A DNA stretch of 64,000 nucleotides from NCBI GenBank assembly GCA_018057825.1, contig JAGPCY010000026.1, positions 62,001-126,000 on the forward strand, written 5' to 3'. The notes beneath the pieces were generated by a model that saw only the letters and a program-made list of their open reading frames with translations, was not told the origin of the DNA and searched no databases. The translations under genes and the position numbers were made by a program. Numbering within the stretch: the stretch's first letter is position 1; each line of letters opens with the position of its first letter. Shown here piece by piece: positions 1-64,000 of the stretch. Source of the stretch: Kofleriaceae bacterium. GTDB taxonomy: Bacteria > Myxococcota_A > Polyangia > Haliangiales > Haliangiaceae.

Positions 1-742
1 CGGCCTGGTGCTGATCCCAGCACGCGAGGAGCGCCGGCCGCAGATCGGGCGCGGCGATCCGCTCGACCGCCGCCGGGAACGACTTGGCGGTGACCGCGGG
101 GTCGGCGACCACCGCGACCCCGACCGCGTCGGCCGATGGCCGCGCCGGGGCCCGGGTCAGGTACAGATCGGCCAGCGCCGGCTTGGCGAGCTGCTTGGGA
201 TCGAGACCGGCGCCGTCGAGGTCGACCAGGGCGGCCAGGGCCTCGGCGCGCAGCCGCGAGCCGCTGGGCGCGGCCAGGAGGCAGCGGTGCAGGACCCGGG
301 CGGCCAGCTCGGCCTTGTCGGGCTTGGCCTTGGCCCGAGCCAACGCGCGGCCGTAGGCGCAGTCGAGGTCGACCGGCACCGCGAGCTTGTCGGCCTCGTA
401 GGTCGCGAGCGCCTCGGCGTAGTCGGCGATCGCGGCCTCGGCGCCGGCGGCCCGGGCGGCGCGCGCCGCCAGGTAGTCGCCCAGGACCGAGCGCGCGGTC
501 GACACGCAGGTCTGGTCGAAGCACCGCAGCTCGGGACCACAGTGCGCGGTGGTCCCGCAGCTCTCGAACTCGGCGGCCGGTCGCTCGGCGCTGGCGCCGC
601 CGGAGTTGGCGGCGGTGGCGCGGGTGTCGCAACCGACGGATAGCGCGGCGGACAGCGCGACGGGCAGCGCGACGGGCAGCGCGGTGAACGCGACGAGCGC
701 GGCCGGCCCGAGGGCGCGGCGCAGGATCGAGGTGGCGGTCAT
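1..742 (-). CDS. Putative lipoprotein, 3' end beyond window edge
   Basis: An open frame of about 247 codons runs from ATG at 742 (complement) off the left edge, so the C-terminus is missing. The N-terminus has two Arg, a long Ala/Val/Leu-rich core and a lipobox-like LSVGC with Cys at about residue 38, so it is probably lipidated after export. The signal region holds near-identical PVAL/PVAL/SAAL blocks produced by a short tandem DNA repeat. The mature part has an early Cys cluster (four Cys within about 25 residues), then Ala-rich helices with Asp and Lys. I recognise no family. It lies 75 bases downstream of the TonB-linked lipoprotein gene in the same direction and may be cotranscribed. Confidence 0.7.
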   Translation of the reverse strand, partial: MTATSILRRALGPAALVAFTALPVALPVALSAALSVGCDTRATAANSGGASAERPAAEFESCGTTAHCGPELRCFDQTCVSTARSVLGDYLAARAARAAGAEAAIADYAEALATYEADKLAVPVDLDCAYGRALARAKAKPDKAELAARVLHRCLLAAPSGSRLRAEALAALVDLDGAGLDPKQLAKPALADLYLTRAPARPSADAVGVAVVADPAVTAKSFPAAVERIAAPDLRPALLACWDQHQA

Positions 743-817
743 CGGGATCCTTCCGCGGGCCCGGGGCCCGCGTGGCGACGATACCGCAACCGCCGAGGCC
801 CGCGCGCGGTCGGCGCG

Positions 818-1432
818 CTACGGCACGGCGATCGTGACCGGGAAGGTCACGCTGACGTCGGTCGCCCCGGGCAGCGCGTCGATGCTGCCGGTGCGCACGG
901 TCATCGCCGCGGCCGCGGTCTTGGCCGCGACGTCGTTGACCGGCGGCATGTGGCGCAGCGTGATGGTCAGGTCGCCGGGGCCACCGGCGGCGGCGACGAT
1001 CGTGTTGGTCAGGCCGATCGGCAGGCCGCCGGCGTCGGTGTCGCCGTAGGTGTGGCTGAGCGGCGCGGTCGGGCGATCGCTGGCCGGGCCGTTGACCGCG
1101 GTGCCGGTGAGGAAGACCTGGTGCTGGTCGCCCTCGTCGCGCACCTCGTCGGTGATGATCTCGGCGGGGGTCTCGAGGCGGTTCTCGAAGCCGATCGTGA
1201 GGGTGTAGGTCGTGCCGGCGGCGAGGCCGACCGGATCGATCGTCGGCGCCTGACCGCCGTCGCCGTCGGGATCGTTGGCGAGGGCGGTGACGGGGGTGCC
1301 GCCGCCCATCGGGGCGAACGACAGGATCACGGTGGTGATGACCTCCTCCTCGTTGCCGCCGTCGTCGGGATCCGAGCAGGCGGTGGCGAGGACAGACGAG
1401 GCGAGGATGGTGGACAGCAAGGCGAAGCGCAT
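818..1432 (-). CDS. Lipoprotein adjacent to TonB-dependent receptor
   Basis: This 204-residue protein has a lipoprotein signal (LATAC, Cys at residue 19), then an acidic linker (DPDDGGNEEE) and a beta-rich body. Its EEVITTVILSF start and the later DGDGG, TYTLTIGFENR and GDQHQVF segments resemble, from memory, a small lipoprotein family often found beside TonB-dependent receptors in Bacteroidota. That similarity was not searched. It is 21 bases downstream of the receptor gene on the same strand, so the two are probably one operon. A role as a surface or periplasmic accessory to receptor-mediated uptake is inferred from position; the ligand is unknown. Confidence 0.75.
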   Translation of the reverse strand: MRFALLSTILASSVLATACSDPDDGGNEEEVITTVILSFAPMGGGTPVTALANDPDGDGGQAPTIDPVGLAAGTTYTLTIGFENRLETPAEIITDEVRDEGDQHQVFLTGTAVNGPASDRPTAPLSHTYGDTDAGGLPIGLTNTIVAAAGGPGDLTITLRHMPPVNDVAAKTAAAAMTVRTGSIDALPGATDVSVTFPVTIAVP

Positions 1433-1453
1433 GGACGTGGACCTTCTGGCGCG

Positions 1454-3883
1454 CTAGCGCGCCGACGTGGGTGAATCGAACCGCGCCGTGAGCCGCAGCG
1501 AGAGCTGCCAGCCGGGCTGATCGACGAAGTAGCGGTTGAGGGACGTGTATTCGCGGTGACGCGTGCTGGTCAGGTTGGCGCCGGACAGCGCCAGCCGGAT
1601 CGGCTCGCGGGAGGTGGGGAGGGTCGCGGCCAGCTCGCCGCCGACGACGACGTAGCCGGCCGGCGGCGGCGCCAGATCGGCCAGCGGATCGACGCGGTCC
1701 TGGCGCGCGACCGCGGTGGCGTCGAGCTCGAGGCGAACGTCGCGCAGGCCGCCGAACTCGGCCCGGGTGAGCGCGATCGCGCCGTGCAGCCGATCGGCCG
1801 GCACCAGGGGCAGGTAGCGATCGTGGGTGCGATCGCGAGCCCGGACCATCGCGACCTGGCCGGCCAGCTCGAGCCACGGCCACGGCCGCGCGGTCACGCC
1901 GGCGTCGCCGCCCCAGTACAGGGCGTCGACCGCGCCGGTGACGAACCGCGGGAAGGTCCCGCGGATGAGGACATCGACGATCGGCTGGCCGTCGGCGTCG
2001 ATGGCCGGGCCGAAGGCGATGTAGTCGGCGATGTAGTTGGCGAAGCCCGAGACCTCGGCCGCCAGGCGCTCGCCCTGGTAGGTCGCGGTCGCGGTCGCGC
2101 CGTAGGTGGTCTCGACCCCGAGGTCCGGCTTGCCCAGCCCGAGGACCGGGAAGCTCGGCGCGGTACCGTTCAGGTACTGCTCGTCGGTGGTCGGGACCCG
2201 GGCCGCGGTCGCCAGCTCGAGCTTCAGCGCCAGCGCCGAGGTGAGCTGGCGCAGGCCGCCCAGGGTCGCCGACAGCGCGTGGAACCGCGACCGACACGAC
2301 GCGGTCTCGGTCCCGAGGGGACACGCGTCCATCGCGAGCTGGCCGCTGCGCACCAGGCGGAGGTAGTCGTCGCGCTCGATCGGCGCGGTCCGGGTCAGGT
2401 GGTCGTAGCGCACCCCGGCCTCGAGCTCGAAGTCGCGGCCCAGGAGGCGCTCGATCACGAACGCGCCGACGCCGGCGCCGTCGTAGGCTGGCACCAGCGG
2501 CAGGCCGCCGTAGGCGTGATCGGCGAACATGCCGACCGCGCCGACCGAGCCGCGCAGGTGCAGGTGATCGGACAGGTGCACGAGCCGATGGGCGTAGGTC
2601 ACCGCCAGGTCGTGGGTGAACAACCGGAAGTCGAACTGCGCCGCGGTGACCGCCGAGCGCACGACGTCGAACTCGCGTCGTCGGTCGTGCTGGAACCCGT
2701 AGTGCGCGGTCAGGAGGCCGTCGGCCACCGGCCACTCGGCGCGGGCGGTGACGGTGTCGTGGACCACCGCCTGCGACGGTCGCTCGATCGCGAAGTCGGC
2801 CTGGTAGGCCTCGACGCCGATCGGGCGATCGCGGGTCAGGAGCGCCCGCAGATCCTCGCTCGACTCGAGGCGCAGGCACGAGCACACGCCCAGCTCGGCG
2901 TCGTAGCGGCGATAGCCGACGCGGTAGCTGGCGTCGCCGCGCCGGTAGCCGATCGTCGCGCCGGCCGCCCACTGCCGGCTGCCGGTGTTGTCGATCGGGT
3001 AGTCCGGAGCCCAGGCCGCGGCGGTCCGCTGCCCCGAGCCCTCGAGCTGCACCGACCACGCCGGCGCCGCCTCGGGCACCCACTGCAGGCGCGCGCCCCC
3101 TCCCCCGCCGGCGCCGTTGCCGGTGCCGACCAGGAAGCCGTCGCCGCCCCACCCCGGCGTGCGCCGCAGCGGCGGCGGCTCGACCACGACCGCCCCGCCG
3201 ATCGCGTCGGGGCCGTAGGCCACGCCGGCGGCGCCGCGCACCACCGTGATCGCGTCGGCGGTGAATGGATCGATCTCCGGCGCGTGGTCGAGGCCCCACT
3301 CCTGGGCCCGATGGCGCAGGCCATCGACCAGGAGCAAGAGCCGCCGCCCGAACTGTCCGCGCACGATCGGCTTGGCCATCGCGGTGCCCGAGCGGAGCTG
3401 GGTCACGCCGGGCACCGCGGCCAGGGCCTCGGACAGCCCGCGCCCGCGGGTCCGATCGAGGGCGGCGCCGCGCAACGTGGTCGCGGCCCCCAGGGCCACC
3501 GGCGCCGGCGCCTCGTCCTCGATCTCGACGACCTCGGCCGGGATGACGGTCAGCTCGAGCTCGAGCGAGCGGCTGCGGCGGACCTCGACGGTCCGCTCGC
3601 CGACCAGGTAGTCGCCGCGCTCGGCCTTGATCTGGCGCGCGCCGGCGCACTGGCCGCCGGCGATGACGTGGCCGTGCTCGTCGGTCTCGCCGACGTACAC
3701 GCCGTCGACGTAGACCGCGACGAACGGCAGGGCCTCGTGGCTATCGGCGTCGATCGTGTGGACGTCGATGGCGAAGCCGCAGGCGGTCGACGGGGTCGGC
3801 GCCGGCGGGCTGGGCGGTGGATGGGCAGAGGCGACGACCGGCGCGGCCAAGACCGCGACGATCGCGAGCGAGCGAAGGCGCAC
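1454..3883 (-). CDS. TonB-dependent outer-membrane receptor
   Basis: This 809-residue protein has a signal peptide ending near VASAHP. Residues about 35-115 form a carboxypeptidase-regulatory-like beta-sandwich (DVHTIDADSHEALPFVAVYVDG) common ahead of such receptors. The plug domain follows (LSEALAAVPGV, KPIVRGQFGRRLLLLVDGL, then TADAITVVRG and GPDAIGGAVVV), and the rest is an outer-membrane barrel ending in ...SLRLTARF. The plug phrase QEWGLDHAPEIDPF resembles ZnuD-type zinc receptors, and a His-rich membrane protein lies upstream, so metal or metal-complex uptake is a reasonable guess, not a demonstration. The start is GTG at 3883, with GGAG about nine bases before it. No TonB/ExbBD genes are in the window. 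Confidence 0.9.
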   Translation of the reverse strand: MRLRSLAIVAVLAAPVVASAHPPPSPPAPTPSTACGFAIDVHTIDADSHEALPFVAVYVDGVYVGETDEHGHVIAGGQCAGARQIKAERGDYLVGERTVEVRRSRSLELELTVIPAEVVEIEDEAPAPVALGAATTLRGAALDRTRGRGLSEALAAVPGVTQLRSGTAMAKPIVRGQFGRRLLLLVDGLRHRAQEWGLDHAPEIDPFTADAITVVRGAAGVAYGPDAIGGAVVVEPPPLRRTPGWGGDGFLVGTGNGAGGGGGARLQWVPEAAPAWSVQLEGSGQRTAAAWAPDYPIDNTGSRQWAAGATIGYRRGDASYRVGYRRYDAELGVCSCLRLESSEDLRALLTRDRPIGVEAYQADFAIERPSQAVVHDTVTARAEWPVADGLLTAHYGFQHDRRREFDVVRSAVTAAQFDFRLFTHDLAVTYAHRLVHLSDHLHLRGSVGAVGMFADHAYGGLPLVPAYDGAGVGAFVIERLLGRDFELEAGVRYDHLTRTAPIERDDYLRLVRSGQLAMDACPLGTETASCRSRFHALSATLGGLRQLTSALALKLELATAARVPTTDEQYLNGTAPSFPVLGLGKPDLGVETTYGATATATYQGERLAAEVSGFANYIADYIAFGPAIDADGQPIVDVLIRGTFPRFVTGAVDALYWGGDAGVTARPWPWLELAGQVAMVRARDRTHDRYLPLVPADRLHGAIALTRAEFGGLRDVRLELDATAVARQDRVDPLADLAPPPAGYVVVGGELAATLPTSREPIRLALSGANLTSTRHREYTSLNRYFVDQPGWQLSLRLTARFDSPTSAR

Positions 3884-3979
3884 GACGCGAGACTCCAGCG
3901 AGGACCACCCGATCGCGCGCGATCGGGCACGGGCCCACCGCCGCCTGACGGCGACCGGCGGGCGACCTGACGACGACGG

Positions 3980-4423
3980 TCAGGCCCAGGCCGGCGGCGA
4001 GGTCTTGGGCGCGAGGCGGTAGCGCGGACGCTCGCTGGCCGTGGCCGCGATCGGCGGCGGCGTGGCGGCGACCGGCTCGGGGGCCATCACCGCGGTCGGC
4101 AGCGCCGGCGCCACGGCGGCCCGGGCGAGGACCGGCTGACAGTGATCGTGCTCGGCCGGGTGGCGCGGCGAGGCGCCGCCGGGCAGGACCAGGCCGAGAT
4201 CGTGGGTCGCCGGATCGTGCGCGACCGCCGGCGTGAGCGCGACGTCGCCCTGGGCCTCGGCGTGGATGACCTCGCCGTGCTCGGCGCACCGGGCGTGGCG
4301 GATCCAGGCGTCGTGGAACAGGCCGATCGCGTGGGCCGCCAGGGCCACGATCGCGACCGCGACCCAGCGGGTCGAGCGACGGCGACGGGGCGGCGAGGCG
4401 ATCACGGCCGTCGACGCTAGCAT
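3980..4423 (-). CDS. Small His-rich single-pass membrane protein
   Basis: This 147-residue protein has a basic RRRR stretch followed by one hydrophobic segment (about residues 18-35), giving a short cytoplasmic N-terminus and an exported remainder. The exported part is rich in His and contains Cys: HAIGLFHDAWIRHARC, EHGEVIHAE and HPAEHDHCQP. It ends in a Pro/Ala-rich tail. The spacing of His and Cys suits periplasmic metal binding. It is 96 bases upstream of the TonB receptor on the same strand, consistent with a shared uptake role. No family was recognised with confidence; DUF2946-like proteins have similar size and composition. Confidence 0.65.
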   Translation of the reverse strand: MLASTAVIASPPRRRRSTRWVAVAIVALAAHAIGLFHDAWIRHARCAEHGEVIHAEAQGDVALTPAVAHDPATHDLGLVLPGGASPRHPAEHDHCQPVLARAAVAPALPTAVMAPEPVAATPPPIAATASERPRYRLAPKTSPPAWA

Positions 4424-4454
4424 CCGGGCCGCCGACCGGCAACACCGTCACCTC

Positions 4455-4497
4455 GCGGCGGCGACTCACCGCGGCGGCGACTCACCGCGGCGGCGAC

Positions 4498-4502
<5 letters not shown>
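4455..4502. repeat. Three 16-bp tandem copies carrying a stop codon
   Basis: The unit GCGGCGGCGACTCACC occurs three times in a row, the third differing at its last base. Every copy contains TCA, the complement of TGA, in the same place. The copy at 4487-4502 provides the real stop codon of the minus-strand TPR/HEAT gene, and the other two lie just past it. A similar array lies at 13785-13864. Confidence 0.9.
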
Positions 4503-7756
<3,254 letters not shown>

Positions 7757-7757
<1 letters not shown>

Positions 7758-8196
7758 CAGGCCCGCCCGGGCAGAGAGGACGCAGCCAGGGGCGACGCCG
7801 ACGGCGACTGCGCGGCCAGGTGGGCGGCGCCGAGGTGGACGAGATAGCTCCGCAGGTGGGCCTTGGTCGCCAGCGCGCGGTCGGCACCGGCGGCGCGGAT
7901 GGCGGCGTTGGCTGCCGGGTCCGACGAGATCGCGACGATCTCTCCGGCGAAGCCGGCGGCGCGCAGGGCCGCGGTCGCGACGCCGCCGCCGATCCGACCC
8001 GGCCCGAGGGCGAAGTCCATGAACACGACCGCGAAGCCGCCGGCGGCGCACTGCGCGACCGCGTCGTCGGCGTGGGCGAACACCGTGACCGCCAGCCCGG
8101 GGATCGCGAAGCGCTCGCCGCGGGCGGCGACGACGTCGTCGTAGATCGCCACCTTGAGCGGCGGCACGGTCGCGACGGTCGCCGACGCCGCCATCG

Positions 8197-8200
<4 letters not shown>
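7757..8200 (-). CDS. Stand-alone receiver-like domain within MoxR-VWA operon
   Basis: This is about 147 residues. After a short N-terminus comes LKVAIYDDV (acidic pair), then VVFMDFALG with an Asp at the phospho-acceptor position, EIVAISSDP with Ser at the switch position, and ALATKAHL with the conserved Lys. Together these outline a CheY-like receiver domain with no output domain. GTG at 8200 overlaps the MoxR stop as GTGA; ATG at 8194 is the alternative start. No histidine kinase lies nearby, so an orphan kinase may control it, or it may be a non-phosphorylated receiver-like adaptor. A receiver between MoxR and VWA genes is unusual and suggests phosphorylation control of the ATPase complex. 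Confidence 0.75.
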
Positions 8201-9402
<1,202 letters not shown>

Positions 9403-9421
9403 GCGGGGTGCTCCGTGTATA

Positions 9422-10588
9422 TCACTGGCCGACGGCGCCCGGGGTCGGCCCCGGCGCCGCCCCCGGCCCAACGGCCGGCGTCAGGTGGCGGACCAAGCGC
9501 TCGGCGACCCCGGCGATCGTGGCGTCGCCCAGCGCGTCGCCGACGGCGGCCCGCTCGAGCTCCCAGCGCCGGGCCCAGGCCGGCTCGGCGGTCAGGCCGG
9601 GCGGCACCGCCAGGGTCGGCGCGATCGCGGCCAGCGCCGCCGGCAGCGCGGCGAAGGTGACCAGCCCCCGGGGCCGATTGCCGGTGGTCGCCAGCGCCGC
9701 CACCAGCGGCTGGGCCTTGTCGTCGGTGGCGCCGACCAAGGCGATCGCCGCGACGTGGACCAAAAACGCGGCCACCGCGCGGACGTCGCCGACGGGCGGC
9801 GTGCGCTCGACGAGCTGCTCGAAGGCGGCGGCCAGGCGCGCCGCCGCGGCCACCGCGCCGCCAGGGGCGTCGGCCACCGCGTAGGCCAGGGCCCGGGCCA
9901 GCTCGGGATCGCGCAGGAGGAAGGTCGCGTCCTCCCAGTGGAGCGGCGGGCCGACCGCGGGCGCGGCGATCACCGCGGTGATCGGGCTGCGCCGGAGGAG
10001 CGCGGCGGCCACCGGCGCGGCCTCGGGGCTGCCGAGGAGCTCGTCGAAGCCGGCCCGGGTGACGTCCTCGCGGACCCGCCGCAGGTTCGGCCACGCGGTG
10101 AGCCGCGCCGGCGCCGCCTGGCCGTAGAACCGCGCCTTGCCGGTCCACCACGACACCAGCAGATCGCGGCGCCCCAGGGCGTGGAGCTGGTGGAGCAGGC
10201 CGTGGCGGGCCAGGGCCCGGGTCCGATCGCGGGCCAGCGGCTGCGACACCGCGGCCAGGGCCGCCGACGCGACCTTCTTGCGCATGCGATCGGTGATGAG
10301 CGCGCCGTCGGCGTCGGGGTGGGCCAGGACCAGGGCGTTGTGCAGGCCGATCATGAGCGCCAGCTCGTCCTCGCCGAACACCATCGCCGGCGGCCGCGCG
10401 CACAAGACCGCCGCGACCTCGGCGCGGACGTCGTCGATCGCGACCAGCGGCACGGTCGCGTGATCGAGCTCGCCGATCAGCCGCGCGTGGTCGTCGGGTG
10501 GGATCGGCGGGCCGACGTGGACCTCGCCGCCGGCCACCAGCGGACGCACGAACCGCTCGAGGAAGTCGACCGCGCCGCGCCGGCTCAT
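9422..10588 (-). CDS. Unassigned 388-residue protein in MoxR-VWA operon
   Basis: This soluble Ala/Leu-rich protein shows no signal peptide or obvious catalytic motif. It contains a Trp-rich central patch (DLLVSWWTGKARFYGQ, then AWPNLRRV) and ends in a Gly/Pro/Ala-rich tail. Overall it looks mainly helical. It sits second in the operon, 13 bases after the first gene and 19 before the MoxR gene. Published comparative genomics describes MoxR-VWA ternary systems that carry poorly characterised accessory domains; this protein and the next upstream one fit that position, but I cannot assign them to a named domain. A profile search would decide. Confidence 0.75.
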   Translation of the reverse strand: MSRRGAVDFLERFVRPLVAGGEVHVGPPIPPDDHARLIGELDHATVPLVAIDDVRAEVAAVLCARPPAMVFGEDELALMIGLHNALVLAHPDADGALITDRMRKKVASAALAAVSQPLARDRTRALARHGLLHQLHALGRRDLLVSWWTGKARFYGQAAPARLTAWPNLRRVREDVTRAGFDELLGSPEAAPVAAALLRRSPITAVIAAPAVGPPLHWEDATFLLRDPELARALAYAVADAPGGAVAAAARLAAAFEQLVERTPPVGDVRAVAAFLVHVAAIALVGATDDKAQPLVAALATTGNRPRGLVTFAALPAALAAIAPTLAVPPGLTAEPAWARRWELERAAVGDALGDATIAGVAERLVRHLTPAVGPGAAPGPTPGAVGQ

Positions 10589-10601
10589 CCCGATCCCCAG
10601 C

Positions 10602-12122
10602 TCATCCCGATCCCAGGAGCTTCGGGTCAGCGGCCGGGAAGCCCCACAGCGCGAACCGCCCGAGCGGATCGTTGGCGACGGTCGGCGCCTCGGGCACCGC
10701 GACCGCGACCTCGAGGACCTCGACCCGCTCGGTGTCGAGCTTGGCGATCGCCCGACGCTCGAGGGGCGCCAGCTTGCTGTCGGGGAGCTGGAACGGAGGA
10801 CCGTCGCCGGTGAAGACCGTCCACCGACCGCTGCCGTGATCGAGGGCCGCCGCCAGGACGTCGGGCGACACCCGCGGCACGACCTCGAGGCCGAGCGGCA
10901 CGAGGATGCCCGGCGCCTGGGCCGCGAGCAGCGTGCCCAGCGGCACGACGTCGATGCCGGCCGGCGCGACGACGAGGATCCCGCGATCGGTGACCGCGGC
11001 GCGCAGCCCCTTGAGCGCGGCCGGCGGCAACGCGAAGACCAGGCGCTTGAAGTAACCGGTCTGGCTGACCGGCACCAGGGTCGCGACCACCCGGCGCACC
11101 GCGCCGACCGCCGGCGCGAGCTTGAGCGGCACGCCGATCGGCGCGGCGGCGCCGACGTCCTGCTCGCGGATCGCGACGTCGCCGTCGTCGCCCAGCTCGA
11201 TCCGAGTCAGATCGGCCAGGCGCGACAGCTCGAGGGGCCCGGGCACGACGTCGACGCGATCGCCAGGCCAGAACAAGTGGAAGCTGCCCTCGGGCAGGAG
11301 CGCGCCACACGCCCCGAGCTCGACCGGGTGGGCCCAGCCGACCGCGACCGCGACGTTGGCGGCGACCGGGCGGAACACGTCGATGCCGGGCGTGCCGAGA
11401 CACAGCCCGAGGATGCGCTCGGGCAGGTCGCGGACCCGGATGAGCAGGTAGCCGTCGGGCGCCACGCGCTCGACCGCGGCGGCGGGGGCCCGCGGCGTGA
11501 CCAGACCGACCTGGGCCTCGACCCGGTTGCGCCACAGATAGCGGATGACGCCGTCGCCCAGACCGCGGCTCACCGCCAGGAGCAGCTCGCTGCGCTCCTC
11601 GGCCGACAGCCGGACCGCGCCCGGGGTGCGCCGGAGCGACAGGCGAAACAGCAGGCGATCGAGCGCGACCACACCCTCGCGCGCGTAGCTCTGCGTGAAG
11701 TCGTGATCGTGGACGATGAACTCGATCCCGGCTGGCAGCGCGCCGACGTCGACCGCGTCGTAGCCGTAGGGCGCGCGGTCATCGCGATACTTGACGAAGT
11801 GCTTGGCGGTGCCGGTGTAGATCGTGCCGCCGACCAGGCGAGCCAGGCGGGCCGCGCGATCGGCGGCGTACGACGACACCGCCGGCAGCTTCAGCACCAT
11901 CTCGCGGCTCTGCAGCGGAGTCCGGACCCGCAGGATCTCGAGGCCGGCGACCAGCTCGTCGAGGGACGCTTCGTGGGAGTAGACCCGCAACCACGACACC
12001 ACGCCCTCGAGGGACGGGAACACCAGGAGGACGAACCGGCCGAGGACGACGCCGCGCGGGTCGGGCGCCACGCCCGGGGTGATGAGGCGGGTCTGTCCGT
12101 GGGCGACGTGCTCGAGAGCCAC
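10602..12122 (-). CDS. Unassigned first protein of MoxR-VWA operon
   Basis: This is about 506 residues from GTG at 12122 (GTG at 12140 is also in frame), with no signal peptide or transmembrane segment. The sequence alternates beta-strand-rich stretches (RFVLLVFPSLEGVVSWLRVY, DGYLLIRVRDLPERILGLCL, SGRWTVFTGDGPPF) with helical ones. Near the C-terminus is RRAIAKLDTERVEVLEVAVAVPEAP. No known catalytic motif was seen. It opens the six-gene minus-strand operon and has 108 bases to the divergent lipoprotein gene, so the operon promoter should lie there. It could be a sensing or effector component of the MoxR-VWA system; that is inferred only from position. Confidence 0.75.
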   Translation of the reverse strand: MALEHVAHGQTRLITPGVAPDPRGVVLGRFVLLVFPSLEGVVSWLRVYSHEASLDELVAGLEILRVRTPLQSREMVLKLPAVSSYAADRAARLARLVGGTIYTGTAKHFVKYRDDRAPYGYDAVDVGALPAGIEFIVHDHDFTQSYAREGVVALDRLLFRLSLRRTPGAVRLSAEERSELLLAVSRGLGDGVIRYLWRNRVEAQVGLVTPRAPAAAVERVAPDGYLLIRVRDLPERILGLCLGTPGIDVFRPVAANVAVAVGWAHPVELGACGALLPEGSFHLFWPGDRVDVVPGPLELSRLADLTRIELGDDGDVAIREQDVGAAAPIGVPLKLAPAVGAVRRVVATLVPVSQTGYFKRLVFALPPAALKGLRAAVTDRGILVVAPAGIDVVPLGTLLAAQAPGILVPLGLEVVPRVSPDVLAAALDHGSGRWTVFTGDGPPFQLPDSKLAPLERRAIAKLDTERVEVLEVAVAVPEAPTVANDPLGRFALWGFPAADPKLLGSG

Positions 12123-12207
12123 CGACGATGACGTTAGCACCGCCGGCCGACGGCGCGCCGCTGGCGCGGGCGAAATCGCCGGCGCTGGCTGCGCGTTGGC
12201 TCGGGGA

Positions 12208-12221
12208 GCGACTACAGTCGC
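12208..12221. promoter_or_regulatory. Candidate operator palindrome in divergent intergenic region
   Basis: GCGACTACAGTCGC is a perfect 6-bp inverted repeat around AC. It lies in the only gap between the divergent MoxR operon and the lipoprotein gene, ten bases before the latter's ATG. In GC-rich DNA such a palindrome can arise by chance, so regulatory function is only suggested. Confidence 0.3.
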
Positions 12222-12230
12222 GAGGTGCGT

Positions 12231-13784
12231 ATGGCGAACTTGCGGAGCGCGATCGTCGGACTTGGACTTGGCCTGGGACTCGCGGCGGCGGTCGTCGGCT
12301 GCGGCGGCGACAAGGCCGCGCCCAGCGGCGGCGCCGGGACCGGCTCGAGCGCGGGCAGCGGCAAGACCGCGGTCGCCGCGCTGGCGATGCCCGCCCTCGG
12401 CGTCGACGCGGTCAAGCGCCTCAACTACGAGTACGGCCCCGGCGCCAAGGAGGCCAAGGCCCTCGCGACCGCCTACGCCGCCAAGCCCCGCGACTGGGCC
12501 GCGGTGCGCGCCGCCGCCGAGGCCACGCTGGCCAAGGACCCCGATCACCTGGACGCGCGCTGGCGCCTCGGTGAGGCCCTGGCCAACACCGGCCAGCCGG
12601 CCCAGGCCAACGCCGCGCTAGCCGCGGTCCTCGCGGCCGACTGGCTGGGCCGCGGCCCCGGCCTCGAGACCACCCCGACCTTGACCGCCCACCTGGCCAC
12701 CCCCGACGGCGCGGCGCTCTTGGCCCTGGCCGGTCAGCTCCGCGACGCGGTCGCCACGCACGTCGCCGGCTCGCCGTGGGTCCTGGCGCGCCGCTCGGGC
12801 TGGAAGCAGCCGGCGCCCGGCACGAGCTACGCCGCGACCCGCGGCGAGCTGTACGCCGTCGATCCGATCGCCAAGCGCTTCGTCCGCCTGACCCACACCG
12901 ATCACTCGGTGGCCGCCTACCTGCGCGCGCCGTCGGGCGAGGTGCTCCTGGCCGGCTTCACCCAGGCCGAGGTCCCCGATCCCGCCAAGGCCGCCAAGAC
13001 CGCGGCGCCGATCCTGACCCGGGCCTGGCTGCGCACCTGGAACCCCGCCGACCCGGCGGCCCCCGGGGTCAAGGCCACTCTCGGCAAGGCCCGCTACGCC
13101 TGGGTCGGCTATGGCAAAGGCGAGCAGCTCGTGGTCGTGACCGCGCCAGCCGCCGGGCGCTGGGCGCCGGGCCCCCAGCAGGGCTTCGTCGTCGATCGCG
13201 GCACCGGCAAGCTGACCAAGGGACCGGTCGTGCCCTTCGAGGGCCCGGCGATCGAGCTGTCCCTCGAGGACGTGCGGGTCGGCGGCGACGCGAGCTTCCC
13301 GGCCGAGGACGTGCTCGCGCCCGCGGTCCGCGATCAGCTCACCGCCGCGGTCGACGTCGACGATCGCGGCCAGCCCAAGCTCGCCAGCGCCGCGCTGTCG
13401 CCGGGCGGAGCGCGCCTGGCCTTCGCGTCGGCCACCGATCCGTGCGCCAAGGGCGACGCCGCCGCCCTGCCCTCGCTCTACGTCGCCGACGCCAAGACCG
13501 GCGCGTACAAGCACGTCTTGACCGCGTCCAGCCGGTTCGGGCTGCGCTGGCTCGACGACGATCGCCTGCTCTACGAGGACGGCTCGGGGGCGCTCCGGCT
13601 CTACGACGCCGCCGCCGCGCGCGAGCTGGGCAAGCTGACCGAGCGCGCCGGCCTGGCCCTGCACGCGCTGACCCCGACCGCCGCGCCGCTGTGCCGGAGC
13701 GAGCCGATCGTCGACGATCCCAGCGCCACCGACGACGTGCCCGAGCCCGCCGATCAGCCGGCCAGCGATCCCGCGGCGCCGTAG
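12231..13784 (+). CDS. Lipoprotein with beta-propeller-like repeats
   Basis: The 517-residue protein has a lipoprotein signal (VVGC, Cys at residue 24) and a Gly/Ser-rich linker. Residues about 60-170 form a helical, TPR-like part. A long beta-rich part follows with propeller-like blade phrases such as GELYAVDPIAKRFVRLTHTD, LSPGGARLAFAS, PSLYVADAKTGAYKHVL and LYEDGSGALRLYDAAAARELGKL. ATG at 12231 has GAGG five bases upstream; GTG at 12225 is an alternative. The gene diverges from the MoxR-VWA operon. A WD40/TolB-like propeller with that neighbour recalls MoxR-VWA-propeller ternary systems, but here the propeller is exported, so the link may be accidental. It ends in an acidic Pro-rich tail. 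Confidence 0.75.
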   Translation: MANLRSAIVGLGLGLGLAAAVVGCGGDKAAPSGGAGTGSSAGSGKTAVAALAMPALGVDAVKRLNYEYGPGAKEAKALATAYAAKPRDWAAVRAAAEATLAKDPDHLDARWRLGEALANTGQPAQANAALAAVLAADWLGRGPGLETTPTLTAHLATPDGAALLALAGQLRDAVATHVAGSPWVLARRSGWKQPAPGTSYAATRGELYAVDPIAKRFVRLTHTDHSVAAYLRAPSGEVLLAGFTQAEVPDPAKAAKTAAPILTRAWLRTWNPADPAAPGVKATLGKARYAWVGYGKGEQLVVVTAPAAGRWAPGPQQGFVVDRGTGKLTKGPVVPFEGPAIELSLEDVRVGGDASFPAEDVLAPAVRDQLTAAVDVDDRGQPKLASAALSPGGARLAFASATDPCAKGDAAALPSLYVADAKTGAYKHVLTASSRFGLRWLDDDRLLYEDGSGALRLYDAAAARELGKLTERAGLALHALTPTAAPLCRSEPIVDDPSATDDVPEPADQPASDPAAP

Positions 13785-13864
13785 ACCGCGGCGATCAGCG
13801 ACCGCGGCGATCAGCGACCGAGGAGATCAGCGACCGCGGCGATCAGCGACCGCGGCGATCAGCG
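13785..13864. repeat. Five 16-bp tandem copies carrying a stop codon
   Basis: The unit ACCGCGGCGATCAGCG is repeated five times; the third copy has two changes. Each copy contains TCA at the same place, and the last one is the real stop (13859-13861) of the minus-strand gene that follows. The array fills the whole gap between two convergent genes. It parallels the array at 4455-4502. Confidence 0.92.
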
Positions 13865-14227
13865 ACCGCGGCTGGCCAGGTGGCGCAGGGCCGCGCCGAC
13901 CGCCGGCGACAGCGCCGCCACCGGCTCGCGGCCGGGCTCGGCCAGGACGATCCAGTCGCGCGGGGCCGCGTCGACCGCGGCCCGCCAGCGCAGATGGGCC
14001 ACGGTGGCGCCAGCGGCCAGGTGCAGCGCCGGCGGCGCGACCAGCGCCACGACCTCCGGCTCGAGAGGCCGGCCGTAGCGGCGCAGCACCACGATCGCGG
14101 CCGCCTCGGGCACCACGCCGATCACCGCGCCGTCGACCGCGATCGCCAGCCCGCCGGTGGTCGGCGCCGCGGTGGTCGCGATCGGCCGGCCGGCGTCGTC
14201 GAGGTGGACGTCGATCGTCAGGCTCAT
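13859..14227 (-). CDS. Small protein coupled to peptide-binding lipoprotein
   Basis: This is a 122-residue protein with no signal peptide. Its ATG at 14227 overlaps the stop of the substrate-binding lipoprotein gene (ATGA), so the two are translated together. The sequence looks beta-rich: TIDVHLDDAGRPIATT, GLAIAVDGAVIGVV and VVLRRYGRPLEPEVVAL, followed by an Ala-rich part with DWIVLAEPGREPV. No family was recognised. Its stop lies inside the last copy of a 16-bp tandem repeat. The tight coupling suggests a function with the binding protein, but no transporter subunit features are present. Confidence 0.65.
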   Translation of the reverse strand: MSLTIDVHLDDAGRPIATTAAPTTGGLAIAVDGAVIGVVPEAAAIVVLRRYGRPLEPEVVALVAPPALHLAAGATVAHLRWRAAVDAAPRDWIVLAEPGREPVAALSPAVGAALRHLASRGR

Positions 14228-15786
14228 CGCTTGCGGGCCCGCGCCAAGGCCGACCATCGCGCGTTGGGCAAGACCTGATAGCCGTCGAGATCGCGGTTGA
14301 CGATCGCGACGTTGTCCTCGTGCCACAGCGGGACGATCGGCACCTCGTCGGACAGGATGGCCTGGACCCGGGCGTAGAGCGCGATGCGCTTGGCCCGATC
14401 GAACTCGGCGCGCCCGGCGGTCACCAGCGCGTCGACCTCGGGGTTGGCGTAGCGCCAGCGGTTGGTGTCGTCGGGCGTCGCCGCGGTCGGCATGCGCGAC
14501 GAGTGGAAGTACGGGAAGTACATGTCCGGCTCGGTGATGTCCGAGGTCTGCATCGAGGCCACCTGGTAGCTGCCCTTCTTGATGTCGGCGAAGAAGGTCG
14601 CGAACTCGAAGGGCCGCACCTCGACCGCGACGTCGAGCTGCGCGAGCTGCGCGGCGATCACCCGCGCGATCGCGACCCGGAACTGATCGCTCGAGGTCTT
14701 GTAGGTGAGCGCCAGGCGCGGGCGACCGCCGGGGCCGTCGGGATCGGGGTAGCCGGCGGCGTCGAGGAGCGCCCGGGCCGCGGCCAGGTCCTGGGTCAGC
14801 GGCGCGGCCGGCACGTAGGCCCAGTGCGACGGCGACAGGAGGCCGGTGGCGAGGATCGCGCGGCCCGAGAACTTGCGAGCGACGATGGTCTGGCGATCGA
14901 GGGCCAGGGCCAGGGCCCGGCGGACCCGGACGTCGGCCAGCGCCGGATCGCGGTTGTTGAACATCAGGTAGGTCAAGACCGTCGACGGCCCGCGCTCTTC
15001 GCGCAGCCGCGGCCGGGCCAGGACGTCGTCGAGGAGATCGGGGCGGATCGCGTTCTGCACCAGATCCGCCGAGCCGCCGGCCAGCATGACGATCCGCGCG
15101 GCGGCGTCGCGCACGACGCGGAGATCGACCTTGGGCACCAGCGGCGGCGGACCGTAGAAGTGTGGGTTGGCGATCAGGCGCACGCGATCCGGCTCGATCG
15201 CCACCACCTGATACGGCCCCGCGCACACCGGCTTGCCGCCGGGGTACTTGCCGTTGGCGTCGGCGGCGTGGCGCGCGGCGATGCCGTAGTCGAGATCGGT
15301 GAGGAGCGTGGCCAGGGGCGAGCGCAGCCGGAAGCGGACCCGACGGGCATCGATCGGCTCGATGGCCGTGAACCGCTCGGCCCAGGTCTTGGACCCGTCG
15401 GCGATCGCCGAGGTGAAGGTCCAGGCGACGTCGGCCGCGGTCACCGGCGCACCGTCCGAAAACCGGACGTCGGGGCGCAAGGTGGCCTCCCAGGTCAGGT
15501 CGTCGATCCGATCGATGCGCTCGGCCAGGCCCAGGGCCGGCTGCGAGTCGGGCCGATCCATGACCATGAGGCCCGGGCACACCAGCCGCGACAGCTTGAG
15601 GTCCTGCGACGACACGGTCTTGCGCGGATCGGCCGTGCGCGGGGCCGACTCGATCAACATGACGATCGTGTCGTCGGGCGTCCGCCGGGTCCGCGGCGCG
15701 CAGCCGCCGGCGACCGCGGCGGCGACGGCCAGCGCCAGCGCGGTCAGCGCGGCCCGGCCCGTGGTACGTTGGCGGGGTGCAAGCAT
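14224..15786 (-). CDS. Oligopeptide/dipeptide-type substrate-binding lipoprotein
   Basis: The 520-residue protein has a lipoprotein signal (AGGC, Cys at residue 29) and the SBP family 5 layout: SAPRTADPRKTVSSQDLKLSRLVCPGL near the N-terminus, LAERIDRIDDLTWEATLRPDVRFSDGAPVTAADVAWTF, and a C-terminal region with RRALALALDRQTIV and LLDAAGYPDPDGPGGRPRLAL. Such proteins capture peptides for OppBCDF/DppBCDF importers, but no permease or ATPase gene is in the window, so it is an orphan. Its start codon overlaps the start of a divergent PBP4-type peptidase by ten bases. Binding of cell-wall peptides is therefore an attractive guess. Confidence 0.88.
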   Translation of the reverse strand: MLAPRQRTTGRAALTALALAVAAAVAGGCAPRTRRTPDDTIVMLIESAPRTADPRKTVSSQDLKLSRLVCPGLMVMDRPDSQPALGLAERIDRIDDLTWEATLRPDVRFSDGAPVTAADVAWTFTSAIADGSKTWAERFTAIEPIDARRVRFRLRSPLATLLTDLDYGIAARHAADANGKYPGGKPVCAGPYQVVAIEPDRVRLIANPHFYGPPPLVPKVDLRVVRDAAARIVMLAGGSADLVQNAIRPDLLDDVLARPRLREERGPSTVLTYLMFNNRDPALADVRVRRALALALDRQTIVARKFSGRAILATGLLSPSHWAYVPAAPLTQDLAAARALLDAAGYPDPDGPGGRPRLALTYKTSSDQFRVAIARVIAAQLAQLDVAVEVRPFEFATFFADIKKGSYQVASMQTSDITEPDMYFPYFHSSRMPTAATPDDTNRWRYANPEVDALVTAGRAEFDRAKRIALYARVQAILSDEVPIVPLWHEDNVAIVNRDLDGYQVLPNARWSALARARKR

Positions 15787-17390
15787 CGGCTCGTCGCGGA
15801 CGTGCGGCCTGGGCCGCCGGGTTCGCGCTCGTCGCCGCGAGTATGATCGTGCGACCGGCGCGCTCGCAAGCGCCGGCGGTCGATGCCGCGGTCGCGCCCG
15901 AGCCGGTGCCGACGCCGACCGAGGACGATGACGGCGACGACGGCGCCGGGCCGGCCCCGGTCACGGCCCCGGCCGATCCCGCGGCCCGTCGGGCCTGGTT
16001 GACCGCCCAGCTCGACGGCGCGGTCGCCGCCCTGCCCCGCCTGGCGCCGGCCGCGATCGGCGCGATCGTCGTCGACGTCACCACCGGCGAGACGCTGTGG
16101 AGCCACGGCGCCGACCGGCCGCTGTCGATCGCGTCGGCGCAGAAGATCTTCACCGCCGCGACCGCCCTGGCGACCCTGGGGCCCGGCTTCCGCTGGCGGA
16201 CCACGATCTACGGCGAGGCCTTCGATCCGGCGACCGGCGTGGTCGACGGCGATCTGATCGTGCGCGGCCGCGGCGATCCCACGTTGACCCAGGCCGGCCT
16301 GGCGAACCTGGTCCGCGACCTCGCCTGGCGCGGCGTGACCCGGGTGACCGGCGACCTGGTCTTCGACGGCAGCTACTTCGACGACGTCGACGAGCCGCCG
16401 CGCTACGACGACCAGCCCAAGGAGCGGGCCGGGTTCCGGGCCCCGATCGCCGCGGCCTCCCTCGAGCGCAACGCGGTCACGGTGGTCGTGGTCGCCGATC
16501 GCCGCGGCCTGGGGCTGGCCGAGGTCACCCTCGATCCGCCGGTGTCGGACTACGTCCGCCTAGTCGAGGACGAGGTCGTGACCGTGGCGACCGGCCGGAC
16601 CCGCATCGCGGTCACCACCGAGGTCAAGCGCGATCGCCTCGAGCTGCGGGTCCGCGGCCAGATCAACGCCGACGATGCGGTGTCGTTCGTGCGCCGGCGC
16701 GTCGACGATCCGGCGGCGCTCCTGGCCGAGGCCCTGCGCAGCGAGCTGGCCGCCGCCGGCATCCGCGTGCGCGGCAAGCTGGTGCGGCGCGCGATCGCGC
16801 CTGGCGACCCGGTCGTGGTCCTGGCCGAGCGAGCCAGCCCGCCGCTCGGCGAGGTGCTGCGCGATCTGGTGAAGTCCTCGGACAACTACCTGGCGGAGAC
16901 CGTGCTGAAGACGATCGGGGCCGAGGTTCGGGCCGCGCCAGCCGGGCGTCCAGCCACCTGGGACGACGGCCTGGCCGAGGTCAAGGCCTACGCCGCCGCG
17001 GCCGGGGTCGCGGTCGACGCGATCCGGATCGACAACGGCTCGGGTCTGTTCGACGCGACGGCGGTTCCGGCCGAGGCCCTGGCCAAGGTCCTGGTCGCCG
17101 CCTGGCGCGACTTCCGCGTCGGCCCCGAGCTCGCGGGGGCCCTGGCGATCGGCGGGGTCGACGGCACGCTCCGACGCCGCTTCACCGAGCCGAGCGTGCG
17201 CGGCCGGATCCGCGGCAAGACCGGCACCCTGGCCGCGGTGTCGAGCCTGGCCGGCTACGCCGCCAGCGATGGCCGCCACCCGCTGGCCTTCGCGGTGATC
17301 GTCGACCAGCTCCCGGCCGGGACCCGGGCCGACGCGCGCGCGCTGCAGGAAGCGGTCGCCGTGGCCGCCCTGGCCTACGGCGCGCCGTGA
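15777..17390 (+). CDS. dacB: D-alanyl-D-alanine carboxypeptidase/endopeptidase, PBP4 family
   Basis: This 537-residue exported serine peptidase acts on peptidoglycan cross-links in the periplasm. After a signal peptide ([16 protein letters not shown]) and an acidic, Pro-rich linker it shows all three penicillin-binding motifs: SAQK (S about 119), SDN in SSDNYLAE (about 366) and KTG in [12 protein letters not shown] (about 480). The large insertion between the first two motifs is the PBP4 (class C) hallmark. The GTG start at 15777 gives a complete signal peptide, and the next Met would cut it. That start overlaps the divergent binding-protein start, so both promoters must lie within the opposite gene. 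Confidence 0.92.
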
Positions 17391-17529
17391 CGCCGTGACC
17401 TGGTGCCGACGCGGGGACGCCGTGGCACCCCGGTAGTAACCGCGCCGGGCGTTGCCGCGTCGGAGCCGAGCGTGCTACCCATGCGGACGCGCCGGGCCCT
17501 CGCGGCCCCCTATCGCACGAGGAGATTCC

Positions 17530-17949
<420 letters not shown>

Positions 17950-18100
17950 TCGAGGCGTTTTTTCGGTGACCCGGTGCGTGGCGCGCGAGCGCCGACGTAT
18001 CTGCCGGGCGGGTTTCGGGAACCCCAAACGTGAACCAAGCTGCCCTGAGTTTGGAGAGCCAAGCCGCCCATGGGTTTCGGGCGACGGCTGAGGTGATCTT

Positions 18101-18137
18101 GGAGAGGTGACCGAGCGGCGGAAGGTGCACGATTGGA
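18101..18137 (+). pseudogene. tRNA-Ser (GGA) 5' half fragment
   Basis: These 37 bases read as the 5' half of a bacterial tRNA-Ser: acceptor strand GGAGAGG, TG at positions 8-9, a D-stem ACC pairing with GGT around the loop GAGCGGCGGAA, then CACGA and the loop start TTGGA, with GGA as anticodon. Identity stops right after the anticodon. No TCGTG, T-arm (GGTTCGAATCC) or CCTCTCC acceptor complement follows within the gap. It is best read as a truncated tRNA. Breakage in the anticodon loop is what some integrase target sites would leave. No integrase gene is nearby. Confidence 0.5.
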
Positions 18138-18215
18138 CCGGACTCGTTCCGGGTCGATCCGATCGCTGGGTCGCTCTCGACCTCCACTGGTCGACCACAA
18201 CGGCGGTTGACCTTG

Positions 18216-18245
18216 CACGGCCCCCCGGGGGCCGTGTCGCGTTTT
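18216..18245 (+). terminator. Perfect GC hairpin followed by T4
   Basis: CACGGCCCCC and GGGGGCCGTG form a perfect 10-bp inverted repeat around one base (18216-18236), followed six bases later by TTTT. It resembles a transcription terminator and lies 79 bases after the tRNA-Ser fragment. The remainder of the 441-base gap 17950-18390 holds no gene that I can support. Confidence 0.5.
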
Positions 18246-18390
18246 CGGACGTGGTGGGGAAGTTCGGACGTGCGCCCGGTTACGCCCCGGGCCCTGCGTC
18301 GTCGGTTGCGCACCGCCACCGCCGCGAAGCACCGGCATCGGTCTTGAAGAAGCCTGGCGCGCGGTCGGAACGCCGGCCGCGGAGGTTTCG

Positions 18391-19167
18391 ATGAACGGAC
18401 CTATGTGGCTATACAAGCGGTTTCCTCGACTAACCCACTGGTGGCGAAGGTTGGCGCGCGCCAACTACGAGCGCGAGATGGCGCTCCTGCCGGTCCTGTG
18501 CGACCCGACGCGCACCGGCGTCGACGTCGGCGCCAAGGTCGGCATGTACACGTACCGGATCCGCGCCCACTCCTCGGACGTGGTCGCGTTCGAGCCGATC
18601 CCGCTATTCCACCGGATGCTGGCCAAGGTCTTCGACGGGCGACGTGGGAGGATCGAGCCGGTCGCGCTGTCGGCCCAGCCCGGCCGCGTCACGATGCGCC
18701 TGCCCTACGACCACACCGGCGACCAGCAGTTCGGCCGCGCCACGATCGAGCCGACCAACCCGCTGGCCAACGACGCGGTCGCCCGCGTCGAAGAGCTGGC
18801 GGTCGAGGCCCGGACCCTCGACTCCTACGGCTGGGACGGCGTCGGCTTCATCAAGATCGACGTCGAGGGCCACGAGCTGGCGGTCCTCGACGGCGCCACG
18901 GCGACCCTGGCTGACCATCGCCCCAACCTGCTCATCGAGTGCAACCCTGAGCACCAGGTCGACGGCCCGGCCCGCCTGGCGGCCTGGCTGGCCGCTCACG
19001 ACTACCAGGCCGCCTTCGTCTGCGGCCCGGCGCTCGTGCCGATGGAGGGCTACGACGCCGAGCTGCACTGGCGGCGCCACGGGATCGAGAACTTCGTGGC
19101 CTTTCACCGCGCCCGGCGCAGCGAGCTCTTGCCCCTCCTGGCCGATCGCCTCGCGCACCGACGTTAG
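18391..19167 (+). CDS. FkbM-family SAM-dependent methyltransferase
   Basis: The protein is 258 residues. SAM-binding motif I is [15 protein letters not shown], with DVVAFEPIP as motif II. The FkbM signature [17 protein letters not shown] follows, then LLIECNPEH. FkbM enzymes methylate hydroxyl groups on polyketides, glycans or glycopeptides; the substrate here is unknown. The N-terminus has an amphipathic basic stretch ([15 protein letters not shown]) but no clear membrane span. It stands alone, downstream of a tRNA fragment and a hairpin, and is followed directly by a hexamer array. The gap before it has lower GC than most of the window, which may hint at acquisition. Confidence 0.88.
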
Positions 19168-19170
19168 TTC

Positions 19171-19339
<169 letters not shown>

Positions 19340-19342
19340 TCG

Positions 19343-20833
19343 TCACCGCCCCGCGCCATCGCCCGCGGCGGCCGCGACGTGGGGCCCGATCACCGCCGCC
19401 AGCTCGAGCGACGGCTGGTACACGGCGAACAGCCCGGCCAGCGTCCCGAGCACCCGCCCCAGCAGCACGAAGGACCGTGGCACCGTCGCCCGCGCCGCCC
19501 GCGCCCGCACCGTGACGTCGCGGACCAGGGCCTCGGCCTGAGCGTCCCAGTCGACCGTCGCCGCCGACACGCCCGGCCGCAAGACCGCGGTGATCGACGC
19601 CGCGATCGTCGCCAGCGCCTCGGGATCACCGCCGAAGCCGAGCGCCGTCAGCTCGGCGGCGGCGCGCGCCCGATCGCCGATCGCCAGCGCCAGGACCAGG
19701 CGGGCGTAGCCGGCGCGCTCGGCCGGCGCCAGCCGCAACACGCAGCCCCAATCGAGCACCGCGATCCGGCCGTCGCCATCGACCAGGAAGTTACCGGGGT
19801 GGGGATCGGCGTGGACCACGCCGCCGCGGAAGATCTGGCGGGCGATCCCGTCGGCCAGCGCGGCGAGGATGCGGGTCCGCTCGGCGCGGTCGCCGGCGTC
19901 GAGGACCTCGAGCAGGCGCCGACCGTCGACGCGATCGGTGGTGAGGACGCGCGCGGTCGAGTGCGACGCGATCACCGCCGGGACGTAGAGCGGCGTGCCG
20001 GCCAGGATCGGCGCGACCTCGGCGCCGGCCGCGGCCTCGGCCTGGTAGTCGAGCTCGCCGGTCAGCGCCCGCCCGAGCTCGGCGGCGATCGCGCCGAGAT
20101 CGCCAGGGATGAGATCGCCCAGGGCGCCGGCCAGGATGCCCAGCGCAGCGACGTCGGCGGCGACGACCTCGGCGATGCCGGGGAGCTGGACCTTGACCGC
20201 GACCGCCCGACCGTCGGCCAGGCGCGCGCCGTGGACCTGGGCCAAGGACGCCGCCGCCAGGGCCTCGACGCCGAAGCCGGCGAACCGCTCGGTCACCGGC
20301 GCCCCCAGCTCGGCCTCGAGCTGGGCCACGATCGCGGCGGTCTCGATCGCCGGCACGCGATCCTGCAAGGTCGACAGGACCTCGGCCCACACCGGACCGA
20401 TCAGATCGGGGCGGCACGACGCGACCTGCCCGAGCTTCTGCACGCCGCCGCGCAGCTCGACGCAGCGCTCGACCACGCGGGCCGCCAGGGCGCGGTGATC
20501 GTCGTCGGTCAGCCCGGGGTGGCCGGCGGCCACCGCGCGCAGCCGGCGCCAGCGCGCCTCGGCCGCGATCGCCAGCCCAGCGCGCACCACCCGACCGACC
20601 CGCGGCACGCCGCGCGACCGCGCCCGGGCCTCGCTCCAGGTCGACTCGAACCAGCGGGCCGCGTCGTCCCACTGGGCGCGGGCCGCCGCCGCCACCGCGA
20701 CCCCGCCGCGCGCGACCTCGCCGACGTCGCGCGCCAGATCGAGGGAGAGCTGATCGAGCCGGGCGCCGGCCCGCGTCAAGAGCTCGCTCAGGGCGCGGAG
20801 CGGTGACGGTTCAGGCGAAGGGGTCGCGACCAT
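19343..20833 (-). CDS. ABC1/UbiB-family atypical kinase
   Basis: The 496-residue protein has the diagnostic ABC1 motifs: the KxGQ-type GGVQKLGQVASCRPDLIGP (about 126-144), the Ala-rich nucleotide loop AAASLAQVHGARL, the VAIK-type VAVKVQLPG, HADPHPGNF and the metal-binding LDWG. Family members are ATP-binding lipid-pathway proteins (UbiB, Coq8, AarF). The C-terminus has a hydrophobic helix (RSFVLLGRVLGTLAGLFAVY), consistent with membrane association. No ubiquinone synthesis genes are nearby. The ATG at 20833 lies within the upstream RHH/zinc-ribbon gene (23-base overlap), so the two form an operon. Confidence 0.92.
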   Translation of the reverse strand: MVATPSPEPSPLRALSELLTRAGARLDQLSLDLARDVGEVARGGVAVAAAARAQWDDAARWFESTWSEARARSRGVPRVGRVVRAGLAIAAEARWRRLRAVAAGHPGLTDDDHRALAARVVERCVELRGGVQKLGQVASCRPDLIGPVWAEVLSTLQDRVPAIETAAIVAQLEAELGAPVTERFAGFGVEALAAASLAQVHGARLADGRAVAVKVQLPGIAEVVAADVAALGILAGALGDLIPGDLGAIAAELGRALTGELDYQAEAAAGAEVAPILAGTPLYVPAVIASHSTARVLTTDRVDGRRLLEVLDAGDRAERTRILAALADGIARQIFRGGVVHADPHPGNFLVDGDGRIAVLDWGCVLRLAPAERAGYARLVLALAIGDRARAAAELTALGFGGDPEALATIAASITAVLRPGVSAATVDWDAQAEALVRDVTVRARAARATVPRSFVLLGRVLGTLAGLFAVYQPSLELAAVIGPHVAAAAGDGAGR

Positions 20834-21257
20834 GACGGAGCTCCTCGAGGCAGGTGGTGCAGACGATCGGCCGCGGGCCGTTCGCCTCGGTGATCGCCGC
20901 GGCGGCGTCGGCGCCGCGCGGCAAGATGGCGTTGCACGCGGCGCACACCGCGTTCTTGTTGAGGACCAGCGGCTGCCAGCCGATCGGCTCGCTCGCGGCC
21001 CGGCCGACGCCCTTGGCCGAGCGCGCGACCGCGGCGCCGTCGGCGACGATGTCCCCGACCAGGCCGAAGGCGTGGGTCAAGACGTTGCGCACCAGGTTCG
21101 AGACCGAGACCCCGAGATCGGCGGCCCGGGCCTTGAGCTCGTGCTCGAGGCGCTCGGGGACCCGGGTGTGCAGCACCCGCTCCTTCTTGTCGTCGTCCTT
21201 GGGGGCCGGCGGTGGCGGCTCGGGCGGTCGAGGTTCGGTCGGGCGTCGTCGTGTCAC
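20811..21257 (-). CDS. Ribbon-helix-helix protein with C-terminal zinc ribbon
   Basis: The protein is about 148 residues. A Pro-rich start leads to RVLHTRVPERLEHELKARAADLGVSVSNLVRNVL, a ribbon-helix-helix DNA-binding pattern (about 27-60). The C-terminus has CAAC...CTTC (CxxC pairs about 30 residues apart), a small zinc ribbon. GTG at 21257 is the most upstream plausible start, lying inside a 17-bp palindrome four bases after the predicted transcript start. GTG at 21176, preceded by AAGGAG, would leave the RHH intact and may be the true start. The palindrome at its own promoter suggests autorepression. It is the first gene of an operon with the ABC1 kinase. Confidence 0.75.
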   Translation of the reverse strand: MTRRRPTEPRPPEPPPPAPKDDDKKERVLHTRVPERLEHELKARAADLGVSVSNLVRNVLTHAFGLVGDIVADGAAVARSAKGVGRAASEPIGWQPLVLNKNAVCAACNAILPRGADAAAAITEANGPRPIVCTTCLEELRHGRDPFA

Positions 21258-21267
21258 AACGTGACAC
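21251..21267. promoter_or_regulatory. Operator palindrome GTGTCACAACGTGACAC
   Basis: A perfect 7-bp inverted repeat (GTGTCAC/GTGACAC) lies around AAC, immediately downstream of the -10 element of the minus-strand promoter and across the predicted transcript start. A further half-site-like TATCAC follows at 21274. The RHH protein encoded from here is the natural candidate to bind it. Confidence 0.7.
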
Positions 21268-21296
21268 AATATGTATCACAACCGATCACGTGTCAA
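21268..21296 (-). promoter_or_regulatory. Sigma-70-type promoter of RHH-ABC1 operon
   Basis: On the minus strand, TTGACA (21296-21291) is separated by exactly 17 bases from CATATT (21273-21268). The -35 is a perfect consensus and the -10 matches 4 of 6. The transcript should start near 21261, inside the operator palindrome. It is the best consensus promoter I found in the window. Confidence 0.7.
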
Positions 21297-21336
21297 GCCG
21301 TCCCGCATCGCCCGCGCGGTGCTACACGAAGCATCG

Positions 21337-21930
21337 ATGACGCCGAGCCTGGTCCGTCCGATCACCCGCCGCGATATCAAGGGGCCCGCCCTCTACGCCG
21401 CGATCCGCGACGACTACCGGAAAAAGATCATCGAGTGGAAACGAGCGCGACGCCTGATCGTCGGCGATCGGGTCAGCCTGGTGTTCGAGAACCGGCACAC
21501 CTTGACCCTGCAGATCGAGGAGATGTGCCGCGCCGAGGGGCTCACGAGCGACGCGCAGATCGAGGCCGAGATCGAGGTCTACAACGCGCTCATGCCGACC
21601 GCCGAGTCGCTGTCGGCCACCCTGTTCGTCGAGCTGCCGGCCGAAGCCGTCCCCCGGGTCGAGCTCGGTCGCCTGGTCGGGCTCGACGAGCACGTCGTCC
21701 TCCACATCGGCCCCCACGCGCTGCGCGCCGCCTTCGAGCCCGGCCGCGCCGACGCCGATCGGATCTCGGCCGTGCAGTACCTGCGGTTCCCGCTGCCCGC
21801 CGAGGCCCGCGCGCTCCTCGACGCTCCCGATACGCTGGTGGTGCTGGTGATCGATCACCCGAACTACCGCCACCGCGTGGTCGCCCCCGACGCCCTCCGC
21901 GCGTCGCTGGCTGGAGACTACGCGTCGTGA
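21337..21930 (+). CDS. DUF3501 family protein
   Basis: The 197-residue cytosolic protein matches the DUF3501 pattern: [48 protein letters not shown], then [11 protein letters not shown] with a following acidic helix, and a C-terminal [12 protein letters not shown]. The biochemical role is unknown. Members often lie beside rubrerythrin and Cys-rich CCG-domain proteins, suggesting oxidative-stress or Fe-S roles. The ATG at 21337 has no strong ribosome site. It diverges from the RHH operon across the promoter-operator region and is coupled (GTGA) to the following lipoprotein gene. Confidence 0.85.
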
Positions 21931-22430
21931 GGCGGGCCGCCGCCGTGGCCGGGCTGGCGCTGTTCGCCTGCGCCAACCCCAACCGCGCCGAGCTCGAGGC
22001 CAACCGCGACTTCGACTGCCGCGATCGCAGCGCGAGCTACCTCGCGGTCGGCAGCCTGGTCGCCCCTGAGGCCGGGGTCCAGCTCGACTGCCGCGAGGCC
22101 GGGCCGCGCCTGCGGCGGTGGACGGTCTCCGCCGACGGCACCCGCGACGAGGCGGCGCGCTCGATGACCGTCCGACAGTTCGAGGCGCTGTGGGCCAAGA
22201 TCGACGGCGTCGGCTGGCGCTTCCTCAAGGACTGCGAGGGCTCGGGCGGCGACGACGACCCCACCTACAGCTTCGAGGTGGTCGACTGGAACGGCGCCGG
22301 CTCCTTCGCCTGCCAGCACCGCGGCCCGCTGCCCCACCCGTACTTCGTGATCGTCGATCAGCTCGACCTGGCCGCCGCCGAGTTCATCACCACGCCGACC
22401 TCCAACCGCAAGGGGCCCGACGACCCGTGA
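21927..22430 (+). CDS. Small Cys-containing lipoprotein, function unknown
   Basis: This is 167 residues from GTG at 21927, which overlaps the DUF3501 stop. A short signal ends in LFAC with Cys at residue 15. The mature part contains [66 protein letters not shown], so four Cys could make two disulfides. It ends in an NRKGPDD tail. No family was recognised. It is stop-start coupled on both sides (DUF3501 before, SDR after) and so belongs to a four-gene operon. Confidence 0.75.
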
Positions 22431-23125
22431 GCGGCGCCCTGACCGGTCGCACCGCGGTCATCACCGGGGCCAGCCGCGGCATCGGCGCGGCGATCGCGCG
22501 CCGGTTCGCCGACGCTGGCGCCACCCTGGCGCTGTGGGGCCGCGACGCCCACGAGCTGGCCGCCGTCGCCGCCGACGCGCGCACCCGCGGCGCCCGGGTA
22601 GTGACCGCCCTCGCCGACCTGACCGATCCCCCGGCGCTGACCGCCGCGGTCGCGACCACCCGCGCCGAGGTCGGCCCGATCGACCTCCTGGTCAACAACG
22701 CCGGCATCGTCTTGCGCAAACCGACCGCGACGATCACCGACGGCGAGTGGCGGCAGATGATGGCGATCAACCTCGACGCCCCGTTCCAGCTCATCCGGGC
22801 CTTCGCCGACGATCTCGTGACCCGGCGCGGCCGGGTCATCAACGTCGCGTCGATCGCCGGCCGCCAAGGCACCGCGCTCCTCGCCGCCTACTGCACCGCC
22901 AAGCACGGGCTAGTCGGGCTGACCCGGGCCTTGGCCGAGGAGTGGCGCGGTCAGGTCCCGGTCAACGCGATCTGCCCGGGCTCAGTCGACACCGACATGC
23001 TACGCCAAGGGATGCCCGGGGCTGCGCCTGCCATGTCCCCCGACGATGTCGCCACCGCCGCCCTGTTTCTGGCCGCCGACGCACCGACCGCGATGACCGG
23101 CGCCTGCCTGGATCTGTTCGGATGA
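22427..23125 (+). CDS. Short-chain dehydrogenase/reductase
   Basis: The 232-residue classical SDR has a Rossmann motif TGASRGIG (about 14-21), NNAG in DLLVNNAGIV, and the catalytic S...YxxxK: VASIAGRQG followed by YCTAKHG. The C-terminal VNAICPGSVDTDM and the closing MTGACLDLFG resemble FabG/3-oxoacyl reductase-type enzymes. The substrate cannot be told from the sequence. GTG at 22427 overlaps the upstream stop, and its own TGA overlaps the ATG of the Lon-domain gene, so expression is tightly coupled in the DUF3501 operon. Confidence 0.9.
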   Translation: MSGALTGRTAVITGASRGIGAAIARRFADAGATLALWGRDAHELAAVAADARTRGARVVTALADLTDPPALTAAVATTRAEVGPIDLLVNNAGIVLRKPTATITDGEWRQMMAINLDAPFQLIRAFADDLVTRRGRVINVASIAGRQGTALLAAYCTAKHGLVGLTRALAEEWRGQVPVNAICPGSVDTDMLRQGMPGAAPAMSPDDVATAALFLAADAPTAMTGACLDLFG

Positions 23126-23844
23126 CCGCCGACCGCGACCCCCCAGCGGCGCACGGCGAACCCGATCCGTGCAGCGATCCGTGCGCCGAGCCGACGGTGT
23201 CCGCCGACGAGCTGGCCGCGTTGCCGATCTTCCCGCTGCCCAACGCGGTGCTCTTGCCCGGTGGGCTCATGCCGCTCCACGTCTTCGAGCCGCGCTACCG
23301 CGAGCTGGTCCGCGACGCCCTCGCCGGGCCGAGCCTCTTGGCCATCGCCCGCCTCCGCCCCGGCTACGAGCGCGATTATCACGGGCGCCCACCGATCTAT
23401 CCGCGCGCCGGCCTGGGCCGGATCATCGCCTCCGACGAGACCGCCGACGGCCGCTTCCTCATCGTCGTGCGCGGCCTGGCCCGGGTCGACCTGGCCGCCG
23501 AGCATCCGCCGGTCCGCACCTACCGCCAGGCCGCCGCCCAGCTCATCCCCGACACCATCGCCGAGCCCGACGCCGTCGCCGCCGCCCACCAGCGCCTCTT
23601 GGCCCTCTGCGATCGCCTGTGCCTGGCCCTCGACCGCGGCGCCGATCAGCTCCGCGACCTCGTCGGCTCTTGCTCCTGCCCCGGCGCGTGCGCCGACGCC
23701 ATCGCCGCCGCCCTGGTCTACGACCACGATCAGCGCCAGGCCCTCCTCGAGCACGCCGACCCCCTCCTCCGCCTCGATCGCGTCACCGACCACGTCGGCC
23801 GCCTTCTGTGCGAACTGATCCCGTGCGCCTCGCACGCCAACTGA
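23122..23844 (+). CDS. Lon N-terminal (LON) domain protein without protease
   Basis: The protein is 240 residues. After a Cys/Pro-rich lead, ALPIFPLPNAVLLPGGLMPLHVFEPRYRELVRDAL is the LON substrate-binding domain signature, followed by GLGRIIASDETADGRFLIVVRGLARVDL. There is no AAA or Ser-Lys protease part. Such stand-alone LON-domain proteins are widespread; their client-binding role is inferred from Lon. The C-terminal half is helical with SCSCPGACADA. It is the last gene of the DUF3501-lipoprotein-SDR operon and is followed by a hexamer array. Confidence 0.9.
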   Translation: MTADRDPPAAHGEPDPCSDPCAEPTVSADELAALPIFPLPNAVLLPGGLMPLHVFEPRYRELVRDALAGPSLLAIARLRPGYERDYHGRPPIYPRAGLGRIIASDETADGRFLIVVRGLARVDLAAEHPPVRTYRQAAAQLIPDTIAEPDAVAAAHQRLLALCDRLCLALDRGADQLRDLVGSCSCPGACADAIAAALVYDHDQRQALLEHADPLLRLDRVTDHVGRLLCELIPCASHAN

Positions 23845-23847
23845 TCC

Positions 23848-24044
23848 GAGGCTGAGGCGGAGGCGCGAGTCGGAGGCCGAGGCCGAGACGGAGACCGAGG
23901 CCGAGACCGAGGCCGAGGCCGAGACCGAGGCCGAGACCGAGACCGAGGCGAGACCGAGACCGAGGCCGAGGCCGAGACCGAGACCGAGGCCGAGACCGAG
24001 ACCGAGGCCGAGACCGAGGCCGAGGCCGAGACGGAGACCGAGGC
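23848..24044. repeat. Hexamer array (GAGGCC/GAGACC)n
   Basis: About 33 units of GAGGCC, GAGACC or GAGACG lie between the stop of the Lon-domain gene and the convergent pyrophosphatase gene. The purine-rich strand is the plus strand, the reverse of the array at 19171. One unit is broken near 23945. No gene is supported within it, although either strand is open in several frames because the motif lacks stop codons. Confidence 0.95.
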
Positions 24045-24127
24045 CCGTCGCATCCGGAACGGCGACGAGCGCGACGTCCCCGCCGCGCTCGTCCGCTCGC
24101 TCTCCCTACCGCGACGCCCGAGGCCCC

Positions 24128-26665
<2,538 letters not shown>

Positions 26666-26843
26666 AGGAATCACCTCAGGGAAGGACGTTTCGTGGCGGC
26701 GTTATAGGGAGGTGGCCTCCCGCGCGCAAGGGTTTGGCCATTTCGTTGCCGCGGCTGCGCATATCGCCCCCGCCCCTGTGGTAATCGTGCTACCCGGGGC
26801 AGGATGTTCCGCACCGCGATCACGCCCGAGTCGACCGGCCGCG

Positions 26844-29414
26844 ATGCCTGATCGCCGCTGCGAGATCCTGGCGCCGGCCGGCAGCCCGGCGTCCTTGGCT
26901 GCGGCGCTGGCCGCCGGCGCCGACGCGGTCTACTTCGGCGTCGACGAGGGCTGGAACGCGCGGGCCCGGGCCGACAACTTCGCGCTGGCCGATCTGCCGA
27001 CGGTGATGACGCAGATCCACGCCGCCGGCGCCCGCGGCTACCTGACCATGAACACGCTCATCTTCGAGCCCGAGCTGACCGCCGTCGAGCGGGTGGTGCG
27101 GGCCGCCGCCGCGGCGGGGGTCGACGCGCTGATCGTGCAGGACCCCGCGGTGGCCGCGATCGCGCGCGCGGTGTGCCCGGCGCTGGCGCTCCACGCCTCG
27201 ACCCAGATGACGCTGTCGGCGCCGGCCGCCGCCGCGGTCGCCGCCCGCCTGGGCGTGACCCGCATCGTCGCGCCGCGCGAGCTGTCGATCGAGGAGGTCG
27301 CGGCCTTCGCCGCCGCCAGCCCGATCGAGCTCGAGGTCTTCATCCACGGCGCGCTGTGCGTGTCGTGGAGCGGCCAGTGCCTGACCTCCGAGGCCTGGGG
27401 CGGGCGCTCGGCCAACCGCGGCCAGTGCGCGCAGAGCTGTCGCCTGCCCTACGACCTCGTCGTCGACGGTGAGGTCTCCGACCTCGGCGAGGTCCGCTAC
27501 CTGCTGTCGCCTCAGGACCTGGCCGGGGCGCCGGCGGTGCCGGCCCTGGTCGCCGCCGGGGTCGCCAGCCTGAAGATCGAGGGCCGGCTGAAGGGCCCGG
27601 CCTACGTCGCGGCGACGGTCGCCGGCTACGCCGCGGCCCGCGACGCCGCGGTCGCGGGCGCCAGCGCAGAGACCGTGACCGAGGCGGCCGCCGACGCCCT
27701 CGCGGCGATGGAGCTGGCCTACTCGCGCGGGCCGTCGCTCGGGTTCCTCGGCGGCGTCGATCACCAGCGGCTGGTGGTCGGCCGCGCGCCCAAGCACCGC
27801 GGCGCGTACCTCGGGCGGGTGCTCGAGGTCGGCGCGCGCTCCGTGGTGGTGGTCGACGACGACGATGGCCGACCGTGGACCGGCGGCCTGGCCGCGCTCG
27901 AGCGCCCGGCGGAGCCGACGGCGCGGCGCGCGCTCCTGCCCGACCCGACGCCGCGCCGCCTGGACCCGCGCCCCGGCCTGGGCGTGGTGTTCGACGCCGG
28001 CCACCCCGAGGCCGACGAAGACGGCGGGCCGATCTTCAGCGTCGTCGAGATCGGCCCGCGGCGCTGGCAGCTCGGCTTCGGCACCCCCGGCCCCGATCTG
28101 ACGCGGCTCGCGGTCGGGACCCGGGCGTGGGTGACCTCGGATCCGGCGCAGCACCGCGCCGCCGAGCGGCTGGTGGCGACCGCGCCGACCGGCCGGATCG
28201 CCGTGGCCCTGACGGTCCGCGGCCAGGCCGGCGCACCGCTGGTCGTCACCGCCGCCGCCGGCCAGGCCCGCGCCACCGCGGCCACCGCGCTGGCGCTCAC
28301 CGCGGCGCGGGCCGGCGGCCTCGACCGCGCGCTCCTCGCCGACAAGCTGGGCGGCCTCGGCGGAACCCGCTTCCACCTCGCCGACCTCGACCTGACCGAG
28401 CTGGCGCCCGGCCTACACCTGCCGGTGTCGGCGCTCAAGGACCTGCGCCGCCGGCTGGTCGCCGACCTCGAGGCTGCCCTCGATCGCGTCGAGCGCGTGC
28501 TGGCGCCCGCCGCGGTGGTCGAGGACGTCCGGGCCGCGGCCTGGGCCGAGGTCACACCGCCGGTCGTCCGGGAACCGGACGTCGTGCCGCTGTGCCGGAC
28601 CGACGAGCAGCTCGACGCGCTCCTGGCCGCCGGCGCCCGCGAGGTCGAGCTCGACTGGATGGAGCTGGTGGGGCTCGGCCGCGCGGTGGCCCGGGCCCGC
28701 GCCGCCGGCGCCACCGTCGTGATCGCCACGCCCCGGGTGATCAAGCCCGGCGAGGAGCGCATCCTCGCCCACCTGTGCCGGCTCGAGCCCGACGCGCTCC
28801 TGGTGCGGAGCTGGGCCGCGCTGGCGCTGGCGGTCGATGCCGGCGTGCCGTGCCACGGCGACTTCTCGCTCAACGTCACCAACGCGATCACCGCCGGGTT
28901 CGTCGCCGGCTTTGGCCTGCGCTCGGTCACCGCCGCCCACGATCTCGACACCGCCCAGCTCGACGCGCTGATCGCCGCGATCCCGCGCGGCCTCCTCGCG
29001 GTCACCGTCCACCATCACATCCCGACCTTCCACACCGAGCACTGCGTCTACGCCCACCTCCTGTCGGCCGGGCGCGACTACCGCTCGTGCGGTCGCCCGT
29101 GCGAGGCGCGCGAGGTCGCGCTGCGCGATCGGGTCGGGCTGGTCCACCCGGTGGTGGTCGACGTCGGCTGCCGCAACACCGTCTTCGGGGCCCAGGCCCA
29201 GAGCGCCGCGGGCCTGGTGCCGACGCTGGTGGCCGGCGGCGTGGCGCGGCTGCGCTGCGAGTTCGTGCGCGAGCGCGGCGCCGACGCCGCCCGCGTGTGG
29301 ACCAGCTACCGCGAGCTGGCCCGCGGCCAGCGCACGCCGGCCGAGGTCGTGCGCGCGGCCGCCGCCCTCGAGCAGTTCGGCGTCACCCGCGGCACGATGC
29401 GCGTCCTGCGCTGA
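26844..29414 (+). CDS. U32 family peptidase-like protein, RlhA-type
   Basis: This is an 856-residue protein. Residues 1-320 form the U32 domain, from EILAPAGSPASLAAALAAGADAVYFG through the signature IELEVFIHGALCVSWSGQCLTSEAWGG with following Cys (NRGQCAQSCRLPY). A central DUF3656-like part is followed by a second U32-like half (VELDWMELVGLG, YRSCGRPCEAREVALRDR). This two-part layout matches E. coli RlhA, which hydroxylates a 23S rRNA cytidine using an Fe-S cluster and prephenate. The conserved Cys support cluster binding. rRNA modification is thus more likely than proteolysis. No clear ribosome site precedes ATG 26844. Confidence 0.88.
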   Translation: MPDRRCEILAPAGSPASLAAALAAGADAVYFGVDEGWNARARADNFALADLPTVMTQIHAAGARGYLTMNTLIFEPELTAVERVVRAAAAAGVDALIVQDPAVAAIARAVCPALALHASTQMTLSAPAAAAVAARLGVTRIVAPRELSIEEVAAFAAASPIELEVFIHGALCVSWSGQCLTSEAWGGRSANRGQCAQSCRLPYDLVVDGEVSDLGEVRYLLSPQDLAGAPAVPALVAAGVASLKIEGRLKGPAYVAATVAGYAAARDAAVAGASAETVTEAAADALAAMELAYSRGPSLGFLGGVDHQRLVVGRAPKHRGAYLGRVLEVGARSVVVVDDDDGRPWTGGLAALERPAEPTARRALLPDPTPRRLDPRPGLGVVFDAGHPEADEDGGPIFSVVEIGPRRWQLGFGTPGPDLTRLAVGTRAWVTSDPAQHRAAERLVATAPTGRIAVALTVRGQAGAPLVVTAAAGQARATAATALALTAARAGGLDRALLADKLGGLGGTRFHLADLDLTELAPGLHLPVSALKDLRRRLVADLEAALDRVERVLAPAAVVEDVRAAAWAEVTPPVVREPDVVPLCRTDEQLDALLAAGAREVELDWMELVGLGRAVARARAAGATVVIATPRVIKPGEERILAHLCRLEPDALLVRSWAALALAVDAGVPCHGDFSLNVTNAITAGFVAGFGLRSVTAAHDLDTAQLDALIAAIPRGLLAVTVHHHIPTFHTEHCVYAHLLSAGRDYRSCGRPCEAREVALRDRVGLVHPVVVDVGCRNTVFGAQAQSAAGLVPTLVAGGVARLRCEFVRERGADAARVWTSYRELARGQRTPAEVVRAAAALEQFGVTRGTMRVLR

Positions 29415-29448
29415 CCGCGCGAGCGCGCCGCCGGGCGCTCGCGCGGCC

Positions 29449-30282
29449 TCAGGCGGCCGCCGCCAGCGGTACCCGCGCCTCCACCGGCAGGAGCGGCTGG
29501 ACGCCGCTCGCCCACCGCCGGCAGCAGTCGAGGCCCTCGAGGCCGGGCAAGGTCCCCATGCGCTCGTCGATGTGATCCATGACCGCGAACAGCTCCTGGC
29601 CGGGGAAGATGCGCGCGATCATCTCGGCGTGCTCGGCCGGTGACTTCACGCCTGAGCCGACTGGGTTCCAGTTGCGGTCGAAGATCGTCCGCACTAGGCG
29701 CTGCGCGACCGGCTGACCGTCGAGGCGCTCGCGGGCCGCGGTGAAGTAGTAGGCGAAGTGGCGGCGCTCCTGCTTGTTGATGCGCCGGGCCAGCTCGCGC
29801 AGGACCGGGTTGGCGGTGTCGCGACCGAGGTGCTCGTAGGCCTGGCAGGTCAGGAGCTCCTGGGCCGCGCCCCACGCCATCCACAGCGCGACGAAGCTGC
29901 GCGGCATCGCCTTGGCCAAGGTCATCTGGACGAGATCCTCGAGGCGCGCGCGCAGCCGCGCCCGCGACCGCAGGTTGGTCGCGCGCGACATCGGCGGCGG
30001 CACCTCGCAGCCACACTCGCGCAAGAGGCGCGAGATCGCGTGGGAGTGGAAGTACTCCTCGTAGTTCCACATCGTCAGGAAGGTGAGCAGGTCGGGGTCG
30101 CGCGCGACCTCGAGCTTCACCACCTCGAGCATGTAGAACACCGTCTGGCTCTCGATGTCGGCGAAGAACTGCAGGTTCTTCACCTCGCGCTCGGTGAGGC
30201 CGGCGGCGCGCGCGGCGTCCCAATCGAGGTCGTCGTACGCCACCTTCTGCGACGCGGACAGGTGCTGCTGGATATCGGGCAC
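29449..30282 (-). CDS. Ferritin-like diiron protein, acyl-ACP desaturase-like
   Basis: The 277-residue soluble helical protein has two diiron half-sites: DIESQTVFY then NYEEYFHSH (E, ExxH), and TCQAYEHLGR then INKQERRHFAYYF (E, ExxH). This ligand order fits acyl-ACP desaturase or other ferritin-like oxidases. The GTG start at 30282 has a GAGGA about seven bases upstream. Desaturation of an acyl chain is possible, but the family also contains enzymes with other substrates, such as N-oxygenases. The gene diverges from a signalling/biosynthesis operon across a 386-base gap and is convergent with the U32 gene. Confidence 0.78.
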   Translation of the reverse strand: MPDIQQHLSASQKVAYDDLDWDAARAAGLTEREVKNLQFFADIESQTVFYMLEVVKLEVARDPDLLTFLTMWNYEEYFHSHAISRLLRECGCEVPPPMSRATNLRSRARLRARLEDLVQMTLAKAMPRSFVALWMAWGAAQELLTCQAYEHLGRDTANPVLRELARRINKQERRHFAYYFTAARERLDGQPVAQRLVRTIFDRNWNPVGSGVKSPAEHAEMIARIFPGQELFAVMDHIDERMGTLPGLEGLDCCRRWASGVQPLLPVEARVPLAAAA

Positions 30283-30668
30283 GTGGTTCCTCGCGAAGCG
30301 GCGGGCGGCCGAAGCAGCCTCCCGGGGGGCGTCTGCTTACCACACGCTCGCCTTGGCACTACGCGCGGCCGTCGCTCACGGATCGAACGCCGGGTGGCGA
30401 CCGCGCGGCGGCTCCGATCGACGTCAACGGACAGACCATCCGACCTCAGATGCCCGAGGCGAAACCGTTGGCCTCCCGCACAGAGGGGTGTCGCACCGCG
30501 CCTGGGCTTCGGGAATTTCGCCGTCGACGATGTCCGACTTTTCCCTATCACCCTACCCGGGTGATTGTGAGAACGCGAACCCCATGCTTAACGTGGTCCC
30601 GAGCGTCGGCGGACTAAACTCCCATTCCCGTTTGACACGACCCCCGAAGCGCCGTTATTGAGAAAAAC
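30283..30668. other. 386-base divergent intergenic region
   Basis: It lies between the diiron protein gene and the HTH-receiver operon. GC is visibly lower than in the coding sequence, with A/T-rich stretches near 30520-30560 and 30600-30668. I see no supportable ORF or RNA gene. It should contain promoters for both directions; only the one at 30632-30661 is recognisable. Confidence 0.6.
30632..30661 (+). promoter_or_regulatory. Candidate promoter of the HTH-receiver/TPP/KAS/HK operon
   Basis: TTGACA (30632-30637, perfect -35) is followed after 18 bases by TATTGA (30656-30661), a weak -10. Transcription would begin close to 30668, almost at the GTG start at 30669, so the message would be nearly leaderless. 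The AT-richness after it (GAGAAAAAC) could alternatively be a weak ribosome site for a longer transcript. Confidence 0.4.
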
Positions 30669-31268
30669 GTGATCCCGGAAACCATCGCTCCCGACTCTCT
30701 GCTCACGTCCACCCAAGTCGGAAACCTGCTTCAGGTTAACCCGAGTTCGGTCAAGAAGTGGGTCAACGACGGCCACATCATCGCGTTTCGTACCCCCGGG
30801 GGGCATCGCCGCATCCGCGCGCTCGATCTCGTCGCCTTTCTCGACCATCACAAGATCCCGGTGCCGCGTCAGCTCGCCGACGCCGGCAAGCGCCGGATCG
30901 TCTGCGTCGATGACGACGTCGCGCAGCTCCGGGCGCTCGGCCGGTCGCTCAAGCGCTGGGCCGACAAGCTCGACGTGATCCTGGTCGACAACGGCGTCGA
31001 CGCGCTCCTCGAGGTCGGCGCCCAGCGCCCGCACGGCCTCTTGATCGACGTCTTCCTGCCGGGGATCGACGGCATCGAAGTCTGCCGCCGCCTCAAGGCC
31101 AACGCCGCCACCAAGGACCTGGCGATCATCGTCACCAGTGGCCGGCTCACCAGCGACCTCGAGAGTTCTGCCAAGAACGCCGGGGCGCGCCGCGTCCTTC
31201 GCAAGCCGGTCGACGTCACGGCCGTCGTGGAGGAGCTCGGGCTGGCATCGCCCCACCTGAGCAGATAG
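30669..31268 (+). CDS. Excisionase-type HTH fused to receiver domain
   Basis: The 199-residue protein has an N-terminal MerR/excisionase-like helix-turn-helix (LLTSTQVGNLLQVNPSSVKKWVNDGHIIAFRTPGGHRRI, about 11-49). A linker leads to a complete receiver domain: RRIVCVDDD, LLIDVFLPGIDG with phospho-Asp about residue 140, VTSG and VLRKPVD. It is a response regulator with the DNA-binding part at the N-terminus rather than the usual C-terminus. It probably controls its own operon, receiving phosphate from the kinases encoded 3-6 kb downstream. The start is GTG at 30669. Confidence 0.88.
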   Translation: MIPETIAPDSLLTSTQVGNLLQVNPSSVKKWVNDGHIIAFRTPGGHRRIRALDLVAFLDHHKIPVPRQLADAGKRRIVCVDDDVAQLRALGRSLKRWADKLDVILVDNGVDALLEVGAQRPHGLLIDVFLPGIDGIEVCRRLKANAATKDLAIIVTSGRLTSDLESSAKNAGARRVLRKPVDVTAVVEELGLASPHLSR

Positions 31269-31275
31269 GACCCCA

Positions 31276-32988
31276 TTGTCGAGCGACCTCCCAGCACCCA
31301 TCACCCCTGCGCTCCCCAGTTCGCCGACCGGCGAGCGCCGCACCGCGGACGTGCTGATCGAGGTCCTCGCTACTGCCGGGGTCGAGCTGGTTTTCGGGCT
31401 CCCAGGCGGACCGATCTCTCCGATCCATGATGCGCTCCTCGGGGAGCCGCGCATCCGCCACATCACCACGCGCCACGAGAGCGGCGCGCTGTTCGCCGCC
31501 GCAGGCTACGCCCACGCCACTGGCCGACTGGGCGTCGCCGCGGTGACCTCGGGTCCCGGCATCCTGAACGCGATGACCGGGTTGGCGTCGGCCCACTGCG
31601 ACGGCCTGCCGGTGTTGCTCCTGGTCGGCGAGGTCGCGCGCAAGGTCCACGGCCGGGGCGCCCTGCAAGACGGCTCGAGCCACGGGCTCAACGTCGTCGG
31701 GATGACCCGCCACGTCACCAAGCTCGCGGTCGAGCTGACCGAGCCGGCCAACGCGCCCCTGGTCCTGCACCGAGCGATCGCCACCGCGATGTCGGGCCGG
31801 CGCGGCCCGGTGGTCGTGACCATCCCGATGGACGTGGCCACCGCCCTGGCGCCGGCGCCGCGGATCAGCGCCGAGGTCAGCCTGGAGTTCGCCTTGGCGC
31901 CCGCCGCCCTCGATGAGATCTCGGCGCTGATCGCGCTGGCGGCCCGGCCGATGATCCTGGCGGGCTCGGGCTGTCGCGGCCAGGGCGCGCCGGCCCGGCT
32001 GCGCGCCGTCGCCGAGCGCTACCAGTGCCCGGTCGCGACCACGCCCAAGGCCAAGGGCGTGTTCCCCGAGGACCATCCGCTGTCGCTCGGGGTGTTCGGC
32101 CTGGGCGGCCACCCGTCGGCGCGGGCCTACGGCGAGCGCGGCATCGACGTGATGGTCGCGCTCGGCACCAGCCTGGGCGACGTCGCCACCGAGGGCTGGA
32201 GCCCGCTTCTGCGCGGTCGCCGGGCCTTCATCCACGTCGACATCGACGCCCAGCAGATCGGCCGCAGCTACCAGCCGACCCACGCGCTGGTGGCGCCGGC
32301 GGCGGCGTTTCTGGGCGAGCTGCAGACGCGCTTCCCGCTGCAGACCCCGCGGCTGGTCGGCGATGGCGTGACCCGCTATACCCTGCCGTCGAGCCCGATC
32401 GATCGGCTGAGCCCGCAGACCGCGGTCGCCGAGATCCAGGCGGTCTTGCCGCGCGACACGATCTACACCGTCGACTCCGGCAACCACTTCCTGTTCGCGA
32501 CCCACTACCTCGAGCTGACCTACCCCGATTCGTTCATCGTGATGACCGGGCTGGGCTCGATGGGGCAGTCGATCGGCGGCGCGATCGGCGCCAAGCTGGC
32601 TCGGCCGCAGCGCTCGGTCGCGGCGATCTGCGGCGACGGCTGCTTCGCGATGAACGGCTTCGAGATCGCGACCGCCGCCGCCGAGCGGATCCCGATGGTC
32701 TTGTTCGTCTTCAACGACCAGCGCCTGGGCATGGTCGAGCACGGCCACGCCGCGGTCTACGGCCGCGACGCGGCCTATCCGATCGCGATGGACGTCGGCA
32801 ACCTGGCCCGCGGCCTGGGCGCCGAGTTCGCGCGGGCCGAGCGGCCGACCGACATCCTGGCGCTGCGCGAGCGCATCGCGCAGCTCACCGGACCGCTGGT
32901 CGTCGACGTCCTGATCGATCCCGATGTGCGCATGCCGACCCGCGATCGCCTGGTCACGATGGACTCGTCGAAGAAGCGGATGAACTAG
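31276..32988 (+). CDS. TPP-dependent enzyme, acetolactate-synthase-like large subunit
   Basis: This is a 570-residue protein. TTG at 31276 is the likely start, with AGGA five bases upstream. The pyrimidine-binding domain holds the catalytic Glu in RHESGALFAAAGYA, then SGPGILNAMTGLASAHCDGLPVLL. The central domain follows (about 200-330). The C-terminal TPP domain carries GDGCFAMNGFEIATAAAERIPMVLFVFND (GDG...N metal motif). No small regulatory subunit (ilvN/H) is adjacent, which argues against branched-chain amino acid synthesis and for a specialised acyloin or decarboxylation reaction. It is followed after three bases by a KAS III-like gene, so the two probably act in sequence on one small molecule. 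Confidence 0.88.
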   Translation: MSSDLPAPITPALPSSPTGERRTADVLIEVLATAGVELVFGLPGGPISPIHDALLGEPRIRHITTRHESGALFAAAGYAHATGRLGVAAVTSGPGILNAMTGLASAHCDGLPVLLLVGEVARKVHGRGALQDGSSHGLNVVGMTRHVTKLAVELTEPANAPLVLHRAIATAMSGRRGPVVVTIPMDVATALAPAPRISAEVSLEFALAPAALDEISALIALAARPMILAGSGCRGQGAPARLRAVAERYQCPVATTPKAKGVFPEDHPLSLGVFGLGGHPSARAYGERGIDVMVALGTSLGDVATEGWSPLLRGRRAFIHVDIDAQQIGRSYQPTHALVAPAAAFLGELQTRFPLQTPRLVGDGVTRYTLPSSPIDRLSPQTAVAEIQAVLPRDTIYTVDSGNHFLFATHYLELTYPDSFIVMTGLGSMGQSIGGAIGAKLARPQRSVAAICGDGCFAMNGFEIATAAAERIPMVLFVFNDQRLGMVEHGHAAVYGRDAAYPIAMDVGNLARGLGAEFARAERPTDILALRERIAQLTGPLVVDVLIDPDVRMPTRDRLVTMDSSKKRMN

Positions 32989-32991
32989 CGC

Positions 32992-34062
32992 ATGACCGCC
33001 GTCGGCATCCTCGGCCTGGGTACGTTCCTGCCACCGACCGTGCGGGGCAACGACTGGTGGCCGGCGGCGCAGGTCGCCCGCTGGGGCGAGCGGATGGCCC
33101 ACCGCGCCACCCGCGCCGCCGACGACGCGGCCCTGGCGCCGGCGGCCCAGCGGACCTTGGCGGCGCTCGCGCGCTACGTCGACGATCCGTTCCGCGGCGC
33201 GGTCACGCGCCGGGTCATGACCCCGCCGATGACCACCACCGACATGGAGGCCGCGGCCGCCGAACAGGCCCTGGCGGCGGCCGCCGTCGACCGCAGTACG
33301 ATCGACGCGGTGCTGACCCAGACCCCCGTGCCGGAGCGGCTGATGGTGAACGAGGCCAGCCCGCTCCACCATCGGCTCGGCCTGGCCCGCCGCTGTCTGG
33401 CGTTCGGCACCGAGGCGGCCTGCAACGGCTTCGCGGTCCACGCCGAGCTGGCCCACGCGCTGATCGCCAGCGGTCAGGCGCGAACCGTGCTGAGCGTGCA
33501 TTCGTCGGCGATCACCCGGGTCCACACCGATGAGGAGCCGCACTCGGCGTGGTGGGGCGACGGCGCCGCCGCGGTCGTGTGGGGGCCGGTCAGCGCCGGT
33601 CGCGGCCTCTTGGCGCGCGAGCACTACGTCGATGGTGGCACCTGCGACGCCCTGGTCCTCGGGGTCCCCGGCCAGGCCTGGTGGGAGCCCGGCCCGGTCA
33701 CCACCCACTCGGTCGACCGCGACCACACCCGCCAGATGCTCCTGTCCCTGGTCGAGCGCGCCGGCGACACCATCGCCGCAGCGCTGCGCCAGGCCGGGCT
33801 GACCGCCGATCAGGTCGGCTTCTTCGCCGCCCACCAAGGCACGGCGTGGCTCGCCGATGCCTGTCGCGAACAGGCCGGTCTGACCGCGGCCGCCACCGTG
33901 GTCACCTTTCCCGAGACCGCCAACATGAACAGCGTGAACATTCCCTATGTGCTCGACCGCGGCGTTCGCGCCGGCGCCCTGACCGACGGCACCGCGGTGG
34001 TCACGTTCGGCGGCGGGCTCGGCGAGACCTGGTCGGCCACCGTGCTGCGCTGGGGCCGATGA
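32992..34062 (+). CDS. 3-oxoacyl-ACP synthase III-like (KAS III) enzyme
   Basis: The 356-residue thiolase-fold condensing enzyme carries the expected triad: Cys in GTEAACNGFAVHAELA (about residue 142), His in FFAAHQGTAWLAD (FabH HQAN equivalent, about 283), and Asn in ANMNSVNIPYVL. The closing phrase VVTFGGGLGETWSATVL is typical of FabH. It departs from housekeeping FabH around the His motif (HQGT in place of HQAN), and no other fatty-acid genes are adjacent, so a specialised acyl transfer or condensation is likely. Its ATG is three bases after the TPP enzyme stop, and its TGA overlaps the histidine kinase ATG. Confidence 0.88.
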   Translation: MTAVGILGLGTFLPPTVRGNDWWPAAQVARWGERMAHRATRAADDAALAPAAQRTLAALARYVDDPFRGAVTRRVMTPPMTTTDMEAAAAEQALAAAAVDRSTIDAVLTQTPVPERLMVNEASPLHHRLGLARRCLAFGTEAACNGFAVHAELAHALIASGQARTVLSVHSSAITRVHTDEEPHSAWWGDGAAAVVWGPVSAGRGLLAREHYVDGGTCDALVLGVPGQAWWEPGPVTTHSVDRDHTRQMLLSLVERAGDTIAAALRQAGLTADQVGFFAAHQGTAWLADACREQAGLTAAATVVTFPETANMNSVNIPYVLDRGVRAGALTDGTAVVTFGGGLGETWSATVLRWGR

Positions 34063-37000
34063 CCACCACTACCGCGAAGCGGCCCGACGCCAAGGTGGTG
34101 TCGTGCCGGTTCTTCGAGACCCTGCTGCGCGATCTGCGCGAGCGCGGCCAGGATCCGGCGCGGCTGGTGGCCGGGACTACCTGCACGCTGGCCACCCTGG
34201 CCGACAAGGACGAGCGGATCGACTGGCCGACCTTCCTCGCCCTCATGGCCAACGGCCGGCAGTTCTGGACCGACGCCGATCTGGTCCGCCTGGGCGAGCG
34301 CTCGACCGACAGCCCGTTCGTCCGCTTCATCGGCGTGGTCGCGCGGCTGCGATTCTCGGTCCCCGAGTTCTACCAGTGGGTCGCCGGCCCCAAGGGCATG
34401 GCCAGCCAGATGTTCTCGTGCCTCGAGACCAGCTGCGCGATCGACGGCCCCAACCAGGTCACGATCGAGCTGCGCATGTTGCCCGGGCTCGCGCCGAGCC
34501 GCGAGCTGTGGCTGGTCTCCGAGGGCACCTACGCCGCGATGCCGACCATGCTGGGCGCGCCGCCGGCGGCGACCAGCGCGACCTACGGCGCAACCTCGGT
34601 CCGCTACCGGGTGGTGTTCCGCGAGCCGGCCGGCCTCCTGGCGCGCGGGCGACGGGCGCTGCTCTGGCCGTTCACCATGCGGCAGGCCGCCGAGGAGCTG
34701 ACCAACGCCCACGCCACCCTGCTCGAGCGCTACCACCAGCTCGATCGCGCGCGCGCCGAGCTGGCCCGCGAGTCGCGCAAGCAGCGCGTCGCCAACCACA
34801 TCGCCAACCTGGCGCTCGGCACCTTGGCCCCGGAGGCGACGATGGGCGCGGTGTGCGCGGCGATGATCGAGCAGGTCGGCTGCGTGGCCGCCGAGATCCA
34901 GCTCGACCGCGGCGCCGTGGTGCGCCACGACGTCGGCGAGGCCAGCAGCGCGCGCCGCCGGTTCGCGTTGACCAGCGGCGCGCTCGCGCTCGGCCACCTC
35001 GAGGTCACCCTGCCGCCGGCCGCCGACGACCAGCTCGCGCTGGTCGAGAGCGTGGTCCCGACCATCGCGCTGGTGGTGCAGAAGGCCCTCGATCAGCAGG
35101 CCCTGACCGAGTACCGCCAGCGCCTCGAGCAGCGAGTCGCGGACCGCACCGCCGAGCTGACCCGGGCCCGCGACGAGCTGGCGGCCACGGTGACCCGCCT
35201 CGAGGAGACCAAGGCCTCGCGCGAGCGGCTGTTCCACAACATCAGCCACGAGATCCGCACGCCGCTGTCCTTGGTCTTGCTCTTGGTCGACGGCGTCCTC
35301 ACCCACCACGGCGGCGAGCTGACCGGTCGCGCGGTGGCGCAGATGCACGCGATCACCATCAGCACGCGCAAGCTGGTGCGGCTGGTCGACGAGCTGCTCC
35401 TCCTGGCCTCGGGCGAGGAGCGCGACCTCCAGGTCACCCCGGAGCCGATCGATCTCGCCGCGGTCTTGCCCGAGCTCCTGGCCGGCTGGGTGCTGGCGGC
35501 CGAAGACGCCGGCCTGACCTTGACGACGATCTGTCCACCCGAGGCGGTGGTGCTGGCCGATCCGGTGGCCCTCGAGCGCGTGCTGGCCAACCTGTTGTCG
35601 AACGCGATCAAGTTCACGCCGCGCGGTGGCCAGGTCGCGGTCGCGGTCGAGGCGGGACCGACGACGACCCGGATCGCGGTGCGCGACAGCGGCATCGGCA
35701 TCGACGACGAGCTGCGCGGCCGCCTGTTCGGTCGGTTCGAACAAGGCGCCGGCGGCAAGCGCCTGCGCGCCGGCAGCGGCATCGGCCTGTCGATCGCGCG
35801 CGAGCTGGTGCGGGCCCACGGCGGCGAGCTGGACGCCGCCGCCAACCGCGATGGCCCCGGCTCGACCTTCGCCTTCACCTTGGCCACGTCGTCGGTCGAG
35901 CTGGCCCGGCAGGTCGCCCCCGGCAGCCTCCGTCCGACCGACTACGGGGTCGGCGCCGGCCCCAGCCTGGGCACGGTGTCGCCGCCCGGCCTGTCCCGGG
36001 GCCACATCCTGGTCGCCGAGGACGACCCCGGCCTGGCCGCCGCGATCGGCCAGCTCCTGTCCGACGAGTACACCGTGCAGCTCGCGTCCGACGGCGCCGA
36101 GGCCCTGGCGGCCGCGCAGCGCCGCCTGCCGGACCTGCTCATCACCGACATCGAGATGCCCCAGATCGACGGCCTCGAGCTCGCCCGCCAGCTCCAATCC
36201 TTGCCTGGCGAGACTCCGACGCCGGTCCTGGTGATGTCGGCCCGGGCCAAGCTGGGCGACCGCCTGGCCGGGTTCTCGGCGGGCGCCGTCGACTACGTCA
36301 TCAAGCCCTTCGACCCGTCGGAGCTGCGGGCCCGGGTCCGGGCCCAGCTCGCCTACCGGACCCTGGCGCTCCGGCTGCAACGGTCGGAGAAGCTGGCCGC
36401 CCTGGGGACGTTGTCGGCCGGCCTGGCCCACGAGCTGCGCAACCCGGCCAACGGCATCGTCAACGCGATCGCGCCGCTGCGCGAGCTCCTGCCTGCCGAG
36501 GCGCTGGCCCCCGACACCGGGGTCGGCGAGCTGCTCGACGTGATGCAGCAATGCGCCGAGCAGGTCGCGTACGTGTCGCGCCAGCTCCTGGGGTTCCGGC
36601 GCTCGGGCGACCTCGAGCTGCGGCGGGTGCCGATCGGCGAGGTCCTGACCCGGGCGCTGTCGAACGCCTCGGCGGCCCTGGCCGAGGTCGAGCTGCGGAC
36701 TCGGTACGCCTACCAGGGCCTCTTGCGGTGCGCCGCGCCGCTTTTGACCCAGGTCCTGGTCAACCTGATCGAGAACGCCGCCCAGGCCGCCGGCCCCGGC
36801 GGCTGGGTCGAGCTGGCCACCCGCGGCGACGACCAGGTGGTGGCGATCGAGCTGACCGACAGCGGGCCGGGGGTACCGGAGCACCTGACCGAGCGGGTCT
36901 TCGAGCCGTTCTTCACCACCAAGCCGCCTGGCCAGGGCACCGGGCTCGGTCTGGCGACAGCGCGTGACCTCATCTTGCGCCATGGCGGTACACTGGAGCT

Positions 37001-37067
37001 GCGATCGCGCTCCGGACGTACCGTCTTCGTGATCGAGCTGCCGCAAGCTCCCGAGGTTCGACCATGA
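34059..37067 (+). CDS. Two-module hybrid histidine kinase with AraC-like sensor domain
   Basis: The protein is about 1002 residues with no transmembrane span. Residues 1-175 resemble the N-terminal ligand-binding domain of AraC-type regulators (ARLVAGTTCTLATLADKDERIDWPTFLALM, later YQWVAGPKGM). A GAF-like part (about 250-345) and a coiled coil follow. Kinase module 1 has the H-box FHNISHEIRTPL (His about 397) and ATP-binding GSGIGLSIAREL. A receiver has LLITDIEMPQIDG (Asp about 696) and YVIKPFD. Kinase module 2 has GLAHELRNPANGI (His about 790) and GTGLGLATAR. Two kinases around one receiver suggests an internal relay. ATG 34059 overlaps the KAS III stop, so sensor and enzymes are made together. 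Confidence 0.92.
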   Translation: MTTTTAKRPDAKVVSCRFFETLLRDLRERGQDPARLVAGTTCTLATLADKDERIDWPTFLALMANGRQFWTDADLVRLGERSTDSPFVRFIGVVARLRFSVPEFYQWVAGPKGMASQMFSCLETSCAIDGPNQVTIELRMLPGLAPSRELWLVSEGTYAAMPTMLGAPPAATSATYGATSVRYRVVFREPAGLLARGRRALLWPFTMRQAAEELTNAHATLLERYHQLDRARAELARESRKQRVANHIANLALGTLAPEATMGAVCAAMIEQVGCVAAEIQLDRGAVVRHDVGEASSARRRFALTSGALALGHLEVTLPPAADDQLALVESVVPTIALVVQKALDQQALTEYRQRLEQRVADRTAELTRARDELAATVTRLEETKASRERLFHNISHEIRTPLSLVLLLVDGVLTHHGGELTGRAVAQMHAITISTRKLVRLVDELLLLASGEERDLQVTPEPIDLAAVLPELLAGWVLAAEDAGLTLTTICPPEAVVLADPVALERVLANLLSNAIKFTPRGGQVAVAVEAGPTTTRIAVRDSGIGIDDELRGRLFGRFEQGAGGKRLRAGSGIGLSIARELVRAHGGELDAAANRDGPGSTFAFTLATSSVELARQVAPGSLRPTDYGVGAGPSLGTVSPPGLSRGHILVAEDDPGLAAAIGQLLSDEYTVQLASDGAEALAAAQRRLPDLLITDIEMPQIDGLELARQLQSLPGETPTPVLVMSARAKLGDRLAGFSAGAVDYVIKPFDPSELRARVRAQLAYRTLALRLQRSEKLAALGTLSAGLAHELRNPANGIVNAIAPLRELLPAEALAPDTGVGELLDVMQQCAEQVAYVSRQLLGFRRSGDLELRRVPIGEVLTRALSNASAALAEVELRTRYAYQGLLRCAAPLLTQVLVNLIENAAQAAGPGGWVELATRGDDQVVAIELTDSGPGVPEHLTERVFEPFFTTKPPGQGTGLGLATARDLILRHGGTLELRSRSGRTVFVIELPQAPEVRP

Positions 37068-38239
37068 CCCCGCCCCCCGACCCGACCGGCCCGCTGGTGC
37101 TGTACGTCGACGACGAGCGCGCCAACCGCGTGGTGTTCGACAAGTCGTTCGCCAACCGGTTCCGCATCAAGACCGCCTCGGATGGCGCCGAGGCCCTCGA
37201 GGTGCTCCGGCAAGAGCCGGTGGCGGTGCTCTTGACCGACCAGCGCATGCCCGGGATGTCGGGCGACGAGCTCCTGCGGATCGTCAAGCGCGATCACCCC
37301 GAGGTCGTCCGGGTGGTGATCACGGCGTACTCCGACATCGAGCCGATCCTGGCGGCGATCAACGAGGGGCTGGTCGCCCGCTACATCGTCAAGCCGTGGA
37401 ACCGCGAGGAGCTCGATCAGCTCCTGCGCTGGGCGATCGCGGCCTGGCAGTTCTCGCGCGACTCATCGGCGTTGCAGCACCGCCTCCTCGAGACTGAGCG
37501 CTTAGCCACCCTGGGCAGCATCGTCGGCGCGGTGGTCCACGACCTCAACCAGCCCGTGGCCGGCATGGTCATGAACTGCGAGCGCCTGGCCTACCTGGTG
37601 CAGGCCCTGCCGGTGATCACCCAGATCGCGGCCACCGCCGATCTGTCGGCCAAGGAGCGGAGCCTGATCGAGCACCTGACGTCCGAGCTGCCGGAGATCG
37701 TCGAGGATCTGCAGATGTCGGCGGCCCACATGCGGGGCATGACGCAGGACCTCCACGCCTTCTTGCGCGGCACCCGCCGCGAGGCCGACGTCGCGACCCC
37801 GCCGGTGCCGATCATCCGCCACGCCCTGGGCGTGTGCCAGGAGGTGGCGATCCGGGCCCGCGGCCTCCTCCGCTACGACGGCCCCGACACCTTGCCGGCG
37901 GTGCGGATGAGCTCGACCGAGCTGACCCAGGTGCTGATCAACGTCGTGACCAACGCCGCGCAGTCGCTGGGCGCCAAGAGCGCCGGCGAGGGCAACGTCG
38001 TCGTGCGCGCCGAGTCGGTGGCCGGGCAGATCGCCTTCACCGTGACCGACAATGGGCCCGGGATCCCGCCCGAGGTGCTGGCCAAGATCGGTACGCCGTT
38101 CTTCACCACCAAGGACAAGGGCACCGGGCTCGGCATCGCCCAGTGCCAGCGCCTGGTCGGAAAGGCCGGCGGTCAGTTCCGGATCGCGTCCGAGCCGGGC
38201 AAGGGGACGACGGTCAGCTTCTCGATCCCGGTGCGGTAG
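37064..38239 (+). CDS. Receiver-histidine kinase protein
   Basis: This 391-residue protein has an N-terminal receiver (LVLYVDDERANRVVFDK, LLTDQRMPGMSGDELL with Asp about 58, VITAYSD, YIVKPWN). A histidine kinase follows: H-box LGSIVGAVVHDLNQPVAG (His about 158), N-box VLINVVTNAAQSL, then DNGPGIPP and GTGLGIAQCQ. It is cytosolic. The ATG at 37064 overlaps the hybrid kinase stop. The receiver may take phosphate from the hybrid kinase and gate this kinase, which could in turn phosphorylate the HTH-receiver protein encoded first in the operon. This wiring is inferred. It is the last gene of the operon and a hexamer array follows at once. Confidence 0.92.
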   Translation: MTPPPDPTGPLVLYVDDERANRVVFDKSFANRFRIKTASDGAEALEVLRQEPVAVLLTDQRMPGMSGDELLRIVKRDHPEVVRVVITAYSDIEPILAAINEGLVARYIVKPWNREELDQLLRWAIAAWQFSRDSSALQHRLLETERLATLGSIVGAVVHDLNQPVAGMVMNCERLAYLVQALPVITQIAATADLSAKERSLIEHLTSELPEIVEDLQMSAAHMRGMTQDLHAFLRGTRREADVATPPVPIIRHALGVCQEVAIRARGLLRYDGPDTLPAVRMSSTELTQVLINVVTNAAQSLGAKSAGEGNVVVRAESVAGQIAFTVTDNGPGIPPEVLAKIGTPFFTTKDKGTGLGIAQCQRLVGKAGGQFRIASEPGKGTTVSFSIPVR

Positions 38240-38241
38240 GG

Positions 38242-38427
38242 CCGAGGCGGAGACGGAGACCGAGGCGGAGGCCGAGGCCGAGGCGGAGGCCGAGACCGAG
38301 GCGGAGGCGGAGGCGGAGACCGAGGCGGAGACTGAGGCGGAGACCGAGACCGAGACCGAGGCGGAGACCGAGACCGAGGCCGAGACCGAGACCGAGACCG
38401 AGGCCGAGGCAGAGGCGGAGGCGGTCG
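38242..38427. repeat. Hexamer array (GAGGCG/GAGACC)n
   Basis: About 31 units of GAGGCC, GAGGCG or GAGACC begin two bases after the receiver-kinase stop codon. The plus strand is purine-rich. Read in the +1 frame relative to the kinase it would encode Glu-Ala/Glu-Thr repeats ending in AVDR and stop, but no start codon is available. Unlike the other three arrays it lies between codirectional genes. Confidence 0.95.
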
Positions 38428-38479
38428 ATCGGTGAGCGCCGCCACGGCGCGCGGTCGGCGGGGCTGATACAAACCCTCG

Positions 38480-39487
38480 GTGACGACGACCGAGCCCGTC
38501 CCGTCGGATCCGCCCGCGCTGGCGCCGCCGCCCTTGCCGCCCGGCCTGTCGGTCGTCATCCCCTGCTACCACAGCGAGGGCTCGATCGCGCTGGTGGTCG
38601 AGGCCCTCGCGCCGATCCTGGCCGCCCACGCCCCGGCCCACGAGATCATCCTGGTCGACGACTGCTCGCGCGATGGCACCGGGCGCGTCATCGCCGGCCT
38701 GGCCGCGACTCACCCGACGGTCACCGCGATCACGCTCATGCGCAACTACGGTCAGCACGCCGCGCTCCTGTGCGGCATCCGGGCCGCGCGGTTCGCGACG
38801 ATCGTGACCATGGACGACGATCTGCAACACCCGCCGGCCGAGCTGCCCAAGCTCCTGGCGGCGCTGACCGACGACATCGACGTGGTCTATGGGGCGCCGG
38901 CCGCCCAGCCCCACGGCGCGATGCGCGGCCTGGCGTCGCGGGTCACGAAGTGGGTGCTGCAGGGCGCGATGGGCGCCGAGGCCGCCGGCAAGGCCTCGGC
39001 GTGGCGGGTGTTCCGGACCCGCTTGCGCGACGCCTTCGCCCAGTTCCGCGGCGCCTTCGTCTCGATCGATGTGCTCCTGACCTGGGGCACGCAGCGCTTC
39101 ACCCACGTCACGGTCCGCCACGACCCGCGCACGATCGGGACCTCGAACTACACCCTGCGCAAGCTGATCACCCACGCGGTCAACATGATGACCGGGTTCT
39201 CGACGATCCCGCTGCAGCTCGCGAGCTGGATCGGCTTCCTCTTGACCGGCTTCGGGATCGCGATCTTCTGCTACGTCGTCGCGGTCACGGTGATCGAAGG
39301 CGGCAGCCCGCCTGGCTTTCCGTTCCTGGCCTGCTTGATCGCCGTGTTCTCCGGCGCCCAGCTCCTGTGCCTGGGCATCATCGGCGAGTACCTCGGCCGC
39401 GCCCACTTCCGCCTGCTCGATCGACCGCCGTATCAGGTGCGGACGGCGGTGCGCGGCGGCGGCGCCGCCACCAGCGACGGCGCATAG
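38480..39487 (+). CDS. GT2 family glycosyltransferase with two C-terminal TM helices
   Basis: The 335-residue protein has a GT-A fold: LSVVIPCYHSEGSIALVVEAL, ILVDDCSRDGT, the DxD-type MDDDLQHPP and later GTSNYTLRKL. Two C-terminal membrane helices (SWIGFLLTGFGIAIFCYVVAV and LIAVFSGAQLLCLGIIGEYLGR) match the DPM1/ArnC/GtrB group, which load a sugar onto polyprenyl phosphate. Its likely donor is a nucleotide sugar; the dTDP-sugar genes beside it suggest Fuc4NAc or a related sugar. The start is GTG at 38480. The last 55 bases overlap the end of the convergent acetyltransferase gene. Confidence 0.92.
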   Translation: MTTTEPVPSDPPALAPPPLPPGLSVVIPCYHSEGSIALVVEALAPILAAHAPAHEIILVDDCSRDGTGRVIAGLAATHPTVTAITLMRNYGQHAALLCGIRAARFATIVTMDDDLQHPPAELPKLLAALTDDIDVVYGAPAAQPHGAMRGLASRVTKWVLQGAMGAEAAGKASAWRVFRTRLRDAFAQFRGAFVSIDVLLTWGTQRFTHVTVRHDPRTIGTSNYTLRKLITHAVNMMTGFSTIPLQLASWIGFLLTGFGIAIFCYVVAVTVIEGGSPPGFPFLACLIAVFSGAQLLCLGIIGEYLGRAHFRLLDRPPYQVRTAVRGGGAATSDGA

Positions 39488-40257
39488 AGCTTGGTCGCGC
39501 CGATCGCGATCGGCCCGCGCGCGAAGCCCAGCGCGTCGTGCAGGCGCAGCGCGCCGGCGTTGGCGGCCGACACCCGGGTCGCGATCGCGGCCACGCCCTG
39601 GGCGGCCAGCCCGCGCAGCACGCCGACCCAGAACATCGACGCCAGCGGCCCCAGGCCCACCGCGACCCCACCCAGGCGAAGCTCGACCTGGGTCGGCGCG
39701 ACCCGGCGGAAGCTCATGAGCGCCGCGACCTGCCCGGCGCGGCGATGGACCCAGACCTCGTCGCCGTTGCTCAGGCTGTCGACGATCCAGCGCCGGTAGC
39801 GGCCGCGCGCGCGCGCGGGGTGGATCCGCGGGTCCTCGTGGAACCGCGAGTAGTCGAAGGCGGTGGCGGCCAGCTCGGCCAGGGCCGGCGCGTCGGCGGC
39901 GGTCGCCGGCTCGACGGCGACGGCGCGACGCAGGCTGGGCGGCGGCGACCAGGCGGCCAGGTCGAGGGTGAGCGCATGGGAGGTCTCGACCGCGCGCCAG
40001 CCGGCGACGGCCAGCGCCGCCAAGGTCGCGGTCCGCTCCGCCGCGAGCCGCGTGGTCACCAGCGCGACGTCGCGGGCCCCCAGGTCGTCGTCGAGCGCGG
40101 CCAGCACCACCGCCTGCGCCGAAGCCGGGCCATCGTCGAGCTCGACCAGCTCGGCGGTAGCCGGCAGCCCCAGGCCGTCGGCGTCCCACGGCGTCAGGCG
40201 CCAGCGCGCCGCCACCCCGGCGACGGAGACGGTCGACAGCGCGGTCACGAGCGTCAT
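39433..40257 (-). CDS. GNAT acetyltransferase, WecD-like
   Basis: This is a 274-residue protein. ATG at 40257 has AGGAG five bases upstream. The C-terminal GNAT domain has AFDYSRFHEDPRIHPARARGRYRRWIVDSL (the D-R-I-hP..Y..W pattern of WecD/RffC), VAALMSF, and VGLGPLASMFWVGVLRGLAAQG for acetyl-CoA binding, then AANAGALRLHDALGF. WecD acetylates dTDP-4-amino-4,6-dideoxygalactose to dTDP-Fuc4NAc. The divergent neighbour is the matching aminotransferase, with overlapping start regions, and rmlA/rmlB follow, which supports this reading. The N-terminal 110 residues also match WecD's extra domain in length. Confidence 0.85.
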   Translation of the reverse strand: MTLVTALSTVSVAGVAARWRLTPWDADGLGLPATAELVELDDGPASAQAVVLAALDDDLGARDVALVTTRLAAERTATLAALAVAGWRAVETSHALTLDLAAWSPPPSLRRAVAVEPATAADAPALAELAATAFDYSRFHEDPRIHPARARGRYRRWIVDSLSNGDEVWVHRRAGQVAALMSFRRVAPTQVELRLGGVAVGLGPLASMFWVGVLRGLAAQGVAAIATRVSAANAGALRLHDALGFARGPIAIGATKLYAPSLVAAPPPRTAVRT

Positions 40258-40276
40258 GGTACTCCTGGCCGGCCCG

Positions 40277-41401
40277 ATGACCGCGTCGATCCCGTTCAAT
40301 CGTCCCCATCGCACCGGCCGCGAGATCGCGTACGCGACCGAGGCCCTGGCCAGCGATCACTGGCGCGGCGACGGTCCGTTCACTCGCCGGGCCAGCGCGC
40401 TGGTGTCGGCGGCGGTCGACGGCGCGCCGGTCCTCCTGACGACCTCGTGCACCCACGCCCTCGAGCTGGCCGCGCTCCTGCTCTCGATCGGCCCCGGCGA
40501 CGAGGTCATCGTCCCGAGCTTCACCTTCGTCTCGACCGCGTCGGCCTTCGCGCTGCGCGGCGCGCGCGTGGTGTTCGCCGACATCGACCCGCGCACGCTC
40601 AACCTCGATCCCGCCGACGCCGCCGCCAAGCGCACCGCCCGGACCAAGGCGGTGGTCGCGGTCCACTACGCCGGCGTGGCCTGCGACCTCGACGCCCTGG
40701 CCGACCTCGGGGTGCCGCTGGTCGAGGACAACGCCCACGGCCTGTTCGGTCGCTGGCGCGGCCGCCCGCTCGGCAGCTTCGGCGCCCTGGCGACCCAGAG
40801 CTTCCACGACACCAAGAACCTGGCGTGTGGCGAAGGCGGCGCGCTGGTCCTCGGCGATCGCGGCCTCCACGAGCGGGCCGAGATCCTGCGCGAGAAGGGC
40901 ACCAACCGCGCCCGCTTCTTCCGCGGCCAGGTCGACAAGTACACCTGGGTCGACGTCGGCTCGAGCTACCTGCCGTCGGAGATCTTGGCCGCGGTCCTGA
41001 CCGCGCAGCTCGAGGGCGCGGCCGCGATCCAGGCGGCGCGCCGCGCGATCTGGGACCGCTACCACCGCGAGCTGGCGGCCTGGGCCACGCGCGCCGAGGT
41101 CGCCCGTCCCTTCCTGCCCGACGGCGCCGACCACCCGGCCCACCTGTACTGGCTACGGGTCGCCGACCTCGACGTGCGGACCCGCCTGCTCGCCCACCTG
41201 CGCGACCGCGGGATCGGCGCGACCTTCCACTACCAGCCGCTGCACCTGTCCGAGGTCGGGCGCGCCGCCGGCGGGCGCCCCGGCGACTGCCCGGTGACCG
41301 AGGCCGCCGCCGACACCCTGGTCCGCCTGCCGCTGTACACCGATCTGACCGCCGCCGAGGTCGACCGCGTGCTCGACGCGGTCACCAGCTTCACGCCGTA
41401 G
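40277..41401 (+). CDS. dTDP-4-amino-4,6-dideoxygalactose transaminase-like (WecE/RffA)
   Basis: The 374-residue PLP-dependent DegT/DnrJ/EryC1 aminotransferase begins [20 protein letters not shown] as WecE does. It shows [32 protein letters not shown], the acidic PLP contact in [10 protein letters not shown], and the Schiff-base Lys in [23 protein letters not shown] and [10 protein letters not shown] are typical C-terminal family phrases. It would turn dTDP-4-keto-6-deoxyglucose into the 4-amino sugar. ATG at 40277 is preferred; ATG at 40256 is in frame but overlaps the divergent acetyltransferase start. The 3' end overlaps the convergent rmlA by 11 bases. Confidence 0.9.
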
Positions 41402-42257
41402 GCGGCAGCGCGCGCAGGTACTCGCCGTAGGCGTCGGGCAGCTCGCGGGCCAAGGCCAGGAGCGCGTCGGTGTCGATGAGGCCCATGCGCCAGGCGATCT
41501 CCTCGGGGCACGCGATCATCATGCCGGTGCGGTGCTGGATCGCGTGGACGAAGCTCGACGCCTCGAGCAAGGACTCGTGGGTGCCGGCGTCGAGCCAGGC
41601 GGTGCCGCGGCCGAACACCTCGACCCGGAGCTGACCGCGCTCGAGGTACAGCCGGTTCAGGTCCGTGATCTCGAGCTCGCCGCGGGCCGACGGCTTCACC
41701 GCGGCCGCCAGGTCGCTGACCTGATGGTCGTAGAAGTACATCCCCGGCACCGCCAGGTTCGACCGCGGCTGGGCCGGCTTCTCCTCGAGCGACAGCACCC
41801 GCCGCTCCGGGCCGAGCTCGACGATGCCGTAGCGCTCGGGGTCGCGCACCGGGTAGGCGAAGATCGTGGCGCCGGCGGCGCTGGCGGCGGCCCGGGCCAC
41901 GGTCTCCTGCAGGCGCGAGCCGTAGAAGATGTTGTCGCCCAGGACCAGCGCGCACGGCCCACCGGCGACGAAGGCGCGGCCGACCACGAAGGCGTCGGCC
42001 AGGCCGCGCGGCTCGGCCTGGATCGCGTACGCGAAGCTCATGCCCCAGCGGGCGCCGTCACCCAGCAGGCGCTGGTAGGCCGGCAGGTCGTCGGGGGTCG
42101 AGATGATCAAGACCTCGCGCACGCCGGCCAGCATCAAGACCGACAGCGGGTAGTAGATCATCGGCTTGTCGTAGACCGGCAGGAGCTGCTTCGACACCGC
42201 GCGGGTGATCGGATAGAGCCGCGTGCCGCGGCCGCCGGCCAGGATGATGCCCTTCAT
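41391..42257 (-). CDS. rmlA: Glucose-1-phosphate thymidylyltransferase
   Basis: The 288-residue enzyme makes dTDP-glucose. The N-terminal nucleotide-binding signature is [18 protein letters not shown], followed by [25 protein letters not shown] and [21 protein letters not shown] carries a metal-binding Asp, and [20 protein letters not shown] with [13 protein letters not shown] are conserved. The length matches RfbA/RmlA. Its ATG at 42257 overlaps the rmlB stop (ATGA), so rmlB-rmlA form a coupled pair supplying the 4-keto intermediate for the aminotransferase on the opposite strand. Confidence 0.96.
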
Positions 42258-43324
42258 GGGTGGACCTCGCGGGCTGCGTAGTTGTCAGACATCCAGCGGC
42301 GGAACTCGTCGGAGTCGCGGATCGCGGCCAGCCAGGCCCCGGCCGCCATGTACCAGTCGACGGTGGCGGCCAGGCCGGTCGCGAGATCGTGGCGCGGCCG
42401 CCAGCCCAGCTCGGCGGTCAGGCGCCGACAGTCGAGGTCGTAGCGGCGATCGTGGCCCGGGCGATCGGCGACGTGGGTGATGAGGGCCCGGCGCGGCGCC
42501 CCGCTGGGGAGCCGGGCGTCGAGCAGGTCGCACAGCGCGCCGACCAGCGCCAGGTTGGTCGGCTGGTTGCCGCCGCCGACGTGGTAGGTCGCGCCGACCG
42601 CGCCGCGCTCGAGGATCGCGACGATCGCCGCGCAGTGATCCTCGACGTGGAGCCAGTCGCGGATCTGCAGGCCGTCGCCGTAGACCGGCAGCGGTCGGCC
42701 GAGCACCGCGTTCACGATCATGAGCGGCACCAGCTTCTCGGGGAACTGGTACGGCCCGTAGTTGTTCGAGCAAGACGACAGCGTGATCGGCAGGCGGTAC
42801 GTCGTGGCGTAGGCCCGCACCAGGTGATCGGCGGCGGCCTTCGACGCGGCGTAGGGCGAGCGCGGCGCGTAGGCCGCGCCCTCGACCACCGCCGGATCGT
42901 CGGGGGCGAGGGCGCCGTAGACCTCGTCGGTCGACACCTGATGGAAGCGCACGGTGTCCGGATCGCGGTCGCGCCAGGCCGCGCGCGCGGCCTCGAGCAG
43001 GGTGAAGGTGCCGACCACGTTGGTGTGGACGAAGGCGCCCGGGCCGAGGATCGAGCGATCGACGTGGGACTCGGCGGCGAAGTGGACGATCGTGTCGATC
43101 GCGTGGTCGGCCAACACCCGATCGACCGCGGCGCGATCGCAGACGTCGCCGTGGACGAACGTGTGGCGCTCGGGGTCGGGCAGGTCGCGCAGGTTCTCGC
43201 GGCTGCCGGCGTAGGTCAGGGCGTCGAGCGTCACCACCGCGACCTCGGCCCGCGTCGCCAGCAGGTGGCGGACGAAGTTCGAGCCGATGAACCCGGCGCC
43301 GCCGGTGACGAGGACGCGCAGCAT
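42254..43324 (-). CDS. rmlB: dTDP-glucose 4,6-dehydratase
   Basis: The 356-residue extended SDR has [17 protein letters not shown] for NAD binding, [12 protein letters not shown], the family-specific [11 protein letters not shown] (catalytic Asp-Glu after the Thr-type residue), [15 protein letters not shown] (YxxxK) and [18 protein letters not shown]. It dehydrates dTDP-glucose to dTDP-4-keto-6-deoxyglucose. ATG at 43324 begins directly at LRVLVTGG; an upstream in-frame GTG would add an unlikely leader. It is transcribed with rmlA and diverges from a membrane glycosyltransferase gene across 63 bases. Confidence 0.96.
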
Positions 43325-43387
43325 GGATCGGCAATTCACCACGGCCCCCGGCTCGGCTCAAGCGCTCGGCCGGTGTACCGTGCGCCC

Positions 43388-44821
43388 GTGCCGTCGCGAG
43401 CGACCACCGCGCTGGCGATCGCCCTGGCGATCGCGGTCGGGCTGGCTGCCCGGCTCCACGCCTGGACCGGCCTCATCGCCTCCGACGACCTGACCCACGC
43501 CTGGGCCGCGACCCACCTGTGGAGCCAGCCGATCGAGCCCGACATGCCGGGCAGCGTCTACACGGTCAACGCCCGCCGGGTCGGGGTCAACCTGCCGCTG
43601 GCGGCGGCGGCGGCGGTGACCGGCGGCAGCGAGACCGGGTTCGCGGTGGCCACGCTCGTCGAATCGCTGGCGGCGATCGCGGCGCTGGCGCTGTGGGCCG
43701 GGGCCCTGGCCGGGCGTCGGGCTGCGGTGATCGCCGCCTGGCTGGCCGCGCTGTCGCCGATCGACGCGTGGATGGCGACGGTCTGGCTGCAAGACGCGCT
43801 GTGGACGCTCGGGCTGGCGCTGGCGATGGCGGCGGCGGCCTGGGGTGCGCGCACCGGGGCCCGACGGTGGTGGCTCGTCGCCGGCTTCGTCTTCGGCTAC
43901 CTGCAGTACGTCAAGGAGAGCGCGGCGATCCTGCTGGTGGTGCTGATCGGCCTAGGTGCGTGGCGGAGCTGGCGCGCCCGCGCGCTCGATCGCGGCGCGA
44001 TCGCGCTGGTGCTCGGCGCCGCGATCGCCCACGGGCTGGCCGCCCTCTACTGGTGGATCGCGATGGACGATCCGACCTACTACGTGCGGGCCTGGCTCGA
44101 GCGCCAGACCAGCCTCGAGGCCGCACCGGCGGCGCGGCCGTTCCCGCACAACCTGGTGCGCCTGGGCCTGTACGTCGGCTACCACGGCGCCCTCGGGCTC
44201 GGCCTGCCGATCGCCGGCTACTTCGCGGTCCGCTGGCTGCGCCGCGGCGACGCCCCGGCCCGGGTCCGCGTCGACGTCGCGGCGATCGCGATCGTGCAGG
44301 TGCTGCTCCTGGTCCACGTGCTGCGCTGGGGCGCGTGGACCCAGCGCTACCTGATGCAGGTGACGCCGCTGCTCATCGCGGTCGGCGCCGCCGGCCTGGC
44401 CGCCGCCTGGCCGGGCGCGCGGGCCCGGACGCGCGACCTGCGCGTCGCCGCGATCGTCGCCGCCGCCGGCCTCGGCCTGGCGCTCGGCCAGCCCCAGCAC
44501 GGGCCCCACCGCGCCGCGGTCCTGCGCCAGGGGCTGGCGGCGATCGCCGCCGCCGCGCCCGCCGACGCCCCGGTCTACGTCGTCCTCGGGCCGCGCCCGG
44601 CCCACTACGCCGATCGCGCGTTCCGCCTGCTCGACCGCGCCGGCGCCGCGCGCTACCGCACGACCGACGCGCCGGCGGCGATCGACCGCGGGTTCCTGGT
44701 GTGGACCCACCTCGAGCGCCACCCGACCCGACCGACAGCGCCCCCGGGGCGGCGCGTGTTCGCGGCCACGACCGGCGGCGGGCTACAGTGGATCGAGGTA
44801 TACGCGGTGGGCCTGCCATGA
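43388..44821 (+). CDS. Polytopic GT-C/ArnT-like glycosyltransferase
   Basis: The 477-residue membrane protein has about ten hydrophobic spans in its first 350 residues. A first periplasmic loop is acidic (SDDLTHAWAATHLW), the Asp-containing loop expected to bind the catalytic metal in GT-C enzymes. DDPTYYVRAWLERQ follows another span, and a soluble C-terminal part (PVYVVLGPRPAHYADRAFRLLDR) closes the protein. Such enzymes transfer sugars from polyprenyl-phosphate carriers outside the cytoplasmic membrane. The GT2 enzyme upstream could make that carrier. The start is GTG at 43388, with no strong ribosome site seen. Confidence 0.8.
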   Translation: MPSRATTALAIALAIAVGLAARLHAWTGLIASDDLTHAWAATHLWSQPIEPDMPGSVYTVNARRVGVNLPLAAAAAVTGGSETGFAVATLVESLAAIAALALWAGALAGRRAAVIAAWLAALSPIDAWMATVWLQDALWTLGLALAMAAAAWGARTGARRWWLVAGFVFGYLQYVKESAAILLVVLIGLGAWRSWRARALDRGAIALVLGAAIAHGLAALYWWIAMDDPTYYVRAWLERQTSLEAAPAARPFPHNLVRLGLYVGYHGALGLGLPIAGYFAVRWLRRGDAPARVRVDVAAIAIVQVLLLVHVLRWGAWTQRYLMQVTPLLIAVGAAGLAAAWPGARARTRDLRVAAIVAAAGLGLALGQPQHGPHRAAVLRQGLAAIAAAAPADAPVYVVLGPRPAHYADRAFRLLDRAGAARYRTTDAPAAIDRGFLVWTHLERHPTRPTAPPGRRVFAATTGGGLQWIEVYAVGLP

Positions 44822-44834
44822 CCCGGCGTTCACC

Positions 44835-45470
44835 ATGACCCAGCGAACGACCGGGCTCCGCGCCGCGCTGTCCCACGCCGCGGTCTACCAGGGGCTCCAG
44901 GACCTCCTCGGCGGCCGACGGTTCCAGCATCGCCTGGTCGCCGAGTTCGTGCGCCCGCCGCCGGGCAGTCGGCTCCTCGACATCGGCTGCGGCACCGCCG
45001 CGCTCCTCGAGCATCTGCCGGCCGACGTCGCCTACCACGGCTTCGATCTCAGCGATCGCTACGTCGCCGCGGCCCGCCGCCGTTGGGGCGACCGGGGCCA
45101 GTTCTGGCAGGCCGACGTCGCCGACGCGCCGCGCCTGACCGGCGGCCGGTTCGCCCGCGCCACCGCGATCGGCGTGCTGCATCACCTCGACGACGCCGGC
45201 GCCCGCGCGCTGATCCGGCTGGCGGCGGCGGCGCTCGACGACGACGGCGCGCTGGTGACCTACGATCCGGCCTACACCGCCGCGACCTCGCGGCTGGCGC
45301 GCCTGGTGATCGATCGCGATCGCGGCCGGTTCGTCCGAGAGCCGGACCGCTACGTCGCGCTGGTCGAGGCCGGGTTCGAGCGCGTCCTTGTCGCGCCGCT
45401 GGTCGGCCACCTGCGCATCCCGTACACCGCGTGCGTGCTGATCGCGACCCGACCGCGCCGCGCGCCGTGA
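44835..45470 (+). CDS. Class I SAM-dependent methyltransferase
   Basis: This is a 211-residue soluble protein. SAM motif I is RLLDIGCGTAALLEHL (about 47-62), then YHGFDLSDRYVAAARRRWG, with the post-motif phrase FARATAIGVLHHLDDAGARALIRLAAAAL. The fold is complete and the start ATG 44835 is 13 bases after the membrane glycosyltransferase stop. The substrate could be a sugar or lipid-linked glycan of the neighbouring cluster. That is a guess from position; methyltransferases of this class have very diverse substrates. Confidence 0.88.
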   Translation: MTQRTTGLRAALSHAAVYQGLQDLLGGRRFQHRLVAEFVRPPPGSRLLDIGCGTAALLEHLPADVAYHGFDLSDRYVAAARRRWGDRGQFWQADVADAPRLTGGRFARATAIGVLHHLDDAGARALIRLAAAALDDDGALVTYDPAYTAATSRLARLVIDRDRGRFVREPDRYVALVEAGFERVLVAPLVGHLRIPYTACVLIATRPRRAP

Positions 45471-45474
45471 GCCG

Positions 45475-46737
45475 TCAGCCGACCCCGAGCCAGCCGGCGT
45501 AGCCGCTCCAGCGGGCGAAGGCCAGGAGCGCGAAGGCCACCACCAGGCTGACCGCGGTCAGGGCCGCGCCGTAGCGGGCGAAACGCCAGAACCCGATCGC
45601 GCCCCGCGGGCCGGCCGCCTCGAGGACGATCACGTTGGCGGCCGAGCCGAGTAGCGTCAGGTTGCCGGCCAGCGTCGAGGCCACCGCCAGCATGACGTAG
45701 CCCCAGCTCGGCGACGGCATCGCCGGCACCCAGTCGACCGCGATCACCACCAGCGGCACGTTCGACACCAGGTTCGAGCCGACCGTGACCAGGCCGACAA
45801 AGGCGGCGTCGCCGGCCAGATCGCCGCGGCCGATCGCCGGGGCCAGGGCCGCGAAGGCCCGCTCGACCAGGCCGGTGGCGCGCAGGCCCTCGACGACGAC
45901 GAACAGCCCGGCGAAGAACACCAGGATCGACCAGTCGACCTTGGCGAGGATCGGCTTGGGCGGCACCCGGGCCACCACGATCAGCGCGGCGGCGGCGGCC
46001 ATCGCCGCCCCGGCCAGGGCGTAGCCGGCCAGGCCCAGGGCGACGAACAGCGCCAGCGCCAGGAGGGCCTTGGTCGCGAGCACCCGCTCGAAGGGCGGCT
46101 TGGGCGGCGCGCGCTCGGCCAGGGGCCCGCGCGGGAGCTGACGGCGGAACAGCCAGGTCAAGGCCGCGGCGTTGGCGGCCAGGTGCGCGACGCCGATCGG
46201 CAACATCAGCGCGAGGTAGGCGGCGAATCCAGGCTCGCCGTGGGCGGCCCGTCCGACGATCATGTTCTGCGGATTGCCGCTCCACGCGACCACGCCGCCG
46301 AGGTTGGCGGCCGAGGCCAGGGCCAGGAGGTACGGCAAGACCGGCAGGCGAGCCTCGATCGCCACCGCCACGGTCAGCGGCGTGAGCAAGAGGCACACGG
46401 TGTCGTTGAGCAGGAGCGCCGACAGCCCGCCGGCGACGAACGTCAGGCCCCACAGGAGCGACCGCGCCGAGGTCGCCCGGGTCAAGACGACGTAGGCGGT
46501 GTAGCGAAAGAACCGCGCGTCCTCGAGGTACGCGGCGATGATCAACATGCCGAGGAGCAGGACCACGACCGGCAGATCGATCGCCGCCAGGGCGCGCTCG
46601 AAGCCGAGCCCACCGACCACCACCATCGCGACCGCGCCGACCAGGGCCCCGGTCGGCCGATCGAGGCCGAGGACCTCGAGCTGGCGGCTGGCGATGACGA
46701 GGTAGGTGGCGACGAACACCACGAGCGCCGCGGTCAT
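45475..46737 (-). CDS. SLC13/ArsB-type anion transporter
   Basis: The 420-residue protein has about 11 hydrophobic spans. It resembles the ion-transporter superfamily that includes SLC13, ArsB and NhaD-type carriers: LLLNDTVCLLLTPLTVAVAIE and LLGSAANVIVLEAAG, with the repeated Ser-Asn-Pro/Asn turn motifs ANLGGVVAWSGNPQNMIVG and VTVGSNLVSNVPLVVIA. The two inverted halves expected of this fold are visible. The substrate (arsenite, dicarboxylate, sulfate or Na+/H+) cannot be assigned. ATG at 46737 overlaps the stop of the metallophosphoesterase gene, so the two are coupled. A phosphate or sulfate-like product released outside might be its cargo. Confidence 0.85.
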   Translation of the reverse strand: MTAALVVFVATYLVIASRQLEVLGLDRPTGALVGAVAMVVVGGLGFERALAAIDLPVVVLLLGMLIIAAYLEDARFFRYTAYVVLTRATSARSLLWGLTFVAGGLSALLLNDTVCLLLTPLTVAVAIEARLPVLPYLLALASAANLGGVVAWSGNPQNMIVGRAAHGEPGFAAYLALMLPIGVAHLAANAAALTWLFRRQLPRGPLAERAPPKPPFERVLATKALLALALFVALGLAGYALAGAAMAAAAALIVVARVPPKPILAKVDWSILVFFAGLFVVVEGLRATGLVERAFAALAPAIGRGDLAGDAAFVGLVTVGSNLVSNVPLVVIAVDWVPAMPSPSWGYVMLAVASTLAGNLTLLGSAANVIVLEAAGPRGAIGFWRFARYGAALTAVSLVVAFALLAFARWSGYAGWLGVG

Positions 46738-47726
46738 GGCGACCACGGCAAGGCGAAGCGATCGTCGGCGCGCGGCGACGGCCGATCGAGCCACGGCGAG
46801 TAGGTCTCGACCTCGATGCGATCGCCGAAGAAGCGAAAGATCCGCAGGTCGCCGGCGCCGCCGTCGGCCTCGCCCTGGTAGTCCTGCAAGACCTCGTGGA
46901 CCGGGTGGCCGGTGCGGGTGCGCGAGGTCGCGCGGCCGATGCCGTCGACCGCGACGTGGCCCGACAAGACCAGATCGACGTGATCGCGATCGGCCAGCAC
47001 GGTCTGCCACAGCTCCTCGCCATCGGTGACGACCGGCCAGGCCGTGCCGACGTAGCCGTGGGGGTTAAAGGCCTGGGCCGGGCCGTGACGGCGCCAGTCG
47101 TAGCGCCGATCGTCGTTGTACAGATACGCGTGGGTCACGACGATGACGTGGTCGGCCGGCTCGCGATCGAGCACCTGGTTGGCCCAGTCGAGGACCTCGG
47201 GGCGCGGGCCCCACTCCAGGCCGAGCACCAGCCAGCGCTGGCCGTTCACGTCGAGGAGCTGGTAGTGGTTGTCCGTCCGATCGGCCTCGAACAGCCCGCC
47301 GAAGCTCGGGCGCGCCATGAGCGCCGCGACCGGCCAGGCCCCGGTGAGGCCACCGGCCCGCGGTCGGGTCACGTCGTAGTCGTGGTTGCCGGGCACCACG
47401 ACCAGCGGCGCGACCGCCTCGATCTCGGCGAACCCGGCGGCCGCGCGCGCCCACTCGGTGGGCGTACTCCACTCGGTGACGTCGCCGACGTGGACCACCA
47501 GGCGGATCCCCTGGGCCTCGGCCTGCTCGGCGATCCACTGGGTCTGGGCCTCCCAGATCGCGGGGTAGCGGTCGAGGTAGACCTGGGTGTCGGGCAAGAC
47601 CACCATGGCCCACGGCGGGTACGGCGGGGTCGCCCCGTCGACGCCGGCGTCCGCGGTGGCGCCCGACGACGGATCGTCGCAGGCGACGGCGAAGAGCGCG
47701 ATCAGGGCGAGGCGACGAGCGGACAT
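46734..47726 (-). CDS. Metallophosphoesterase lipoprotein
   Basis: The 330-residue exported protein has a short lipoprotein signal (AVAC, Cys at residue 16) and a linker with Asp. The calcineurin-like phosphoesterase core shows all metal motifs: VVLPDTQVY (first Asp), VVHVGDVTEW (GD), VVPGNHDYD (GNHD), VVTHAYLY (His) and LVLSGHVAVDG (GH). It probably hydrolyses a phosphoester in the periplasm or at the cell surface; the target is unknown. It is stop-start coupled to an anion transporter, consistent with hydrolysis followed by uptake. It diverges from a Ser/Thr kinase gene across only 44 bases. Confidence 0.92.
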   Translation of the reverse strand: MSARRLALIALFAVACDDPSSGATADAGVDGATPPYPPWAMVVLPDTQVYLDRYPAIWEAQTQWIAEQAEAQGIRLVVHVGDVTEWSTPTEWARAAAGFAEIEAVAPLVVVPGNHDYDVTRPRAGGLTGAWPVAALMARPSFGGLFEADRTDNHYQLLDVNGQRWLVLGLEWGPRPEVLDWANQVLDREPADHVIVVTHAYLYNDDRRYDWRRHGPAQAFNPHGYVGTAWPVVTDGEELWQTVLADRDHVDLVLSGHVAVDGIGRATSRTRTGHPVHEVLQDYQGEADGGAGDLRIFRFFGDRIEVETYSPWLDRPSPRADDRFALPWSP

Positions 47727-47770
47727 CGCGTCGACAGCGTAGCGCGACCGCCCCGGGGCGCCGTAAGCTC

Positions 47771-49312
47771 GTGGCCGTGGATCTGATCGGCCAGACCGTC
47801 GGCAGCTACCGGGCGGTGAAGAAGCTGGGCGCCGGCGGCATGGGCACGGTCTACCTGTGTGAGCACACGCTCATCGACCGCAAGGTCGCGGTCAAGGTGC
47901 TGCACGACGAGTACGCCCTCGACGACGAGCAGGTCGGGCGGTTCTTCCAGGAGGCGCGGGCCGCCGCCGAGATCGGCCACCCCAACATCATCGTGATCAT
48001 CGACGCCGGCTACATGCCGACGCCGGCCGGACCGCGACCGTTCATGATGATGGAAGCCCTGTCGGGGCAGAGCCTCGACAAGCGCCTGGCCACCGGCGGG
48101 CTCTCCCTCGAGGACATCCGCCATATCCTCGGGCAATGCGCGTCAGCGCTGAGCGCCAGCCACGGCAAAGGCATCATCCACCGCGATCTCAAGCCGGCCA
48201 ACATCTACCTGTGCGATCACGGCTTCGATCCGATGTTCGTGAAGATCCTCGACTTCGGGATCGCCAAGCTGACCACGCCCGATCACAGCGCCCGCCGGAC
48301 CCAGTTCGGCATCGTCCTCGGCACGCCGCACTTCATGAGCCCCGAGCAATGCGAGGGCAAGGGCGCGATCGACCACCGCTCGGACATCTACTCGCTGGGC
48401 GTCGTGCTGTATCAGATGTTGACCGGCACGGTGCCGTTCGACGGCACGGTCACCGAGATCCTCCTGGCCCACATGAACCAGCGGCCGCCGCCGCCGTCGA
48501 CGCGCAACCCCAGCGTGCCGCCGGCCTGGGAGGCGCTGTGCCTGCGCATGCTCGAGCCCAACAAGGCCGATCGACCGCAGTCGATGCAGGAGGTCGGCGA
48601 CGCCCTGGCCGACCTCGAGGGCCACGCCGCGATCTACGCCGCGGCCCAGGCGGCGCGCGCCACCTCCGGCCACTCTGGCCACACCTTGATCGCGACCGCG
48701 GCTCCCGACGGGGTCGTGCCCGACGTCGACGCGGGCTCACGACCGACCATGCGCGCCGATCTGCGCGACCTGCTCGCCAACGCGCCGCCGACCCCGGGGC
48801 ACGGCACGCCGATCGTTCCGACGCCGGCCGGCGGCGTGCCGGTCCTCACGCCTAGCCACGTCGTGCCGATCGCGACTCCCGGCCACGGCATCCCGATCCC
48901 GATGCCGTTCCCGATGCCCACCCCGGGCCACGGCACCGCGATCCCGATGCCGACCCCGGGCCACGGCACCGCGATCCCGATGCCGACCCCGGGCAGCGGC
49001 GTGCCGGTCGCGCCGATGGTCACGCACCCGTCGGGCCCGATCGCGGTCGACGCCATCGCGGCGCACTGCGGCGCGCTGGTGATGGAGCACCGCTTCGACG
49101 TGTTCCCGGACTTCCTCTTGCGCCAGGCGTCAGGCGAGTGGCTCGACGTGGCCGCGGTGTGCCACGCGGTCGGGGTCGCGCCGCCGCCGCCCGGCGCCGA
49201 CGTGCGAGTCGCGTGGCTCGAGCACCCGCGTCGCGATCCGCGCCTGGCCTCGATCGTGTTCTTCTGTCCAGCGACCTTGTGGTCGGCGGTCTTGATCCAC
49301 CGACGGCCGTGA
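47771..49312 (+). CDS. Ser/Thr protein kinase with Pro-Gly repeat linker
   Basis: The 513-residue cytosolic kinase has a complete PknB-like domain at 10-285: GAGGMGTVYLCEH (Gly loop), VAVKVL (Lys), IIHRDLKPANI (catalytic), KILDFGIAKL (DFG) and GTPHFMSPEQ. No transmembrane helix follows. Residues about 345-415 are an imperfect repeat of TPGHGTxIPMP units, a low-complexity extension, and a small C-terminal domain (CGALVMEHRFDVFPDFLLRQASGEWLDVAAVCHAVGV) looks folded. Start codons GTG 47771 and GTG 47777 are both possible. The partner substrate is unknown. Confidence 0.94.
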   Translation: MAVDLIGQTVGSYRAVKKLGAGGMGTVYLCEHTLIDRKVAVKVLHDEYALDDEQVGRFFQEARAAAEIGHPNIIVIIDAGYMPTPAGPRPFMMMEALSGQSLDKRLATGGLSLEDIRHILGQCASALSASHGKGIIHRDLKPANIYLCDHGFDPMFVKILDFGIAKLTTPDHSARRTQFGIVLGTPHFMSPEQCEGKGAIDHRSDIYSLGVVLYQMLTGTVPFDGTVTEILLAHMNQRPPPPSTRNPSVPPAWEALCLRMLEPNKADRPQSMQEVGDALADLEGHAAIYAAAQAARATSGHSGHTLIATAAPDGVVPDVDAGSRPTMRADLRDLLANAPPTPGHGTPIVPTPAGGVPVLTPSHVVPIATPGHGIPIPMPFPMPTPGHGTAIPMPTPGHGTAIPMPTPGSGVPVAPMVTHPSGPIAVDAIAAHCGALVMEHRFDVFPDFLLRQASGEWLDVAAVCHAVGVAPPPPGADVRVAWLEHPRRDPRLASIVFFCPATLWSAVLIHRRP

Positions 49313-49623
49313 GCCGAGAGCTGTGGAGGGTCTTTCGCAAAGACCCTCCCCCACAAGACGTGGGGCCCCCACCCGAAACGCGAGAGCGCGCATGTCGTCT
49401 CGTGGGCGCACCAGCCCGCCGGCGAGGTCGCGAGCCTGAGAGAAAGCTCTGAGAGGGTCGCTATCTAGAGAGGGGCTTTCGCAACGACCCTCCCCCACTA
49501 GACGTATGGCGAGTCGGCGTCTGAGCACGCGCGCGGGTGAGGGGCGCTCGGTGTTCGAGCTGGCGATGAGTAGCGGCCCGGCCCGCTTGCGCCGCGATGC
49601 GTCGAGCGGGCACGCTTTCAGCG
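49313..49623 (+). other. 311-base gap with duplicated hairpin elements
   Basis: It separates the kinase gene from the transglutaminase locus. GGAGGGTCTTT and AAAGACCCTCC (49325-49349) form a perfect 11-bp stem around CGC, 13 bases after the kinase stop. A 29-base stretch from 49333 recurs at 49477-49505 with two differences, and the second copy sits in its own inverted repeat, GAGGGTCG (49453-49460) with CGACCCTC (49485-49492). There is no T run, so this is not a typical intrinsic terminator. No gene was seen. Confidence 0.75.
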
Positions 49624-52600
49624 ATGCGCCTGCGGGTCCGCCACCACAGCCGGTACGAGTACCCGACCCCGGCGGCCCTCGGGCCCCACGTGATCCGGCT
49701 GCGGCCGTGCGATCACGGCCGCGCCGCGATCGAGACCTACCGCCTCGAGGTCGCCGGCGAGCATCAGCTCCACTGGCAGCGCGATCCCCACGGCAACCAC
49801 CTCGCGCGGCTGACCTTCCGCGCCGGCCAGCGGATCCCCGCCCTCGATCTCACCGTCGAGTTGGTCCTCGATCTGCGGGCGGTGAACCCGTTCGACTTCC
49901 TGGTCGATCCGCGGTGTCGGACCGCGCCGTTCGCGTACCCCGATGGCCTGGCCGGCGAGCTCGCGCCGTTCCTCGATCGCGCCGACCCCGCCTATGCGCT
50001 CGGGCCCGAGGCCTCCGCCTTCCTGAGCGCGCTGCCGACCGACGGCGACGTCGTGGACATGGTGGTCGCGGTGACCCAGGCGATCGCCGGCCGCTTGCGC
50101 TACGTCGTGCGCGAGGAGCCCGGGGTGTGGACGCCCGAGGAGACCGTGGTCGCCGGCCGGGCGAGCTGCCGCGACTCGGCGGTGCTCCTGGTCGCCGCCC
50201 TGCGCGCCCGCGGCCTGGCGGCGCGCTTCGTGTCGGGCTACCTGGTCCAGGTCGCCGACGAGGGCATGCTGCCGGATCTGCCGCGCGGCCTCGATCGCGA
50301 CGTCGTCGATCTCCACGCCTGGGCCGAGGTCTTCCTGCCCGGCGCCGGATGGATCGGCCTCGACGCCACCTCGGGGCTCCTGGCCGGCGAGGGCCACCTG
50401 CCGCTGGCCGCGACCGCGTCGCCGCAGGCCGCCGCCGCGATCGACGGCACCGCCGATCAGCGCGCGGCCCACGTCCAGTTCGCCACCTCGATCGAGCGCC
50501 TCGGCCACGAGCCGCGCCCGACCGCGCCCTACCCCGAGGCGGTGTGGAGCGAGCTCTTGGCCGCGGCCGATCGCGCCGACGACGCCCTGGCCGCGGCCGG
50601 CCTGACGGTCACGAGCGGCGGCGAGCCGACCTTCACCTCGCGCGAGGCGCCCGAGCTACCGGAGTGGAACGCCGCCGCCCTCGGCCCGACCAAGTGGCGA
50701 CAGGGTCGGCGCCTGGCCGATGAGCTGGCCGCCCGCTTGGCGCCCGGCGCGGTCATCCTCCACCGCCTCGGCAAGCAATATCCCGACGAGCCGCTGCCGC
50801 GCTGGTCCCTCGACGTGTGCGGCCGGCGCGACGGCGCGACGTTGTGGCCGACGCGCTCCCTCACCGTCGACGCGACGCCCGACGGCGCGGCCCGCCTGGC
50901 CGGCGCGCTGGTCGACGCCCTCGAGCTGTCGACCGCGGCCCAGCCGGTCTACGACGACCCGTGGCCGCTCCTGGCCGGCGAGGCCGCGCTTCCGCCCGAT
51001 CGTCCACCGCCGGCGGCGGCCGACACCGGCGCGGACCTGGCCGACGCCGCCGCCCGCCGACGCTTGGCCCGGGCCCTCGATCGCGGCGCCGGCGCGCCGG
51101 CCGGCTACGTCGTGCCGCTGGCTCGCCGGCCTGACGGCGCGGGATGGGCGACCGAGCGCTGGCAGGCGCGCCGCGAGCACCTGTTCCTCGTGCCGGGCGA
51201 TGCCCCGGCGGGCCTGCGCTTGCCGCTCGCCAGCCTCGGGCCGGGCGCGCCGGCGCCGACGCCGCCGGGCGCGACCGAGCTCGATCCTCGCACGCTGCCC
51301 GAGGAGCCGCGCCCTGATCGCGCCGGCCCCGACGACGACCCCGCGCGGGCCGCCCGGGCCCAGCTCCGCATCGACGCCTCCGACGCCAGCCGGGCCCGCC
51401 TGGGCGTCGTCGGCCCGCCGCCGGTCGCCACGCTGTCCGGAATCCGGACGGCCCTGGTGATCGAGCCGCGGGCCGGCGCGCTGTGGGTGTTCTTGCCGCC
51501 GGTCGCCACCCTCGCCGACTGGCTGGCCCTGGTCGCCGCCGTCGATCGCGCCCGCGCCGCCACCGGCCTGGCCGTCGAGCTCGAGGGCTATCCGCCGCCG
51601 AGCGATCCCGCGCTGGCCCGGTTCGCGGTCACCCCCGACCCCGGCGTCCTCGAGGTCAACCTGCCGCCGGCGGCGCGCGGCCGGGCCCACGCCGAGCTGC
51701 TCGGCGCGACGTTCGACGCCGCCCTGGTCGCCGGGCTCACCGCCGAGAAGTACCTGCTCGACGGCCGGCTGACCGGCTCGGGCGGCGGCCACCACGTCAC
51801 GATCGGCGGCCCCGAGCCCGCGGCGTCGCCGTGGCTGGTCCGCCCCGACCTCCTGGCCTCGCTGGTCGCCTGCTGCCAGGTCCACCCTAGCCTGTCGTAC
51901 CTGTTCACCGGCCTGTTCGTCGGGCCGACCTCCCAGGCCCCACGCGCCGACGAGACCCGGACCGACGTCCACGGCGATCTCGAGCTGGCCCTGGCCCGCC
52001 TGCACGCCGGCCCGACCCCGCCGTGGCTGGTCGACGCGCTCTTGCGCCACTACCTGTGCGACGTCGCCGGCTCGACTCACCGCGCGGAGCTGTCGATCGA
52101 CAAGCTGTGCGACCCCGGGACGCCGTTCGGTCGCCAGGGGCTGGTCGAGCTGCGCGCCTTCGAGATGCCACCGCACCCGCGCCTGGCCGCAGCCCAGGTG
52201 ATCCTGGTCCGCGCGCTGGTCGCCGCCTTCGCCCGCGCGCCGTTCCCGCCGCGCCTGGTGCGTTGGCAGGCCGCGCTCCACGATCGCTTCCTCTTGCCGT
52301 ACTACCTGGCGGCCGATCTCGACGACCTCCTGGCGGCGCTGGCCGAGCGCGGCGTCGCGCTGCCGGCCGCGGCCTACGCGCCGTTCGTCGAGCTGCGCTG
52401 CCCGCGCGTCGGCAGCTTCTCCGCCGGCGAGGTCACCGTCGAGCTGCGCAACGCCCTCGAGCCGTGGCCGGTGCTGGGCGCCGAGGTCACGGCCACCGGG
52501 ACCGCGCGCTACGTCGATAGCTCCCTCGAGCGCGTCGAGGTCCGCACCCACGGCCTGGCGCCCGAGCGCCACGCGGTCACCGTCAACGGCATCGAGCTCC

Positions 52601-52994
52601 CCTTGCTCGCGACCGCGACGCCCGGCGTCCACGTCGCCGGTGTCCGCTATCGCGCGTGGTGTCCGCCCCACGCCCGCCTGCCGCACCTCGGGGTCCACCA
52701 TCCGCTCACCTTCGCGTTGATCGATCGTTCGCGCGCGCGCGCGCTGGCCGCCGGCACCTACCACGTCTGGCATCCCGAGGGCCGGGCCTTCGCCGCCCCG
52801 CCCTTGACCCGGTTCGAGGCCACCGCGCGCCGGAGCCAGCGCTTCACCGTCGGCGCCGTGCCGCTGGCGCCGGCGCCGCTGGTCGCCGCGCCCGCCGATC
52901 CCGATCGTCGCGTCACCCTCGACCTGTGCCGGGTCGGCGGCGATCGCCCGCTGCCCCACCCCGGCGACTGGACCGGCCCCTACGGCGAGGCCCC

Positions 52995-52998
<4 letters not shown>
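49624..52998 (+). CDS. Transglutaminase-DUF2126 fusion protein
   Basis: This is a 1124-residue protein. Residues 1-280 form a transglutaminase-like module beginning [17 protein letters not shown], with catalytic Cys in [18 protein letters not shown], His in [15 protein letters not shown] and Asp in GLDATSG. The remaining 840 residues match DUF2126, starting at [15 protein letters not shown] and including [20 protein letters not shown] and [16 protein letters not shown]. This fusion is known beside circularly permuted ATP-grasp and alpha-E genes, where it is thought to act in peptide or amide-bond metabolism. The TGA overlaps the ATP-grasp ATG. ATG 49624 is set by the start of the domain. Confidence 0.92.
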
Positions 52999-54454
<1,456 letters not shown>

Positions 54455-54458
<4 letters not shown>

Positions 54459-55414
54459 TCTCCCGGGTCGCCGATCACGGGTTCTGGTTGGGCCGCTACG
54501 TCGAGCGCGCCGAGTCGACCGCGCGCCTCCTGGCCACGACCCGCTCGCTGGCGCTCGACGCCGAGCTCGAGCCGGCGGCGTGCTGGCGCCCGGTCGTGGT
54601 GGTGGCCGGCGAGGAGCAGAGCTACGCCGCGCGGATCGCGGGCGACGTCGCGGCCTGGGGCGACGGCGATCGAGTCGAGGCCTTCCTGGCCCTCGATCCG
54701 GTCGTGCCGGCCTCGATCGCGTGCTCGGTCGCGGCCGCCCGCGACAACGCCCGCTCGATCCGCGAGGTGGTGTCGCTCGACGCCTGGGAGTCGGTGAACG
54801 AGCTGTACCTGTGGCTGGGCAGCGACGCCGCCCGCGCCGAGTTCGCCGACCGCCGCGACGGCTTCTACCGCCAGGTCCGCAACAGCACCCAGCTCACGCT
54901 GGGCCTCATGCGCTCGACCATGCTGCACGACGAGCCGCTCGACTTCATCTGGCTCGGCGTGATGCTCGAGCGGGTGAGCCAGACCGCGCGCATCCTCGAC
55001 GTCCAGCACCACGCCTTCAGCTCGGTCAGCAACCGTCACGAGGTGGTCGAGACCTCGCTGTGGCTGTCGCTCCTGCGCTCGCTGTCGGGCTTCGAGCCGT
55101 TCATGAAGCAGTGCCAGGGTAAGGTCGACGCGGTCGCGGTCGCCGACTTTCTGATCCGCGAGGCTCGGTTCCCGCGCGCGATCGCCTACTGCGTCCACGC
55201 CGCCTACCAGCGCCTGGCCGCGATCCGGCCGCCCGAGGCCGACGATCTTCCGGGTGGCACGACCCTGGCGCGGCTGCGCGCCCTCGACGAGCTGATCGCC
55301 AGCCGGCCCGGCGGGCTCCGCGGCGACGCGGTCCACGACCTCCTGACCCTGGTGGTCGACGAGATCCACGCGGTGTGCGACTCCCTCGGCAAGGAGCTGC
55401 TCGGCCATGGCTGA
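54455..55414 (+). CDS. Alpha-E domain protein
   Basis: The 319-residue all-helical protein matches the alpha-E family: [26 protein letters not shown] at the start, [22 protein letters not shown] in the middle, and [21 protein letters not shown] later. Alpha-E proteins occur almost only with permuted ATP-grasp and transglutaminase-like partners and may bind or present the substrate. A strong ribosome site (GGAGG, six bases ahead) accompanies ATG 54455, which also overlaps the ATP-grasp stop. Its end overlaps the hydrolase gene by eight bases. Confidence 0.94.
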
Positions 55415-57404
55415 TCGACGCGCGTCCCTGTTCGTGATCGCGCTGGCCCTGGCGGCCTGCGCCGACGATCGCACCGGCTGGCCGTCCGCTCCCTACCCGC
55501 GCCTGGCCGATCCCGCGCCCGCGGTCCCCCGCGCGTCGGCCCCAGCGCCGGCCCCGGCCACCGCGCCCCCCAGCGATGCGCGCGCTGACTTCATCCGCAC
55601 GCACTACCGCAAGCACGAGTACCGCGTGCCGATGCGCGACGGGGTCCACCTGTTCACCCAGGTGTTCATCCCCAACGACGCCACCGCCGCCAAGCGCTAT
55701 CCGCTCCTGCTCCATCGCACGCCGTACCGCCTCGCGCCCTACGGCGCCGCGCGCTACCCGGCGACCCTGGCGCCGGCCGTCGACCTCGAGCGCGCCGGCT
55801 ACATCTTCGTCCGCCAGGACGTCCGCGGCACCGGGATGTCCGAGGGCCAGTTCGTCGACATGCGGCCCCACGTCGCCGACAAGACCGGGACCCAGACCGA
55901 CGAGTCGTCCGACGCCTACGACACGATCGCCTGGCTCCTGGCCCACGTCCCCGAGCACAACGGCAAGGCCGGCATCTGGGGCATCTCGTACCCCGGCTTC
56001 TACGCCGCGGCCGCCGCGATCGACGCCCACCCGGCGCTGGTCGCGGTGTCGCCGCAAGCGCCGTGTCTCGACTGGTGGATCGGCGATGACATGCATCGCC
56101 ACGGCGCCTTCGCGCTGCAGGAGGCCTTCACGTTCTTCGCTCGGTTCGGCCGCCCCCGCCCGGCCCCGACCGCCGTCGAGGGCGCCGCCGCCTGGCCCGA
56201 GGTGCCGTGGGGCGACGGCGATCCCTACCGATTCTTCCTCAACCTGCCGCCGCTGGCCGACCTCGACGCCCGCCACTTCGGCGCCGAGGTGCCGGTGTGG
56301 CGGGACTTCGCGGCTCACCCGGACTACGACGAGTTCTGGCGGTCGCGCAACCACGCCCGCTTCCTCACCGGGGTCCGCCCGGCGGTGCTCACCGTCGGCG
56401 GCTTCTACGACGCCGAGAACGCCTACGGCGCGGTCAACACCTACCGCGCGATCGAGACCGGTCGACCGCGCGGGGCCAACGCGGTGCTGCTCGGCCCGTG
56501 GCGCCACCACGGCTGGGACCGCGGCCCGAGCGCGACCCTGGGCGACGCCGACTTCGGCTTCGACACCTCGACGATCTTCCCGCCGATGATCACCAGCTTC
56601 TTCGAGCATCACCTGAAGGGCGGGCCCGATCCCGGCCTGGCCGAGGCCACGGTGTTCGAGTCGGGGGCCAACCGCTGGCGGCGGTTCCCGAGCTGGCCGC
56701 CCCCGGGCGCGCGGCCGATGAGCCTGCACCTGGGGCCGGGCGGCACGCTCAGCCTGACCCCGCCGACCGCCACCGGCACCGCCGACGAGTACCTCGCCGA
56801 TCCGGCGCGGCCGGTGCCGTACACCAGCCACCTCACGCTCGACTGGATGACCGAGGGCTACATGGCCGAGGACCAGCGGCCCTTCGCCCGCCGCCCCGAT
56901 GTGCTGGTGTTCCAGACCGAACCGCTCGAGCGCGATCTGACCCTGGCCGGCCCGCTGACCGCCGCGCTGTCGGTGTCGACCACTGCGACCGACGCCGACT
57001 TCATCGTCAAGCTGATCGACGTCGCCCCCGACGTCCTCCCCGGCCACACCGCCGGCGCCCCCGGCGCCGACGCCGGCCAAGCGCTCCTGGTCCGCGGCGA
57101 GCCGCTGCGCGGCCGCTACCGCGACGACCCGGCGCGACCGGTGCCCTTCGTCCCCGGCCAGGTGACGCCGCTCCGCTTCACCATGACCGACGTGTTCCAC
57201 ACCTTCGGCCGCGGTCACCGCGTGATGATCCAGATCCAGTCGTCGTGGTTCCCGTACCTCGACCGCAACCCGCAGACCTTCGTGCCCAACATCTTCGCCG
57301 CCAAGCCGGCCGACTACGTGAAGGCCACCCACCGGATCCACCACGGCCAGGACGCGCCGTCGCGCCTCGAGGTGATGGTGCTGCCAGCGGCCGACGAGGA
57401 GTAG
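55407..57404 (+). CDS. CocE/NonD family hydrolase, lipoprotein
   Basis: This 665-residue exported alpha/beta hydrolase has a lipoprotein signal (ALAAC, Cys at residue 18) and a long Ala/Pro linker. The catalytic domain has YRVPMRDGVHLFTQVFIP, the nucleophile elbow GIWGISYPGFYA (GxSYxG), and the His in LLGPWRHHGWDR. A jelly-roll C-terminal domain (PLTAALSVSTTATDADFIVKLIDV, then GHRVMIQIQSSWFPYLDRNP) completes the X-Pro dipeptidyl-peptidase/alpha-amino-acid ester hydrolase layout. It would cleave an acyl, ester or amide bond outside the cytoplasm. Overlap with the alpha-E gene links it to the amide-ligase locus. Confidence 0.92.
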   Translation: MADRRASLFVIALALAACADDRTGWPSAPYPRLADPAPAVPRASAPAPAPATAPPSDARADFIRTHYRKHEYRVPMRDGVHLFTQVFIPNDATAAKRYPLLLHRTPYRLAPYGAARYPATLAPAVDLERAGYIFVRQDVRGTGMSEGQFVDMRPHVADKTGTQTDESSDAYDTIAWLLAHVPEHNGKAGIWGISYPGFYAAAAAIDAHPALVAVSPQAPCLDWWIGDDMHRHGAFALQEAFTFFARFGRPRPAPTAVEGAAAWPEVPWGDGDPYRFFLNLPPLADLDARHFGAEVPVWRDFAAHPDYDEFWRSRNHARFLTGVRPAVLTVGGFYDAENAYGAVNTYRAIETGRPRGANAVLLGPWRHHGWDRGPSATLGDADFGFDTSTIFPPMITSFFEHHLKGGPDPGLAEATVFESGANRWRRFPSWPPPGARPMSLHLGPGGTLSLTPPTATGTADEYLADPARPVPYTSHLTLDWMTEGYMAEDQRPFARRPDVLVFQTEPLERDLTLAGPLTAALSVSTTATDADFIVKLIDVAPDVLPGHTAGAPGADAGQALLVRGEPLRGRYRDDPARPVPFVPGQVTPLRFTMTDVFHTFGRGHRVMIQIQSSWFPYLDRNPQTFVPNIFAAKPADYVKATHRIHHGQDAPSRLEVMVLPAADEE

Positions 57405-57477
57405 GTCGACGCGCGCGACGCGATCTCGCGGCCCGCGGACCACGCGACCGCGCGTCGGGATCGCGTAGAGTGCGACC

Positions 57478-59259
57478 GTGCCCAACCTCCTCGCGATGTC
57501 GTTCGAGGGCGAACTGGCGCCGTCGTTCGATCTGCGGTGCCTGGCCCCGGGCCGCACCCTGCCCGACGGCTGGGGCCTCGGCTACTACCCGGGCGGCGAG
57601 CCGTCGGCGGTCGTGCTCAAGGAGCCGGCCCCGCCCCAGGGCTCGATCCGCAGCCAGCTCGCCAAGGCCTGGGAGCACCTCGAGGCCTCGCTCTTGGTCT
57701 TGCACATCCGCGCCGCGACCTGGGGTGCGATCACCGACGCCAACACCCAGCCGTTCTGCCGGAGCTGGGGCCGCCGCGACTGGTTGTTCTGCCACTCGGG
57801 CAGCCTGACCCAGCGCCCCCCGGCCGACCGCGGGCTGTTCGAGCCGGTCGGCTCGACCGACACCGAGCAGCTCTTCTGCAACCTGCTCGGGCGGTTCGCC
57901 GAGCGCGGCTGGAAGAGCCTGGCCGAGGTCGACCTACCTCAGCTCCGCGACTGGCTCGACGTCCTCGACGACGACGGCGGGCTGACGGTGGCGATCAGCG
58001 ACGGTCGCGATCTGGTGGTCTACGCCGATCGCGACGCCGACGGCGTCCTGCACCTGGGCGCGATCGCGCCGCCCTACGAGCGGGCCGCGATCGGCGACGA
58101 TGATCTGGTCCTCGACCTGGGCGCCCGCGGCACCAAGAGCCGGAAGGGCGTGATCGTCTCGTCGACCCCGCTGGCCGCGATCGACGACGGCGGGCCCGGG
58201 GCGCTGGCCAAGGTCACCTGGACCCAGATCCCGCCCGGCGCCCTGGTCGCGATCCGCCAGGGCGCGGTGGTGGCGCAGCACGATCCGCCCACCGCGATCG
58301 GCCCACGGGCGTCGCTGGTGACCCCGGCGATCGCGGCCCGGTCCCGCGCCACCCGGGCCCACGTCGCGCCCCGCACCTACCGGGTCCGGCACCGCACGAC
58401 CTACCGCTACGCCAAGCCGATCGAGCGCTCGACCCACCTCCTGCGCCTGGTGCCACGCCACGATCGTTACCAGCAGCTCCTCGAGCACGAGATCGCGATC
58501 TCGGTGCCCGGGCAATCGGTCGACTTCGACGACGTGTTCGACAACCGCGTCCGCCGCCTGCACCTCGACACGCCGTGGACTGAGCTGACGATCGAGGCGA
58601 TCAGCACGGTGCGGGTGGCTGACGTCGAGCCCCTCGGCTTCCGCGCGCTCAAGGCCCGCTCGACGATCCCGCTGGTGTGGATGCCGTGGCAGCGCCAGAC
58701 CATGGCGCCGTACCTCCTGCCCCCCGAGCTGCCGGAGTCGCAGCTCGACGAGCTCACCGAATACGCGATGAGCTTCGTCAAGCGCAACGACTTCGATCTG
58801 CTCGACACGCTCCTCGACGTCAACGCGACGATCTTCAAGGAGTACGCCTACCGCCAGGGCTCGACCACGGTCTTCACCACGCCGTTCGAGGTCTACGCCA
58901 ACCGCCGCGGCGTGTGCCAGGACTTCACCAACCTGTTCATCTGCCTGGCCCGCCTGCTCGGCGTGCCGGCGCGTTACGTGTGCGGCTACGTCTACTGCGG
59001 CCCACGCGCGACCTCGGAGGCAGCGCGCGCCAACGCGGTGCAGAGCGAGGCGTCCCACGCCTGGGTCCAGCTCTACCTGCCCGAGGTCGGCTGGAAGGGC
59101 TTCGATCCGACCAACGGCATCCTGACCCAGACCGAGCACGTCCGGGTCGCGGTCGGTCGCAACTACCTCGACGCCACCCCGACCGCCGGCACGATCTACG
59201 TCGGCGGCGGGCCCGAGACCCTCGAGGTCGACGTCCGCGTCGACGATCTCGAGCCGTGA
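57478..59259 (+). CDS. Pseudo class II amidotransferase fused to transglutaminase
   Basis: The protein is 593 residues. Residues 1-270 align with YafJ-type class II glutamine amidotransferases (LLAMSFEGELAPSFDL, LPDGWGLGYYPGGE, LLVLHIRAATWG, NTQPFCRSWGRRDWLFCHSGSLT, GSTDTEQLFCNLL). The catalytic Cys expected right after the initiator Met is Pro (M-P-N-L-L), and the oxyanion HNG is HSG, so it is probably inactive. Residues about 295-593 are a transglutaminase with Cys in NRRGVCQDFTNLFICLARLLG, His in SEASHAWVQLYLPEVGW and Asp in FDPTNG. The GTG at 57478 gives this N-terminus. The following methyltransferase-like gene overlaps by GTGA. Confidence 0.88.
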   Translation: MPNLLAMSFEGELAPSFDLRCLAPGRTLPDGWGLGYYPGGEPSAVVLKEPAPPQGSIRSQLAKAWEHLEASLLVLHIRAATWGAITDANTQPFCRSWGRRDWLFCHSGSLTQRPPADRGLFEPVGSTDTEQLFCNLLGRFAERGWKSLAEVDLPQLRDWLDVLDDDGGLTVAISDGRDLVVYADRDADGVLHLGAIAPPYERAAIGDDDLVLDLGARGTKSRKGVIVSSTPLAAIDDGGPGALAKVTWTQIPPGALVAIRQGAVVAQHDPPTAIGPRASLVTPAIAARSRATRAHVAPRTYRVRHRTTYRYAKPIERSTHLLRLVPRHDRYQQLLEHEIAISVPGQSVDFDDVFDNRVRRLHLDTPWTELTIEAISTVRVADVEPLGFRALKARSTIPLVWMPWQRQTMAPYLLPPELPESQLDELTEYAMSFVKRNDFDLLDTLLDVNATIFKEYAYRQGSTTVFTTPFEVYANRRGVCQDFTNLFICLARLLGVPARYVCGYVYCGPRATSEAARANAVQSEASHAWVQLYLPEVGWKGFDPTNGILTQTEHVRVAVGRNYLDATPTAGTIYVGGGPETLEVDVRVDDLEP

Positions 59260-59909
59260 CCACGCGCACCGTCCACTGCGGCGACGGCGTCGCCTTCCTG
59301 GACCAGCCGCTGCCGCCGGGCTCGGCGATCGTCACCTCGCTGCCCGATCACTCCGAGCTGCCGCGCCTGGGCGTCGACGGCTGGCGGACCTGGTTCATCG
59401 GCACCGCCGCCGCGGCGTGCCGGGCGGTGGCCGACGACGACGTCGCGATCTTCTTCCAGACCGACGTGAAGCACGACGGCCGATGGATCGACAAGGGCTA
59501 CCTGATCATGCGCGGCGTCGAGGACGCCGGCAGCGCGCTCCTGTGGCATCGGATCGTGTGTCGGGCGCCGGCTGGTACCACGACGTTTGGCCGCCCGGCC
59601 TACGCTCACCTCCTGTGCGCGTCGCGCCGCCTGCGCCTGGCCCCCGGGCAGTCGGCGCCCGACGTCCTGCCCACGCTCGGCGCCATGCCGTGGCCCCGGG
59701 CCATGGGCACCGCCGCCTGTGACGCGGTCGTCGCGTTCCTGCGCGCCCACACGAGCTGCCACACCGTCGTCGATCCGTTCTGCGGCGTCGGCACCATGTT
59801 GGCGATCGCCAACGCCGCCGGGCTCGACGCGATCGGCGTCGAGCTGTCGCCCAAGCGCGCGGCCCGGGCCCGGACCTTGACCGACGCCGAGTGCCGGGCC
59901 CGACGCTGA
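59256..59909 (+). CDS. SAM-dependent methyltransferase-like protein
   Basis: The 217-residue protein starts at GTG 59256, overlapping the upstream stop. The C-terminal part has a Rossmann motif of DNA/RNA-methylase type, VVDPFCGVGTMLAIANAAGLDAIGVELSPKRAARAR. An N-terminal VTSLPDHSEL sits where N4/N6 methylases have a DPPY motif, so the catalytic motif is altered. WIDKGYLIMRGVEDAGSALLWHRIVC lies between. This order (DPPY-like before the SAM site) matches permuted aminomethylases. Its role in the transglutaminase locus is unclear. Confidence 0.8.
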   Translation: MTTRTVHCGDGVAFLDQPLPPGSAIVTSLPDHSELPRLGVDGWRTWFIGTAAAACRAVADDDVAIFFQTDVKHDGRWIDKGYLIMRGVEDAGSALLWHRIVCRAPAGTTTFGRPAYAHLLCASRRLRLAPGQSAPDVLPTLGAMPWPRAMGTAACDAVVAFLRAHTSCHTVVDPFCGVGTMLAIANAAGLDAIGVELSPKRAARARTLTDAECRARR

Positions 59910-59933
59910 CCGCGGCGGTGCTACAACCGCGCC

Positions 59934-60536
59934 ATGAAGCTCTACTACTCTCCTGGTACCTGCGCGCTGGCGGTGCACATCTGTCTGCGCGAGGCCGGCG
60001 CCGAGTTCACCCTCGAGCGGGTCAAGCGCGACAAGTCCTTGGTCTCGGGCGGCAGCTACCTGGCGATCCAGCCCCTCGGCTACGTCCCCGCCCTCAGCCT
60101 GGCCGACGGCACGCTGCTCACCGAGGTCACCGCGATCCTCGGCTGGCTGGCCGACGCCTACCCCGACGCCCACCTCGCGCCCACCGCCGGCACCCTGGCC
60201 CGGGCGCAGTTCGCGAGCACGCTGGGCTTCATCGCCACCGAGGTCCACGCCCGGTTCTCGCCGCTGTTCGGCGGCTTCGCCGAGGACGTGAAGGCCAGCT
60301 TTCGCGAGCGCCTGAACGGCCGCATCGCCCACCTCGCGCCCCGCCTCGCCCACGGCCACGTCTTCGGCGATCACTTCACCGCCGCCGACGCGTATCTCTT
60401 CACCGTGCTGTCCTGGGCCCGCCTCGTCGCCGTCGAGCTGCCCCCCGAGGCCACCGCCTACCTCGACCAGCTCCGCACCCGCCCCACCATCATCGCCGCC
60501 ATGACCGCCGAGGGCCTCATCAAGCCCGCCGCCTGA
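59934..60536 (+). CDS. Glutathione S-transferase
   Basis: The 200-residue protein matches bacterial beta-class GSTs. The N-terminal thioredoxin fold begins MKLYYSPGTCALAVHICLREAG with the Cys-10 region typical of that class. The cis-Pro loop is GYVPALSLADGTLLTEVTAILGWLAD. The helical C-terminal domain includes HVFGDHFTAADAYLFTVLSWARL. It would conjugate glutathione to electrophiles or act in redox exchange in the cytoplasm. It follows the methyltransferase-like gene after 24 bases, so it may be part of that transcription unit but has no evident functional link. Confidence 0.94.
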   Translation: MKLYYSPGTCALAVHICLREAGAEFTLERVKRDKSLVSGGSYLAIQPLGYVPALSLADGTLLTEVTAILGWLADAYPDAHLAPTAGTLARAQFASTLGFIATEVHARFSPLFGGFAEDVKASFRERLNGRIAHLAPRLAHGHVFGDHFTAADAYLFTVLSWARLVAVELPPEATAYLDQLRTRPTIIAAMTAEGLIKPAA

Positions 60537-60540
60537 CCTC

Positions 60541-60663
60541 CACCTCGGGGTCGGGTTCGGGGTCGGGTTCGGGGTCGGACTCGGACTCGGACTCGGTCTC
60601 GGACTCGGTCTCGGCCTCGGCCTCGGTCTCGGCCTCCGACTCGGTCTCGGCCTCCGCCTCGAT
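60541..60663. repeat. Hexamer array (CTCGGN)n with GTCGGG variants
   Basis: It begins five bases after the GST stop with GGGGTCGGGTTC-type units, then CTCGGA, CTCGGT and CTCGGC hexamers. It lies in the gap before the convergent P-domain-like lipoprotein gene. The remainder of the gap (60664-60799) holds a GGCTCA repeat and one copy of the repeat found at 61817-62155. Confidence 0.9.
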
Positions 60664-60799
60664 CCCGTCGACCGGCCTCAGGGCTCAGGGCTCACAACCC
60701 ACGCCCCGGGGTTCCGGACACCCGCCCGGTAGAGACCACCACCCTCGCGCGCCACGCACCGGGTTCAGGGATCAACCGGGTGCAGAGATCGAAACGCGA

Positions 60800-61624
60800 T
60801 CACCCCGGCCAGTTCGCGCAGTCCGGCACCAGGTTCGGGTCGAACTTGACCTGCCAGTTGAAGATGAAGCCGTTGTCGATCGACCAGCGGTCCTCGACGC
60901 GCAGCTTCCACTCGCCATTGAGCGGGCAGCCCACGAAGGCGTCCCACGACTGCGACGCCTGGTAGTCACCCGCCGGCAGGGTCGAGACCGGGTTGGCGTT
61001 GGCGTACGGGATCCACGGCAGGTTGGCCGCGCCCGGGACCCAGCAGTAGTCGTACCCGACGCCGGGGACCGGCGCGCCGAACTCGTCATCGTCGTTGGGC
61101 TGGCCGAGGAACACCTCCCCGCCGTTACGCCCCTCGAACTGCGACATCATCACCCGCGTCCCGTTCGGGCACTGCGCGTAGATGATGATGTCGCGCATCC
61201 ACGAGTGCTCGATGTTGAGGCAGATGCCGAGGATGCCGTTACCACTGGTCAACGTCTGGCCGGGGTTGAAGCCAGTGATGTTGATCGGGTTCTCGTAGCC
61301 CGGGCACGGGACGCTCAGGTCCTCGCTGCAGTCGTTGTCCGGCAGCGCGAGCGTGCCGCCGATCTGGGCCTGACCGCAGTTGGCGTTGTTGCAGGCGTCC
61401 GAACAGTCGGCGTCATCGCAGTCGGCGATGCCGTCGCAGTCGTCGTCGAGCGTGTTGCCGCAGACCTCGGGCACTGGGTTAGCGCACAGCGCGCTGTCCA
61501 CCGCCGCATCGACGCGGACGTCATCGTCATCGTCGTCATCCGCCCCGCCACCGGACGGCGCACTACACCCGGCCAGGATCAACATCGACGCAGACAGGAC
61601 CTTGGCGAGACGGCTTCGCTTCAC
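60800..61624 (-). CDS. Lipoprotein with DDDCDG motif and P-domain-like C-terminus
   Basis: The 274-residue protein has a lipoprotein signal (LAGC, Cys at residue 20), a GGG linker and a run of seven Asp. The segment CGNTLDDDCDGIADCDDADC is the putative metal-binding motif of myxobacterial surface proteins. The C-terminal 170 residues resemble a proprotein convertase P-domain: LNIEHSWMRDIIIYAQCPNGTRVMMSQFEG near the front and LNGEWKLRVEDRWSIDNGFIFNWQVKF at the end. There is no protease domain. GTG at 61624 has GAGG five bases ahead. It is about 80 % identical by eye to its tandem paralog. It is probably a cell-surface protein. Confidence 0.85.
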   Translation of the reverse strand: MKRSRLAKVLSASMLILAGCSAPSGGGADDDDDDDVRVDAAVDSALCANPVPEVCGNTLDDDCDGIADCDDADCSDACNNANCGQAQIGGTLALPDNDCSEDLSVPCPGYENPINITGFNPGQTLTSGNGILGICLNIEHSWMRDIIIYAQCPNGTRVMMSQFEGRNGGEVFLGQPNDDDEFGAPVPGVGYDYCWVPGAANLPWIPYANANPVSTLPAGDYQASQSWDAFVGCPLNGEWKLRVEDRWSIDNGFIFNWQVKFDPNLVPDCANWPG

Positions 61625-62155
61625 GGGGACCTCGACGGGGCTAGAGAAGCGGCGAACCTACCACCACCGCCCCACCCTCCGCAGCCATTTCCGCCCCCGC
61701 CCCGTGGTCGACGCAGCGCGCAACGCCCCCCACCCTCGCGCCCTCCGAGACCACCCTCGCGCCCCCGAGTCCCGCGCTCCGCGCTCAGGGCTCAGGGCTC
61801 AGGGCTCGCAACGCACGGGGTTCCGGACACCCGCCCGGCAGAGACCACCACCCTCGCGCTCCGGGTGCAGAGATCAACACGCCTCGCGCTCCACGCACCG
61901 GGTTCAGGGATCAAGACCCGAACGCACGGGGTTCCGGACACCCGCCCGGCAGAGACCACCACCCTCGCGCTCGACGCACCGGGTTCAGGGATCGAAACGC
62001 CACGGGGTTCCGGACACCCGCCCGGCAGAAACCGCCACCCTCGCGCTCTACGCACCGGGTTCAGGGATCAGAACGCCACGGGGTTCCGGACACCCGCCCG
62101 GCAGAGACCACCACCCTCGCGCGCCACGCACCGGGTGCAGAGATCAAACGCGCAA
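61625..62155. repeat. 76-bp direct repeats between paralogous lipoprotein genes
   Basis: The core GGGGTTCCGGACACCCGCCC occurs at 61817, 61928, 62004 and 62080, and once more at 60708 beyond the other paralog. The last three copies are spaced exactly 76 bases and are near identical over the whole unit, so this is a minisatellite and not a repeat-spacer array. A short GGCTCAG triplication lies at about 61785-61806. Positions 61625-61780 are non-coding with no recognisable signal beyond the ribosome site of the upstream gene. No gene is supported in the region. Confidence 0.88.
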
Positions 62156-62986
62156 TCAACCGGGCCAGTTCGCGCAGTCCGGGACCAGGTTCGGATCGAA
62201 CTTGACCTGCCAGTTGAAGATGAAGCCGTTGTCGATCGCCCAGCGGTCCTCGACGCGCAGCTTCCACTCGCCGTTGAGCGGGCAGCCGACGAAGGCGCTC
62301 CACGGCTGCGAGGCCTGGTAGTCACCCGACGGCAGGGTGCCGACGTTCGTCATGTTGGCGTAGGGGATCCACGGCAGGTTGGTCGCGGTCGGGGCCCAGC
62401 AGTAGTCGTAGCCCACGCCCGGGGTCGGGTTGGTGCCGTCGGAGTCGTTGGGCTCGCCGAGGAAGACCTGGCCACCCGTGCGACCCTCAAACTGCGACAT
62501 CATCACCCGGGTGCCGTTCGGGCACTGGGCGTAGATGATGATGTCGCGCATCCACGAGTGCTCGATGTTGAGGCAGATGCCGAGGATGCCGTTGGCGTCG
62601 TTCAACGTCTGGCCGGGGTTGAAGCCGGTGATGTTGATCGGGTTCTCGTAGCCCGGGCACGGGACGCTCAGGTCCTCGCTGCAGTTGTTGTCCGGCAGCG
62701 CCAGCGTGCCGCCGACCTGGGCCTGGCCGCAGTTGGCGTTGTTGCAGGCGTCCGAGCAGTCGGCGTCGTCGCAGTCGGCGATGCCGTCGCAGTCGTCGTC
62801 GATCGTGTTGCCGCAGACCTCGGGCACCGGGTTGGCGCAGCCCGCGGTGTCCACCGCGGCGTCCACAGCGGGGGTGTCGTCATCGTCGTCGTCGTCCGCC
62901 CCACCTCCAGACGGGCCACTGCACGCCGCCAGGACCAACATCGACGCGGAGAACAGCTTGGCGAACTCGAGACGGCTTCGCTTCAC
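62156..62986 (-). CDS. Tandem paralog: P-domain-like lipoprotein
   Basis: The 276-residue protein is a near copy of the one at 60800-61624. It has a lipoprotein signal (LAAC, Cys at residue 22), the seven-Asp run, the DDDCDG metal-binding segment and the P-domain-like C-terminus ending FNWQVKFDPNLVPDCANWPG. Differences cluster in the linker after the Asp run and around residues 190-220. The start is GTG at 62986, with GAGG five bases ahead. The duplication includes the 3' flank, since each gene ends beside the same direct repeat. A surface or secreted role is likely; the partner is unknown. Confidence 0.85.
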   Translation of the reverse strand: MKRSRLEFAKLFSASMLVLAACSGPSGGGADDDDDDDTPAVDAAVDTAGCANPVPEVCGNTIDDDCDGIADCDDADCSDACNNANCGQAQVGGTLALPDNNCSEDLSVPCPGYENPINITGFNPGQTLNDANGILGICLNIEHSWMRDIIIYAQCPNGTRVMMSQFEGRTGGQVFLGEPNDSDGTNPTPGVGYDYCWAPTATNLPWIPYANMTNVGTLPSGDYQASQPWSAFVGCPLNGEWKLRVEDRWAIDNGFIFNWQVKFDPNLVPDCANWPG

Positions 62987-63187
62987 GTGAACCTCGGTAG
63001 GGGCAAGAGAAGACGCGAGCGTATACACATTGGTGGCGCTTCGCCTACACCTTTTTGTCACCGAGTGGCGGGTCGGATCCCTCCGGCGCTCGCGCGACCG
63101 CGTCGATCGGCTCCCGGCTGGTGTGACGCCATACACAGCCCCGGCCGTCTCGACGGGGCGGCCGGTTTGGATACGATACGGCCAGGC

Positions 63188-64000
63188 ATGGCCGACGAAC
63201 TCGCCATCCCGACCCGACTCCTGGGCGACGCGCCGGCCAGCGGCCCGATCCCGGTCGGCCGGGTCAGCGTGCGGTTCACCCTCGGCGCGCCCCTGGGCAA
63301 GGGCGGCATGGGCGACGTCGTCCTCGCCGACGACCGCGAGCTCGGGCGGCCCGTCGCGGTCAAGCGGGTCGCCGCCGACGCGCCGGCCGCGCACCGCGGC
63401 CTCTTGATCCGCGAGGCCCGCCTCCAGGGCCAGCTCGATCACCCGTCGATCCCGACCGTCTACGATCTGGCCCTCGACCGCGACGGCGCGCCGGCCTTCG
63501 CGATGCGCCGCGTCTCGGGGCTCACCCTGGCCGAGATCCTGGGACAGCGCCGTCAGCTCGAGGCGTCCCTGGGCCGCGAGCGCCTGCTCGAGCGCCTGCT
63601 TCGCTACCTGGTCGATGCCTGCCGGGCCATCGAGCACGCCCATCAGCGCGGCGTGGTCCACTGCGATCTCAAGCCCGGCAACCTGATGGTCGACGACGAC
63701 GACCAGGTGTTCGTGATCGACTGGGGCGTAGCCACGACGTTCGGAGGCGATCGCCCCGATGCCGCCCAGGAGCGAGCCGGCGGCACCCTGGGCTACATGG
63801 CGCCCGAGCAGCTCGATCCGACCACGCCGCTCGACGGGCGGGTCGACGTCTACGCCCTGGGCGCGATCCTGTTCGAGGTCCTCGCCGGCGAGCCGCTCCA
63901 CCCGCGCGGCCCCGGGCTCCTCGATGCGGTGCTCCGCGGCGCCAGCGACGCCCGGCCATCCCGACGCCCGGGCGGCGCCACCGGGATCGACCCGCTCGAC
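63188..64000 (+). CDS. Ser/Thr protein kinase, 3' end beyond window
   Basis: The N-terminal 271 residues are visible. The kinase domain has GAPLGKGGMGDVVLADD (Gly loop), VAVKRV (Lys), GVVHCDLKPGNLMV (catalytic loop with Cys in place of the usual Arg), VFVIDWGVATTF (DWG instead of DFG) and GTLGYMAPEQL. HCD/DWG changes occur in a known subset of bacterial kinases and need not abolish activity. The start ATG 63188 has only a weak AGG ahead. The 201-base gap before it, shared with the divergent lipoprotein gene, contains a lower-GC stretch (about 63020-63060) probably holding promoters. Confidence 0.9.
   Translation, partial: MADELAIPTRLLGDAPASGPIPVGRVSVRFTLGAPLGKGGMGDVVLADDRELGRPVAVKRVAADAPAAHRGLLIREARLQGQLDHPSIPTVYDLALDRDGAPAFAMRRVSGLTLAEILGQRRQLEASLGRERLLERLLRYLVDACRAIEHAHQRGVVHCDLKPGNLMVDDDDQVFVIDWGVATTFGGDRPDAAQERAGGTLGYMAPEQLDPTTPLDGRVDVYALGAILFEVLAGEPLHPRGPGLLDAVLRGASDARPSRRPGGATGIDPLD

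Follow-up and report, generated by a model that had tools for sequence, protein, structure and literature searches.

Quorum sensing based on alpha-hydroxyketones has been described in Legionella (the LqsA-LqsS-LqsR system) and Vibrio (CqsA-CqsS) (PMC3376566). The five-gene operon analysed here is similar to these systems in that a synthase, a sensor histidine kinase and a receiver-type regulator share one locus (PMC3376566), an association which in the present case is conserved across families, and in that its probable product belongs to the same class of alpha-hydroxyketones. However, the Lqs/Cqs synthase is PLP-dependent, whereas only ThDP and KASIII domains were found by Pfam in the enzymes of the operon. 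Moreover, the Lqs/Cqs sensor has six transmembrane segments while that of the operon is soluble, and the operon differs further in having two kinases with three HisKA modules and an HTH-receiver as output. Since both the PLP-dependent synthase and the six-transmembrane sensor are absent, the operon is not a member of the Lqs/Cqs group, which it seems to resemble in logic. The claim of a preliminary description of this DNA that the chemistry differs from that of the AHL, Lqs/Cqs and DSF systems was correct.

The pairing of a ThDP enzyme with a KASIII-like enzyme is known chemistry, with a precedent in bacterial carbazole biosynthesis, where this step is carried out by CqsB3-CqsB1 and NzsH-NzsJ; clusters homologous to the carbazole ones were noted in Sorangium (PMC7466098). 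As in these clusters, the ThDP carboligase and the KASIII-like enzyme of the operon are encoded together (31276-34062), but the carbazole clusters also contain the CqsB2/NzsI cyclase and an ACP, and kinases are not mentioned for them (PMC7466098). No cyclase-like gene was found in the operon or among its nearest neighbours.

In the xenocyloin pathway, which is comparable to the predicted chemistry of the operon in that an acyloin is made and then acylated by a KASIII-like enzyme, the ThDP enzyme XclA is accompanied by KASIII-like acyltransferases; we know of no two-component genes in this pathway. Photopyrones are sensed via LuxR-type regulators. The acylating ketosynthase of Xenorhabdus xenocyloin is treated in PMC4578411, as are PpyS photopyrone and other signals made by ketosynthases. 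PpyS is comparable to the operon in that a ketosynthase makes the signal molecule; unlike in the operon, neither a ThDP enzyme nor kinases are known to take part. The open-licence papers that we searched contained no description of a system such as that presented below.

Structure of the operon

The window, i.e. the whole 64,000-nucleotide stretch analysed (C19:62001-126000), is part of a genome of 8.9 Mb with a G+C content of 73% and a completeness of 99.7%. The class to which this genome belongs includes Plesiocystis pacifica, since the match G119:C220:136741-137796 of the class-wide search occupies an identical place in record G319, reached through L041; the host is thus probably a myxobacterium of the class Polyangia. 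It contains five genes on the same (plus) strand (30669-38239), encoding, in order, an HTH-receiver protein, a ThDP enzyme, a KASIII-like enzyme, a hybrid kinase (HK-REC-HK) and a REC-HK protein. With the predicted gene starts, the successive spacings are +7, +3, -4 and -4 bp, both 4-bp overlaps being ATGA. A strong third-position G+C, as in real genes, was observed for all five. The operon is preceded by genes for an H+-pyrophosphatase, a U32 peptidase and a protein without an assigned family, and is followed by those for a glycosyltransferase and a DegT-type aminotransferase. Genes for tailoring enzymes or an exporter are lacking in the operon itself.

The sequence confirmed the five codirectional genes, the gaps of 7 and 3 bp and the two ATGA overlaps reported in the preliminary description, and Pfam recovered the TPP enzyme, KAS III, histidine kinase and HTH-receiver domains named there. 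The span originally given, 30632-38239, is accurate at its end, but not at its start: 30632 is the TTGACA of a probable promoter, and the first gene begins at 30669.

Occurrence in related genomes

KASIII orthologues were identified in 16 of 56 relatives at a threshold of E 1e-40, and the same five-gene order was seen in the fetched neighbourhoods of relatives down to 43-52% identity. The search was extended to the whole class (318 genomes), and a second set of neighbourhoods added families f14, f21 and f22. The search of other genomes for the gene order, proposed in the preliminary description, thus found the full order in at least 16 genomes representing five families (f1, f3, f14, f21, f22) of one myxobacterial class, the lowest identity being about 44%. 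The complete runs are those of the window and of L025, L026, L028, L029, L030, L031, L034, L035, L038, L155, L158, L161, L164, L165 and L166; in L162 the run is intact up to the contig end, and L040 (WYAZ01000108, Deltaproteobacteria bacterium PRO2) contains the first four genes. Within the genus of the window the operon is present in all seven members, in two of them in pieces (G001 and G005, loci L216, L210 and L242); because of the contig breaks these two genomes were not found by the KASIII search. Most of the relatives are apparently draft assemblies with such breaks.

The preliminary description had also envisaged that orthologues of the two enzymes might be consistently separated from the kinases. 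This is not the case, as the hybrid kinase gene lies directly downstream of a close KASIII gene in about 23 of 30 genomes. The ThDP-KASIII pair itself is retained in nearly all relatives whose contig is long enough. Kinase-free pairs do occur (L153, L157, L160), nested among operon-bearing clades, and the ThDP and KASIII trees show only moderate agreement (distance r about 0.5). The distribution of KASIII within the class is sporadic (83 of 318 genomes even at a loose cut-off), and a phylum-wide sample contained a comparable KASIII in only two genomes outside the class, in one of which (L211) a sensor kinase adjoins it. When genome contigs were searched with the ThDP profile, the operon was met at L040 only, the other matches resembling general ThDP enzymes. 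Spread of the cassette by plasmids was not supported, since only distant KASIII homologues were found on plasmids (at most 31% identity among the best matches listed).

Enzymes of the predicted synthesis

The second gene (31276-32988, plus strand, TTG start) encodes a ThDP-dependent carboligase-like enzyme of 570 aa, with three TPP_enzyme Pfam domains, E68, a GDG motif at D454, and G490. In a profile search of the PDB the best matches were BbmA (8x3x, 1.4e-142) and CsmA (8x3z, 1.2e-112), and acetolactate synthases ranked behind them (1.9e-104). The enzyme shares with BbmA and CsmA, to which its sequence similarity is only moderate, a Gly where a specificity residue is found in acetolactate synthases. 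This Gly, G490, aligns with the position mutated in BbmA-G484F and is invariant in all 13 cassette enzymes. A search of open-licence papers on BbmA/CsmA and on ThDP-made signals found nothing relevant. The enzyme is below the NCBIfam acetolactate-synthase cut-offs (338 bits against acolac_lg, TIGR00118, cut-off 538), and ilvC (ketol-acid reductoisomerase) had no match in the 99.7% complete host genome, while 14 of 14 control genomes were positive. On these grounds its identity as a branched-chain acetolactate synthase was rejected, as was the possibility, named in the preliminary description as a refutation, that it is the only acetolactate synthase of the organism.

The third gene (32992-34062, plus strand) encodes a KASIII-like acyl-condensing enzyme of 356 aa (Pfam ACP_syn_III and ACP_syn_III_C) with the complete Cys-His-Asn triad (C144, H281, N311); it scores 121 bits against the fabH family, the cut-off being 292. 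Ten relatives (L031, L033, L034, L035, L037, L038, L040, L151, L152, L153) have Gly, Ala, Ser or Gln instead of the catalytic Cys, and even more have lost the triad Asn. As a consequence of the Cys replacements, an acyl-enzyme mechanism cannot be general and the role of the KASIII-like protein is not uniform; in the Cys-less lineages it may serve as a partner that has no catalytic role or a different one. These replacements, together with the moderate congruence of the ThDP and KASIII trees, are observations that speak against a synthesis-and-sensing module.

At several loci of relatives additional genes are inserted, namely for P450 (L031, L033, L035, L210, L242) and for a Methyltransf_2 O-methyltransferase (L033), and the product therefore probably carries different modifications in different species. 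Such genes, like the kinase-free pairs, would be compatible with an antibiotic or pigment pathway as well.

Sensor domain and its partners

The hybrid kinase gene (34059-37067, plus strand) encodes a protein of 1002 aa, in which Pfam delimits, after an N-terminal sensor and a GAF-like linker without an assigned family, a HisKA/HATPase module (H397), a receiver (D697) and a second HisKA/HATPase module (H791). All three phosphorylation-site residues are invariant in 12 orthologues. The protein is hybrid, as originally proposed, but in a corrected form, with two kinase modules around one receiver. The last gene (37064-38239, plus strand) encodes a 391-aa protein composed of a receiver (D59; Response_reg, 8.7e-20) and a histidine kinase (H159; HATPase_c, 9.7e-26), which brings the number of HisKA modules to three. 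A hydropathy-type window check revealed no clear transmembrane segment in any of the five proteins, in keeping with the cytosolic location previously assigned to the hybrid kinase. Its sensor region lacks a strongly hydrophobic stretch (top 19-residue window 1.69, residues 326-344).

The sensor domain (34092-34757, plus strand, the coordinates of profile A4) may be a distant relative of Arabinose_bd (PF12625). The AraC-type N-terminus of the preliminary description is borderline: Pfam gave no match to PF12625 for the window protein, but 3 of 16 orthologues did match (best E 6e-4). The sensor profile had no match in the PDB, and a single-sequence AlphaFold model of the domain reached a pLDDT of 42, too low for a judgement of the fold.

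Profile A4, built from the first ~220 residues of the hybrid kinase, was used to search the same class set as for KASIII. Among the matches with E<=1e-76, 22 of 23 directly adjoin a KASIII gene; the remaining one (G001, L210) lies on a small contig, beside P450. Weaker matches revealed (i) a ThDP enzyme and a sensor kinase without KASIII (L202, L203), (ii) a REC-ThDP fusion and both kinases, with an unrelated 324-aa gene where KASIII would be expected (L204), and (iii) a sensor kinase beside a ThDP enzyme in divergent or convergent layout (L208, L209, L211, L163). The 324-aa gene was ruled out as a decayed KASIII, and its identity as a carbazole-synthase-like cyclase had no Pfam or PDB support. 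Judged from these layouts, the ThDP enzyme is the constant partner of the sensor, even where KASIII is missing. Still weaker matches, scattered over the class, may represent solo sensors.

Putative operator and output

The first gene (30669-31268, plus strand, GTG start) encodes a 199-aa response regulator composed of HTH_17 (BldC/excisionase-like; 2.4e-9) and a receiver (Response_reg, 1.9e-17) with the phospho-acceptor D127. A candidate sigma-70-like promoter (TTGACA-17 bp-TTATTG; 30632-30660, plus strand) was read by eye upstream of it, and members of the genus contain TTGACM and -10-like sequences at the corresponding place. Because a strict consensus scan gave no call at 30632-30660, the promoter is only probable; if it is used, transcription would be expected to start a few bases from the GTG, making the transcript near-leaderless.

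Further upstream (30547-30565, no strand) lies a palindrome, TCACCCTAnnCGGGTGA, with the arms ATCACCC and GGGTGAT around TACCC, whose position and conservation in the genus make it a probable operator of the operon. Six of the seven genus members have an exact copy 111-121 bp before the GTG of the HTH-receiver gene, namely the window, L026, L028, L029, L216 (G001) and L242 (G005), and the seventh (L025) carries a degenerate form; the DNA around the palindrome has diverged. A reversed-pattern control gave no matches in seven genomes with one mismatch allowed. The window's genome contains three exact copies, of which the other two are placed ~100-127 bp before genes for large surface lipoproteins, one of 1583 aa with Big_9/Cadherin/DUF4215 repeats and one of about 1025 aa with weak Ig-like matches. 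Several copies with one mismatch likewise precede lipoprotein-like genes in the genus, which is only suggestive of further targets. Judged from the position of the palindrome, the HTH-receiver may be the protein that binds it; ATCACCCTACCCGGGTGAT is the candidate site, the predicted targets being the two genes at G000 C12:127511 and C19:50523 in addition to the operon itself.

Beyond the genus the palindrome is not conserved, except for one variant (L035), and none was found in relatives with a REC-ThDP fusion. This confinement to the genus is a further observation that does not favour the module. In the fusions (L031, L033, L034, L038) a receiver without HTH precedes the ThDP enzyme in one polypeptide, being fused to it N-terminally, which is a direct physical link from the phosphorelay to the synthase.

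Discussion

The two enzymes probably build a small hydroxyketone-type molecule, and the operon has the appearance of a chemical signalling system that controls itself, with a chemistry not described before. In the mechanism that we propose, the ThDP enzyme would join a 2-oxo acid either to a second one or to a different carbonyl compound. The resulting alpha-hydroxy-keto compound would be acylated or further condensed by the KASIII-like protein, yielding an alpha-hydroxyketone or diketone-type small molecule. This product, or a derivative, would be sensed inside the cell by the soluble hybrid kinase through its N-terminal domain. From the hybrid kinase and the receiver-kinase a phosphorelay would then lead to the receiver of the HTH-receiver protein, and this protein would bind the palindrome 5' of the operon and of the two surface-lipoprotein genes, so that production of the molecule would be adjusted together with cell-surface output. 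In the REC-ThDP relatives the relay would probably act on the enzyme directly, since the receiver is fused to it.

The self-contained cassette of the preliminary description is supported in part, by the conserved linkage and by a ThDP enzyme that is not of the ilv type, but is weakened by the loss of the KASIII Cys in several operon-keeping lineages and by the existence of kinase-free pairs. We give the whole loop, i.e. an autoregulated synthesis-and-sensing module, somewhat better than even chances. Also in its favour are the company that the sensor keeps with ThDP enzymes in other layouts, the REC-ThDP fusions, the precedent of CqsB3/CqsB1 and NzsH/NzsJ for the chemistry (PMC7466098), and the palindrome, which stands at similar distances before the operon and the two lipoprotein genes. 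Because of these same two weaknesses, its chief rival is possible, though unlikely: a pathway-specific natural-product operon making a bioactive metabolite (a pigment, antibiotic or predation compound) instead of a signal, whose kinases, on detecting a precursor or a cue from outside, switch production on. The P450 and O-methyltransferase genes inserted in relatives are in agreement with such an operon, as are the kinase-free pairs and the fact that known ThDP-KASIII pairs lead to carbazoles (PMC7466098). Against it, the operon of the window has no tailoring enzyme or exporter and yet retains a regulator together with two kinases. In addition, the sensor domain stays with the ThDP gene when the locus is rearranged, and lipoprotein genes are marked by the putative operator as well.

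Direct metabolic control, in which the phosphorelay would sense a central metabolite and set the activity of enzymes supplying a membrane-lipid or branched-chain starter, seems improbable. KASIII and ThDP enzymes do both border on primary metabolism, and the REC-ThDP fusion implies post-translational control in some relatives; however, the genome has no ilvC and no acetolactate synthase above the cut-off, the KASIII-like protein is far below the fabH cut-off with a catalytic Cys that is dispensable in relatives, and the distribution is sporadic. Myxobacterial genomes abound in two-component genes, and the kinases of the window are typical members, so that an enzyme operon could have come to lie beside a two-component operon by chance. 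We nevertheless consider this explanation practically negligible and reject it, as the gene order is kept in other families at 40-60% identity, close sensor domains stand beside KASIII in 22 of 23 cases, and the ATGA-type overlaps and the receiver-enzyme fusion also argue against it.

Within the favoured synthesis-and-sensing module, that the molecule passes between cells is a guess which we place a little short of evens. More tentative again is the proposal of a new class of cell-cell signalling in Polyangia, in which an acyloin-type autoinducer made by ThDP/KASIII would be sensed by a cytosolic hybrid kinase through a new AraC-like domain and relayed to an HTH-receiver controlling the operon and surface lipoproteins, acting in relatives on the synthase via the fused receiver. 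To our knowledge, very little has been learned about the diffusible signals of the large-genome Polyangia, a social and predatory group with a wealth of natural products. With a predicted synthase, sensor and regulator, a candidate operator and two candidate targets in hand, the question of signalling in this group becomes directly testable. If the proposal is true, ThDP/KASIII would be a further enzymatic route by which hydroxyketone-type signals are made, and in the receiver-carboligase fusion a phosphorelay would control a biosynthetic enzyme, which is unusual.

Flanking regions of the operon

A 277-aa gene to which no family was assigned (29449-30282, - strand) is divergent from the operon (30669-38239, + strand), and the palindrome (30547..30565) lies between the two. 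This putative site could act for either the operon or the divergent gene. Of the three exact copies of the palindrome in this genome, one is located near a CRISPR-like array (L244:45-4690) that precedes the start of the window by approximately 14-18 kb on the same contig, C19. The array consists of approximately 60 units; its repeat is 36 bp long (GTCACCGCCGCCATCGAGCGGCGGCCCCGTTGAAGC), and its spacers vary.

The gap directly 3' of the last gene of the operon (38240-38422) is occupied by a 24-bp/6-bp tandem repeat, with approximately 7 copies of GAGACCGAGGCCGAGGCGGAGACC; a search of the + strand of this gap revealed no terminator.

ThDP and KASIII-like enzymes

A second ThDP enzyme is encoded in the same genome (C55:3177-4760). 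Its score on the acetolactate-synthase model TIGR00118 (334.6 bits) is on a par with that of the ThDP enzyme of the operon and is likewise below the cut-off. The genome carrying both enzymes is devoid of ilvC.

At one locus of a relative, the position of the KASIII gene is taken by a gene whose 324-aa product belongs to no known family (L204:4288-5259, - strand); this gene is flanked by the genes of a receiver-ThDP fusion and a hybrid kinase. The combination of a receiver domain and a ThDP enzyme in one protein, which to our knowledge has not been described in the literature, was observed as an in-frame fusion in relatives (loci L031, L033, L034 and L038).
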